Below the pieces are notes generated by a model. That model saw nothing but the letters and a program-made list of their open reading frames with translations, did not search any database and had not been told where the DNA came from. The position numbers were made by a program, and so were the translations under genes. Shown in pieces: positions 1-48,424 of a stretch of DNA of 48,424 nt (position 1 is its first letter; each line of letters opens with the position of its first letter). The stretch is taken from assembly GCA_947453295.1 (NCBI GenBank), contig CANGGD010000003.1, positions 1 to 48,424 of the forward strand, in the 5' to 3' direction. Origin of the DNA: Chitinophagaceae bacterium (GTDB taxonomy: Bacteria > Bacteroidota > Bacteroidia > Chitinophagales > Chitinophagaceae).

Positions 1-1
1 A

Positions 2-889
2 CCAATACTTCCCAGAACTTCTGGCTATGTAAAATCATTAATGGTAAATGATTTTGATAGCGTGAAAACGAATCAATTTTTAGCAGAAATTGACGATGCT
101 GAATTGCAAAGTCAACTTGCTGAGTTGCAGGCAGATTCAATGCAAACGTTGACTGACATTGACAATGCTAAAGCAGCTGTTGAAAACACAGTTTCTATGT
201 TAGATGTAAATAAAGGGATTATTCAACTTCAAAAAGTAAAATTAGATCAAGCTCAAAATGAGTATGACAGAAATAAAAAATTATTTGCAGACGAAGCAAT
301 CACACAAAAACAATTAGACGATAGCAAATTTGCTTACTTAACTGCACAACAATTATATAATAACGCTCAAAGCGATTTAAAAAGTGCTGAAAGTAAAATT
401 CCAGTAATGCAAACAGTTATTAATAAATGTGTTTCAACATTAAAAGTTAAGGAAGCTAAAATTAATGAATTAAAATTGAAGTTAACTTACACAAAAATAT
501 ATGCCCCTACAAGCGGTAAAATTGGAAAAAAGAATATTACAGTTGGACAATTTGTACAAGCGGGGATGCCACTTTTTTCAATTGTAAATGACAGCAGCTA
601 TTGGATTACGGCAAATTTTAAAGAGAATCAAATCAAAAATTTATTTATTGGGAAGCAAGTGGAATTAAGAATAGATGCTTTCCCAAATGAAGAAGTTACC
701 GGCACGATTGAAAGTATAAGTGATGCTACTGGCGCGAAGTTCGCGCTTTTACCTCCCGATAATTCAAGTGGTAATTTTGTAAAAGTTACACAAAGAGTTC
801 CTGTTAAAATCAGCATCAATAATATTGAAAAATACAAATCTTACTTGCGAGCAGGATTAAGTGTATTTGTAAGCGCTGAAATAAAATAA
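2..889 (+). CDS. HlyD/EmrA-type efflux adaptor, 5' end missing
   Basis: Periplasmic adaptor subunit of a tripartite efflux pump. The reading frame is open to the left window edge: upstream of the first visible ATG (base 41) it encodes PILPRTSGYVKSL, the usual start of the lipoyl-like domain in HlyD proteins, so the true start lies outside. After the half-lipoyl motif come about 100 residues of helical coiled-coil hairpin rich in K, E, Q and A, then the second lipoyl half (YTKIYAPTSGKIGKKNITVG) and a beta-barrel domain to the end. The MFS gene follows 7 bp later and a TolC-like gene after that, which points to an EmrAB-TolC type exporter of drugs or other hydrophobic compounds. Substrate unknown. 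Confidence 0.9.
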   Translation, partial: PILPRTSGYVKSLMVNDFDSVKTNQFLAEIDDAELQSQLAELQADSMQTLTDIDNAKAAVENTVSMLDVNKGIIQLQKVKLDQAQNEYDRNKKLFADEAITQKQLDDSKFAYLTAQQLYNNAQSDLKSAESKIPVMQTVINKCVSTLKVKEAKINELKLKLTYTKIYAPTSGKIGKKNITVGQFVQAGMPLFSIVNDSSYWITANFKENQIKNLFIGKQVELRIDAFPNEEVTGTIESISDATGAKFALLPPDNSSGNFVKVTQRVPVKISINNIEKYKSYLRAGLSVFVSAEIK

Positions 890-896
890 TTACAAT

Positions 897-2483
897 ATGG
901 CTATGACACCGAAAGGAATTGCAAGAGCTATTATTGTACTCACAACCGTAACAGCGGCGGTGATGGAATTAATAGATACTTCCATTGTTAATGTGGCGCT
1001 CAGTGAAATGAGCGGCAGTTTAGGTGTAAACATAGAAGATGTTAGTTGGGTTATTACATCATATGCAATAGCCAACGTAATCATCATTCCACTTACTGGA
1101 TTCTTGGCTGAATACTTTGGAAGAAAAAACTATTACATAGTGTCGATGATTATCTTCACTATTGCTTCTTACATGTGTGGCCAATCAAACACTTTAATTG
1201 AATTAATAGCTTGGAGATTTATACAAGGAATAGGAGGAGGCGCGTTGCTATCAACTTCTCAATCCATTTTATTTGATGCTTTTGAACCCAAAGATCGTCC
1301 AATTGCAGCAGGATTATTCGGAATGGGAATTGTATTAGGACCTACGCTGGGCCCGACTTTGGGAGGATATATTATTGATCATGCATCATGGCCATTGATT
1401 TTCATGATTAATATTCCTATTGGAATTGCTGCTACCTTACTCTCTTTTTATTTTGTAGAAAAGAAACCAAAAGAAGGAGAAAATAAAGCCAATATAAAAA
1501 TTGACTACACGGGAATATTATTATTAATGGCTGGAATTGGTTGCTTGCAATATGTACTCGAAAGAGGAGAATCAGAAGATTGGTTAAGCAGTGAAACTAT
1601 TAGAACCTGCGCCGTTATTGCAGTTGTAGGATTGGTAAGTTTTGTAGTGTATGAACTAAATATTAAGCAACCAGCAGTAAATTTAAAATTGCTCGGCAAC
1701 AGAAATCTGGCATTTACAACGATTTTCACTTTTGTATCTGGGTTTGGATTATTTACTTCAGTTTTTATTTTTCCTGTGTTAGCGCAAAGAGTATTGGGTT
1801 TTACAGCTTTCGAAACAGGAAACTCTTTATTGTTACCTACGCTTGCTGCAGTAATATTAATGCCAGTAATAGGAAAGCTAATGAGTAAGGGCGTAACACC
1901 AGTACCATTTGTATTTACAGGATTTCTATTATTTTCTTTGTATGCATTTATGAGTGCGAGCGTGAGTCCTGATGTGGGTAAATCAGATTTCTTTGTTCCA
2001 TTACTGATCAGAGCTGTTGGAATTGCTTTGTGTCAGTTGCCATTAATTAATCAGGCTGTTGTTGGTTTGGAACCAAAAGATTATCCAACCGGAATTTCTC
2101 TCAACAATATGATTCGTCAATTAGGAGGAGCGTTTGGGATAGCAGTAGCTAATAATTATGTTGGTAATAGATATGCGCAACATAGAAGCGATCTCGTAAG
2201 CGCAATGCCCAATGGTTCAACTGTATTGAATGAAAGAATTCATTCCATTTCACAAGGTATTATTGCAAAAACTGGCGATGTGGCTGGCGCAACAACAAAA
2301 GCTTACGCATCATTAAGTTATTCGGTAGACAAACAAGCATATTTTTTGAGTTATTTAGATTCATTCAGATTAGTGGGCATATTCTTTTTAGCAGTAATTC
2401 CTTTAGTGTTGTTTTTAAGAGTAAAGAAAAAATCAGCCGCTGAAATTGCGACAGCAATGAAAGCGGCGGCAGAATCTCATTAA
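897..2483 (+). CDS. DHA2 family MFS drug efflux transporter (EmrB/QacA-like)
   Basis: Inner-membrane proton-driven exporter, 528 residues, the size of the 14-helix DHA2 family. Residues 25-33 (LIDTSIVNV) match the family motif D1, GFLAEYFGRK from about residue 68 is motif A, and the glycine/proline-rich GMGIVLGPTLGPTLGGYI near 142-159 is the antiporter motif C. The C-terminus is a short basic cytoplasmic tail. It follows the adaptor gene by 7 bp and precedes a TolC-like gene, so the three probably form one operon and one cell-envelope-spanning pump. A second ATG two codons in (903) could also be the start. The substrate cannot be told from sequence. Confidence 0.93.
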   Translation: MAMTPKGIARAIIVLTTVTAAVMELIDTSIVNVALSEMSGSLGVNIEDVSWVITSYAIANVIIIPLTGFLAEYFGRKNYYIVSMIIFTIASYMCGQSNTLIELIAWRFIQGIGGGALLSTSQSILFDAFEPKDRPIAAGLFGMGIVLGPTLGPTLGGYIIDHASWPLIFMINIPIGIAATLLSFYFVEKKPKEGENKANIKIDYTGILLLMAGIGCLQYVLERGESEDWLSSETIRTCAVIAVVGLVSFVVYELNIKQPAVNLKLLGNRNLAFTTIFTFVSGFGLFTSVFIFPVLAQRVLGFTAFETGNSLLLPTLAAVILMPVIGKLMSKGVTPVPFVFTGFLLFSLYAFMSASVSPDVGKSDFFVPLLIRAVGIALCQLPLINQAVVGLEPKDYPTGISLNNMIRQLGGAFGIAVANNYVGNRYAQHRSDLVSAMPNGSTVLNERIHSISQGIIAKTGDVAGATTKAYASLSYSVDKQAYFLSYLDSFRLVGIFFLAVIPLVLFLRVKKKSAAEIATAMKAAAESH

Positions 2484-2559
2484 TGGGTAATCTATTATTG
2501 AACTATAATTAAGAATTTATAATAAAATAATTGCGGTAATTTTTTAAATTTTATATAAG

Positions 2560-3843
2560 ATGAAGAAATTCTTTTTCCTTTTTGTAACAATAAGTTTTTC
2601 ATCATTGTTACAGGCACAAGTCAAATTAAATGATGAATTGAAAAATTTAATGAAACAATCATTTGTGTTTTTTCCCAAAATAAAAGAAGTGGAAAATGCA
2701 GAAATTACTGCGCAAGAAAAATTAAATCTTATTGAGCTTAATAAAAATCCTCAATTTGATGTGAGTGCCAGTTACAATTTTGTGATGCCTAAAATTTCTT
2801 TTCCTATTAATGGAAGAGAAATACAATTTGCCCCTACCAGCAACGTAGCTACTTCTATTGGAGGTGTTTATCCAATGTATGATTTTGGAAGATTGAAAAC
2901 CAACATCGACAAAGCAAAAGTTGATTTGTCATTCTCAAAACATACTACTGCAGCTTCCAAAATTCAACTTGCTTATCAGGTAGCAAATATTTACTACACA
3001 ATAATTTATTTTCAAAAAGCATTAGCTATTCAAGACAGTGTTCTTCTTTATTTTAATGAGAATAAAAAAATTATTGATAAAAAAATCATGAGTGGTGAGG
3101 CCTTAAAAATTGATGCATTGAATTTACAGGCTAATATTGATGCGGAGGAAAATAAAAAAATTGATTTGTTAAGCTTAATTCAAAAGCAACTAAATCTTTT
3201 GAATTATACAACTGGGATTAATAAAATAAGTGGGAAAGAATTTGATTCAATTATTGAATCATTAAATATTGATGATGCGCTGGCTTCTTTTCAAAAAAAC
3301 AATCCTGAATTTCAGCTTGCAAACGATAAAGTTTTATTGTCAAAAAAAGAAATAGATATCATTCAATTAAACAAGAAACCCAATTTAAATATTCATGGCG
3401 CAGCGGGTATAAAAAATGGTTATGTTCCTTCTGTAAACGAAGTTCGGTTTAATTATTTAGCAGGAATATCTTTTTCACTTCCTATTGATGCTTTTGGAAA
3501 AACGAAACAGCAAGTAAAATTGCAACAATCTATTGTTACACAAAATCAATTATTTCAAGCAAGCATTTTAAGTAACAACAAAAAAGATATTGAACAAACT
3601 TTGTTAGATATTGATGTTAATAATAAAAAAATCAAGAACACCGAAAGTCAAATTAAATCTGCAAAATCTGCATTAGATCTTACTAGCAGCAGATATCATA
3701 ATGGTGTTGCTACCTACTTAGATATAATTTCAGCGGCGGCTAATGTTGAAAAAGCAAGTCTTACTAAATTACAAAGCGAATATCAACTCTGCATCAGCAC
3801 ACTAGAGCTTGCAAGATTAATGGGAGATGAATGCTGGAACTAG
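2560..3843 (+). CDS. TolC family outer-membrane efflux protein
   Basis: Outer-membrane channel of the efflux system. The 427-residue protein starts with a signal peptide (MKKFFFLFVTISFSSLLQA, cleavage probably before Q20) and has the internally repeated long-helix pattern of outer membrane efflux proteins: two halves each with a YPMYDFGR / SLPIDAFGKTKQQ type strand followed by amphipathic helices rich in A, Q, N and K, and a C-terminal SRYHNGVATYLDIISA motif typical of the family. It lies 76 bp after the MFS gene on the same strand. It ends 15 bp from the end of the convergent PaaE-like gene, with no obvious hairpin between. Confidence 0.9.
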   Translation: MKKFFFLFVTISFSSLLQAQVKLNDELKNLMKQSFVFFPKIKEVENAEITAQEKLNLIELNKNPQFDVSASYNFVMPKISFPINGREIQFAPTSNVATSIGGVYPMYDFGRLKTNIDKAKVDLSFSKHTTAASKIQLAYQVANIYYTIIYFQKALAIQDSVLLYFNENKKIIDKKIMSGEALKIDALNLQANIDAEENKKIDLLSLIQKQLNLLNYTTGINKISGKEFDSIIESLNIDDALASFQKNNPEFQLANDKVLLSKKEIDIIQLNKKPNLNIHGAAGIKNGYVPSVNEVRFNYLAGISFSLPIDAFGKTKQQVKLQQSIVTQNQLFQASILSNNKKDIEQTLLDIDVNNKKIKNTESQIKSAKSALDLTSSRYHNGVATYLDIISAAANVEKASLTKLQSEYQLCISTLELARLMGDECWN

Positions 3844-3858
3844 GAATCGTTTAGGTGG

Positions 3859-4938
3859 TTACTTCACATCAAAATCAATAACAACATTTTCGGTTGTTGG
3901 ATGTGATTGACAAGTTAATATGAATCCTTGTTCAATTTCTTCTTGCTCTAAAGCGTAGTTAACATCCATACTTACTTTGCCTTCCAATAATTTTGCTCTG
4001 CACGTACAACATACTCCTCCTTTGCAAGCATAGGGCAAATCTGCACCAACTTGTAAAGCTGCATCCAAAATATTATTTCCGTTTTGTGCCAACGGAAAGC
4101 TAAACGTTCTTCCATCTAATTTGATAGAAATATTACTTTGCGGACCAACGTCCACAATTTCTTCATTTTTGATTTTATTTTTTTGTTGTTGTGATTGACC
4201 TGGAGCAGTAAACAATTCAAAATGAATATTTTTTTCAATAACCCCTTCTGATTTTAAAAAATCGCGCGATGTAAAAATCATTGATTCTGGTCCACATAAA
4301 TAAGCGGTATTAATATTTTTAAAGTCTACAAGTTTTTTTAATTGATGAAGTTTGTTTTCATCCACTCTTCCATAAAAAATTTCAGCATCTGTTTTTTCTC
4401 TGCTTAAAATATTGATAAAAGTAAATCGATCGATAAAACGATTTTTCAAGTTTTCTAATTCTTCAAAAAAAATAATATTTGGCCTGTTCTTACTTCCATA
4501 TATCAATGTGAAATGAGCTTTATTATTTTGTTGTAACACATGTTTGATAATAGAAATGATGGGTGTAATTCCACTTCCAGCTGCAATAGCCAAATGATTT
4601 TGGTGAGTTAACTGCAAATCGGCGTTGAATTTTCCTGTTGGGGGCATTACCTCCAAAATATCATTATCCGTCAACTCATCATTCATATAACTTGATAGCT
4701 TTCCTCCTTCTACTTTTTTGACTGCAATTTTTAATTCGTTTTCATGTGGAGCAGTGCAAATAGAATAAGATCTTCTTACCTCTTCTCCATTAATTAGTTT
4801 TTTAATAGTCAAATTTTGACCTTCTTTATAAATGAATGTTGAGGAAAGTTCTGTTGGCACATCAAAAACAACCGAAACACAATCTGTTGTTTCTTTTTTA
4901 ATTGTTTTGATTTTTAATTTGTGAAAATATACACTCAT
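3859..4938 (-). CDS. PaaE-like FAD/2Fe-2S oxidoreductase (ferredoxin-NADP reductase family)
   Basis: Electron-transfer flavoprotein, 359 residues. Order: FAD-binding barrel with RRSYS at 55-59, NAD(P)-binding domain with GSGITP at 121-126 and a CGPE motif near 215-218, then a C-terminal plant-type ferredoxin domain with Cys305, Cys310, Cys313 and Cys343 as 2Fe-2S ligands. The domain order is that of PaaE, the reductase of the phenylacetyl-CoA epoxygenase, and of related oxygenase reductases. A TetR gene lies 5 bp upstream in the same direction, as in phenylacetate loci, but paaABCD are not next to it, so the partner oxygenase is unknown. Start is the ATG at 4938. Confidence 0.85.
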   Translation of the reverse strand: MSVYFHKLKIKTIKKETTDCVSVVFDVPTELSSTFIYKEGQNLTIKKLINGEEVRRSYSICTAPHENELKIAVKKVEGGKLSSYMNDELTDNDILEVMPPTGKFNADLQLTHQNHLAIAAGSGITPIISIIKHVLQQNNKAHFTLIYGSKNRPNIIFFEELENLKNRFIDRFTFINILSREKTDAEIFYGRVDENKLHQLKKLVDFKNINTAYLCGPESMIFTSRDFLKSEGVIEKNIHFELFTAPGQSQQQKNKIKNEEIVDVGPQSNISIKLDGRTFSFPLAQNGNNILDAALQVGADLPYACKGGVCCTCRAKLLEGKVSMDVNYALEQEEIEQGFILTCQSHPTTENVVIDFDVK

Positions 4939-4943
4939 ACTAT

Positions 4944-5534
4944 TTATTTTTTCAATCCATTTAATAAATGATAAACAATATCCTGCTCTAAAGATTTTTG
5001 TTCAAGATTTTTTTTGTGTCGTTGCCAAAATTCTAACCCTCTTACTGCAGATAATATAGTTAATACTGCTACATGAGGATTAATGTTGACAAACTCTTTT
5101 GTCTGAATCCCTTTTTTAATGAGCGCTATCAATTTAGCTTCATAGGATTTTCTCTGAAGTAAAAAATTACTCAAAAAAGGTTCTTGTAATTGTTTCCATT
5201 CATGATTTGCTACAAACACTTCATCAAAACGATGTAGCATCATATGAATATGAAATCGAATGATATTTTCTATTACAACAGCTACTTTTTCATTCGACAA
5301 CTCCGTTTTTTCTAGTTGTGAATTGTAATCATTTGCTACCGCAAAGCAGATCGTTTGCAATAATTCGCTTTTTGAACCTATATGATTATATAAACTGGAG
5401 GCTTCTATTCCTAATTTTTCTGCTAATTCTCTCATTGAAGTTCCTGCAAAACCCTTTTGTCTAAATAACACAGCCGCATGTTGAGTAATGACCTCTTTTT
5501 TGGTTACGTTTTTTGTTGTGATAATTTTTGCCAT
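4944..5534 (-). CDS. TetR/AcrR family transcriptional regulator
   Basis: DNA-binding repressor, 196 residues from the ATG at 5534. The N-terminal helix-turn-helix is plain: AVLFRQKGFAGTSMRELAEK followed by LGIEASSLYNHIGSKSELL. The C-terminal ligand domain is helical and not recognisable further. The frame is open upstream to a GTG at 5561, but a TAnnTTTG promoter element on this strand (5550-5557) lies in between, so the ATG is preferred. A perfect inverted repeat (5551-5572) covers that promoter and is a likely autoregulatory operator. It probably controls the adjacent PaaE-like gene. Confidence 0.9.
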   Translation of the reverse strand: MAKIITTKNVTKKEVITQHAAVLFRQKGFAGTSMRELAEKLGIEASSLYNHIGSKSELLQTICFAVANDYNSQLEKTELSNEKVAVVIENIIRFHIHMMLHRFDEVFVANHEWKQLQEPFLSNFLLQRKSYEAKLIALIKKGIQTKEFVNINPHVAVLTILSAVRGLEFWQRHKKNLEQKSLEQDIVYHLLNGLKK

Positions 5535-5549
5535 AAAAAAATATAGTGC

Positions 5550-5557
5550 CAAAACTA
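5550..5557 (-). promoter_or_regulatory. Predicted -7 promoter element of the tetR-paaE-like operon
   Basis: The minus strand reads TAGTTTTG, an exact match to the Bacteroidota -7 consensus TAnnTTTG, 15 bp before the regulator's ATG. A convincing -33 box was not found. It lies inside the inverted repeat 5551-5572. Confidence 0.6.
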
Positions 5558-5572
5558 ACACTTATTAGTTTT
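5551..5572. promoter_or_regulatory. Candidate TetR operator (perfect inverted repeat)
   Basis: Arms AAAACTAA and TTAGTTTT are perfect inverted repeats separated by six bases (CACTTA). The site overlaps the -7 element of the TetR gene, so binding would block transcription. Operators of this size and position are common for self-regulating TetR proteins. That this protein binds here is inference. Confidence 0.6.
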
Positions 5573-5659
5573 TAAAAGGCTTTTATACTAGGATTTATTA
5601 AAAATTCAGTTGTTTTTAAAAATAGTTTGCAAAAAATTATGAGGTCTCGGCTAGGATAT

Positions 5660-5838
5660 TATTTTTGCACTCCACTATTTGATTTTTTCATCTAATAGTT
5701 AGTGTTGTAATCAAATTAAAACTAGAAACAACTGTAAACGATTATAGATTGTTCTAAAAGATATTCAAGAAATTAAAGATTTTCTTGTGGTTTCAGAGGT
5801 AAGCAAGGCCGGTGATTTTTATCACGGGCCATTTTTTT
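5660..5838 (+). ncRNA. Putative stand-alone small RNA (about 165 nt)
   Basis: This gene-free stretch holds a complete transcription unit. A -7 element TATTTTTG (5660-5667) is followed by GCACTCCA, the same downstream bases as at the rplM promoter. Three hairpins follow: 5674-5699 (10-bp arms, one T.T mismatch), 5724-5755 (13 pairs with single bulges, loop ACGA) and 5766-5787 (7-bp arms CAAGAAA/TTTCTTG). A strong terminator closes it (5807-5838). No open reading frame of note lies inside, and no same-strand gene follows. I could not match it to 6S RNA, tmRNA, RNase P or SRP RNA. The likely RNA runs from about 5673 to 5838. Confidence 0.6.
5807..5838 (+). terminator. Rho-independent terminator of the small RNA
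   Basis: GGCCGGTGAT and ATCACGGGCC pair over nine of ten positions (one G.G mismatch) around a TTTT loop, followed by A and seven T. Confidence 0.8.
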
Positions 5839-5845
5839 AAAAAAA

Positions 5846-5877
5846 AAGAGGAACCAAATTTTGATCCCTCTTTTTGA
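5846..5877 (-). terminator. Probable terminator of the HNH gene
   Basis: Just after the stop codon at 5881, the minus strand reads AAAAAGAGGGATC, a short loop, then GGTTCCTCTTTTTTTT. The arms pair with one or two mismatches and end in a T run. The plus strand also carries a T-run on the other side (CCTCTTTTTG), so it may work both ways. Confidence 0.55.
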
Positions 5878-5880
5878 ATA

Positions 5881-6444
5881 TTATTTTACATTTCCCCAAT
5901 TTTCACCACTTTTAATTCTATATAGTGTCATCTCACTAACGCCATACTTTTCTGCTAGCTGCTTGTACGTTAATTTTCTTTTGGGGTTATTAATGGTAGT
6001 TTTTATAGCTCTAACTTGTGTAGCTGTTAATTTCAATCCTACAGTTCTGTTGGCTTGACGCTCTTTGTAAGCAATTTTCTCAGGACTTTTTTGCTGATGA
6101 GCACTTACTTCCAATAAATCTGCCCATTTTAAATTTTTTGCTTTATTGTCTGTTTTTTTGTGATTAATATGAATCACATATTTAGTTTTAGGAGATTTTT
6201 TTGAACAAAATAATTTTGCTATTTCTCTGTGTAAATAAATTGTGCCATTTCCACCTTCAACATGAAGATTGAGCGTTCTGTAGCCTGATGTTAATGATCC
6301 ATTTAAAAGTTTGCCGTCTTTATCAACAGAAGTTAAGTAACTAGCGGCTCTTCCATGATTTGAAACTGCATATTTCTTTGTGAGTGTTTTATAACCCGAA
6401 AATTGCATTTGCTTCCAGATTTCACCTGTGATTTTCTTAATCAT
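5881..6444 (-). CDS. NUMOD4/HNH endonuclease-like protein with C-terminal helix-turn-helix
   Basis: 187 residues with the layout of free-standing homing-endonuclease-like proteins. Residues 7-35 (GEIWKQMQFSGYKTL, YAVSNHGR) form a NUMOD4 motif, residues 70-108 an HNH core (LHREIAKLF with His72, VIHINHKKTDN around His92, closing NLKWAD), and residues about 157-178 (TYKQLAEKYGVSEMTLYRIK) a helix-turn-helix like those that position such nucleases on DNA. The usual HIDG of the HNH_3 core reads HINH here, so catalytic competence is uncertain. It is not inside another gene or an intron. The next gene upstream, ligA, ends 82 bp away on the same strand. Confidence 0.85.
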   Translation of the reverse strand: MIKKITGEIWKQMQFSGYKTLTKKYAVSNHGRAASYLTSVDKDGKLLNGSLTSGYRTLNLHVEGGNGTIYLHREIAKLFCSKKSPKTKYVIHINHKKTDNKAKNLKWADLLEVSAHQQKSPEKIAYKERQANRTVGLKLTATQVRAIKTTINNPKRKLTYKQLAEKYGVSEMTLYRIKSGENWGNVK

Positions 6445-6526
6445 TGTAAAAGGTTTTAATGGTTAGATTTGGTTTTTAAATTTATAGTTGAGATTCTCTA
6501 TTTTATAAATATAGGAAACTATTACA

Positions 6527-8617
<2,091 letters not shown>

Positions 8618-8618
8618 T

Positions 8619-8626
8619 CAAAGTTA
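8619..8626 (-). promoter_or_regulatory. Predicted -7 element of ligA
   Basis: The minus strand reads TAACTTTG, matching TAnnTTTG, with only 7 bp between it and the ligA ATG. The expected start of transcription falls within a few bases of the start codon. Confidence 0.55.
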
Positions 8627-8651
8627 GAAAATACATCCTCGGTATTTATAT

Positions 8652-8659
8652 TATTTTTG
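8652..8659 (+). promoter_or_regulatory. Predicted -7 element of the amidohydrolase gene
   Basis: TATTTTTG matches TAnnTTTG and lies 14 bp before the chosen ATG at 8674. It supports that start over the upstream in-frame GTG at 8569, which would lie inside ligA and ahead of this promoter. Confidence 0.6.
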
Positions 8660-8673
8660 AAAAAAATCAAAAC

Positions 8674-10332
8674 ATGTTTTCAACAAAAAATAATTGTATT
8701 CCGTCATTTGTATTATTTCTATTTATAGCTTTTTCTTTGGGTTCTTGCTCACAAAAAATAAAAGCCTCGTTAATTGTTCATAATGGAGTAATATATACAG
8801 TAGACAACAATTTCTCAATTGTAGAAGCTATGGCAATTGAGAATGGAAAAATAATTGCATTGGGGTCCAATAAAGACATCTTAAATAATTATCAATCAGA
8901 TGCTATAATTGATGCAAAGGGTAAAACCCTGTTTCCCGGATTTATAGATGCACATTGTCATTTTACAGGATACGCAACCGACAAATGGAAATGCGAATTA
9001 TATGGAACTAAATCATTTGACGAAGTAATAAAAAAAATTCAGGCTTATGCCACACATGCACCAATGGAATGGATTTACGGGCATGGATGGGATCAGAACG
9101 ACTGGCCTTTAAAATCATTTCCCAACAAAAATATTTTGGATAGTTTATTTCCAAACCGACCCGTTTTTTTAAAAAGAATTGATGGTCATGCGGCACTTGT
9201 AAATCAAAAAGCATTAGACATTGCAGGTGTCAACAGCAAAACAAAAATAACAGGCGGAAGCGTTGAAATTATTAATGGAAAGCTAACAGGAATGCTAATT
9301 GATAATGCAATGTCATTAGTAGATAATAAAATTCCAACTGTTTCAGATAGTCTTGCTTTACAATATTATACACAAGCACAGGAAGAATGCTTTGCCTACG
9401 GACTAACGGGGGTGCACGATTGTGGCATTAATGAACATACGGTTGAATTACTGATGCAAGCTGAAAAATCAGGAAATTTAAAAATGAAAGTATTTGCACT
9501 ATTATCAGATAGCGCGGAATATTATAACCGTTGGATTTCAAAAGGACCCTATAAATCAACACTTCTGCATGTGGGTGGATTTAAATTATATGCAGATGGC
9601 GCATTAGGATCTAGAGGAGCTTGCTTATTAGAAAATTATTCGGATAAACAAGATTGGAAAGGATTTTTATTGGATAAAGAAACTCATTTTGATCAAATAG
9701 CAAAATTGCTAGTTAACACGCCTTTTCAAATGTGTACACATGCTATTGGGGATAGCGGTAACAGAACTATATTAAAAATTTATGCAAATGTTTTAAAAGG
9801 AAAAAATGACAAGCGCTGGAGAATAGAACATGCACAGGTAATGAATCCATTAGACTTTCATTTTTTCGGAGATAATAATATTATTCCATCTGTACAGCCC
9901 ACACATGCAACAAGCGATATGTATTGGGCTGGGGATAGATTAGGAAGTTCAAGGATAAAAGAAGCCTACGCATATAAAAAGCTATTGCAAGAAAATAACT
10001 GGATGCCTTTGGGTACAGACTTTCCTGTGGAATATATTGATCCATTTAAAACTTTCTATGCTTCTGTTGTGAGAAAAGATGCTAATGGTTTTCCAAAAAA
10101 TGGATTTCAGATTGAAAATGCTTTGACTAGAGAAGAAACAATAAGAGGCATGACCCTTTGGGCTGCAAAAGCCGCTTTTGAAGAAAAAGAGAAAGGAAGT
10201 TTAGAAATGGGGAAATCAGCCGATTTTATTATTCTGGATAAAGACCTTATGAAATGCAAAGAAGCAGAAATACTTTCAATTAAAACATTACAAACTTTTA
10301 TCAATGGAAAATCTGTGTTCAAAAGAAAGTAA
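8674..10332 (+). CDS. YtcJ-like amidohydrolase lipoprotein (amidohydrolase family 3)
   Basis: Zinc-type hydrolase of the amidohydrolase superfamily, 552 residues from ATG 8674. The N-terminus is a lipoprotein signal (hydrophobic stretch, lipobox LGSC with Cys25), so it is probably anchored in the envelope. Residues 90-96 (FIDAHCH) carry the metal-binding HxH. Other family blocks are GHGWDQNDWP, DGHAALVNQKAL, KLYADGALGSRGA, THAIGDSGN, RIEHAQV and LGTDFPVEYIDP. The family includes enzymes acting on N-substituted amino acids, dipeptides or formamides, but most YtcJ-like members have no known substrate. The in-frame extension upstream overlaps ligA and the promoters and was rejected. Confidence 0.88.
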   Translation: MFSTKNNCIPSFVLFLFIAFSLGSCSQKIKASLIVHNGVIYTVDNNFSIVEAMAIENGKIIALGSNKDILNNYQSDAIIDAKGKTLFPGFIDAHCHFTGYATDKWKCELYGTKSFDEVIKKIQAYATHAPMEWIYGHGWDQNDWPLKSFPNKNILDSLFPNRPVFLKRIDGHAALVNQKALDIAGVNSKTKITGGSVEIINGKLTGMLIDNAMSLVDNKIPTVSDSLALQYYTQAQEECFAYGLTGVHDCGINEHTVELLMQAEKSGNLKMKVFALLSDSAEYYNRWISKGPYKSTLLHVGGFKLYADGALGSRGACLLENYSDKQDWKGFLLDKETHFDQIAKLLVNTPFQMCTHAIGDSGNRTILKIYANVLKGKNDKRWRIEHAQVMNPLDFHFFGDNNIIPSVQPTHATSDMYWAGDRLGSSRIKEAYAYKKLLQENNWMPLGTDFPVEYIDPFKTFYASVVRKDANGFPKNGFQIENALTREETIRGMTLWAAKAAFEEKEKGSLEMGKSADFIILDKDLMKCKEAEILSIKTLQTFINGKSVFKRK

Positions 10333-10415
10333 CAAATAATAGCAATTATAACATTTACTTAAACTTTTCTAATATGGGTGAGTCAGATAAAACTAATTTT
10401 ATTAAAACTAACTGA

Positions 10416-13400
10416 ATGAAAAAACTATTTCCTATCCTTTACCTATTTCTTTTATTATTTATTTCAATTTCAACTACGGCACAATACAAACCACTTTGGA
10501 TTCCAGATACGCTTTCGGGAACAACCTTTAATTTAAATATCAAAGACACATTTTCTCAAATATTACCGGGCCAACAAACAGTTACAGCTGGTATCAATAA
10601 TAAATTTTGGGGGCCAACATTGTTTTTCAATAAAGGAGATACGGTTCATCTTAATGTAAGAAATTATCTCAATGATTCTACAACTTTACATTGGCATGGA
10701 TTGCATTTGCCTGCTGTAATGGATGGAGGACCTCATCAGATCATTCCTCCTGGTACTTTATGGCAACCCTTTTGGAAGGTGACAAACAATGCTGCTACCT
10801 ATTGGTATCATCCACACCTACACGAAATGACGCAAGATCAAATTACAAAAGGTGTAGGCGGTTTAATAATTGTAAGAGATCCTGTAGAAGCGGCTTTACC
10901 TTTACCCAGGAAATATGGCATTGATGATATTCCGTTAGTTTTAACCGACAGAGATTTTACCACAGCAAATCAATTTAGTGTTGTGCCTTATGGCGATAGT
11001 TCTTTAGTAAATGGAGTATTAAGTCCGCAGTACACAATTCCGGCTCAAGTAGTGAGATTTAGAATTTTAAATGCAGCCATTGAAAGATCTTATAATTTAG
11101 GATTTAGCGATAATAGAGCATTTTATGTAATTACATCTGATGGCGGTTTATTAAATCAGCCTGTATCCTTAACCAGATATTTGTTATCACCAGGAGAAAG
11201 AATAGAAATTTTAGTTCAATGCAACGGTCAAGCCGGAACTAATTTTGATTTGAAGGCTTATAATTCAACGTTGTCTAATTTCATTGGTGGTGGTGAAAAT
11301 TTCATTAATGGGCCATTTGCTAATGCTTTAGGGAAAAAAGATTTTAGAGTATTGCATCTTAATGTTGGAGCACAAGGTGCAAATCCTATTACTACTATTC
11401 CTTCATCTTTAACTGCTAATATTTTTCCTTCAGAAGCCAACTCCGCAATAACAAGAACGGTTACCCTATCTGATTCTGCAGGAAGCAACTTTCCAAATGT
11501 TACTATTCTTGGACCCAATGCTTTTTTGATTAACAGAAGAATGTTTAACATAAGCTATAATGATTATAATGTTCCTTTAAATAATACTGAAATCTGGGAG
11601 TTAAAAAGCTCTTCTATTTTTGCGCATCCATTTCATATACATGATGTAGAGTTTTATATTTTATCAAGAAACGGCATAGCGCCTCCAAATTACGAGCAAG
11701 GTTGGAAAGATGTTGTGTTAGTAAAGGCAAATGAAACGGTTAAATTTATTGCCAAATTTGATGATTATGCTGATAATATTCATCCTTTCATGTACCACTG
11801 TCATATTTCATTGCACGAAGATGAAGGTATGATGGGTCAATTTGTAGTTGGAAGCACAACGCCCACTGCAAGTGTTTCAAGTATGAGTTGCAATAATGCA
11901 TTTTTTTCTACAACAGCCACAGTTAATTCTAATTACAATGGAACTGCTACTGTTGCCTATGCCGGAGGCAATGGAGTTGCTTATTCGGCAGGAAGTGCAA
12001 TTTCTTCAATTGGGGTAATCGGTTTAACTGCTATACTTCAACCAGGAACCTTAAGTAATGGGCTAGGCAATTTTATATATAACATAACAGGTACGCCTAC
12101 TTCATCTGGAGTTGCAAGTTTTCCAATTAGTTTTAATGGAATTAATTGCGTTATTAATTTAAATGTTAACAATAGTATTCCAGCCCCATCATCTAATCGG
12201 AATGTAATGCTGATTATTGCTGATGATATTGGTACAGATTATTTTGGTTTCTATGAAGACCATCAGGATACGGTAGCCGTTCCTCACCTAAGATATCTTG
12301 CTGAGCACGGAGTTAAATTTACAAATGTAACTTCCGATCCGGTTTGTTCTGCTACCAGAGCTACGATGATTACTGGAAGATATAGTTTCAGAACCGGCGT
12401 AGGTGGTATCATTGGTGGTATTGGTGGATCGGGCGTGTTGGATACCAATGAAATTATCATTCCGAAAATATTAAAATCTTTCAATCAGAATATTACAAGA
12501 GCTCATATTGGAAAATGGCATTTGCACCAACCTATGCCCGCTATAAATGTTACTGCTCCCAACAGAATGGGCTTTCAGCATTTTGAAGGACCATTTACCG
12601 GAACATTAACTCCTAGTTATTTCGACTGGACTAAAACCACTAACGGCATAACATCAACGAATACTAATTATGCAACCACCGAAGAAACCAATAATGCTTT
12701 TTCTTGGATAAAAAATAATGTTGACAAGCCGTTTTATGTTTGTTTGGCATTAAATGCTCCGCACGACCCCATTCATCTTCCACCATCTGGCTTACATCAA
12801 TTTACAAACCTAACTGGAACGCCTGTTGATATCAATCGTAATTCCAAAGAATATTACAAAGCAATGATTCAAGCCATGGATCATGAATTAGGAAGATTAT
12901 TTGATTCTTTAAAAGCCATCAATAAATTTGATAGCACCGATTTTATTTTTATTGGTGATAATGGCTCCATTGCAAAAGTTGCACAAACAGCAGATACAGG
13001 AAGAGCAAAAGGAACACTTTATGAATACGGTACACACGTGCCTTTAATGATTGCAGGCCCTTCTGTTATAAACCCAGGTAGAGTTTCAAATGCTTTAGTA
13101 AATACAGTAGATATTTTTGCTACTGTTTTAGAATTATTTGGACAATACAATTGGTCCTCTCAAATACCAATCAATAAACCGGTAGACAGTAAGAGCTTAA
13201 TGCCAATACTCAAAAATCAAAATAATACCATTAGACAATGGTCGTTTTCTGAAATTTTTAAAACAGTTAAAGATTCTTCTGACGGAAAGGCAATCAAAAA
13301 TCTTGAATATAAATTGATTCGTTTTGATGACGGAAGAGAAAACTTTTTTAAACTCTCTGTTGATCCAAAAGAAACAAAAAATCTTTTGAAAGACGCATTG

Positions 13401-13763
13401 GTAGAAGCCGATTATAACAATTACATCTATTTATGTAATCAGATGAATCTGTTACTCAATAATAATTTAACATGCAGTGCCGTAAGAGCAGACTCATCAA
13501 ATAACGCTGATGTTGATTTTAATTTTAGTATTAATCCAAATCCTGTAGCTAATGTAATTAATATCAAATTCAATTCTACAAAAACTAAAGCTTATTATAT
13601 TTGGATTTGTGATGCAGTGGGAAGAACAATGATGATGTTGCCTCAGCCTGAAATTACTAATGGTATTAATGTTGCGGCTTTATCAAAAGGAATATATTTT
13701 ATAAAAATTATGGATGAAGCAAATAAAAAAATCATCACAAAGAAATTTATAAAAGGGTCGTAA
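10416..13763 (+). CDS. Secreted multicopper oxidase-sulfatase fusion with T9SS sorting domain
   Basis: A 1115-residue secreted protein with two enzyme domains. After a signal peptide (1-22) comes a complete multicopper oxidase (about 23-480): HWHG at 92-95, HPHLH at 132-136, HPFHIH at 404-409 and HCHISLHEDEGMM at 461-473, so ligands for type 1, 2 and 3 copper are all present. Residues about 485-590 form a beta domain also found in the next gene. From about 595 there is an alkaline-phosphatase-superfamily sulfatase: metal residues Asp603 and Asp604, the modification motif C644-S-A-T-R648 (CxAxR instead of the common CxPxR), and Asp848-Asn849 in GDNG. Residues about 1035-1115 (INPNPV ... GIYFIKI) are a type A T9SS sorting domain. 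No frameshift separates the parts. Both substrates are unknown. Confidence 0.9.
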   Translation: MKKLFPILYLFLLLFISISTTAQYKPLWIPDTLSGTTFNLNIKDTFSQILPGQQTVTAGINNKFWGPTLFFNKGDTVHLNVRNYLNDSTTLHWHGLHLPAVMDGGPHQIIPPGTLWQPFWKVTNNAATYWYHPHLHEMTQDQITKGVGGLIIVRDPVEAALPLPRKYGIDDIPLVLTDRDFTTANQFSVVPYGDSSLVNGVLSPQYTIPAQVVRFRILNAAIERSYNLGFSDNRAFYVITSDGGLLNQPVSLTRYLLSPGERIEILVQCNGQAGTNFDLKAYNSTLSNFIGGGENFINGPFANALGKKDFRVLHLNVGAQGANPITTIPSSLTANIFPSEANSAITRTVTLSDSAGSNFPNVTILGPNAFLINRRMFNISYNDYNVPLNNTEIWELKSSSIFAHPFHIHDVEFYILSRNGIAPPNYEQGWKDVVLVKANETVKFIAKFDDYADNIHPFMYHCHISLHEDEGMMGQFVVGSTTPTASVSSMSCNNAFFSTTATVNSNYNGTATVAYAGGNGVAYSAGSAISSIGVIGLTAILQPGTLSNGLGNFIYNITGTPTSSGVASFPISFNGINCVINLNVNNSIPAPSSNRNVMLIIADDIGTDYFGFYEDHQDTVAVPHLRYLAEHGVKFTNVTSDPVCSATRATMITGRYSFRTGVGGIIGGIGGSGVLDTNEIIIPKILKSFNQNITRAHIGKWHLHQPMPAINVTAPNRMGFQHFEGPFTGTLTPSYFDWTKTTNGITSTNTNYATTEETNNAFSWIKNNVDKPFYVCLALNAPHDPIHLPPSGLHQFTNLTGTPVDINRNSKEYYKAMIQAMDHELGRLFDSLKAINKFDSTDFIFIGDNGSIAKVAQTADTGRAKGTLYEYGTHVPLMIAGPSVINPGRVSNALVNTVDIFATVLELFGQYNWSSQIPINKPVDSKSLMPILKNQNNTIRQWSFSEIFKTVKDSSDGKAIKNLEYKLIRFDDGRENFFKLSVDPKETKNLLKDALVEADYNNYIYLCNQMNLLLNNNLTCSAVRADSSNNADVDFNFSINPNPVANVINIKFNSTKTKAYYIWICDAVGRTMMMLPQPEITNGINVAALSKGIYFIKIMDEANKKIITKKFIKGS

Positions 13764-13803
13764 TTCATTTTAATTATTAGCGTTAGAAAAAATATTTATA
13801 ACT

Positions 13804-15453
13804 ATGAGAAAATCTATATTACTGTTTAGCATCTTTTTTTATTCCCTAGTTTCAATTGCACAAACCAATCCTGCAATAGTTTCTTGGCTTCAAAATACTA
13901 ATGGAACAAAAGGTCGTCATTATGTAAATGGGAATTCAACCCCAATTCAAGATAATGATTTAGCCAATGTGCAGCAGGTTTCTTACTCTAATAGTTGGGC
14001 TTATATCAAAACCAATGGAATCCCTTCTTATGTTACTGGTCCGTTTTTAGATGGCAATCCTTCCATTGCAACAACTCAAAATGCAATTTTCAAAGTTTCA
14101 TTAAATCCATTACAAAACACTGGAACCCCTGTTAACACAACAGGAGGCAACATTGGACTTTTTATAAATGGAGTAGCCTTATTCGATTATAGAGATGGCG
14201 TATCGTGGAGAAATGCTACCAATTCATTAGCTGGTGGTCCGTTAGGTGGATTTGGTGATGGCGTTTGGAACAGAGATGCGGTTGTGGGAGAATTAAAAGG
14301 ATTTGATTGTTCAAAAGGACATCCTGCAATGGGCAATTATCATCATCATCAAAACCCTAGTGCTTTTAATCTTGACTTGAATGTTGTTTCAACAGTTTGT
14401 AATCTATATACTTCAGATGGTTTATATGTAATAGATAGCACTCGGCATTCTCCACTTATAGGTTTTGCTTATGATGGATTTCCAATTTATGGAGCTTATG
14501 CATATAAAAATGTAGATGGAACAGGTGGTATTACAAGAATGAAATCGAGTTATGTGTTAAGAAATATTACAGTCAGAAATACTAACTCAAATGGCGCTAC
14601 TGTAACTCCGGGACCTGCAGTAAATGCTACTTATCCTTTAGGTTATTTTAGAGAAGATTATCAATACAATGCTACCAACACTAATACTCCCGATTATCTT
14701 GATGAGCATAATGGAAGATTTTGCATAACACCAGAATACCCAAATGGAATCTATTGCTATTTTGCAACAGTTGATAACAAATGGAATTCTGCATACCCTT
14801 ATGTTGTTGGTCCAACTTTTTTTGGAACAAGAACAACTACAAAAGTAAATGCAATTACAGAACCTGTGCAACAATATACACAACCACTTCCCGTAGCCAC
14901 TGTTAATGCAATTAGTTGTAATGCTGTTGTGTTTTCAAATCAAAAAGCAATTGTGAAAACTGCTTATAGCAGTACAGCAAGCGTTCCATATTCTGGAGGA
15001 AATGGAATACAATATGCTATCGGAGCTGTTACAAATTCAACCGGTGTTTTTGGATTAACAGCAACATTGCAGGCTGGAACGTTGGCAAATGGAAATGGGA
15101 ATTTAATATATAACATATCCGGAACTCCGGCAGATACTGGCATGGCTTCATTTGCTATAAATTTTGGTGGAAAGAGTTGTACAATTAATTTGAAGATAAT
15201 AGAAAAAGCAAGTTGCGATTTTTGTGTTGTGCCAAATCCAATACAAAACAATATTTTGAAATTAAATATGGCTGCCGATAACAAAATAAATGGTTTTTGG
15301 ATTTATGATGTTGTTGGAAAATTGGTTTATCAAGCAGTACAACCAGATGTTAAAAAAGGGATTGATATTTCAAGACTACCCAAAGGATCTTATATAATTA
15401 AGGTTATAGAAGAAAAAAGCAATCAGGTATTTACAATGGAGTTTGTGAAATAA
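13804..15453 (+). CDS. Secreted YHYH domain protein with T9SS sorting domain
   Basis: 549 residues, 41 bp after the oxidase-sulfatase gene on the same strand. A signal peptide (MRKSILLFSIFFYSLVSIAQ) is followed by a YHYH-type domain: Y179-HHH-Q near residues 179-183 and the family signature AYDGFPIYGAYAY at 222-234. Residues about 365-460 repeat the beta domain of the neighbour (SCN...GGNGIQYAIG...GVFGLTATLQAGTL). The C-terminus (about 475-549, VVPNPIQNN ... KGSYIIKVIEE) is a T9SS type A sorting domain. YHYH proteins have no firmly known activity; the histidine cluster suggests metal binding. Co-transcription with a multicopper oxidase makes a copper- or oxidation-related role plausible. Confidence 0.85.
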   Translation: MRKSILLFSIFFYSLVSIAQTNPAIVSWLQNTNGTKGRHYVNGNSTPIQDNDLANVQQVSYSNSWAYIKTNGIPSYVTGPFLDGNPSIATTQNAIFKVSLNPLQNTGTPVNTTGGNIGLFINGVALFDYRDGVSWRNATNSLAGGPLGGFGDGVWNRDAVVGELKGFDCSKGHPAMGNYHHHQNPSAFNLDLNVVSTVCNLYTSDGLYVIDSTRHSPLIGFAYDGFPIYGAYAYKNVDGTGGITRMKSSYVLRNITVRNTNSNGATVTPGPAVNATYPLGYFREDYQYNATNTNTPDYLDEHNGRFCITPEYPNGIYCYFATVDNKWNSAYPYVVGPTFFGTRTTTKVNAITEPVQQYTQPLPVATVNAISCNAVVFSNQKAIVKTAYSSTASVPYSGGNGIQYAIGAVTNSTGVFGLTATLQAGTLANGNGNLIYNISGTPADTGMASFAINFGGKSCTINLKIIEKASCDFCVVPNPIQNNILKLNMAADNKINGFWIYDVVGKLVYQAVQPDVKKGIDISRLPKGSYIIKVIEEKSNQVFTMEFVK

Positions 15454-15470
15454 GTATTATATATCCCAAC

Positions 15471-15530
15471 AAAAAACCCCTACAACTCACGCTGCAAGGG
15501 CTTCTGTAAAATAAAAACCTGCTGTAGGGG
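15471..15530 (-). terminator. Terminator of the tRNA-like RNA, sharing its acceptor strand
   Basis: On the minus strand CCCCTACA (15530-15523) pairs perfectly with TGTAGGGG (15484-15477), followed by six T. An inner stem GCAGG/CCTTGC tightens the loop. The first arm is the 3' acceptor strand of the tRNA-like fold, so the two structures exclude each other. Confidence 0.75.
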
Positions 15531-15697
15531 AAGGGTTCGAACCTTCACGAGGAAGTTAGCCATAACACAAATGGTTTCGGTGGTCGATCCCGGATGAAAC
15601 ACCGTTTCCAATGTTTCAACTCTATGTTACGTTTATCCTTTTATCCTCACCCCCGAGACAAGAGGGCATGTCTGCCAAAGAATTTCATCACCCCACA
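15471..15697 (-). ncRNA. tRNA-Leu-like structured RNA with about 100-nt insert and intrinsic terminator
   Basis: Read on the minus strand, the ends form a tRNA. Acceptor strands TGTGGGG (15697-15691) and CCCTACA (15529-15523) pair over all seven positions with one G.T. A D-arm (ATG/CAT, 15-nt loop AAATTCTTTGGCAGA, like tRNA-Leu) follows, then an anticodon-like arm (CCCTC/GGGGG, loop TTGTCTC, 15666-15650) and a canonical T-arm (GAAGG, TTCGAAC, CCTTC; 15546-15530). Instead of a variable loop there are 103 nt (15649-15547) with a long-range helix CGTAACA/TGTTATG (15631-15625 with 15567-15561) and a 9-bp hairpin with a GAAA loop (15617-15596). The acceptor 3' strand also forms one arm of a terminator. 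The anticodon would read GUC with U37, and base 73 is G, so ordinary tRNA function is doubtful. I found no match to tmRNA or a group I intron. Confidence 0.65.
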
Positions 15698-15833
15698 ATT
15701 TTTAAGAACTTATAAGGGTAAAACTAAATAATTCTTCTTTCTATTGAAAGTATTTCAAAATAAATTTTGAAAATATAGAAATAATCCAAATATTTGTATA
15801 TTATTTTGAAAACATACTAAAATTCAAATCAAA

Positions 15834-16307
15834 ATGGCCGGAAAATTAAATCTTGACAAACTTGACCTGCAAATCATAGAAGCTATGATGAATAATGCAG
15901 AGATTTCTTATGCCGAATTAGGTAAGAAACTATTTGTTAGTGGAGGTACTATCCACGTTCGTATCAAAAAACTACAAGAGTTTAAGATAGTTAAAGGTAC
16001 AAGGTTAAATGTAGATTTAAAACTTTTAGGATATGATATTACTGCTTTTGTAGGAATTTATCTAGAAAAAAGTTCACTCTACGATAACGTGGCTAAAGAT
16101 TTAATGAAGATTCCTGAAATTATTCGTCTTAACTATATTACTGGTAACTATAGTATGTTTATTGAAGTGGTTTGTAAAGATATTACTCAATTGCGTTTTG
16201 TGTTGCATGATGAACTTCAAAAAATTAAAGGCATTGAAAGAACTGAAACATTTATTTCCCTTGAAGAAGGATTTTCTAGAAATGTTCCAGTGGCACCATT
16301 GTCATAA
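15834..16307 (+). CDS. Lrp/AsnC family transcriptional regulator
   Basis: 157 residues, the family's usual length. Residues about 8-55 are the winged helix-turn-helix (LDLQIIEAMMNNAEISYAEL, then GGTIHVRIKKLQEFKIVKG) and about 65-145 the RAM ligand/oligomer domain (YDITAFVGIYLEKSS, YITGNYSMFIEVVCKD). The layout is like LrpA/AsnC regulators that sense amino acids. It stands alone: upstream is an AT-rich stretch and the tRNA-like RNA read the other way; downstream is a convergent glycosyltransferase whose stop codon is 8 bp away. Its targets cannot be told. Confidence 0.9.
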   Translation: MAGKLNLDKLDLQIIEAMMNNAEISYAELGKKLFVSGGTIHVRIKKLQEFKIVKGTRLNVDLKLLGYDITAFVGIYLEKSSLYDNVAKDLMKIPEIIRLNYITGNYSMFIEVVCKDITQLRFVLHDELQKIKGIERTETFISLEEGFSRNVPVAPLS

Positions 16308-16314
16308 CAGAACA

Positions 16315-17469
16315 CTACTTAACTTTCCTGTTTTTCCATTGATAAGCTCCTGCTTTTCCTAAAGCACCAACTATTATTGTATAAAAAATATGTGCGGGTT
16401 GTAATAAGGGAAATATCCAAAGCCATTTTTCTTTTTGAAAAAATACTGCTACGGGATAAAGGAAATATATTTCTATAATTGTTTTTACAAATAGTAACAT
16501 TAAACAATAAAAAATAATATCGGTTTGTAATTTTATTAATGCGCCAATTATTAAACAAGCCAAACTAAAATTGAACAAATAGATTAATAATAAAACAGGC
16601 AATAAAGTTTTGTCTGAATATTGAGTGGCCTTACTCGCCCATCGTATGCGTTGATGAACAAATTCTTTAAAAGTATTTACAGGCGCTGTTTCTACAATTA
16701 CTGATGGTGATTTTAAATAGGAGATTTTATTTTTTGCATTTGCCGATATTTTATGTAAGAGCATCATATCATCTCCGCTTGCTTGTTTAATAACGCCTTT
16801 ATACCCTCCTACTTCTTCAAATATTTTTTTGGTATATGCCAAATTAGCTCCATTGCACATTCCATGCAAACCTTTATGTATACCCGCACCTGTTATACCT
16901 TGCATACACATGAAATCAATAGATTGAAAAAGTTGGATAAATGATGTATTGTGTTTGATTAATACAGGCATTACAATCATATCAGGCTGATGCTGTTCAA
17001 AAAAAACTGCTATATTAGTTAACCAGTCTGTTTTTACTGTACAATCTGCATCTGTTGTTACAATCAATTCTCCCTTACTTGCTGCAACTCCTATTTCTAT
17101 AGCTTTCTTTTTATAAGAATTTATTGAGCCGTCCTTTACATAATCTGATAAATGCAGCAATCGAACATTTGAAAAATTGATTTGCTGAATAACTTCAACT
17201 GTTTGATCTGTAGAAAAATCATTAACAATAATTATTTCAAATAAATCTGTTGGATAAGATTGTTGTTGAAATGATGCAATCAAATTTGCGATATTGTCTT
17301 CTTCATTTCGAGCCGCAACAACTACACTTATAAATAATTTTGATCTGCTTTCTTTGATATTGTGTAATGAAAAATCAGGAATAGCTTTCCAGTTACTTCT
17401 GTAAATCAATAATAAAATTGAATAAACAAATAGTAATAGCAATACAATGAATAGAAATATTTGGAGCAT
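16315..17469 (-). CDS. Membrane-anchored GT2 glycosyltransferase
   Basis: 384 residues from ATG 17469. One N-terminal membrane helix (MLQIFLFIVLLLLFVYSILLL), then a GT-A domain with FISVVVAARNEEDNI, the first nucleotide-binding block IIIVNDFSTDQT, a DAD motif (VTTDADCTVKTDWL), and acceptor-site blocks GASGDDMMLL-like (KQASGDDMML) and QRIRWASKATQYS. Two to three C-terminal membrane helices follow. This is the processive-type or lipid-linked-acceptor GT2 architecture (compare polysaccharide or glycolipid synthases). The frame extends to a TTG at 17490, but a TAnnTTTG promoter element (17488-17495) covers that codon, so the ATG is the start. It lies apart from the main glycan cluster. Confidence 0.85.
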   Translation of the reverse strand: MLQIFLFIVLLLLFVYSILLLIYRSNWKAIPDFSLHNIKESRSKLFISVVVAARNEEDNIANLIASFQQQSYPTDLFEIIIVNDFSTDQTVEVIQQINFSNVRLLHLSDYVKDGSINSYKKKAIEIGVAASKGELIVTTDADCTVKTDWLTNIAVFFEQHQPDMIVMPVLIKHNTSFIQLFQSIDFMCMQGITGAGIHKGLHGMCNGANLAYTKKIFEEVGGYKGVIKQASGDDMMLLHKISANAKNKISYLKSPSVIVETAPVNTFKEFVHQRIRWASKATQYSDKTLLPVLLLIYLFNFSLACLIIGALIKLQTDIIFYCLMLLFVKTIIEIYFLYPVAVFFQKEKWLWIFPLLQPAHIFYTIIVGALGKAGAYQWKNRKVK

Positions 17470-17487
17470 CCTTAATGATATAGAGTA

Positions 17488-17495
17488 CAAAAATA
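17488..17495 (-). promoter_or_regulatory. Predicted -7 element of the membrane glycosyltransferase
   Basis: The minus strand reads TATTTTTG, matching TAnnTTTG, 18 bp before the ATG at 17469. It overlaps the alternative TTG start and so rules it out. Confidence 0.55.
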
Positions 17496-17534
17496 ATTGT
17501 TTAGGATTGAATCAAATAACTAACTTTATGAAGA

Positions 17535-19301
17535 ATGCTAATTGATATGAAGTTCAAATCTTTCAACCTATTTCTAGTCGTTATTGTATCCTGCTTCTCT
17601 GGGTTAATGGGATGGTCTCAAAAAACAATCGAGCCATTTATTAAACTAACAGAGCCGCTAAAAGAAACCAACATAGTTTACAGCAATCAAAAGTTCATCA
17701 TTGGAAGTACTTGCAAATCATGCTTAGTAACAATTAATCAAATTCCTGTAAAAGTTTACTCAACTGGAGGTTTTGCAATGGAATTAAATCTTGTTGAAGG
17801 AGACACTAGTTTTACCATTATCTCATCTTCAAAAAACAGCAAGGAAATCTCTAAAACAATACATTATTCTTACAAAAAACCAGCAGCAGAAAAAGAGGTA
17901 GGCGATTTGTCTATAGAAAGAATTCAAATATTTCCTGAAGGAGATTTAGTTTTAAAACCTGGCGACATTTTATCCATTAAAGTAAAGGCCCTTCCAAATT
18001 GTAAAGTAAAACTTATGAATGGTTTTGCTTTGTATGAAATGCCGAAAACTATTAATAATCCTATTCAAGGGATTTATCAGGGAGAATACATTGTTCAACC
18101 TACCGATACATTCAACCAAACTAAATTAATTGTACAATTAGACAGCGCAGGAAAAATAATTTCCAAATCGAGCAGCTCTTCGTATACTGTTATGCGTGAT
18201 ACTTCCAAAGATATGGTTATAACAAAAGGGAGATTAGCACATTTGCTTTATGGACTTGGTGAAGATAGATTAGGTGGGGCAAAAATCGGCTATATCGACA
18301 GCTTAATACCTTTAAAAGTTATTGGAAAAGTGGGAAGTAATTATAAAATTCAATTGTCTAAAAACAGAACAGCTTATATACCAGATGAATTAGTGAATCC
18401 ATTACCAAAAGGAAGTTTCGCTGCAAAATCACTTACGGATAAGATTCGTGTGATGGGTGACTCAAATTATGATTATGTAAAAGTGCAGCTCTTTAATAAA
18501 TTGCCTTATCAATCATTTCAATTAACCGAACCATCAAAAATAATTGTTGATGTTTTTGGTGCCACTAGCAATACAAATTGGATTGATCAATTATCCTCAG
18601 CAAAAGAAATAAAGAAAGTGGAATACGAACAAATTGCTGATGATATTTTAAGATTAACCATCACCTTAAATCATCATCAACACTGGGGCCATAAAATATT
18701 TTACAAAGACAATGTTTTAATCATTCAAGTAAAGCATCAACCTAAAAGCTTATCCCTCAACAATCTTACCATTGCAATTGATGCTGGACATGGAGGTACG
18801 AATACCGGTGCAGTAGGACCAACGGGTATAGCAGAAAAAATGATAACGCTTCCTATATCCATTAAACTTCAAAAGTTATTGGAAAACGAAGGAACAAAAG
18901 TAATCATGACAAGAACTACAGAAACTTTTTTTGATAATAAAGAACGAATTTTATTTTATAGAGATAGCGCTCCCGACTTATTAATCAGTATTCATTTAAA
19001 TGCTTCAACAGATCCATTTAGATCAAGTGGCACTAGCACATTTTATAGATATGAAGGCTTTAAACCATTAAGTAAAGCTATTTACAAAAGAATGCTTGAA
19101 TTGGGTTTAAAAGATTATGGAAATAATGGGTCTTTTAATTTTATGCTTAATAGTCCTACTGAATATCCTAACGCTTTAGTAGAGACGTTATTCCTTAGTA
19201 ATTTAGAGGAAGAAGAAAAAGTGCTCGATGAAGGTTTTCAGCAAAAAATAGCAGAGAAAATCTTGTTGGGTATGAAAGATTTTTTACAAAGTTGTTTGTG
19301 A
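17535..19301 (+). CDS. N-acetylmuramoyl-L-alanine amidase (Amidase_3) with N-terminal SH3/AMIN-like region
   Basis: Cell-wall hydrolase that cleaves the amide between muramic acid and L-alanine. 588 residues with a signal peptide (hydrophobic 8-25, ending GWSQ). The catalytic domain (about 410-586) has all zinc and catalytic residues: His419 in DAGHGG, Glu434 in GIAEK, His487 in SIHLNA and Glu550 in VETLF. The middle part (about 230-400) has SH3-like (AHLLYGLGEDRLGGAKIGYI) and AMIN-like (FQLTEPSKIIVDVFG) stretches, probably for wall binding. A second in-frame ATG at 17547 gives a cleaner signal peptide and may be the true start. Divergent from the glycosyltransferase upstream. Confidence 0.88.
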   Translation: MLIDMKFKSFNLFLVVIVSCFSGLMGWSQKTIEPFIKLTEPLKETNIVYSNQKFIIGSTCKSCLVTINQIPVKVYSTGGFAMELNLVEGDTSFTIISSSKNSKEISKTIHYSYKKPAAEKEVGDLSIERIQIFPEGDLVLKPGDILSIKVKALPNCKVKLMNGFALYEMPKTINNPIQGIYQGEYIVQPTDTFNQTKLIVQLDSAGKIISKSSSSSYTVMRDTSKDMVITKGRLAHLLYGLGEDRLGGAKIGYIDSLIPLKVIGKVGSNYKIQLSKNRTAYIPDELVNPLPKGSFAAKSLTDKIRVMGDSNYDYVKVQLFNKLPYQSFQLTEPSKIIVDVFGATSNTNWIDQLSSAKEIKKVEYEQIADDILRLTITLNHHQHWGHKIFYKDNVLIIQVKHQPKSLSLNNLTIAIDAGHGGTNTGAVGPTGIAEKMITLPISIKLQKLLENEGTKVIMTRTTETFFDNKERILFYRDSAPDLLISIHLNASTDPFRSSGTSTFYRYEGFKPLSKAIYKRMLELGLKDYGNNGSFNFMLNSPTEYPNALVETLFLSNLEEEEKVLDEGFQQKIAEKILLGMKDFLQSCL

Positions 19302-19304
19302 TTT

Positions 19305-20759
19305 TTATTTTATTACTCTCCAATGAATTAAAGGCTGAATGAAATAACAATACAAAGCAATAATAACTATACTCGATACATTTAGAATAAAACCAATCTT
19401 CAACATAGACTTCATTTTAATTAAATTACTTGCGTAAACAATTGAATTAGGGGGCGTGCTCATGGGCAACATACTGGCACAACTGGCTCCAATTGTCATT
19501 GGAATTCCTAATAGCAAAGGATCTAGTTTCAATGAGATAGCCAATGAAGTAACTACCGGTGATAGTACCATGACTTGAGCAACATTGCTAATTAATTCAC
19601 TAAAAAAAACAGAAAAAGTAGTAATAATCAACATCAAAATAAAGATGTGCTGAACCCCGATTTCGCTCATATACATTCCAGCTTTTTGCATTAGATTTTG
19701 CGATTCTAATGCATTGGCTATTGCAATGCCTCCACCAAATAATAGAAGTATGCCCCAAGCCATTTTATCTGCATCTTTCCAATCCAACAACATAATATGT
19801 TTTTGATTTTCTTTTTTTCCTGAGGGGATAATAAATAAACTAACGGCGCCGATTAAAGCAATATTAGTATCATCTAATTTGATGAATTGTTGATAATAAT
19901 TAATAGCATCTTTAAAAATCCAACAACTAATAATGGTTAGAAAAACGACACCAACTCTTAGTTCTGGTTTTGAAATTTTTTGTAGGTTTTTTAATTCTTC
20001 ATTCATGAATTTTTTACTTTCAGGAGACGATTTTATATTGTTAGGGTAAACGAGTTTAACCATTATCCAATATAATAAGAACATCAAAATGATTGTTAAT
20101 GGAATAAATAATTTCATCCAATCCAAGAAGCCAATTTCATAATTAAATTTTTCTTCTATATAATTTATATAGGCGATATTAGTAGGGGTTCCAATTATTG
20201 TACCGATTGCAAAATTGGAAGAGTATGCGATTGATAACATTAAAACCATTGAAAAGTTTTTTATGTCTTGCTCTGAATTGCTTTGATTGCTTACAATATG
20301 AATCATTGAAATAGCAATTGGATACATCATCATGGTTGTAGCTGTATTGCTTAACCATAAGCTGAGAAAGGCTGTTGAAATGATGAATCCAATTATAATA
20401 TTATTACCATTTGTTCCCGTTAGTTTTATAATGTTTAATGCAAGTCTTTTATGTAGATTCCATTTTTCAATAGCGATGCCAATAAAGAATCCTCCCATAA
20501 ATAAAAACACAACTGGATCTGAGTAAGCTTTTGTGATTTCCTTTATTGTAGTAATTGAAAACAAAGGAAATATTATCAGTGGCAATAATGCAACAACTGG
20601 ATTAGGGACACAATCAATTATCCACCACATAATCATTAAAACAGCAACAGATAAAACAACATTTGCATTTTGTGAGAAATGAAAAGGATTTATAAATAGT
20701 AAAAGAAAAAATATTGTTATCCCAATAATAATTCCTGTTATTTGTCCATTGATTTTCAC
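19305..20759 (-). CDS. DASS/SLC13 family anion transporter
   Basis: Inner-membrane, probably sodium-coupled carrier of dicarboxylates, sulfate or a similar anion; 484 residues from GTG 20759. The two family SNT-type motifs are visible: SLWLSNTATTMMMYPI in the first half and MLPMSTPPNSIVYAS near the C-terminus, within about 11 hydrophobic segments. EKWNLHKRLAL after a helix hairpin is also a family block. The frame is open to a TTG at 20783, but the GTG start gives the usual short N-terminus (VKINGQITGIIIG) before the first helix. Convergent with the amidase gene, with 3 bp between stop codons. Substrate cannot be assigned. Confidence 0.87.
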   Translation of the reverse strand: MKINGQITGIIIGITIFFLLLFINPFHFSQNANVVLSVAVLMIMWWIIDCVPNPVVALLPLIIFPLFSITTIKEITKAYSDPVVFLFMGGFFIGIAIEKWNLHKRLALNIIKLTGTNGNNIIIGFIISTAFLSLWLSNTATTMMMYPIAISMIHIVSNQSNSEQDIKNFSMVLMLSIAYSSNFAIGTIIGTPTNIAYINYIEEKFNYEIGFLDWMKLFIPLTIILMFLLYWIMVKLVYPNNIKSSPESKKFMNEELKNLQKISKPELRVGVVFLTIISCWIFKDAINYYQQFIKLDDTNIALIGAVSLFIIPSGKKENQKHIMLLDWKDADKMAWGILLLFGGGIAIANALESQNLMQKAGMYMSEIGVQHIFILMLIITTFSVFFSELISNVAQVMVLSPVVTSLAISLKLDPLLLGIPMTIGASCASMLPMSTPPNSIVYASNLIKMKSMLKIGFILNVSSIVIIALYCYFIQPLIHWRVIK

Positions 20760-20882
20760 AAGAATCAAACTACACACTATCAAAAATTAATTTGCCTTTA
20801 ATAGATATATTTTTATGTGATTACTATCAGTATGAATTTTAGACACATCTTATACCCAAATTGATACAAGGTGTTTTATTGA

Positions 20883-20914
20883 TTGAATTTAGATTGTGAT
20901 AAATATTATCTTTG
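20883..20914 (+). promoter_or_regulatory. Predicted promoter upstream of the PhnA-like gene
   Basis: TTG (20883-20885) and TATCTTTG (20907-20914) are spaced 21 bp, as in Bacteroidota -33/-7 promoters. The start of transcription would be near 20920, giving a leader of about 110 nt before the ATG at 21030. Confidence 0.6.
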
Positions 20915-21029
20915 CGCCATCCCATTAAATTATAATATCCATATGAACCACCTTTCTAACATTTAAATCCTTCTCAAAAGCATATATAAAAATTTACAAG
21001 TTTTTAAAAATGCTATTAAAAAACCAACA

Positions 21030-21611
21030 ATGAATCTTAATGAAATGCTTCTTGTGAGAAGCAATAACAAATGCGAATTATGTTCATCTGCCGATTCGCT
21101 TTCTATTTATCAAGTGTCTCATGCAAAATATAAAGATGAACACAGTTGCATGATGATTTGCCCGAAATGTTTAGCTCAAATTGAGAAAAAAGAAATGCTC
21201 GATCAAAAACATTGGTCTTGTTTAACTACCTCTATGTGGAGTGAAATAGATGGTATTCAAATTGTTTCCTGGAGAATGCTAAATCGATTAAGGGAAGAGA
21301 GTTGGGCTGCAGAGAGTTTAGAATTAATGTATTTAGATGAAGAAAAAACAACTTGGGCAAAAGCAGATGGAGATCATGAAAATGATGGATCTGTTGAACT
21401 GCATAAAGATTCTAATGGACAAATTTTGCAAGACGGAGATACAATAGTATTAACAAAGTCATTAGATGTTAAGGGGTCAACTCTGAATGCAAAAATGGGT
21501 ACTGTTGTTAAAAACATAAAATTAGTTGCTGATAATCTTGAACAAATAGAAGGAAAAATTGAAGGCCAGTTAATAGTAATTCTAACTAAATACGTAAGAA
21601 AACAAAACTAA
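21030..21611 (+). CDS. PhnA-like zinc-ribbon protein (YjdM family)
   Basis: 193 residues. The N-terminus has a zinc ribbon (Cys15-x2-Cys18, Cys44-x2-Cys47, with an extra Cys40), and the C-terminal 70 residues (about 122-190) are the PhnA domain: DSNGQILQDGDTIVLTKSL, KGSTLNAKMGTVVKNIKLV, EGQLIVILTKYVRK. Despite its name this family is not the phosphonoacetate hydrolase also called PhnA, and its function is unknown. A seven-codon reading frame (21010-21033) in the leader ends across the start codon (ATGA), which could couple its translation. Convergent with the next gene. Confidence 0.85.
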   Translation: MNLNEMLLVRSNNKCELCSSADSLSIYQVSHAKYKDEHSCMMICPKCLAQIEKKEMLDQKHWSCLTTSMWSEIDGIQIVSWRMLNRLREESWAAESLELMYLDEEKTTWAKADGDHENDGSVELHKDSNGQILQDGDTIVLTKSLDVKGSTLNAKMGTVVKNIKLVADNLEQIEGKIEGQLIVILTKYVRKQN

Positions 21612-21636
21612 TTCTAATTACTTATCGTTCAAATAA

Positions 21637-22725
21637 TCAAGTCAGCGTTTCTTTTAAAGTAATAAATAATTTTTCGTAATAGGCTTTAGTAGTAAAATAA
21701 AATCTCTTGGGTTTTATAGTAGTTGCTATTTTTTTTGCTTCGCTTTTTTCTCCTAACATAGACAGGCCCAAGGCGTGATAAATATACAATTGATCATAAT
21801 ATCCTTTCCAAATAAATTCTTCTGTTCTTTCAAATTGCTCTATTGCAATTTTACTTAAAGCATATAATTGCTTATAATTTTTCGTGTGCCATAGTCCATC
21901 ACAAACCATAAAATGAAATCCAGGAAACTCTCGAAATAAACCTTTTCCATTTCTTGGAATGAGTTTCTCTATTTTAAAAATTTTATCTAGAATATTGTTC
22001 ATGTTGCTAGGATTAAAATACATGCTGCCAATTAATTCAATTTTAAAATGTCTTCCATGAACAAATGGATGTATTTTTTTTTGCGGGTTGTACAACATTG
22101 CATTTTTTTGCCAATGAATTTTTATTTGATCCATATTTTGTTCAAAAAAATACTTTAAAAACAAAGCTGCATTTCCAAACAATTTGCCTTCATATGACTT
22201 TTCGTGTTCAAGAAATTTTTCATAGCCCTTATATTGATAAGCAGACAAATATTCGTAATCAAGAAACAATTCGTAATAGAAAATTCTACCAAATTTGCTT
22301 TTCGCTATAGGCTCCATTACTTTTTCAAATAAGGTTTGATTTTTTCTTACATGAATAGCAATTGATCTACAGGTTGCTTGAAGCTTTGTGTCTGTTCTAT
22401 CAATTTTTTCATAATGAATAGGATTAAAAAAATCAGAAATTAAATCTGCTGTAGCTTGTAAGCTATCTGTTTTGTTTATTTCTATAGAAATATATTCTTT
22501 TAAAATATTTACAGTTTGATATGCTGGTGCAAAAGAAGAGGAATTGAATGCAAAAAATCGCTTTAATGTTGAATCTGATATATATTTTCCAGTAATTGAA
22601 AAAATATGTTTTGCTAGGGTGGAACAATCTACAGCATTAACAATAGGTATAGTTCCATTCTCAAGAATTGTATTTTTTATATTTAATATTTCATTTACTG
22701 AAACGGTATTCTTTTTTCTTGACAT
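21637..22725 (-). CDS. Hypothetical protein, possible N-terminal DNA-binding module
   Basis: Not recognised with confidence. 362 residues, no signal peptide or membrane helix. Residues about 25-75 (DCSTLAKHIFSITGKYISDS, TLKRFFAFNS) resemble a helix-turn-helix-like segment I have seen in other Bacteroidota proteins, in which a DCxxLAxxI helix is followed by STLKRFFG. The rest is rich in aromatic residues and amphipathic helices that could be TPR-like (LYALSKIAIEQFERTEEFIW, YYDQLYIYHALGLSMLGEKSE). A TAnnTTTG element lies 5 bp before the ATG. A regulatory role is only a guess. Convergent with the PhnA-like gene. Confidence 0.75.
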   Translation of the reverse strand: MSRKKNTVSVNEILNIKNTILENGTIPIVNAVDCSTLAKHIFSITGKYISDSTLKRFFAFNSSSFAPAYQTVNILKEYISIEINKTDSLQATADLISDFFNPIHYEKIDRTDTKLQATCRSIAIHVRKNQTLFEKVMEPIAKSKFGRIFYYELFLDYEYLSAYQYKGYEKFLEHEKSYEGKLFGNAALFLKYFFEQNMDQIKIHWQKNAMLYNPQKKIHPFVHGRHFKIELIGSMYFNPSNMNNILDKIFKIEKLIPRNGKGLFREFPGFHFMVCDGLWHTKNYKQLYALSKIAIEQFERTEEFIWKGYYDQLYIYHALGLSMLGEKSEAKKIATTIKPKRFYFTTKAYYEKLFITLKETLT

Positions 22726-22729
22726 AATA

Positions 22730-22737
22730 CAAACTTA
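22730..22737 (-). promoter_or_regulatory. Predicted -7 element of the hypothetical gene
   Basis: The minus strand reads TAAGTTTG, 4 bp before the ATG at 22725. Just upstream (about 22764-22782) ATTAATGAAC is directly repeated, a possible protein-binding site. Confidence 0.45.
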
Positions 22738-22874
22738 AGCAGATTTCAATATTAATTTTATATTAATGAACATTAATGAACTATTTTGGTTGACAATTTT
22801 GAAATAATATTGTAAACAAATTTTAATGTTTCTTTTGTAAAACCAACATTTTGATCTGCAATTTAAAGTTCACT

Positions 22875-22904
22875 CGGAGTCATTTTCATGACTCCGATTT
22901 TTAT
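22875..22904 (+). terminator. Intrinsic terminator with no obvious gene before it
   Basis: CGGAGTCAT and ATGACTCCG pair perfectly around the loop TTTC, followed by ATTTTTATTTT on the plus strand. The only gene upstream is on the other strand, so this may end a short unannotated transcript. The rest of the 22738-23010 gap shows nothing else I can name. Confidence 0.65.
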
Positions 22905-22992
22905 TTTAAAGGTATGACTATAATTTACTGCATATTTTTTTGCTGAAAATCAATTACTTATAAAAGTGCGATAAAAAATAGTTGATAAAATG

Positions 22993-23025
22993 TTTGGCTA
23001 AATAGATGTTTTGCCAATATCTTTG
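22993..23025 (+). promoter_or_regulatory. Promoter of the rplM operon
   Basis: TTTG (22993-22996) and TATCTTTG (23018-23025) with 21 bp between fit the Bacteroidota -33/-7 pattern exactly. The bases after it, CACTCCA, also follow the -7 element at 5660, which suggests a class of strong promoters. Confidence 0.8.
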
Positions 23026-23044
23026 CACTCCAAAATTTAAAAGT

Positions 23045-23062
23045 CTGAGGGGATAGCCTCAG
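23045..23062 (+). promoter_or_regulatory. Leader hairpin before rplM
   Basis: CTGAGG and CCTCAG form a perfect 6-bp stem around GGATAG in the 5' leader, ending 21 bp before the rplM ATG. Ribosomal protein operons are often self-controlled through leader structures, and this is a candidate; the proof is lacking. Confidence 0.5.
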
Positions 23063-23083
23063 CATCATCTAAAAAAAAGTAAA

Positions 23084-23539
23084 ATGAGTAAATTACATTT
23101 CACCACAAAACATGCGAACGAGGCTACCGTTAAACACAACTGGTACGTTGTAGACGGTACTAATCAAACCGTTGGTCGTATGTGCGCAAAAATTGCGTCT
23201 GTTCTACGTGGTAAGAACAAAGCCTATTACACTCCTCATGTTGATTGTGGAGATTTTGTAATTGTTACTAATTGTGATAAAGTAAAATTCACTGGTAACA
23301 AAATGGAAGATAAAGAGTATTTAACGTTCAGCGGATACCCAGGTGGTCAAAAAGGTGAAGCGGCACAAGATTTATTAAAACGCAGACCTGAAGTAGTTAT
23401 TGAAAGAGCAGTAAAGGGTATGTTGCCTAAAAATAGATTAGGTCGTAAAATGTACAAAAAACTCTTTGTATATGCAGGTGCAGAGCATCCGCATGGCGCT
23501 CAAAAACCAGCATCCTTAACTTTCACAAAAATTAAATAA
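23084..23539 (+). CDS. rplM: 50S ribosomal protein L13
   Basis: Early-assembly protein of the large subunit. 151 residues of the usual length, with NWYVVDGTNQTVGRMCAKIA near the N-terminus, GDFVIVTNCDKVKFTG, the family signature KGMLPKNRLGRKMYKKL (about 118-134) and YAGAEHPHGAQKP at the end. First gene of an operon with rpsI (32 bp gap), rpsB and tsf, the order standard in this phylum. Confidence 0.98.
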   Translation: MSKLHFTTKHANEATVKHNWYVVDGTNQTVGRMCAKIASVLRGKNKAYYTPHVDCGDFVIVTNCDKVKFTGNKMEDKEYLTFSGYPGGQKGEAAQDLLKRRPEVVIERAVKGMLPKNRLGRKMYKKLFVYAGAEHPHGAQKPASLTFTKIK

Positions 23540-23571
23540 CTCGATATCATAGATATCATAAAGTATAATAA

Positions 23572-23961
23572 ATGGAAAAGCAAAAAAATGCAGTCGGCCG
23601 TAGAAAAGAAGCTGTTACTCGTGTCTTTCTTTCAAAAGGAGATGGAAAAATAACAGTAAACGGAAAAGACTATAAAACTTATTTCCCTTTGGTTTATTTA
23701 CAAAATCAAGTGGAAGCTCCTTTAAAAGTAGTTGAACTTGCTGACAAGTTTGATATTTTAGTAAATGCCACTGGTGGTGGAGTAAAAGGACAAGCAGAAG
23801 CAACTAAACTTGCTATATCAAGAGCTTTGCTTGAAGTAAATGCTGAGTATCGTCCGGTGCTTAAAGCTGCGGGCTTATTAAAGCGTGATCCTCGTTCAGT
23901 TGAGCGTAAAAAACCAGGTAAAAAGAAAGCAAGAAGAAGCTTCCAGTTCAGCAAGCGTTAA
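23572..23961 (+). CDS. rpsI: 30S ribosomal protein S9
   Basis: 129 residues. NAVGRRKEAVTRVFLSKGDG at the start, GGGVKGQAEATKLAISRALL in the middle and the basic tail ending QFSKR, which reaches the P-site of the small subunit, are all characteristic. It follows rplM and precedes rpsB in the same operon. Confidence 0.98.
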   Translation: MEKQKNAVGRRKEAVTRVFLSKGDGKITVNGKDYKTYFPLVYLQNQVEAPLKVVELADKFDILVNATGGGVKGQAEATKLAISRALLEVNAEYRPVLKAAGLLKRDPRSVERKKPGKKKARRSFQFSKR

Positions 23962-24032
23962 TCACTTTCTTGTTTCAGGTTCAATGTTATTGTGCCTAAA
24001 GCTTATAAATATTCAAACTATAAAATAATATA

Positions 24033-24914
24033 ATGGAAAATACATCATTACAACAGCAACTTTTGGAGGCAGGTGTTCATTTTGGTCACTTAAAGAAAAA
24101 ATGGAATCCAAAAATGCTTCCTTACATCTTTGCAGAAAAGAAAGGAATTCACATCATTGATCTTAACAAAACTGTGGAAGGTTTGCAAGAAACTGCTGCT
24201 GCTTTAAAAGCAATTGCACGCAGTGGTAAGAAAATCATGTTTGTGGCTACTAAGAAACAAGCAAAAGAAATCGTTCAAGAAAGTGCAAAGCGTGTAAACA
24301 TGCCTTTTGTAACTGAGCGTTGGTTAGGTGGTATGCTTACCAATTTCAATACGGTTCGTAAGAGTGTAAAGAAAATGCAAAGCATCGAAAAATTATTAGC
24401 AGATGGTAGTGCAGAAAATCTTACCAAAAAAGAAAGATTGACACTTACTAGAGATAAAGATAAAATGGAAAAAGTGTTAGGTGGTATTGCTAACATCAGC
24501 AGAATTCCAGCTGCATTATTTATGGTTGATATTGGGCATGAGCATATTGCATTAGCAGAAGCAAAGCGTTTAAATATAAGCACTTTCGGTATGGTAGATA
24601 CGAATTGTGATCCAAATAAAGTAGATTTTGCTATTCCATCTAATGATGATGCAACCAAATCAATTGCTATCATTGTTCATTATATCACTGCAGCAATTGC
24701 AGAAGGATTACAGGAACGTCAGGCAGATAAAGATGATGATGATCAAAATGTTGACGTTGAAGAAAGTGCAGAAGCTAAAGCAGCTCGTTTTGAACAAAAA
24801 GTAGATGCTGGTGATGATAAAGGAAAAAGAGGTAGAGGACCTGGTGGCCCTGCTTTAGGAAAACGTCGCCCTGCTTCAGCTGGTGCCGGAGCAAGAAGAC
24901 CAGCAGGAAAATAA
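24033..24914 (+). CDS. rpsB: 30S ribosomal protein S2
   Basis: 293 residues. The conserved body is complete (LLEAGVHFGHLKKKWNPKM, FVTERWLGGMLTNF, VDTNCDPNKVDFAIPSNDDA, IIVHYITAAI). Beyond about residue 230 there is a low-complexity C-terminal tail, first acidic (DKDDDDQNVDVEESAE) and then rich in G, R, A and P (GRGPGGPALGKRRPASAG); such extensions of S2 occur in this phylum and are probably disordered. It is followed 60 bp later by tsf, the usual partner. Confidence 0.98.
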   Translation: MENTSLQQQLLEAGVHFGHLKKKWNPKMLPYIFAEKKGIHIIDLNKTVEGLQETAAALKAIARSGKKIMFVATKKQAKEIVQESAKRVNMPFVTERWLGGMLTNFNTVRKSVKKMQSIEKLLADGSAENLTKKERLTLTRDKDKMEKVLGGIANISRIPAALFMVDIGHEHIALAEAKRLNISTFGMVDTNCDPNKVDFAIPSNDDATKSIAIIVHYITAAIAEGLQERQADKDDDDQNVDVEESAEAKAARFEQKVDAGDDKGKRGRGPGGPALGKRRPASAGAGARRPAGK

Positions 24915-24974
24915 TAATTTAAAAAATTAAACAACTAAACTTTTCTCATTTACAGAGGATAAAAGAATAAAATT

Positions 24975-25796
24975 ATGAGTACAATTTCAGCAGCAGACAT
25001 TAACAAATTGCGTCAGGCTACAGGAGCTGGCATGATGGATTGTCGCAAAGCATTAACAGAAAGTAATGGTGATTTTGAAGCAGCAATTGATTGGTTGCGT
25101 AAACAAGGACAAAAAGTAGCTGCAAAACGTAGCGATCGTGAAGCAAAAGAAGGTGTGGTAATTGCAAAAACAACCGCTGATCATAAAGCAGGTATTGTAT
25201 TATGTATTTCTTGCGAAACCGATTTCGTAAGTAAAAATGCAGAGTTTGTTGCATTTGCTCAAAGCATAGCTGATGCAGCAATTGAACATAATGTAACTTC
25301 TGCAGAAGCGCTTAATGAAGTTTCAATAAATGGTGCTAAAATAGCTGATATGATTAGCGATAAATTAGCAGCTATCGGAGAAAAAATAGAAATTTCTAAA
25401 TTTGAAAGAATCGAAGCTCCATATGTTTCTAGTTATATTCATGGTGCAAATAGAATGGGAGTTTTAGTTGGATTAACTGTTGAAGCAAGTGAAGCTGGTA
25501 AAGATGTTGCTATGCAAATTGCTGCGATGAATCCATTAGCGGTAGACGAAACTTCTATCTCAGAAGAAACGATTGCAAGAGAAAAAGAAATTGCGATTGA
25601 ATTGGTAAAAGCTGAAGGTAAACCTGCAGAAATGGCTGAAAAAATAGCTATGGGTAAATTAAATAAGTTTTTTAAAGACAATACTTTAATGGCTCAGGCT
25701 TTTGTAAAAGATGGAAATAAATCGGTGGCAGAATATTTAAAATCTGTTCATGCCGATTTGAAGGTAACAACATTTAAAAGAATTGCATTAGGCTAA
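24975..25796 (+). CDS. tsf: Elongation factor Ts
   Basis: Guanine-nucleotide exchange factor for EF-Tu, 273 residues. The N-terminal UBA-like domain (INKLRQATGAGMMDCRKALT, DFEAAIDWLRKQG) and the core motif CETDFVSKN that contacts EF-Tu are clear, followed by the dimer/core repeats (SYIHGANRMGVLVGL, AMNPLAVDE). Last gene of the rplM-tsf unit; a strong terminator begins 7 bp after its stop codon. Confidence 0.98.
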   Translation: MSTISAADINKLRQATGAGMMDCRKALTESNGDFEAAIDWLRKQGQKVAAKRSDREAKEGVVIAKTTADHKAGIVLCISCETDFVSKNAEFVAFAQSIADAAIEHNVTSAEALNEVSINGAKIADMISDKLAAIGEKIEISKFERIEAPYVSSYIHGANRMGVLVGLTVEASEAGKDVAMQIAAMNPLAVDETSISEETIAREKEIAIELVKAEGKPAEMAEKIAMGKLNKFFKDNTLMAQAFVKDGNKSVAEYLKSVHADLKVTTFKRIALG

Positions 25797-25803
25797 TTTT
25801 ATT

Positions 25804-25831
25804 AAACCCGGTTTTATACCGGGTTTTTTTT
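25804..25831 (+). terminator. Terminator after tsf
   Basis: AAACCCGG and CCGGGTTT pair perfectly around a 7-nt loop and are followed by five further T. It separates the ribosomal protein unit from pyrH, although some read-through is possible. Confidence 0.88.
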
Positions 25832-25879
25832 GAACTATAATTTTAAAATAATTTATTTTTAAAAAAAATATTTTTCTAT

Positions 25880-26590
25880 ATGCTTCCAAAGTATAAAAGA
25901 GTATTACTCAAATTGTCTGGTGAATCTTTAATGGGTGATAAGAATTTTGGACTTGATTCAACGGTTATTGCTCAATATGCAAAAGATATTAAACAAATAA
26001 CTGAGTTGGGTATACAAGTAGCTTTAGTAATTGGCGGTGGAAATATTTATAGAGGCATGAATGAAAGTGAAACCGGCATTGAAAGGGCTCAAGGTGATTA
26101 TATGGGTATGCTTGCCACCGTTATAAATGGAATGGCTGTACAAAGTGGCTTAGAAAAGGTTGGAGTATACACAAGGCTACAAAGTGCTATTAATATGGAT
26201 CAAATTGCGGAGCCATACATTCGTAGAAGAGCTATTCGTCATCTTGAAAAAGGAAGGGTAGTAATTTTTGGTGCTGGCACCGGCAACCCATATTTTACAA
26301 CAGATACTGCAGGTTCATTAAGAGCTGTTGAAATAAAAGCAGATGTTATTTTAAAAGGAACAAGAGTGGATGGAATTTATACAGCTGATCCGGAAAAAGA
26401 TCCTTCAGCAAAAAAATATGAAAAAATTTCATTTGCTGATTGTATAACTCAAAAATTGAGTGTTATGGATATGACTGCTTTTACGCTTTGTATGGAAAAT
26501 AATTTACCAATCATTGTTTTTGATATGAATAAACCTGGGAACTTATTAAAAGTTGTAACTGGAGAAAAAGTAGGAACCATTGTAAGTTAA
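25880..26590 (+). CDS. pyrH: UMP kinase
   Basis: Phosphorylates UMP to UDP in pyrimidine nucleotide synthesis; cytoplasmic homohexamer of the amino-acid kinase fold. 236 residues with [15 protein letters not shown] at the start, [10 protein letters not shown], the regulatory loop, [20 protein letters not shown] and [17 protein letters not shown]. It lies after tsf, as in many bacteria, but with a terminator between them; a separate weak promoter in the AT-rich 48 bp is likely. The gene usually next in line, frr, is absent here. Confidence 0.97.
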
Positions 26591-26612
26591 TCTTACGTTT
26601 TACATAGTATTT

Positions 26613-26640
26613 AAAAACCCCGAATATTCGGGGTTTTTTA
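26613..26640 (+). terminator. Terminator after pyrH
   Basis: AAAAACCCCGAA and its complement TTCGGGGTTTTT surround a short AT centre and end in a T run, 22 bp after the pyrH stop codon. Confidence 0.85.
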
Positions 26641-27009
26641 TTTTGGCTTCAGAAGTTTAATTATTAGTTACATAGGATTCGGAAGCCTTGTTTTCATTGG
26701 AGTTGGATCATTGGTTTTATTGGATGGTTGGATTATTTAAGTTTTTATAGGATAGGATTAATACGTCTTGATTGCTATTGTAAAAATAGGTCTGAGAAAT
26801 TAGAATGGATAAATTAATAACAAAGAAGATTAAAAAATTGGTTTTTGTCCTATTGTTTCATAAGTATTCTTACTTAAAAGAATTGGATTTGTCTTATTCT
26901 AGATGAATTTTTATGGTCTGCAATCATAAAACAATCAGATAGTAATCATTATGTCTTATTGTTGCTTTCACTATGAAAACTAATATATAACTTTTCTGTA
27001 TGGTTAATG
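26641..27009. other. Gene-free gap between pyrH and the glycan cluster
   Basis: About 370 bp of AT-rich sequence with no open frame, tRNA or convincing hairpin. A stretch near 26700-26740 repeats TTGG several times (TTGGATCATTGG and TTGGATGGTTGG). It is also the 3' side of the long minus-strand cluster, yet no clear terminator for it was seen. Confidence 0.5.
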
Positions 27010-28050
27010 TTAATCCTTTTCGCAAATTTTTCTGCCTAAATCTCTTGCTGATTTCTCCACTAAAAACCATGACAATAAAGACAAAATTATTGTTACTGCG
27101 AATTTTAAAATAAATGAAATAATTGGAGGATGTGTAGAATGATAAAAAAACATTTTAAAAACTGGTAAATGCCAAATATATAATGAGTAGGAAATTTTAC
27201 CTATGAAAACCAAATACTTGTTGCTAAAAAAAGATGACAATGTATTTTCAGTTATTAAATAAATAATTAAAAAAGAGCTTGCAATTCCTACTACATTTGG
27301 AAGAAATGTATTGTTTATGTGATTCAAATATTTGTTGGGAAAAACACCAATATATAATAAAACGAATAAGGATATAAAAGGAAATATAGCATTGATTTTT
27401 TCAGGTATTTTTTGAGTGTTTCTTAATAGAGCTAAAAGACAACCCATAAATATTGATTCTTTAACGATACTACCAGCTACATAATTAAAACAATTAAATG
27501 CTTTTAAAATCCATACCATTAAAATGAAAATAATTAAACAATTAATTAAAGTAGTCTTCTTTTTAAGTTTTAAAAAAAAGATTAGAATGAAGGGCCAAAT
27601 TAAATAAAACTGTTCTTCTACACCCAATGACCAAGTATGATAGACAAGGTAATTTTTGGCACCCCAACCCCAAGACCATGAAATATTATATAAGTATAAA
27701 GCGGAAGAAAGAAGATCGTTAAATATATTTTTCTGATCTTGACCTGTCCAATAAAAGATTGCATAAATGCCTACTACTAAAAGCATAACATATAATGCAG
27801 GAAACAATCTAAAAGATCTTCTAATATAAAAAGATTTAAGAGAAATTTTTTCTTTGAAATCAAATTCATCTAACAATAATGTAGTAATTAAAAAGCCAGA
27901 CAAAGTAAAAAAAATCGAGACCCCTATTCCTCCATTTTGAAAAAATTTAAAATTAGCGTGACTAAATACAACCAAAATAATTGCTAAAGCTCGTAAACCA
28001 TCTAATGAAGGCTTATAACCTAAACTTGCTAATTTTATTTTTGAACTCAT
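27010..28050 (-). CDS. Acyltransferase family 3 (OafA/YrhL-like)
   Basis: Integral membrane enzyme that transfers an acyl group, often acetyl, to a surface sugar. 346 residues with about ten hydrophobic segments. Family blocks are PSLDGLRALAIILVVFSHAN with the likely catalytic His in FSHAN, GVSIFFTLSGFLIT, FYIRRSFRLFPAL and HTWSLGVEEQFYLIWP. The last gene of the glycan cluster in transcription order, 6 bp after a GT4 gene, so it probably decorates the cluster's product. Confidence 0.92.
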   Translation of the reverse strand: MSSKIKLASLGYKPSLDGLRALAIILVVFSHANFKFFQNGGIGVSIFFTLSGFLITTLLLDEFDFKEKISLKSFYIRRSFRLFPALYVMLLVVGIYAIFYWTGQDQKNIFNDLLSSALYLYNISWSWGWGAKNYLVYHTWSLGVEEQFYLIWPFILIFFLKLKKKTTLINCLIIFILMVWILKAFNCFNYVAGSIVKESIFMGCLLALLRNTQKIPEKINAIFPFISLFVLLYIGVFPNKYLNHINNTFLPNVVGIASSFLIIYLITENTLSSFFSNKYLVFIGKISYSLYIWHLPVFKMFFYHSTHPPIISFILKFAVTIILSLLSWFLVEKSARDLGRKICEKD

Positions 28051-28056
28051 TATAAT

Positions 28057-29169
28057 CTATTTTAAATATTTTAATCTTGCGTCTATTATTTCTTGATAAC
28101 AGCCTTCAAATTTTTTTGCAATAGTTTCAATTGAGTATTCTTTTTTTAAGAGATTAAATGCGTTATTTACAATCTCTGTTGTATTATTATTTAAACAGAA
28201 TTTAATTGCATTTAAAAAGCCAACTTCATCATTTTTATTTATTAACCAACCTGTTTTATTAGTTATTACTACTTCTTTAATGCCTCCGGTATCATAAGCA
28301 ATTACAGGTAAACAATTGTGAAATGATTCTAAAATTACGCCTGGAAGCCCTTCAATTAAACTAGGCATAACAAGAAGGTCTGAATGTTTCATTAATTGAT
28401 TAACGTCATTTCTTTTTCCTAAAAAATGTACGCGTTGTTCAATATTTAATTCTTTTGCTAAAGAAATAATTTTATCTTTTAATTTTCCTTCTCCAACCAA
28501 TAATAAATTTGCAGTAGGAATTTCAATTAATAGTTTAGAAAATATATTTAAAAGTCCGTTATGATTTTTTTCAGGAACAAATCCGCCTACATGCAATAAA
28601 AGGGGTTTGCTTAATTGTTGAATATCTAGAGGCGTTTCAACATTCTCTTCATTAATTAAAATCTTTACTCCAATAGGTAAACAAGCAATCTTGTTTTTAA
28701 ATTTAGGGAAACAACAAGCAAAATCATCCATACATTCTTTACTCACAGAAGCTATAAAATCTACTTCTTTCATCAACCATTTATTTATTAATTTTTTTGA
28801 AATGGAATTTAAGAAGTCTCCTATTTTATTGGCATTTCTAAATACTAATTGATTTTTCCAACCAAATATTTTCTTCGATAATGCTGCATATTTTAATGTA
28901 TCACCTGCATTAGCTTGTATAATTTCATAATTACCTTTTTTTATAAATTGGTTTAATTTTTTATAGCCTTTAAAATCCCACCATCTTTTTTCTTCATTGG
29001 CTTCTAAATAATTAAAGGATAAAGGAAAATGGAAAGTATCAGATTTTTTTCCAAACAAAATCAATACGTCTACTTGGTGACCCATATTTTGTAAGGCTTC
29101 ACTTAATTGACAAGCAAATATTTCTGCTCCTCGTAATTGGCTCCTCTGTATTATTTGTAAAATTTTCAA
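28057..29169 (-). CDS. GT4 family glycosyltransferase
   Basis: GT-B fold transferase, 370 residues if started at the TTG at 29169, which gives the normal N-terminus KILQIIQRSQLRGAEIFACQ. A nine-codon longer version from another TTG (29196) would overlap the upstream gene by 17 bp and adds a basic run not typical of the family. The C-terminal half has PLLLHVGGFVPEKNHNGLL, LLVGEGKLKDKI, RVHFLGKRNDV and the E-x7-E motif (EGLPGVILESF), followed by PVIAYDTGGIKEVV. The donor sugar is unknown. Confidence 0.88.
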   Translation of the reverse strand: MKILQIIQRSQLRGAEIFACQLSEALQNMGHQVDVLILFGKKSDTFHFPLSFNYLEANEEKRWWDFKGYKKLNQFIKKGNYEIIQANAGDTLKYAALSKKIFGWKNQLVFRNANKIGDFLNSISKKLINKWLMKEVDFIASVSKECMDDFACCFPKFKNKIACLPIGVKILINEENVETPLDIQQLSKPLLLHVGGFVPEKNHNGLLNIFSKLLIEIPTANLLLVGEGKLKDKIISLAKELNIEQRVHFLGKRNDVNQLMKHSDLLVMPSLIEGLPGVILESFHNCLPVIAYDTGGIKEVVITNKTGWLINKNDEVGFLNAIKFCLNNNTTEIVNNAFNLLKKEYSIETIAKKFEGCYQEIIDARLKYLK

Positions 29170-29179
29170 ATTGAGTAAT

Positions 29180-30295
29180 TTATTTTTTATTTGCAAACGT
29201 ATACAATAAGGATTCGTATTGATGGGCTATGTTTTTAATATCAAATTTTTGTGTTGAAATGTCTCTTGCTCTTTCACCCATTTCAATCATTGATGGATAT
29301 TGCTTAATCATTTCATTCATCTTTTCAAAAAGATCATCTGCATTTTTTAATTGATGAACTAATGCTGTTTTTTGATGCTCAACAGCTTCTAGATTCATTG
29401 GGATATCGCTTGAAATAATTGGAATGCCCGTCATCATAGCTTCAACTAATGCACCACTAAATCCTTCAAATCGTGAAGGAAATACAAAACAATTAGAATC
29501 ATATAGTTTTAACCATGCTCCAGGAACATTTCCTGCTAAAACTATTTTTTCATTCAAGTGTAACGATTGAATTTGTTTTTCTATTTCTGGTCTATAAGAT
29601 CCTTCGCCATAAATTGTAAGTCTAACATTATCGTGCAGCTTAGATAATTTGGAAAAAGCCTGTATGAGTTCTGGATATCCTTTTTTTTCATAAAGCCTAC
29701 CAATGGTTACAAACTCGAAATTGTTTGTTGATGGCGCTATCCACTTTTTGAAGTTTTCGCTATTTCTTCCTCTATATACTACATGAATATTTTTTGGAGA
29801 TAACCCTAATTTTTTTGCATTGTTTTCTCCAATACATTGACTGTTGGATATCCAAGCATAAGGAATGAAACTTGTTAATCTGTCTAATAACCATGTATAT
29901 TGATATTTTAATAATCCGATTCCTTTAAAAGTCTTTCTTCTTTCTGGATTATAACTATCATCCACAAACGTACCTATCAATTTGGTATTAGTTAATTTAC
30001 AGGCAACCCTGCTTATAATATTACTTCTATACAATGAGGTGATTACTAAATTAGGCTTTACCTCATTAATTACATTTATCATTCCTTTGATAGCTTTTGT
30101 CCAATCATATTTCCCTTGTAAATTCAAGGAGATAATATTGCAATCCAATGCTTGATAAGTAGACAATAAATCTGCTTTTGGATAAAAATACAAAATGGTT
30201 ATAGAAGCATTTTTTGAAAAATGCTTTATGATATGAGCGATACTTTGTTCTGCACCGCCTTGTTGTAAACTATCTATGGTAAAAAGGAGTTTCAC
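29180..30295 (-). CDS. GT4 family glycosyltransferase
   Basis: 371 residues from a GTG start. N-terminal GT-B half begins KLLFTIDSLQQGGAEQSIAH, the usual GGAE acceptor motif. The C-terminal half has FVTIGRLYEKKGYPELIQAF, LTIYGEGSYRPEIEKQI, KIVLAGNVPG and EGFSGALVEAMMTGIPIISS, the E-x7-E signature. It resembles enzymes such as N-acetylgalactosamine or glucose transferases in capsule clusters. It starts 2 bp after the stop of the upstream GT2 gene, so it is co-transcribed and probably translationally coupled. Confidence 0.9.
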   Translation of the reverse strand: MKLLFTIDSLQQGGAEQSIAHIIKHFSKNASITILYFYPKADLLSTYQALDCNIISLNLQGKYDWTKAIKGMINVINEVKPNLVITSLYRSNIISRVACKLTNTKLIGTFVDDSYNPERRKTFKGIGLLKYQYTWLLDRLTSFIPYAWISNSQCIGENNAKKLGLSPKNIHVVYRGRNSENFKKWIAPSTNNFEFVTIGRLYEKKGYPELIQAFSKLSKLHDNVRLTIYGEGSYRPEIEKQIQSLHLNEKIVLAGNVPGAWLKLYDSNCFVFPSRFEGFSGALVEAMMTGIPIISSDIPMNLEAVEHQKTALVHQLKNADDLFEKMNEMIKQYPSMIEMGERARDISTQKFDIKNIAHQYESLLYTFANKK

Positions 30296-30297
30296 GT

Positions 30298-31191
30298 TTA
30301 ATGTCCAAATTTTATATGAATATAAGATGCCAGTTTTAATGGAAATATTTCAAATAGAAAATAAATTCTTCGTGCTTTTACATTTAGCAAATTTAATTTC
30401 TTTAGTTTCTGATAATACTTTCTGGCTATTTCTTTTTTTCCTAAATGATAATTAAGCCACATTAATTTATAAAAATATTTTTTTTGCAATTTTGGATATT
30501 TATTAATGACTGGCAAATGTTGATCAATAAAAAGATTATATGCTGATGCTATTTTTCTGTAATTTTTGGATAGTCTATCCTCGCCTGTTTTATTAATATT
30601 TATAAGATGATTATGAGAAAAAGTATAACCAAATTCTTGAGTAATTCTTAAAAAGAAATCGGTGTCTTCTGCTGCTGGTAGTGACTCATTAAAATATCCA
30701 CATTTTTCGAATACGGCTTTTTTAATTGAAATTCCAGAGTTGGTTCCAATATGTAAAGCATGAAGGAAGGTGATATAATTTGATTTAACAAAAGGAGGCT
30801 CCCAATGGCTAAAACTAATTTTATCATTATTAATAGTTTTTAAGCCTGTCCACATAAAACCAATTTGTTCATTGGTGTTTTTTAATACTTGAAATGATTC
30901 TTCTAAAAAAGTAGGTTCATAAAAATCATCGCTATCTAGTAAAGAAATAATACTGTATTTGGCATTTTTTATTCCTAAGTTTCTGGCAGCTGCAGCGCCA
31001 CTATTTTTTGAGGCATTAATTAATAAAATACGACTGTCAGAAAAAGAATTTATAACCTCTACTGTATTATCTGTGGAACAATCATTTACAATAATGAATT
31101 CAAAATCTGTAAATGTTTGATGTAAGACGCTGTTAATTGCTTTAGATATGACATGTGCCCGATTATATGCAGGCATTATTACACTTAGCAT
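30298..31191 (-). CDS. GT2 family glycosyltransferase
   Basis: 297 residues, GT-A fold. LSVIMPAYNRAHVISKAINS, FEFIIVNDCSTDNTVEVINS and the DXD-type motif LLDSDDFYEPTF lie in the first 110 residues. AEDTDFFLRITQEF (about residue 175) is the conserved acceptor/ catalytic base region. The C-terminal 80 residues are basic and aromatic and have no membrane helix. It lies 3 bp after the upstream gene. Confidence 0.92.
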   Translation of the reverse strand: MLSVIMPAYNRAHVISKAINSVLHQTFTDFEFIIVNDCSTDNTVEVINSFSDSRILLINASKNSGAAAARNLGIKNAKYSIISLLDSDDFYEPTFLEESFQVLKNTNEQIGFMWTGLKTINNDKISFSHWEPPFVKSNYITFLHALHIGTNSGISIKKAVFEKCGYFNESLPAAEDTDFFLRITQEFGYTFSHNHLININKTGEDRLSKNYRKIASAYNLFIDQHLPVINKYPKLQKKYFYKLMWLNYHLGKKEIARKYYQKLKKLNLLNVKARRIYFLFEIFPLKLASYIHIKFGH

Positions 31192-31194
31192 ATT

Positions 31195-32106
31195 TTATAA
31201 ATGTATTTGACCCTTTTTGTTAAATGAAAAATCTAAAATGGCTTTAAAAATATATCGTGCATTTTTCATCCCATAATTTAAGCCATAACGAAAACTTAAA
31301 AGAATTTTTATGAATGAACGAAATAAAGTTTTTATTACTGCCAAGTTTAGTTTGTTATAACTAAGTATGAATAATATATTTCTTGTAGAATAATAATCTC
31401 TCCAAAGTTTATTAATATCTTTTTTATTTCCTCTTTGTTTTGTAATTCCTTGAGTTTTAAATTTAGTTCTATGCTTTAAATATAAGTCTCTTGAACAATA
31501 GAGCTTAAATCCTCCATTTTGCAATTTTAAATCAAAGTCTAAATCTTCAAAACTAAAAAAAAGTTTTTCGTCTGGAAGAATATTTTTTTCTGATATTACT
31601 TTAGAGGCTACAATTTTACACATTCCTCCTGCTATTTGGTCAACTTCAATTATGCCTGGTTTTAATAACTCATCATCTTGAACTCTTGTAATAATTCCAT
31701 TTTTTCTATTAAAGTAATGTCCTACAGCGCCCACGCATCCGCAATTGGGAGCATTTTCACCAACTTGTAACAAAAGCTCAAAACAATTCTCAAAAACAGG
31801 AGGGTCATCGTCATCAACCCATGCAATCCATTTATATTCTTGAGCGGTTAATATTTCTAATCCCTTTTTAGATGCCCCCGCGGGTCCGGAATTATAGCCT
31901 ACATTATAATATTCTAAAGGATAATGAGATAATAATTCAAAAATTGGTTTTGCGGAAAACTCAATGTCATTATCCACTATTACAATTTTTTCTGGTGGAA
32001 ATGTTTGATTGAACAATGCTTCAATCGTTGTTTGTAAAGTACTATTTCGTCGATACGTCATTATAAATGCAGCAAAGAATTTTTTTCTTTCTGAAATTAT
32101 TTCCAT
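31195..32106 (-). CDS. GT2 family glycosyltransferase (rhamnosyl/galactofuranosyl-transferase-like)
   Basis: 303 residues. FFAAFIMTYRRNSTLQTTIE, KIVIVDNDIEFSAKPI and GYNSGPAGASKKGLEILT are the pattern of GT2 enzymes related to rhamnosyl- and galactofuranosyltransferases (the NxGxxGGxxxG block). The metal motif is WVDDDDPPV. SFEDLDFDLKLQNGGFKLYC contains the likely catalytic Asp. Its start overlaps the end of the upstream gene by 10 bp. The exact donor cannot be told. Confidence 0.88.
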   Translation of the reverse strand: MEIISERKKFFAAFIMTYRRNSTLQTTIEALFNQTFPPEKIVIVDNDIEFSAKPIFELLSHYPLEYYNVGYNSGPAGASKKGLEILTAQEYKWIAWVDDDDPPVFENCFELLLQVGENAPNCGCVGAVGHYFNRKNGIITRVQDDELLKPGIIEVDQIAGGMCKIVASKVISEKNILPDEKLFFSFEDLDFDLKLQNGGFKLYCSRDLYLKHRTKFKTQGITKQRGNKKDINKLWRDYYSTRNILFILSYNKLNLAVIKTLFRSFIKILLSFRYGLNYGMKNARYIFKAILDFSFNKKGQIHL

Positions 32107-32954
32107 CTTTTATTTGTTTTAAATGTAAAATGCATCAATACTAATTTGAAAAATATTTTTACATTTTTTGGATTTGCTTTCCACGCTTTAATAATATTTT
32201 TTTTGGCTTTATTATATTGCTCTAATTTGAAATAGCTTGTTGCAATTGAGTGGTAAAAAGTTTGTAAAACTTTTGGACGTTTTATAAAAAACAATTTATG
32301 TTTTTCGATTAAATACTCATTAGACTGAATCTTATTTAGTTCATTTTTACTGCCCCCATTTAAATTTTGATAATATATAAAATTAGGGTTTTTTATGAAT
32401 CCCATTGAAACTCCTTTTTGAACTAATTTTAATCTTATATCAGTATTTTCACTGTACTTCAATTTTTCATCATACATACCTATCTCAAAAAAAACAGTTG
32501 ATTTCATTGCCCAACTACCAGCATAAAAAATTCCTCTTGATTTATTTTTTGCAGAGGGCTGTATACAATCTATAATTGTAATTTTTCCTTGTTGATTTAC
32601 AAATTGTACGCTACAAAATAGCATATCAAAATGTTGTTCTTTTAATAAGTAAAAATCATTCAACCAATTTTTTTCTACTTCATCATCGCTGTCTAAAAAT
32701 ATTAAATATTCTCCTTTAGCTTTTTGAGCGCCAAAATTTCTTGCTGAACAAACACCTGCATTATCTTGATAATAATAATTTACTTGACTGTTTGTAAGAT
32801 AAGGAGCTATTATTTCCTTGCTATTATCTGTAGAACCATCATCAATTATTATTATTTCAAAATCTTGAAATGTTTGATTGGAAAGGCTTTTCAAAGGTCT
32901 TTCAATAATGCCAGCTCTATTGTAACAAGGAATTATTATACTAAAAAAGGGCAT
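32097..32954 (-). CDS. GT2 family glycosyltransferase
   Basis: 285 residues. FSIIIPCYNRAGIIERPLKS, FEIIIIDDGSTDNSKEI, CSARNFGAQKAKGEYLIFLD and the DXD-type motif LDSDDEVEKNWL are present; SENTDIRLKLVQKG is the downstream acceptor block. The basic C-terminus ends FKTNKRWK. Close to the flanking transferases (3 bp from the upstream gene, 10-bp overlap with the downstream one). Confidence 0.92.
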   Translation of the reverse strand: MPFFSIIIPCYNRAGIIERPLKSLSNQTFQDFEIIIIDDGSTDNSKEIIAPYLTNSQVNYYYQDNAGVCSARNFGAQKAKGEYLIFLDSDDEVEKNWLNDFYLLKEQHFDMLFCSVQFVNQQGKITIIDCIQPSAKNKSRGIFYAGSWAMKSTVFFEIGMYDEKLKYSENTDIRLKLVQKGVSMGFIKNPNFIYYQNLNGGSKNELNKIQSNEYLIEKHKLFFIKRPKVLQTFYHSIATSYFKLEQYNKAKKNIIKAWKANPKNVKIFFKLVLMHFTFKTNKRWK

Positions 32955-32957
32955 AAT

Positions 32958-33971
32958 CTATTTTAAAATGAATTTTAATTGTTTGAAATGAATAAATGTT
33001 TTAGAGAAATTATCTCTGTATGATTTAGCCACTGTTGGATTAATTGAATTACCGATTTCTAGATCTTCTTGTGAGTAATAGTTTTTGAGAAGCATTTTTT
33101 TTATTTCATATTGAATCCAAATAAAGTGAAATAAAACAGATTTGTATAAATAGTTTCTGATGAAAAATAAACGAGTGGGTTTATTTAATTTTATCAATGG
33201 TTTATAGGCTTCAAACTTTGCTTTTCCTGATGCAATTCCTTTTTTTAATTTCAAGTAATATTGCCAGGTCATTCTTCCATCAGACATAAAATGATAAAAC
33301 TTTAAGTTGCTTTCATACCAAAGTTCATACCCAATCAACTCAAGCATAATACACCATTCTGTGTCTTCACCTCTTGTAAGCTCATCGCCTTTTGGTCCTT
33401 CCATTATGGCATTAAAGCCTTTATCATAATAAAATACTAAGGCCTCTTTTCTAAAAAAACTTCCGGCGCTATATAGTTTTCTTTTTTGACTATTTATTTT
33501 TCCATTTTGGTTGCTTTGAGGCCCTACAGCAAAAGACTTTGAGTATTTGTCAAACCAATTAGGTTTTTCAGATTCAAACAAAGGAATTCCACAACCTCCT
33601 AAAACGCCTATTTTATCATTGGCATCTAAAATTTTCCAAGCATTCACTAAATAATCATCAAACAAGTGATTATCATCATCACAAAATAACAACCATTTAT
33701 ATTGAGCTTCTAACAAGCCTCTCATTCTTGCATGATTACATCCAGCTTTAGGTTCAAGAATGATTTTTGATTTATGTTCGAATTTATTTTTTTGTATTAG
33801 ATCAGCACAAAACGAAGAGGTATCATCTGTTGAGGCATTATCAATAATTATTAATTCCCATTCAACATTTGGTAAATTTTTCAAAGCGAAAATAGAATGA
33901 AGTGTAGGGCCTAGTCTTTTAACACCATTAAATGTACAAATGACAATTGATATTCCGTTGGTTAAGCTCAT
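32958..33971 (-). CDS. GT2 family glycosyltransferase
   Basis: 337 residues. GISIVICTFNGVKRLGPTLH, WELIIIDNASTDDTSSFCAD, KAGCNHARMRGLLEAQYKWL and the metal motif FCDDDNHLFDDYL; then GVLGGCGIPLFESEKPNWFD, RGEDTEWCIMLELIGYELWY. This layout (GGxGxP ... GEDxE) is common among GT2 enzymes of Bacteroidota surface glycan loci. The last 100 residues are basic and aromatic. Co-oriented with its neighbours at 3-10 bp spacing. Confidence 0.92.
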   Translation of the reverse strand: MSLTNGISIVICTFNGVKRLGPTLHSIFALKNLPNVEWELIIIDNASTDDTSSFCADLIQKNKFEHKSKIILEPKAGCNHARMRGLLEAQYKWLLFCDDDNHLFDDYLVNAWKILDANDKIGVLGGCGIPLFESEKPNWFDKYSKSFAVGPQSNQNGKINSQKRKLYSAGSFFRKEALVFYYDKGFNAIMEGPKGDELTRGEDTEWCIMLELIGYELWYESNLKFYHFMSDGRMTWQYYLKLKKGIASGKAKFEAYKPLIKLNKPTRLFFIRNYLYKSVLFHFIWIQYEIKKMLLKNYYSQEDLEIGNSINPTVAKSYRDNFSKTFIHFKQLKFILK

Positions 33972-33981
33972 GAATAAAATA

Positions 33982-35106
33982 TTACTGCTGGTATCTCTTT
34001 CTTAATATTAAATTAGAGACGCTTCCAATCAATTTACCATATTTAAAAATATTTCTATAATAAAAATGCCTTTTAAAGATAGTAAATAATGCTTTATTTC
34101 TGGTTTGATTATTAATTGGAAGCTGCTTAAAAAAAGAAACGAAATGAGGATAAATACTTGTGAATACAAATTTAATGTCTTCCTTACTGTACCAATATCT
34201 GAAACTAAGGTAGGAGCACATGGTTTCGAATTCTACAGCATTATAAGTATTGATTGGTTTTATTGCTTCTGCTTTAAATAATTCTATTGATTCGTTTACC
34301 TTTCCTTGCATGATTGAAACGCCTAAAATTCTAATTAAAAATTCTTGAAATATGGGTTTCATATCATAATATACATCCTGATTAAATGGAGAATCAATTA
34401 AAATTCGATTGTCTTTTTTAGGTGCTCTTGCCCCCACTTTTTTAAAAGAATCATACATCACAAAAGCATTTCTACTCATGCTATTTCTTACATACCTATA
34501 ATATGCAAGTGGCTTATCAATAACTAATTGTTGCGCACCAACTTTTACAGCTCTTAACCAATAATCCCAATCTTCAAGGCTTTTCAAGTTTTCATCAAAG
34601 AAGCCTATTGTATTAACCATGACTTTACTAATACAAAAAGTATGGCAAGGACCAGGAACTCCTGAAATTACTTTAAACCGAAAGTCTTTATATTTTATGG
34701 GTAATGTTGTGTGTAATATTTTGTCTTTATGCTCAGAAATATACGTGTATCCAAATTGTACCAAGTGATTATCATTTGCTACTATAAGTGCTGTATTGAT
34801 TTCTTGTAAACAATTGGAATAAAGAAAATCATCGGCGTCTAAAAAAATAATTCGTTTGCCCTTTGATAATTGTATTCCATGGTTTCTTGCCGAAGAAAGA
34901 CCTCCATTAATTTTTTCTATTAATTTTATTCGATGGTCTTGTTTGCAGAATTGATTGGCAATTTCAGAAGTATTATCGCTAGCACCATCATTAATAACTA
35001 TAGCTTCCCAATCGCTAAATGTTTGATCTAATAAAGAGTTTAGACAATCAGATAAATAAATAGCTTGATTATAACAAGGAATAATGACACTGAAAAAAGG
35101 TTGCAT
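33982..35106 (-). CDS. GT2 family glycosyltransferase with C-terminal helical extension
   Basis: 374 residues. The GT-A domain (about 1-230) has FFSVIIPCYNQAIYLSDCLN, WEAIVINDGASDNTSEIANQ, GLSSARNHGIQLSKGKRIIF, the DXD motif LDADDFLYSN and SLEDWDYWLRAVKVGAQQLV. The remaining 140 residues are predicted helical and could be a membrane-surface or protein contact region. 27 bp lie between it and the upstream GT12-like gene. Confidence 0.92.
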   Translation of the reverse strand: MQPFFSVIIPCYNQAIYLSDCLNSLLDQTFSDWEAIVINDGASDNTSEIANQFCKQDHRIKLIEKINGGLSSARNHGIQLSKGKRIIFLDADDFLYSNCLQEINTALIVANDNHLVQFGYTYISEHKDKILHTTLPIKYKDFRFKVISGVPGPCHTFCISKVMVNTIGFFDENLKSLEDWDYWLRAVKVGAQQLVIDKPLAYYRYVRNSMSRNAFVMYDSFKKVGARAPKKDNRILIDSPFNQDVYYDMKPIFQEFLIRILGVSIMQGKVNESIELFKAEAIKPINTYNAVEFETMCSYLSFRYWYSKEDIKFVFTSIYPHFVSFFKQLPINNQTRNKALFTIFKRHFYYRNIFKYGKLIGSVSNLILRKRYQQ

Positions 35107-35133
35107 TATTTTAAAACGTTTTTAAGGAAAATA

Positions 35134-36024
35134 TTATTCGCCAAATTTTTCATTCATCACTTTTTTAAAATTGTCCATTTGGGTTATTCCGAATTCTTCC
35201 AGTGCTAATTTTTGATAATATGCGCCTCTATCTCTTAATTCTTTAAATAAAGATGGAGCGGGTGACCATCTATCATGAACAACTCCACATATTCTTGTGG
35301 TAGCAACTTTTAATCCATTCATCTTAGCCCTTATAAAAAAGTTTTGATGTTCTCCACCTTTTAATATTGGATTCCATCCACCAAATGATTTTACTTTTTC
35401 TGTACGCGCAATAAAAAAATTATGTGTCATATCACATAGCGTAAAGGGATCCTTGTAAGGAACTTTTTTCATGCTACAAATATGACCATTTACATCAAAG
35501 CTCGCATGGTATTCAAATATGTTTGTAGCAGGAATAAGAATATTCAATTTTAAAAACCATTTCGAAATATTGAATTTTAATCTGTCTTTTCTTGATTTTA
35601 AATTGTATTGTCTAAACACGCCTCCTAGTAAATCAAGGTTATTTTCTACCAGCAATTTTCTCATTATTGGAATTCGTGTTCTGGGTTCAAAAATGAAATC
35701 ATCATCACACAAAACAAAAAATTCGGTAGTGGTATGTTCTAGCATTACATTACGTCCTTCAGCCGTTCCGGTATCAAAAGGCAGATTAATATAGGTGATA
35801 TTTAATTGGGGGAAAAGGGCAAGAATTTCTGATTTATAAGGTAGTTTGCTGTCATCTGCAATAATAATAGGACCTTGAAATTTATATTTCTGAATAGAAT
35901 GTAATTGATTAATTAATTGCTGAGGACGTTCTAATGTTTTTATTAAAATACTAACATCATGAAGTTTATTCATTAAATAATTTTCCTTTTTTTCAAAAGG
36001 AACAAGGTTAATGATTTTATACAT
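35134..36024 (-). CDS. GT12-like (beta-1,4-N-acetylgalactosaminyltransferase-type) glycosyltransferase
   Basis: 296 residues. It keeps GT2-like features (VSILIKTLERPQQLINQLHS, IIIADDSKLPYKS) but the core follows the animal B4GALNT1 pattern: a DDDF metal motif followed by FEPRTRIPIM, then LLVENNLDLLGGVFRQ, and further on MTHNFFIARTEKVKSFGGW and HQNFFIRAKMNGLKVATTRI. These blocks occur in the same order and spacing in family GT12 as I remember it. It may therefore transfer GalNAc or a similar sugar. A second ATG at 35973 (MNKLHDVSILIKT) is an alternative start. Confidence 0.75.
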   Translation of the reverse strand: MYKIINLVPFEKKENYLMNKLHDVSILIKTLERPQQLINQLHSIQKYKFQGPIIIADDSKLPYKSEILALFPQLNITYINLPFDTGTAEGRNVMLEHTTTEFFVLCDDDFIFEPRTRIPIMRKLLVENNLDLLGGVFRQYNLKSRKDRLKFNISKWFLKLNILIPATNIFEYHASFDVNGHICSMKKVPYKDPFTLCDMTHNFFIARTEKVKSFGGWNPILKGGEHQNFFIRAKMNGLKVATTRICGVVHDRWSPAPSLFKELRDRGAYYQKLALEEFGITQMDNFKKVMNEKFGE

Positions 36025-36752
36025 TATTTTTTAGATTTAAATAAGCGAGTGATTTTTCCTATAAAATCTCTTTTATTTAATTTATTTATGATTGATTTTA
36101 AATGAACCGTTTTTTGTTGGTGTTGTTGTATTATTACTTCAAACAATTCAGGATGGATAAGTGATAAAGCGGGATTGTTTTCTGAAGTTGAAAGAGGATG
36201 ACCTTTTCTAACTACCAAAAAAAGATTTTGCTTATACCATCTTTCAATTTTTGGATTATTCCAAATCTTAGGTCTGAAATAATCAATCATTTGAAAATTA
36301 TATTTTTCAAAAATTGCTTGCCAATAAGATGGCCATTGTTCATTGATGTGATTTTGTCCGCCTTGACCGGGCAATGCTGCCGAAAACATGATTACATCTG
36401 CGTGAGTTATTAAAGATTCAATAATTTTTTCTGCGGATGTGGGTGGTAAATGTTCTGCTACTTCCAAGCAAATTGCTAAATCGTATTTTCTTTGTAAATC
36501 AAATTTTTCAATTAAATTTTTTTCAACGAATTCATTTGGTTCAATTTTTAATAATGAACGATTTACATAGCTACCGTCAACGCCTGTAACTTCTGCTACT
36601 CCTAAATTTTTAGCCACTTGAATCCAATTACCTAAACCGCATCCTACATCTATAATGGATTGAGGTTTATATATTTCAAATAAAATTGGCAATACCTGAC
36701 CAGCAGCGCCAGAGTTATGGATAATTTCATCATGTATATAAGGAACTTCCAT
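36024..36752 (-). CDS. Class I SAM-dependent methyltransferase
   Basis: 242 residues. The SAM-binding motif I is SIIDVGCGLGNWIQVAKNLG, motif II is VTGVDGSYVN and motif III is DLAICLEVAEHLPPTSAEKI. FSAALPGQGGQNHINEQWPS resembles methyltransferases of glycan clusters that act on sugars or lipid-linked acceptors. The stop codon overlaps the start of the GT12-like gene by one base. It may methylate the growing glycan or cap the chain. A gap of 323 bp separates it from the next gene upstream. Confidence 0.88.
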   Translation of the reverse strand: MEVPYIHDEIIHNSGAAGQVLPILFEIYKPQSIIDVGCGLGNWIQVAKNLGVAEVTGVDGSYVNRSLLKIEPNEFVEKNLIEKFDLQRKYDLAICLEVAEHLPPTSAEKIIESLITHADVIMFSAALPGQGGQNHINEQWPSYWQAIFEKYNFQMIDYFRPKIWNNPKIERWYKQNLFLVVRKGHPLSTSENNPALSLIHPELFEVIIQQHQQKTVHLKSIINKLNKRDFIGKITRLFKSKK

Positions 36753-37075
36753 GTATAATCTTTTTGCTTTTAGATTGATTTTTTATTTGAAATAATAAAG
36801 ATAATGCAATTAGGTATTTCGCAGTCAAAAGCTTTTTGGATTATTCTGTTTAATCTATAATCCACAGATATCTGCCATTATGTGAGTATGAACCTCAACT
36901 AAAAATTGTATATAAAATATTTTTTATTTTTTAACCTATTTTAAAATTGATCTTGTTTAGTAAGAAGAGCAGACCGGAAAATATTTACAACATTTTTTTT
37001 ATATCTGTATCTAGTATTATTGTGCAGTATTTTTTATAAAACCCTTAAAGATTAATTGCCAAAACAAATGTTTAA
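36753..37075. other. Gene-free gap inside the glycan cluster
   Basis: 323 bp of AT-rich sequence between co-oriented genes that elsewhere are only a few bases apart. No open frame, hairpin terminator or TAnnTTTG element on the minus strand was found. It could hold an internal promoter, a lost gene, or the join of two cluster parts. Confidence 0.5.
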
Positions 37076-37969
37076 TTATTTTATTTTAATGGTATGAAAT
37101 ATCAAAAAACTAAATAATGAAAACAATGAAATAAAAAATATTTTCAGATTAATTTTTAAAAGAGACCAAATTAAAATGTAAAAATGGTTATAAATGATAT
37201 TATTAAAAATTGTTTTTTTGTGCGCTCTTTTTGATAAAACATTGTAGTAAATAAATTGTTCTTTAATATTCCTCATGGGAAGGGCAAATTTATTGTTTTT
37301 ATATCTCTGCTCCACACCCCCTTCATGAATTCTATATACAGATGCATTAAAATTTAAAATCTTAATTTTTCCTACTTGTGCATTTAGAAAAATAAGTGCT
37401 CTATCGCCTCCATACACTTTGTAAACCCATGGAGGAAAATTCACATTGTTTCTAAATACTATGGATGAAGTGGGAATATTTTTTCTTTTTGTTGCTACAT
37501 CATCAAAAGTTAATTCATCATTTTTATTTACATAGTGAGAGTTATCAATAATATCTCCATTCATTTTTAAAACAGAGGCCTTATGACCGCAAAGATTATA
37601 TTCTCTATTTGCTTCCAAAAAATCAATTTGCTTTTGTAGTTTTAATGGATCTGTCCAAAAGTCATCGCCTTCACATAAAGCAATATATTTTCCTTTACAT
37701 CTGGGATAATTAAAAGTGTAATTCACCGCAGTAATTCCTTTTGAATACTGGTTTTCAGTTTGATAAATTGGAAATATAAATTCAGGGTAGCGCTTGTGGT
37801 ATGCCTCAATAATTTCTTTTGTTCCATCTGTAGAAGCATCATCATGAATAAGTATCTCAATTTTGAAATTTGTTTCTTGTTTCAAAAAGCCTTCTATGCA
37901 TTGCTCTATATATTTTACATGGTTATACGTTATACACGAAATGCTTACCAATAATTGAGCGTCAACCAT
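37076..37969 (-). CDS. GT2 family glycosyltransferase, paralogue of 39537-40478
   Basis: 297 residues. VSISCITYNHVKYIEQCIEG, IEILIHDDASTDGTKEIIEA and the metal motif CEGDDFWTDPLKLQKQIDFL. The N-terminal 110 residues are close to those of the gene at 39537-40478, sharing FPIYQTENQYSKG and WTDPLKLQKQIDFLE; this EGDDYW type is common in capsule and LPS loci. A hydrophobic stretch near the end (SLFSLFSFLIFHTIKI) may attach it to the membrane. Confidence 0.92.
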   Translation of the reverse strand: MVDAQLLVSISCITYNHVKYIEQCIEGFLKQETNFKIEILIHDDASTDGTKEIIEAYHKRYPEFIFPIYQTENQYSKGITAVNYTFNYPRCKGKYIALCEGDDFWTDPLKLQKQIDFLEANREYNLCGHKASVLKMNGDIIDNSHYVNKNDELTFDDVATKRKNIPTSSIVFRNNVNFPPWVYKVYGGDRALIFLNAQVGKIKILNFNASVYRIHEGGVEQRYKNNKFALPMRNIKEQFIYYNVLSKRAHKKTIFNNIIYNHFYILIWSLLKINLKIFFISLFSLFSFLIFHTIKIK

Positions 37970-37995
37970 ATTTAAAATTTTTTCTCAAGTTGTAC

Positions 37996-38799
37996 TTATA
38001 AATACTTTTCTAAAGTTGTATTTGTAAGGTCGTTCTTTATTTCATTTATTAAAACTGGATTTAATTGATTTTGCCAGTCATTATCTTGCGTTTTTGAATT
38101 AAAAACAGAATAGGTGTCAACAATATTTTGACTTCTTGATTGTTTGATAAAATCAATCGTTTGAGTATTCATTGGTATTTCAGAAAAGCTAAATAGTTTT
38201 TTTAATTCGTTTTCGGTATCAGATAATAAATCGTTATAGTTAATTAAATAAAATCTATCTGGATATGTTTGTTGTAGACTTTCAAATAACAAAGCAACTT
38301 CTTTCCATTTTTCAAAACCATAAAACTCTTCTGGTTTTTGTTCATTTTTTTTATTGGCATTCCTCCATTCTTCCATTTCATCCCATCCTAAATCCTTTCT
38401 AAATTCTTTTGGAGAACGAAGCCATGAACTTATGGATGCAAGAGGAGATCTTACAATTCCAATAATTTTTAACTCAGCATCTTTTTCAAGCATATTTTGA
38501 ATAATGTGATGGTATCTAACTTCTTTATATACAATATGCGTAATGGTGTCTTTTTGGAATGTTGGAATAATCCCTTTTTGAATTCCGTCTATTTGATCCA
38601 AAAAATTTGATTCTGTATTTTGTAGTTTAATAAAAAAATCGTTGATCTCTTCAATAGAAGAGTTTTTATTTAGAAACCCTTTCAATTCATATGAAAACAG
38701 TGGCTGATATTTATATTTTACATTTGGCGAACTGTTTATTAATTGACCTAACCATGTTGTTCCAGATCGAGGTACTCCATGAATTCCTATCTTAACCAT
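37996..38799 (-). CDS. Sulfotransferase family protein
   Basis: Transfers sulfate from PAPS to a hydroxyl group, here probably of a sugar. 267 residues. The 5'-phosphosulfate loop is GVPRSGTTWLGQLINSSP at about residues 8-25, and the 3'-phosphate site is IIGIVRSPLASISSWLRSP near 112-130 (R and S conserved). FYLINYNDLLSDTENELKKL is the downstream family block. It lies between two paralogous GT2 genes and next to the WbqC-like gene, so the glycan is probably sulfated. Genes for PAPS synthesis are not in the window. Confidence 0.9.
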   Translation of the reverse strand: MVKIGIHGVPRSGTTWLGQLINSSPNVKYKYQPLFSYELKGFLNKNSSIEEINDFFIKLQNTESNFLDQIDGIQKGIIPTFQKDTITHIVYKEVRYHHIIQNMLEKDAELKIIGIVRSPLASISSWLRSPKEFRKDLGWDEMEEWRNANKKNEQKPEEFYGFEKWKEVALLFESLQQTYPDRFYLINYNDLLSDTENELKKLFSFSEIPMNTQTIDFIKQSRSQNIVDTYSVFNSKTQDNDWQNQLNPVLINEIKNDLTNTTLEKYL

Positions 38800-38809
38800 A
38801 TTTGTTGAT

Positions 38810-39511
38810 TTAAATTAATTGATATGATTTAAATTGATCTAATACTTCCTCTTTTTCACAAAACATCAATACATCAATAATGCTTAACCAGGGTACAAAA
38901 TTTTTATTGAATTGAGTATATTCTTTTAAAATAGATTCGGTAAAATTTAATGTGATGCCTTCTTTTTCAAAATAGGATTTATCATATAATTCCATTCCCC
39001 CTTTTAAATTAATATAATGATCGCATCCGGATTTTTTACTTAATTGAATTAATCTGTCTGCCTTTTCCATTCCTCTTGTTTCTGGACTAAACACAGAAGA
39101 TTTATCCCAATTCAATTCTTTATCCAGATATTGGTAAACACTACAAATTGATGCTATGGCCATATCGGCAATATTGTTGTAATCATTTGAAAAAACATAT
39201 TGTAATATTTCATTTACTTCTTTAAAGAAGGGCGCTTTTTGATATGCGTTCTGAATTTGTTTAAAAAATGTATTTTTAAACTTTTCATCGTTTAAAACGG
39301 GTATTTCATTAATCAATTTGTTCTGGCTTGGTTTTTCTAGGGGTACTGTGAATAAATAATCCTGTGCATTAATTAAAATATTATTTCTATTAACCCATCC
39401 TCTTTTTATAAATGAAACATCATCATAAAAAATTATTTTATCTGTAGATTCAATCAAGTGAAAATACCCTATATAAGGAAAAAAATAAGGTTGCATTACA
39501 GATAACTTCAT
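38810..39511 (-). CDS. WbqC-like family protein
   Basis: 233 residues. The family's N-terminus is plain: MKLSVMQPYFFPYIGYFHLI followed by YDDVSFIKRGWVNRNNIL and FTVPLEKPSQNKLI; DHYINLKGGMELYDKSYFEK is the C-terminal block. WbqC-like proteins occur in O-antigen and capsule clusters of many bacteria. Their exact activity is not established as far as I know; a role in adding or making an amino- or acyl-modified sugar has been proposed. It lies 10 bp from the sulfotransferase. Confidence 0.9.
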   Translation of the reverse strand: MKLSVMQPYFFPYIGYFHLIESTDKIIFYDDVSFIKRGWVNRNNILINAQDYLFTVPLEKPSQNKLINEIPVLNDEKFKNTFFKQIQNAYQKAPFFKEVNEILQYVFSNDYNNIADMAIASICSVYQYLDKELNWDKSSVFSPETRGMEKADRLIQLSKKSGCDHYINLKGGMELYDKSYFEKEGITLNFTESILKEYTQFNKNFVPWLSIIDVLMFCEKEEVLDQFKSYQLI

Positions 39512-39536
39512 ATTCTACTTTTTTTATTGAATTAAT

Positions 39537-40478
39537 TTACAGTCTTCCAAAAATATGCCAGCTAGTCATTTTAAAAATCCTCGATGGATATTTGCTAAAT
39601 TGAATATCTTGAATAAATTCAAGAAATGAAGCAAATAGTTTTTTTATTGTTTTAGAACTTTTAAGATTAAGAATTAAAAGCTGAAAAGAAAATACTACAA
39701 CTTTTTTATAGTAATATAAAAACAATGCCTCATTGTTTATTCTTTTATAATACTGCTGCATTTCAAAATAGGTTTTTCTTACCATCTTTATTCGCTCAGT
39801 GTCTTTTTTAGAACTCCAAATTCCTCCTTGATGAATGCGATACACTGCAGGTGTAATTTCTGGCATGTATTTATATTTACCATAATGGCCAAGCAATGAA
39901 ATTAAAAATGTATCTCCATTATTAGATTTATAAAACTCTTCTGGCATTTGTTGCAAAATAGGTACATTTCTAAAACACATAGTTAATGTAAGGGCATAAA
40001 AAAATCTTTGTAATTCATCTGAAGAGCAATCCCTTCTTTTGTTTTTAGGCAAACTCCATTCTCTTATTATTTCTCCCTTTTCATTTATTTTTTTTGCATC
40101 ATGGCCCGTTAAAACAAAGTCTTCATTATTCTCTAAAAAATCGATTTGCTTTTGTAGTTTCAATGGGTCTGTCCAGTAATCATCTCCTTCGCAAGTAGCA
40201 ATATATTTGCCTCTGGCTCTCTTAAAATTAAACCGAGGCATAATGCCTCTTACGCCTTTTGAATATTGGTTTTCTGTTTGATAAATTGGAAAAAATAATT
40301 CTGGAAATTGAGCGGTATATTCTTCAATTATTTTTTTTGTGTTGTCTGTTGAACAATCATCATAAACAAGTATTTCAAATTTGAAATTTGTTTGTTGTTT
40401 CAAAAATCCATCAAAACAATCTCTTATAAACCTTTCATGGTTGAATGTGGTGCAACAAATTGAAACTAATGGATTCAT
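39537..40478 (-). CDS. GT2 family glycosyltransferase, paralogue of 37076-37969
   Basis: 313 residues. VSICCTTFNHERFIRDCFDG, FEILVYDDCSTDNTKKIIEE and CEGDDYWTDPLKLQKQIDFL. It shares the first 110 residues closely with 37076-37969 but the C-terminal halves differ (here RRDCSSDELQRFFYAL and YRIHQGGIWSSKKDTERI). The two copies flank the sulfotransferase and WbqC-like genes. The likely acceptor block is NNGDTFLISLLGHYGKYKYM. Confidence 0.92.
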   Translation of the reverse strand: MNPLVSICCTTFNHERFIRDCFDGFLKQQTNFKFEILVYDDCSTDNTKKIIEEYTAQFPELFFPIYQTENQYSKGVRGIMPRFNFKRARGKYIATCEGDDYWTDPLKLQKQIDFLENNEDFVLTGHDAKKINEKGEIIREWSLPKNKRRDCSSDELQRFFYALTLTMCFRNVPILQQMPEEFYKSNNGDTFLISLLGHYGKYKYMPEITPAVYRIHQGGIWSSKKDTERIKMVRKTYFEMQQYYKRINNEALFLYYYKKVVVFSFQLLILNLKSSKTIKKLFASFLEFIQDIQFSKYPSRIFKMTSWHIFGRL

Positions 40479-40540
40479 AAAAAATGAAAACTAAATGTAA
40501 AAATTAGTTTTTTCACTGGGTTAAAATAATTGCTCTAAAA

Positions 40541-41614
40541 TTACAACGCATCGTTAATTATATTGGTAATATTGATTAAAATATCTTCAGACAATTCATG
40601 ATATAGTGGTAGACATAAAATTCGCTTTGAAATGTCTTCAGATACTTCCATTTTACAACCATTTACGTATTTTATGGTATTTAAAGATGGATAAAAATAT
40701 CGTCTTGGATATATCAAAGAGGAATTTAAGTTGCTTTGCACCTTAAGTAATGCTTCTTCAGATTTGAATACCACCGGAAAATAACTATAATTCCAATTCG
40801 TATTTTCTCTGATTTTCATGAAAACTAAATGCTGTTCATTTAAGTTTTTCAAATAAAATTCCACTGTGTTTTTTCTAGCTGATATAATTTTATCCATGTA
40901 TGGTAAAACGCTTAACCCCATGGCGCCTTGTAATTCGCTAATCTTGCCATTAATGCCTAGTCCATGAAAATCTAATGGGCCATTATGACCAAAATTATGA
41001 CTATAAAAAAACTGTTTAAATAATTCGTCATCCTGACAAAAAACAGCTCCCCCTTCTCCTGTATGAAATAATTTAGTAGCATGAAAACTACAGGTGCTTA
41101 CATCACCATATTGAAAGATTGATTGATTATTATATGTTACACCAAAAGCATGAGCCGCATCGTAAATAACTTTTAGGTTGTGTTTTTTTGCAATGTTTTC
41201 AATAGCCTCAATATTACAAGGATTACCAAAAACATGGGTAGCTAAAATACAAGTTGTTTTAGAAGTAATTGCTTGTTCTATTTTATTTTCATCTATTGAT
41301 AAATATTCAGGATTGATATCTACAAAAACAGGTGTACAATTTTCCCAAATGATTGCTGCCGATGTTGCAACATAGCTGAATGGAGTAGTGATTATTTCAC
41401 CTTGTTTACCCAATAACTTCATTGCAATTTGAATGGGAATTGTACCATTGTTCATTAAAATGATATTGGAAACAGAAAGATATTTTATTAATTTTTCTTC
41501 TAGTTCAACAACTAATTCTCCTCTGTTTGTTAGCCATTCGTTTTTCCAAATTCTTTGAAGTTGATTTTGGTATTCATCAAGTGGAGGTAAGAAAGTTTTA
41601 GTAACATTAATCAT
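40541..41614 (-). CDS. DegT/DnrJ/EryC1/StrS family PLP aminotransferase
   Basis: Transfers an amino group to a nucleotide-linked keto sugar, making an amino sugar for the glycan. 357 residues. The PLP lysine is Lys181 in SFHATKLFHTGEGGAV, with MNNGTIPIQIAMKLLG (substrate/PLP phosphate region), YDAAHAFGVTY (Asp stacking on PLP) and HNFGHNGP. It begins the set of intact cluster genes. Typical partner enzymes (dehydratase, epimerase, nucleotidyltransferase) are not in the window, so the sugar precursor must be made elsewhere. Downstream N-acylation is likely in such pathways. Confidence 0.92.
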   Translation of the reverse strand: MINVTKTFLPPLDEYQNQLQRIWKNEWLTNRGELVVELEEKLIKYLSVSNIILMNNGTIPIQIAMKLLGKQGEIITTPFSYVATSAAIIWENCTPVFVDINPEYLSIDENKIEQAITSKTTCILATHVFGNPCNIEAIENIAKKHNLKVIYDAAHAFGVTYNNQSIFQYGDVSTCSFHATKLFHTGEGGAVFCQDDELFKQFFYSHNFGHNGPLDFHGLGINGKISELQGAMGLSVLPYMDKIISARKNTVEFYLKNLNEQHLVFMKIRENTNWNYSYFPVVFKSEEALLKVQSNLNSSLIYPRRYFYPSLNTIKYVNGCKMEVSEDISKRILCLPLYHELSEDILINITNIINDAL

Positions 41615-41647
41615 GGGAGAATCACTTTTATTGATAATTTGAAAAAA

Positions 41648-41962
41648 CTATACAGAATCCATATTGCTTTGTTCAACTTTATTAAATATTATAATTCCAA
41701 TACTAATAAGAATTATGACAAATGTAAAAGGTTTAACAACTCCAATAAGGGGGTTGATTATAACAAAATGACTATATAATGAGTTTATAGATTTAATAAT
41801 ATAAATGATAAGAACTGCACATATTAACAGTATAGCCTCAAAAAATATTAAATAGTAGAAATCTTTATATTCTCTAACACCTTTAAAACGCAGATCAAAT
41901 AATGAATGGCAAGGCCTTATTATTTTTGTATACTCATGATCATGGGTTTTATTTTTATTCAT
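41648..41962 (-). pseudogene. Collapsed ABC-2 type polysaccharide export permease (Wzm-like remnant)
   Basis: 104 residues. Residues 12-42 (TKIIRPCHSLFDLRFKGVRE then YKDFYYLIFF) match the N-terminal region of Wzm-type ABC permeases, which normally continue with a QTILGPLW block, missing here. The last 25 residues (ILISIGIIIFNKVEQSNMDS, V) match the usual C-terminus of the same family in Bacteroidota (IFNKVEKTFMDTV). About 170 central residues with four membrane helices are absent, while the frame stays open, and no ATPase gene (Wzt) follows. It is the promoter-proximal frame of the cluster, so the transcript starts in a broken exporter. It could instead be a real two-helix small protein. Matches are from memory of the family, not a search. 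Confidence 0.6.
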
Positions 41963-41977
41963 ACTTTCAATAATTCA

Positions 41978-41985
41978 CAAATCTA
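41978..41985 (-). promoter_or_regulatory. Predicted -7 element of the glycan cluster
   Basis: The minus strand reads TAGATTTG, matching TAnnTTTG, 15 bp before the first ATG of the cluster (41962). A clear -33 box was not seen. It is the only good minus-strand promoter match found upstream of the cluster. Confidence 0.5.
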
Positions 41986-42230
41986 ATTCAAAAAATTGAA
42001 CTAAATATTGGAATTGAAAGTGTAAATAGTAGAACAGAATAAACAATTTTTTACTATATAGCATGTGAGATTTCAAAAAAAATCAATATCATCTTTTCAG
42101 ATAACAATTAGCATAAAAATTTTAAGTCATTTGGTTTTTTTCTTAGTAAATTGCTATTTATCTTTTTTCTTTAATTTAAAGACTAAATATTGATATTAAA
42201 TATTTAGTAAAACCACAAACCAACCTACCA

Positions 42231-44297
42231 ATGAAAAATTTTTTTGTTTTTTTATCCTTGTTATTAATAAACTTACAATCACAAGCTCAAAGGGTTGTAA
42301 TTTCGAACAATCAACAAGCTAGTAGAGATGCTGTAGTTGGTAGAAGCTATTACCATGCAAGTGAATCTATCTATACTAACGAAGAGCTTCTTGGTCCAAC
42401 ATTTACTACGGCCAATACTGCCATTCAATCGATTAGTTTTTATGTTGTTGCTTTGGGGTCTCCTAATACAATAAGCAAATTTAAAGTTTGGATGAAAAAC
42501 GTTTCGTCTACACAATCTATTTTCAACACATTATCTGGAAAATATGATACAAGTAGTTATCAATTAGTTTATAACGGAGCGATTAGTCCTACAAATACAG
42601 GTTTTTTTGAAATTAATCTACAAAATCAATTTATCAGAAATGTAGGAAATAATTTGCAGGTTTTAATTGAAAGGCTTGATAATACAATACATGGAGGATT
42701 TTCTTTTTACACAGCTAATGGCAACAATACAAGTAGCACTGCTTTTTCATCTAGGATATATAATGGAAACACATTACCAGCTTCTAATGTGACGAATTTA
42801 ACTCAAACAATTAAAAGACCTTCTATTCAATTTGCGCATTTATTTACTTTTGATGCTTCGATTATCAATATCATTAACCCAATAGTTTCATGTTATAATG
42901 AACCTCAAACCATTCAAGTTGAATTGTCAAATGATGGGATTAGCCCAATAGACCCAGGTGCTGCTACAGTTACACTAAATATTGGGGGCGCTAATAGCTT
43001 CAGTGGTTCTGTAACCAATAGCTCAACAATTTTAGCTGGTCAGTCTGAAATTATTTCTTTCTCAGGTATTGACCTTTCAAATGTTGGTGAAAACATTGAT
43101 ACAGCTTTTGTAACTCTAGACGGTGATGGTTCTTTGTATAATGACACCTTCAAATACACGACTACAAGTGCAGTCAATACAAATTTGAACCATAACTCTT
43201 TTATTACAGAAGACTTTGAAGGAAACATTAGTTCAGGAATAAATAACATAGAAATTATTGATGGAAATGCTCAACTTTGGACATTACAACAAGGAGAATT
43301 TATTAATGCATATTTAACCTCGCCCATTACACCTAGATCTCCAGGAAATAACTTCTTATTATTTGATGCTTTATTCAATGAAGGAATTACAAACACACAA
43401 TATTTTAGAAGTGTTATTTATGGAAACTGTATCACAATACCAGTTTATGATCAAATAGATAGTTTAAACAGCAGAGCTTATGTTAGTTTTTATATGACTC
43501 ATGATAACAGTCAACCAATATCTGTTGATAGTTGTTACTTAGTAATTTCTGAAGATAAAGGTCAAACTTGGACAAGATTAGAAGGTTTCGCTAGATTAGA
43601 TTTAACCGCATCTATTCCTGAATGGAAATTACATAGCGTAGAAATTCCAACTCAATATAATGGACATACGTTCCAGTTAGGTTTTGAAGGTGTAAGTGAT
43701 TGGGGAAATGTAATAGGAATTGATGACATTAATATTTACAGAGATGCAGATGCAATAAATATGATTTCATTTAATGCGAGAAATAGGGGCAATAAAAATA
43801 TTTTAAACTGGGAAACTTCTTACGAAATCAATATGAGCAATTTTAATATTGAGCACAGTAATGATGGAATTAACTTTTCATCAATAGGGGAAGTAAAATC
43901 ATCTGAAAACAACAATGTATTAAATAATAAATATCAATTTGTTGATGCAAATGTTTCAAAAGGAAACCATTTTTATCGTTTAAAAATAATCGAGAAAAAT
44001 AGCGCATCTAAATATTCTGACATCAAAAAAGTAATTAATACAGGTACAACTCAAATTAATATTAACCCTAATCCTGTTCTTGATTTGATGAATATTAGTT
44101 TTGATGCTGATCAATCAGAAAAAGGAAGCCTTTCTATTACTGATATTTTCGGAAGGAAAATATTGAATAGTTTTTTAGATATTAAAAAAGGATACAATAA
44201 ATTTTCATTGCCTGTATCTGTTTTAAAAAGCGGTACGTACCTTGTTAATGTTCAATTAAGCAATCAAAAAATTGTGAAGCAATTTAATAAGCTTTAA
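42231..44297 (+). CDS. Large secreted protein with T9SS type A sorting domain
   Basis: 688 residues. A signal peptide (MKNFFVFLSLLLINLQSQAQ) is followed by beta-rich, N/S/T-rich sequence with no enzyme motif. Residues about 215-315 (NPIVSCYNEPQTIQVELSND, GISPIDPGAATVTLNIGG) look like an Ig/CARDB-type domain, about 325-505 a jelly-roll-like part (TEDFEGN, SCYLVISEDKGQTWTRLEG, GNVIGIDDINIY) of the kind found in adhesins and MAM/concanavalin-like domains, and about 605-688 the sorting domain (INPNPVLDLMNISF, LKSGTYLVNVQLS). Exported through the outer membrane and probably surface-attached; adhesin or matrix protein is a guess. It is divergent from the glycan cluster. Confidence 0.82.
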   Translation: MKNFFVFLSLLLINLQSQAQRVVISNNQQASRDAVVGRSYYHASESIYTNEELLGPTFTTANTAIQSISFYVVALGSPNTISKFKVWMKNVSSTQSIFNTLSGKYDTSSYQLVYNGAISPTNTGFFEINLQNQFIRNVGNNLQVLIERLDNTIHGGFSFYTANGNNTSSTAFSSRIYNGNTLPASNVTNLTQTIKRPSIQFAHLFTFDASIINIINPIVSCYNEPQTIQVELSNDGISPIDPGAATVTLNIGGANSFSGSVTNSSTILAGQSEIISFSGIDLSNVGENIDTAFVTLDGDGSLYNDTFKYTTTSAVNTNLNHNSFITEDFEGNISSGINNIEIIDGNAQLWTLQQGEFINAYLTSPITPRSPGNNFLLFDALFNEGITNTQYFRSVIYGNCITIPVYDQIDSLNSRAYVSFYMTHDNSQPISVDSCYLVISEDKGQTWTRLEGFARLDLTASIPEWKLHSVEIPTQYNGHTFQLGFEGVSDWGNVIGIDDINIYRDADAINMISFNARNRGNKNILNWETSYEINMSNFNIEHSNDGINFSSIGEVKSSENNNVLNNKYQFVDANVSKGNHFYRLKIIEKNSASKYSDIKKVINTGTTQININPNPVLDLMNISFDADQSEKGSLSITDIFGRKILNSFLDIKKGYNKFSLPVSVLKSGTYLVNVQLSNQKIVKQFNKL

Positions 44298-44311
44298 TTT
44301 TTTTCATTTGA

Positions 44312-44350
44312 AGAGGCTGGCTAAAAAATAGAGATAGTCTCTTTTTTTTG
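44312..44350 (+). terminator. Terminator after the T9SS protein gene
   Basis: AGAGGCT (44312-44318) pairs with AGTCTCT (44336-44342) with one G.T, followed by eight T. A smaller internal stem AGAGA/TCTCT is an alternative. Confidence 0.65.
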
Positions 44351-44511
44351 CGTGTTATTCATTTGATTTATAATAATGTACATCATATAATTTCATTTAC
44401 GAAAGCTAATATGTTAACATAAGTAAGCATATATTTGTGAAAATTTTGAGTCGTTATTTTTATTCATTAGCTTTCAACTCTAAAATGGTTTTTCAACAAA
44501 GTTATTTCTAC

Positions 44512-44699
44512 CATGAAATGCCTTAAGAGCCGGCTCTAACCAATCGGCAACAATTATTAAAGGCATAACATGTGACAAATAATAAACAATAAATATAAAC
44601 ACATGAAATGCCAATAGGAACCAGCAAAAATCAACTGGGAATTAGTAATAAAGGCATAACATGTGACAAATAATAAACAATAAATATAAACACATGAAA
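44512..44699 (+). repeat. Tandem array of two about 90-bp palindromic units ending at a start codon
   Basis: Each unit is CATGAAATGCC, a variable centre of 39 or 40 bp, GGCATAACATG, then an identical 29-bp A/T-rich spacer. Unit 1 is 44512-44601, unit 2 is 44602-44692, and the next CATGAAA (44693-44699) begins the barrel protein gene. The ends are imperfect inverted repeats (CATGnnATGCC pairs with GGCATnnCATG), so each unit folds into a long hairpin; the centres differ but are themselves partly palindromic (AGAGCCGGCTCT in unit 1; CCAG/CTGG in unit 2). A 50-bp stretch (44559-44608 and 44650-44699) is identical. No transposase or integrase is in the window. Confidence 0.8.
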
Positions 44700-45410
44700 A
44701 AAGTTTTCTTTTTATTTGCTTTTGTTAGTTTTTTTAATTCAAGTTTTGGACAAGATTCGAAAAATAAAATTGAAATAAACACACATCCTTCTGATCATTT
44801 TTTAATTCAATTTAGTTCAGATCATTGGACAGCAGCTCCGGATAGTATTCAATCAAGAATAAAATCAATTTCTCGTGGCGCAAATTTTTATTTTATGATT
44901 GATAAACCCTTTGCATCCAATAAGCATTTTAGTGTTGCATTTGGTGGGGGTGTAGGCACAAGTAGCATTTTTTTTAATAAATTAAGTGTGGGAGTAAATG
45001 GCACAAAACCTGTACTTGCTTTTGACAAACTAGATAGTACTAACCATTTCAAAAAATATAAGCTTACCACTTGCTTCTTGGAATTACCAGTTGAAATGAG
45101 ATTTTCATCAAATCCTGCAAACCCAGACAAATCAATAAAGGGAGCAATAGGTGTAAAAGTTGGCACTCTTGTTAATGCGCATTCAAAAGGAAAAACACTT
45201 CAAAATGCAAGTGATAATACTATTAATGAGTTTACAGAAAAAACGAGCTCTAAAAGCTATTTTAATACTACAAGGGTGATGGCAACAGCTCGCATAGGTT
45301 ATGGAAACTTTTCATTGTTTGGTGCTTACAACCTTAACACTATGTTTAAAGATAAAGTGGCTGCCAATATGAAGTTGCTGCAATTAGGATTAACAATAAG
45401 TGGATTATAA
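44694..45410 (+). CDS. Outer-membrane beta-barrel domain protein
   Basis: 238 residues. A signal peptide (MKKVFFLFAFVSFFNSSFGQ) is followed by alternating hydrophobic strands and G/N turns: HFSVAFGGGVGTSSIFFN, LTTCFLELPVEMRFSS, GAIGVKVGTLVNAHSKGK, MATARIGYGNFSLFGAYNLN, and a final strand KLLQLGLTISGL, as in the PorT/outer-membrane barrel families of Bacteroidota. Function unknown. The start codon lies in the repeat array described at 44512-44699: the same CATGAAA occurs at the head of each unit, and upstream copies would start only short peptides. Confidence 0.85.
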   Translation: MKKVFFLFAFVSFFNSSFGQDSKNKIEINTHPSDHFLIQFSSDHWTAAPDSIQSRIKSISRGANFYFMIDKPFASNKHFSVAFGGGVGTSSIFFNKLSVGVNGTKPVLAFDKLDSTNHFKKYKLTTCFLELPVEMRFSSNPANPDKSIKGAIGVKVGTLVNAHSKGKTLQNASDNTINEFTEKTSSKSYFNTTRVMATARIGYGNFSLFGAYNLNTMFKDKVAANMKLLQLGLTISGL

Positions 45411-45416
45411 TTTTTT

Positions 45417-45446
45417 AAATCTCGTTTTGCAACGAGATTTTTTTTT
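45417..45446 (+). terminator. Terminator after the barrel protein gene
   Basis: AAATCTCGTT and AACGAGATTT are a perfect 10-bp stem around TTGC, followed by six further T. Confidence 0.88.
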
Positions 45447-45505
45447 GATACATACTTTAAATTAATTTTGATAAATACAATTATTAGACAGACTATCACA
45501 ATCAC

Positions 45506-47353
45506 ATGAGCGACGCTATTAAACATGAATGCGGTTTAGCATTTATCAGACTTAGAAAACCATTTAGCTATTATCAACAAAAGTATCATTCCGCATTATA
45601 TGGTTTAAATAAGCTTTATCTATTAATGGAAAAGCAACACAATCGTGGCCAAGATGGAGCAGGAATAGCAAGTATTAAATTAGACACACAAGCAGGATAT
45701 CCTTTTTTATATAGATTAAGAAGCAATGCGCATCAACCCATTGCAGATTTATTTGAAAAAATTGGTAAAGAAATTGAAGCTGTTGAAATGCAACATCCAG
45801 ATATCAAACATCATCCTGGATTAATGAAAGGACATATCAATGTTATGGGTGAATTACTATTAGGACATTTAAGGTATGGAACTCAAGGAAAAAATGATAT
45901 AAACTTTTGTCATCCCTTCATTAAAACAGATATTATTCCAGCAAGAAATTTAGCTGTTGCTGGTAATTTTAATTTAGTAAACACTGAAGAATTATTTGAC
46001 AATATTTCTTTTACTCCAAATGATTTTTTTAAACAAAGTGATTTGGCTGCCATGTTAGAAGTGTTGCATCATTTCTTAGTAGAAGAAGATGAAAAAAACC
46101 CAGAGAGTACAAACATTTTATCGGCATTAAAAAAAGCGGCGCCGTTATTTGATGGTGGTTATCATTTTGCAGGGATGACAGGAAATGGAGATGCTTTTAT
46201 TATGAGAGATGCGCACGGTATTAGGCCTTCTTACTATTACATAAATAATGAAGTTATTGTGGCCGCAAGTGAAAGGGCTGCAATTAGAACTGCTTTTGAT
46301 TTAGATGAAAATGAGGTGTTGGAATTAATGCCTGGAATGGCTTTAATTATTAAGGCAGATGGTTCCTATTCAATAGAAGAAGTATTGCCTGCTAAAGAAA
46401 GGAAAGCCTGTAGCTTCGAAAGGATTTATTTTAGTAGAGGAAGTGATGAAAAAATATACAGAGAAAGAATTGCATTAGGTTATCATTTGAGTGATATTGT
46501 TTTAAAAGCAATTAATTACGATTTGAAAAATACAATATTTTCTTTCATACCGAATACTGCAGAAACTGCATTTTATGGTTTAATAAAAGGCGCAGAGGAT
46601 TATTTGAACAAAATAAAAATAGAAAGAATATTAAGTTGGGAGAATGATTTTAATGAAGAGAAACTTTCTGAAATGATAAACAGAAAAGTGCGAATTGAAA
46701 AAATTGCAATTAAAGATGTTAAATTAAGAACATTCATAACAGAGGACAGTAGCCGAAACGAAATGGTACAACATGTTTACGACATTACGTATGGCACCGT
46801 TAGAAAAGATGAAGACACTTTGATTGTAATTGATGATAGCATTGTAAGAGGAACTACTCTGAAAGAAAGTATCATCAAAATGTTAAGCAGACTTAAGCCA
46901 AAAAAAATAATTATTGTTTCTTCAGCTCCTCAAATTAGATATCCAGATTGTTATGGTATTGATATGAGTAAACTAGGTGATTTTGTTGCTTTCAAAGCTG
47001 CAATTGAATTATTAAAAGAAAATGGCAAACAAAATTTGCTGGTTGATTTAATGGTTCAATACAACTTGATGGAAAAAAATAACGAATTACATACTCAAAA
47101 TTTGGTTCGTCAAATTTATGCTCCCTTTACAGCTGAAGAGATTTCAAATAAAATTGCAGAACTGATAACCCCTACAGGATTAAATATTCCTGTGGAAGTT
47201 ATATATCAAACTATTGAAACCCTTCATGAATCTTGCCCCAATAATAAAGGAGATTGGTACTTTACCGGCGACTACCCTACTCCGGGAGGAAATAAAGTTT
47301 GTAACAAAGCATTAATGAATTATTTAGAAGGAAAAAATATAAGGGGGTATTAA
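45506..47353 (+). CDS. Amidophosphoribosyltransferase-like protein (long PurF paralogue)
   Basis: 615 residues. N-terminal Ntn glutaminase domain: the likely nucleophile is Cys9 (HECG), with QHNRGQDGAGIAS, GHLRYGTQG and RDAHGIRPSYY; Cys9 would need removal of eight residues to be terminal. C-terminal phosphoribosyltransferase domain with the PRPP loop TLIVIDDSIVRGTTLKESI. It is about 120 residues longer than normal PurF, and between the domains the usual PDS block reads FIPNTAETAFYGLIKG, followed by a long insert (about 365-400) rich in E, K and I. A GT-like purine role is possible, but the group also has a shorter canonical PurF elsewhere, so its substrate may differ. Confidence 0.85.
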   Translation: MSDAIKHECGLAFIRLRKPFSYYQQKYHSALYGLNKLYLLMEKQHNRGQDGAGIASIKLDTQAGYPFLYRLRSNAHQPIADLFEKIGKEIEAVEMQHPDIKHHPGLMKGHINVMGELLLGHLRYGTQGKNDINFCHPFIKTDIIPARNLAVAGNFNLVNTEELFDNISFTPNDFFKQSDLAAMLEVLHHFLVEEDEKNPESTNILSALKKAAPLFDGGYHFAGMTGNGDAFIMRDAHGIRPSYYYINNEVIVAASERAAIRTAFDLDENEVLELMPGMALIIKADGSYSIEEVLPAKERKACSFERIYFSRGSDEKIYRERIALGYHLSDIVLKAINYDLKNTIFSFIPNTAETAFYGLIKGAEDYLNKIKIERILSWENDFNEEKLSEMINRKVRIEKIAIKDVKLRTFITEDSSRNEMVQHVYDITYGTVRKDEDTLIVIDDSIVRGTTLKESIIKMLSRLKPKKIIIVSSAPQIRYPDCYGIDMSKLGDFVAFKAAIELLKENGKQNLLVDLMVQYNLMEKNNELHTQNLVRQIYAPFTAEEISNKIAELITPTGLNIPVEVIYQTIETLHESCPNNKGDWYFTGDYPTPGGNKVCNKALMNYLEGKNIRGY

Positions 47354-47355
47354 AA

Positions 47356-47850
47356 ATGAAAACGTTGTTCATCATAAGACATGCGAAAAGTAGTTGGGCT
47401 GAGCCACATCAATCAGATTTTGAAAGACCTCTAAATGAAAGAGGAAAAAAAGATGCTCCCATCATGGCTTCCAGACTTCATCAAAAAATTAATTCAATTG
47501 ATTATATTCTTTGCAGCAGTGCATTAAGAACTAAACAAACAGGTGATTTCTTTAGCAAAGAATTTAACCTAGAAAATGATTCAATTGAATATGTAGATAA
47601 ATTATATCACGCTCCTGCTACAGTTATTTTTTCCGTTGTAGAAAAACTAAACGATAAATTAGATTCTGTGGCCCTTATTTGTCACAATCCCGGAATAACA
47701 GAATTTGTAAATTCATTATGCAACAAAGTCCATATAGATAATATGCCCACATGTGCCATATTTGCTGTACAGATAAAAAATGATAGCTGGAAAGATTTTG
47801 AAAGCGCTGAAAAAGAATTTTTATTTATTGACTATCCCAAAAAAAACTAA
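47356..47850 (+). CDS. SixA-type histidine phosphatase superfamily protein
   Basis: 164 residues. The catalytic RH motif is at residues 8-9 in LFIIRHAKSSW, then FERPLNERGKKDAPIMASRL, YILCSSALRTKQT (the second Arg) and VALICHNPGITEFVN with the second His. This is the small histidine-phosphatase form like SixA, which removes phosphate from histidine in phosphorelay proteins, although substrates vary. It starts 2 bp after the PurF-like stop codon, so they are co-transcribed. Its stop overlaps the end of the convergent GNAT gene by 4 bp. Confidence 0.9.
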   Translation: MKTLFIIRHAKSSWAEPHQSDFERPLNERGKKDAPIMASRLHQKINSIDYILCSSALRTKQTGDFFSKEFNLENDSIEYVDKLYHAPATVIFSVVEKLNDKLDSVALICHNPGITEFVNSLCNKVHIDNMPTCAIFAVQIKNDSWKDFESAEKEFLFIDYPKKN

Positions 47851-48311
47851 ATTATTTTTTCAAAATACACTGCCGTTTTTTCTGGATTTTTATAGTATGC
47901 CTCTACTTCATAAAACCCCATAGATTTATATAACTGCATCGCGGGTAACATCGTATTTAAAGTGTCTAAAAGTATTTTTTGATATCCCATTTCTTTTGCT
48001 AAATCTATTGAAAGCATGAGCAATTTTTTTCCGATTCCTTTGCCTTGATAATTAGGTTGAACATACATTCTTTTCAACTCGGCAACATTTTCCTTATAAG
48101 GTCTAATAGCTACTGAGGCAACAAAATTATTATCCTGCTTACATAAAACTATAGTTCCTAATGGGGGCGCGTACATTGTTTTTATTGATTTCAATTCTTC
48201 TTCAAAATGCTGAAATGACAAATCAATATTTAACCACTCTGCATATTCTTTGAATAGTTTTACTGCTGACTGATATTCATGTTCTTCTTTTACTTGTACA
48301 TATTCAATCAT
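47847..48311 (-). CDS. GNAT family N-acetyltransferase
   Basis: 154 residues. The acetyl-CoA binding block is LKRMYVQPNYQGKGIGKKLL (about residues 80-99), with VASVAIRPYKENVAEL before it and KILLDTLNTMLPAMQLYKSM, GFYEVEAYYKN after it, the usual GNAT C-terminus. It shares its start region with the stop codon of the upstream EamA-type gene (ATGATTGA), so the two are translationally coupled. The substrate is unknown. Confidence 0.9.
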   Translation of the reverse strand: MIEYVQVKEEHEYQSAVKLFKEYAEWLNIDLSFQHFEEELKSIKTMYAPPLGTIVLCKQDNNFVASVAIRPYKENVAELKRMYVQPNYQGKGIGKKLLMLSIDLAKEMGYQKILLDTLNTMLPAMQLYKSMGFYEVEAYYKNPEKTAVYFEKII

Positions 48312-48424
48312 TACTTACAGATTTGTTGTTTAAGAAAACACCTACAAAAATAAAAGCAGCGCTTACTATTTTATAGATATCTAATACTTCGCCTAACATT
48401 ACAATGGCTATAATACTTGCAAAT
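48304..48424 (-). CDS. EamA/DMT family transporter, 3' end only
   Basis: The minus strand from the right window edge reads FASIIAIVMLGEVLDIYKIV, then SAAFIFVGVFLNNKSVSND and a stop. GE near the end of a helix followed by YKIVSAAFIFVGVFL is the standard C-terminal helix pair of EamA/DMT permeases (LGExLxxxxxxGaxlIxxGv). Only the last 39 residues are in the window. Its stop codon overlaps the start of the GNAT gene by six bases. Confidence 0.75.
   Translation of the reverse strand, partial: FASIIAIVMLGEVLDIYKIVSAAFIFVGVFLNNKSVSND

Follow-up and report, generated by a model that had tools for sequence, protein, structure and literature searches.

Synthesis of asparagine on tRNA-Asn has been proposed, in the accessible part of the source, for bacterial genera that have AsnRS, GlnRS, and GatCAB but lack an Asn synthetase; making asparagine in this way needs a non-discriminating AspRS, and Bacteroidetes are among the 18 surveyed genera with this combination of genes (PMC4206432). 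According to the portion of PMC9976931 that deals with tRNA identity, G73, G34, U35, C36, and C38 are strong determinants for Asp and G2-C71 is a minor one, G1-C72 aids the E. coli AspRS, U1-A72 is a determinant for amidation of Asp-tRNA-Asn, and amidation of Asp-tRNA-Asp is prevented by G1-C72 together with U20a. Control of asparagine supply is described, in the available extract of PMC8707732, for E. coli, in which AsnC activates asnA and asparagine reduces this activation.

We analyzed a window of 48,424 nucleotides (the whole stretch of DNA, from a Chitinophagaceae bacterium). Comparative sequence analysis confirmed that its minus strand from 15697 to 15521 holds a predicted tRNA-like RNA that belongs to a real, conserved family. 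We observed the family itself, its structure and identity bases, its synteny with AsnC, and its co-occurrence with GatB; our preferred reading, to which we give a probability of roughly two in three, is that the RNA is a dedicated, non-decoding carrier tRNA for tRNA-dependent asparagine synthesis. The features of the locus are as follows.

15521-15697, minus strand: whole tRNA-like RNA, positions 1 to 74, 177 nt (match of 155.8 bits to the family model; homologues found by blastn)
15691-15697, minus strand: 5' strand of the acceptor, TGTGGGG, with U1 of the U1-A72 pair first
15523-15529, minus strand: 3' strand of the acceptor, CCCTACA, with A72 last
15522, minus strand: discriminator G73
15668-15688, minus strand: D-arm of the tRNA-Leu type, with a 3-bp stem
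15650-15666, minus strand: anticodon arm of 5 bp; its loop, 15661-15655, reads TTGTCTC, with GUC (Asp) and C38
15549-15648, minus strand: expanded variable arm of about 100 nt (covariation; motif counts across copies)
15530-15546, minus strand: T-arm with the loop TTCGAAC
15471-15500, minus strand: terminator-like hairpin and T run 3' of the RNA (seen by eye in the sequence)
15834-16307, plus strand: gene for an AsnC-like regulator, divergent from the RNA, with its start codon 137 nt from the RNA 5' end

An earlier note on this DNA had described an acceptor, a D-arm, an anticodon arm, a 103-nt insert, and a T-arm on the minus strand, and all of them lie at the positions it gave. The acceptor forms 7 of 7 pairs, one of them a G.U pair, and 103 nt (15649-15547) separate the anticodon arm from the T-arm. 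The claims of a G73 without an encoded CCA and of a pyrimidine at position 37 also proved correct: G73 at 15522 is followed by C-A-G, and position 37 is U. The variable arm of this copy comprises a 4-bp stem, a 4-nt bulge, a 3-bp stem, a GATAAA/CTAA internal loop, a long-range helix, and an apical hairpin. The label "tRNA-Leu-like" is apt for the shell of the molecule and wrong for its identity, the bases being those read by AspRS and GatCAB; the genomic surroundings, too, suggest a tie to asparagine metabolism. A terminator scan of the window region reported none, the hairpin at 15471-15500 included, and the sigma-70 promoter scan used a model not made for Bacteroidota. When the window RNA was folded as a single sequence, the z-score was -1.51, and 19 of 200 shuffles folded equally well or better; since this is not clearly above chance, the case for an RNA rests on comparison.

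That comparison supports the suggestion, made in the same note, of a new tRNA-derived RNA class; none of the refuting outcomes that the note had named for homologues, covarying stems, and Rfam was borne out. Homologues were sought with blastn, which gave matches in 33 of the 59 genomes searched, the window's own included, and with a covariance model of the family built on 11 copies. By this model, 171 of the 298 genomes in an order sample carry the RNA (best E < 1e-25), as do 31 of the 296 in a phylum sample (a match of at least 94 bits); these two thresholds define "RNA-bearing" below, and tallies at E 0.001, which take in ordinary tRNAs, were not used for such counts. Scores in the phylum sample split in two among the matches listed, at least 94 bits versus at most 66 bits, and ARAGORN identified 28 of 30 low-scoring loci (at most 58 bits) as ordinary tRNAs, the remaining two (L255 and L257) being contig-cut members of the family. 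Covariation was likewise sought in the helices that had been claimed. In a MAFFT alignment of 21 copies, RNAalifold predicted 55 pairs, 20 of them with compensatory changes, and these include pairs within the insert, both in its long-range helix and in its apical hairpin. An alignment of 67 distinct rows to the model, which was fitted to the structure, is hence biased towards it, and includes one false row, has pairing in 98.7% of cells and changes on both sides in 16 of 27 pairs; none of 500 shuffles reached either value, and pairing fell to 55-64% when the partners were slid. The false row (L026, contig C32 of genome G046) resembles the 3' half of the RNA, and no recognizable 5' half was found nearby.

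Among the matches listed, the RNA ranges over Chitinophagales, Cytophagales, Sphingobacteriales, Saprospiraceae, and one Ignavibacteriales metagenome bin, and the genera include Chitinophaga, Ferruginibacter, Niabella, Pedobacter, Mucilaginibacter, Dyadobacter, Spirosoma, Algoriphagus, and Cyclobacterium. Complete copies are 109 to 211 nt long and share a 7-bp acceptor, a 3-bp D-stem, a 5-bp anticodon stem, and a canonical T-arm. Their variable arm has a 4-bp stem, usually a 4-nt bulge on the 5' side, and a 3-bp stem; in most copies GAYAAA faces CTAA in an internal loop, and the distal helix varies in length (four rows, L026, L130:345-415, L186:3441-3553, and L189:3239-3332, were dropped from the motif and length count). 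CCA is encoded in only 21 of 263 copies among the matches listed, so CCA addition is assumed for the others. Two to five copies of the RNA stand in 53 of 201 loci among the matches listed; one locus of Phaeodactylibacter xiamenensis (L172:312-1053) holds five in tandem. The T-loop is split by a short insert, alike in both cases, in L172:915-1053 and in L255:1501-1664 (minus strand), which are probably dead copies. Elsewhere in the window's own genome lies another, distinct tRNA-like stretch, about 136 nt in length and including a long insert (L237; G000:C100:1111-1246, minus strand), which scores 40.6 bits on the family model and is not evidently related to the family.

As an RNA, the family is absent from Rfam 15 and was not met in our literature search; as a pathway, what we propose would be a variant of tRNA-dependent asparagine synthesis. 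No Rfam 15 family matched at its gathering score, and the four matches up to E 10 are unrelated and all far below gathering; ARAGORN found no tRNA in the window; and the literature search, which worked at the level of titles and abstract beginnings and covered few subscription journals, found no description of such a tRNA-like RNA. Several known classes were rejected: a tmRNA, which the earlier note had also discounted, because neither ARAGORN nor Rfam gave a match; an intron-bearing tRNA, discounted there in its group I form, because no Rfam intron matched and the insert sits in the variable arm and not in the anticodon loop; a bacterial Y RNA (YrlA), because Rfam gave no match up to E 10; and a phage or plasmid element, because there was no match in two collections.

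The identity bases were counted in 99 distinct copies (loci L001-L086) that had been found by whole-RNA similarity and not by an anticodon pattern. At least 120 stretches from a pattern scan of named genomes (loci L087-L206) were left out because the search pattern fixed GTC, a non-A base at 37, and C38; a 77-nt form from genome G396 and contig-cut copies were excluded as well. In this set, which was mostly taken best-scoring first and thus leans towards conserved copies, U1-A72, G2-C71, U3-A70, U35, C36, and C38 are each present in 99 of 99 copies, and G34 and G73 each in 98; every one of the AspRS determinants G34 U35 C36, C38, G73, and G2-C71 is therefore found in 98 or 99 copies. The tRNA-Asp of the window's genome has G1-C72 and the loop CTGTCAC, and its tRNA-Asn has U1-A72 and the loop CTGTTAA, so that the RNA, with Asp-type loop bases and U1-A72, unites an Asp anticodon loop with an Asn-type first pair. 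Two points speak against the fit to AspRS and GatCAB: the G1-C72 of tRNA-Asp is absent, all 99 copies having U1-A72 instead, and the D-loop is of the longer Leu type.

Decoding tRNAs have U33 and a purine at position 37. Across the 99 copies, position 33 is U in 77, C in 15, A in 6, and G in 1, and position 37 is U in 92, C in 5, G in 2, and never A (the window copy has U at both), so the decoding-type bases are not kept: all four bases occur at 33, and the base at 37 is mostly a pyrimidine. A decoding tRNA-Asp was rejected on these two positions. A variant of tRNA-Asp that serves translation under some condition would account for the Asp anticodon and the AspRS determinants, but it is very improbable given the same two positions, the presence of an ordinary tRNA-Asp in the window's genome, and a U1-A72 pair that would invite amidation. 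The conserved GUC loop might also be that of a decoy soaking up anticodon nucleases that cut GUN anticodons; this we regard as scarcely credible, as it leaves U1-A72, G73, AsnC, and GatB unexplained and no match was found in phage or plasmid collections.

The co-occurrence with GatB, from which the presence of GatCAB was judged, was followed in 75 genomes of the phylum sample, namely, the 31 RNA-bearing ones and 44 of the 265 others, hand-picked for family spread. GatB exceeded its cut-off in each of the 31 RNA-bearing genomes. AsnRS was over cut-off in all 50 class genomes among the 75, and 46 of the 50 also had GlnRS over cut-off; where both are present, GatCAB is not needed for translation. 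Within these 46 genomes, GatB occurred in 27 of the 27 RNA-bearing ones and in 0 of the 19 others. The two class genomes in which GatB occurs without an intact RNA, G366 and G396, both lack GlnRS; four genomes (G484, G588, G590, and G598) are RNA-bearing yet without GlnRS. The pattern recurs in the window's family, where GatB was found in 67 of 68 RNA-bearing genomes versus 2 of 17 others, one of these two (G018) having an RNA that a contig end cuts off after its first part. In three genera (g1, g27, and g50), genomes without both RNA and GatB stand beside genomes with both; since related genomes are not independent samples, we weighted such joint losses at the genus level above p values. The link is weaker in the whole order, where GatB, counted irrespective of GlnRS and, as for the window's family, at E 1e-60, was present in 164 of 171 genomes with the RNA versus 56 of 127 without it, 7 of the 171 having no GatB match at this threshold. 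A repeat search of 39 of the 56 genomes with GatB and without the RNA, under less strict filters, gave as its 30 best loci the 28 ordinary tRNAs and 2 contig-cut members described above; a contig-cut RNA is known in three of the 56. RNA and GatB tend to come and go together in genomes.

The distribution of asparagine synthetases bears on the same reading. E. coli-type AsnB (NF006949) was over cut-off in 14 of the 75 genomes and in 0 of the 31 with the RNA; it occurred in 14 of the 21 class genomes without the RNA (one copy with internal stops) and in 0 of the 23 others. AsnA was found in 3 of the 31 RNA-bearing genomes (G092, G484, and G588). A TIGR01536 protein was over cut-off in 27 of the 31, the window's own genome having two (472 and 383 bits), so another source of asparagine may exist in these cells. 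Four TIGR01536 proteins from three RNA-bearing genomes scored 249-312 on NF006949, for which the cut-off is 499; such sub-cut-off scores do not show that TIGR01536 proteins are incapable of making asparagine. Four RNA-bearing genomes that are 99-100% complete (G142, G130, G507, and G566) had no TIGR01536, AsnA, or NF006949 protein over cut-off. In family f29, AsnA is present and GlnRS absent in both sampled genomes, and the loops read CTCTCTC in G484 and CTATCTC in the 77-nt form of G396; judged from these sequences, the RNA looks eroded there, as expected if AsnA relieves the need for it. Genomes G092 and G588, which combine AsnA with an intact loop, fit this idea less simply.

For AspRS, we presume that His at one site marks the non-discriminating type; the residue is His in the Asp/Asn enzyme 4wj3, Leu in E. 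coli, and His in 0 of the 19 AspRS compared here. Between 10 genomes with the RNA and 9 without it, the site did not differ. Because the role of this residue as a marker is presumed and the site is the same with and without the RNA, this comparison is only a hint; a literature search on AspRS types found no residue markers.

The AsnC-like protein encoded beside the window RNA scores 154.6 bits on the NCBIfam AsnC model, below its cut-off of 227, and its best PDB match is 2cg4, an AsnC. Among the matches listed, an AsnC homologue was found in 149 of 201 RNA loci and was divergent in 149 of 149, with 122-253 nt between start codon and RNA 5' end in 148 loci and 741 nt in L186; some contigs stand in two collections and were left unmerged in this count (e.g., L049/L103, L039/L160, L073/L191, L072/L121, and L078/L146). 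No AsnC homologue was found at 52 of the 201 loci; at some of these the sequence stops there, and others, several of them from Cyclobacteriaceae and Saprospiraceae, have flanks that extend for kilobases. TAnnTTTG is a Bacteroidota promoter element. Among the matches listed, 146 of the 247 flanks examined (120 nt upstream) contain it, versus 22 on average in 200 mononucleotide shuffles, with the largest group 40-49 nt upstream of the RNA; the window RNA's own upstream flank holds no exact copy.

The tight divergent pairing with an AsnC-like gene could also be that of a regulatory sensor, in which the charged state of the RNA (Asp or Asn) would report amino acid supply to AsnC or another partner and the RNA would not be the route by which asparagine is made. 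The earlier note had named a regulatory tRNA mimic as a possibility, which we treat as a rival and not as the favored reading. The conserved arm could bind a protein, and many RNA-bearing genomes have an AsnB-like protein, both of which would suit such a sensor. We nevertheless consider it unlikely: by itself it leaves unexplained why, among genomes with GlnRS and AsnRS, GatB is kept only together with the RNA and why E. coli-type AsnB is absent from RNA-bearing genomes, and 52 of the 201 loci among the matches listed have no AsnC beside the RNA.

When neighboring open reading frames were clustered, again among the matches listed, the AsnC-like cluster led with 150 loci, followed by two unannotated clusters at 81 and 65 loci. 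The second-ranked one, conserved at L069, L070, L094, L117, and 16 further loci, looks by eye like what we take to be SufB. In the window itself, a protein with a YHYH domain and a type IX secretion tail (13804-15453, plus strand) is encoded convergently with the RNA, and 10416-13763 (plus strand) is a single frame in which multicopper oxidase domains and a sulfatase domain are combined with a tail for type IX secretion. Dedicated non-proteinogenic tRNAs serve cell wall synthesis, and with this precedent the same identity bases and non-decoding loop would suit an RNA that carries Asp or Asn for a different transfer (to cell wall, lipid, small peptide, or in protein modification) by a tRNA-dependent transferase. 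This reading is distinctly less probable than a sensor: no transferase was seen as a conserved neighbor, the two clusters at 81 and 65 loci being unannotated, and the AsnC link and the AsnB pattern point to asparagine supply.

Beyond co-occurrence and determinants, we infer from sequence the steps by which the RNA might act as a carrier for asparagine synthesis: charging, amidation, release, exclusion from the ribosome, and control by asparagine. AspRS would charge the RNA with aspartate because it has G34 U35 C36, C38, G73, and G2-C71, and GatCAB would amidate the bound Asp to Asn because the RNA has U1-A72, which is absent from the cell's tRNA-Asp. After its release, the Asn would serve the ordinary AsnRS as a substrate; the unusual anticodon loop and the large arm would prevent Asn on a GUC anticodon from reaching the ribosome; and the divergent AsnC-like regulator may tune the RNA to asparagine supply, as AsnC controls asnA in E. 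coli. With less assurance, although we still lean towards it, we suggest that much of one phylum may make asparagine on a dedicated RNA cofactor, a former translation tRNA in which AspRS and GatCAB identities are joined, which carries a docking arm (perhaps as a scaffold for AspRS, RNA, and GatCAB), and which AsnC controls in place of asnA.

If this is true, the family would be a new class of noncoding RNA with a metabolic task, neither regulatory nor decoding. It would explain why GatCAB is retained in bacteria with AsnRS and GlnRS, a question raised, for Bacteroidetes among others, in the accessible part of PMC4206432, and it would allow asparagine to be made on an RNA with no need for a lax AspRS and its risk of mistranslation. 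These predictions are open to test in culturable genera.

The closest relative of the proposed route is tRNA-dependent asparagine synthesis in Bdellovibrio, Deinococcus, and Thermus as given in the available text of PMC4206432, with which it has in common GatCAB beside AsnRS and GlnRS and, as we propose from sequence, a U1-A72 carrier on which Asn arises from RNA-bound Asp. In that pathway, a non-discriminating AspRS and GatCAB act on tRNA-Asn (PMC4206432, same text), whereas the carrier proposed here would be distinct from tRNA-Asn and would combine an Asp anticodon with a large variable arm and a loop of non-decoding type; a non-discriminating AspRS would then not be required. The locus resembles the E. 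coli AsnC-asnA pair, as presented in the extract of PMC8707732, in that a gene proposed to supply asparagine lies next to one for an AsnC-like regulator; it differs in that the partner is an RNA gene and not asnA, and the regulation is putative, by analogy. With class II tRNA-Leu, the RNA shares the D-arm, the T-arm, and a long variable arm, but it has a GUC loop, G73, U1-A72, and an expanded arm. The staphylococcal tRNA-Gly for the cell wall is a non-proteinogenic tRNA and is alike in being kept for work outside translation, whereas the family described here would serve another amino acid and has a chimeric identity, an expanded arm, and a range that spans several orders.
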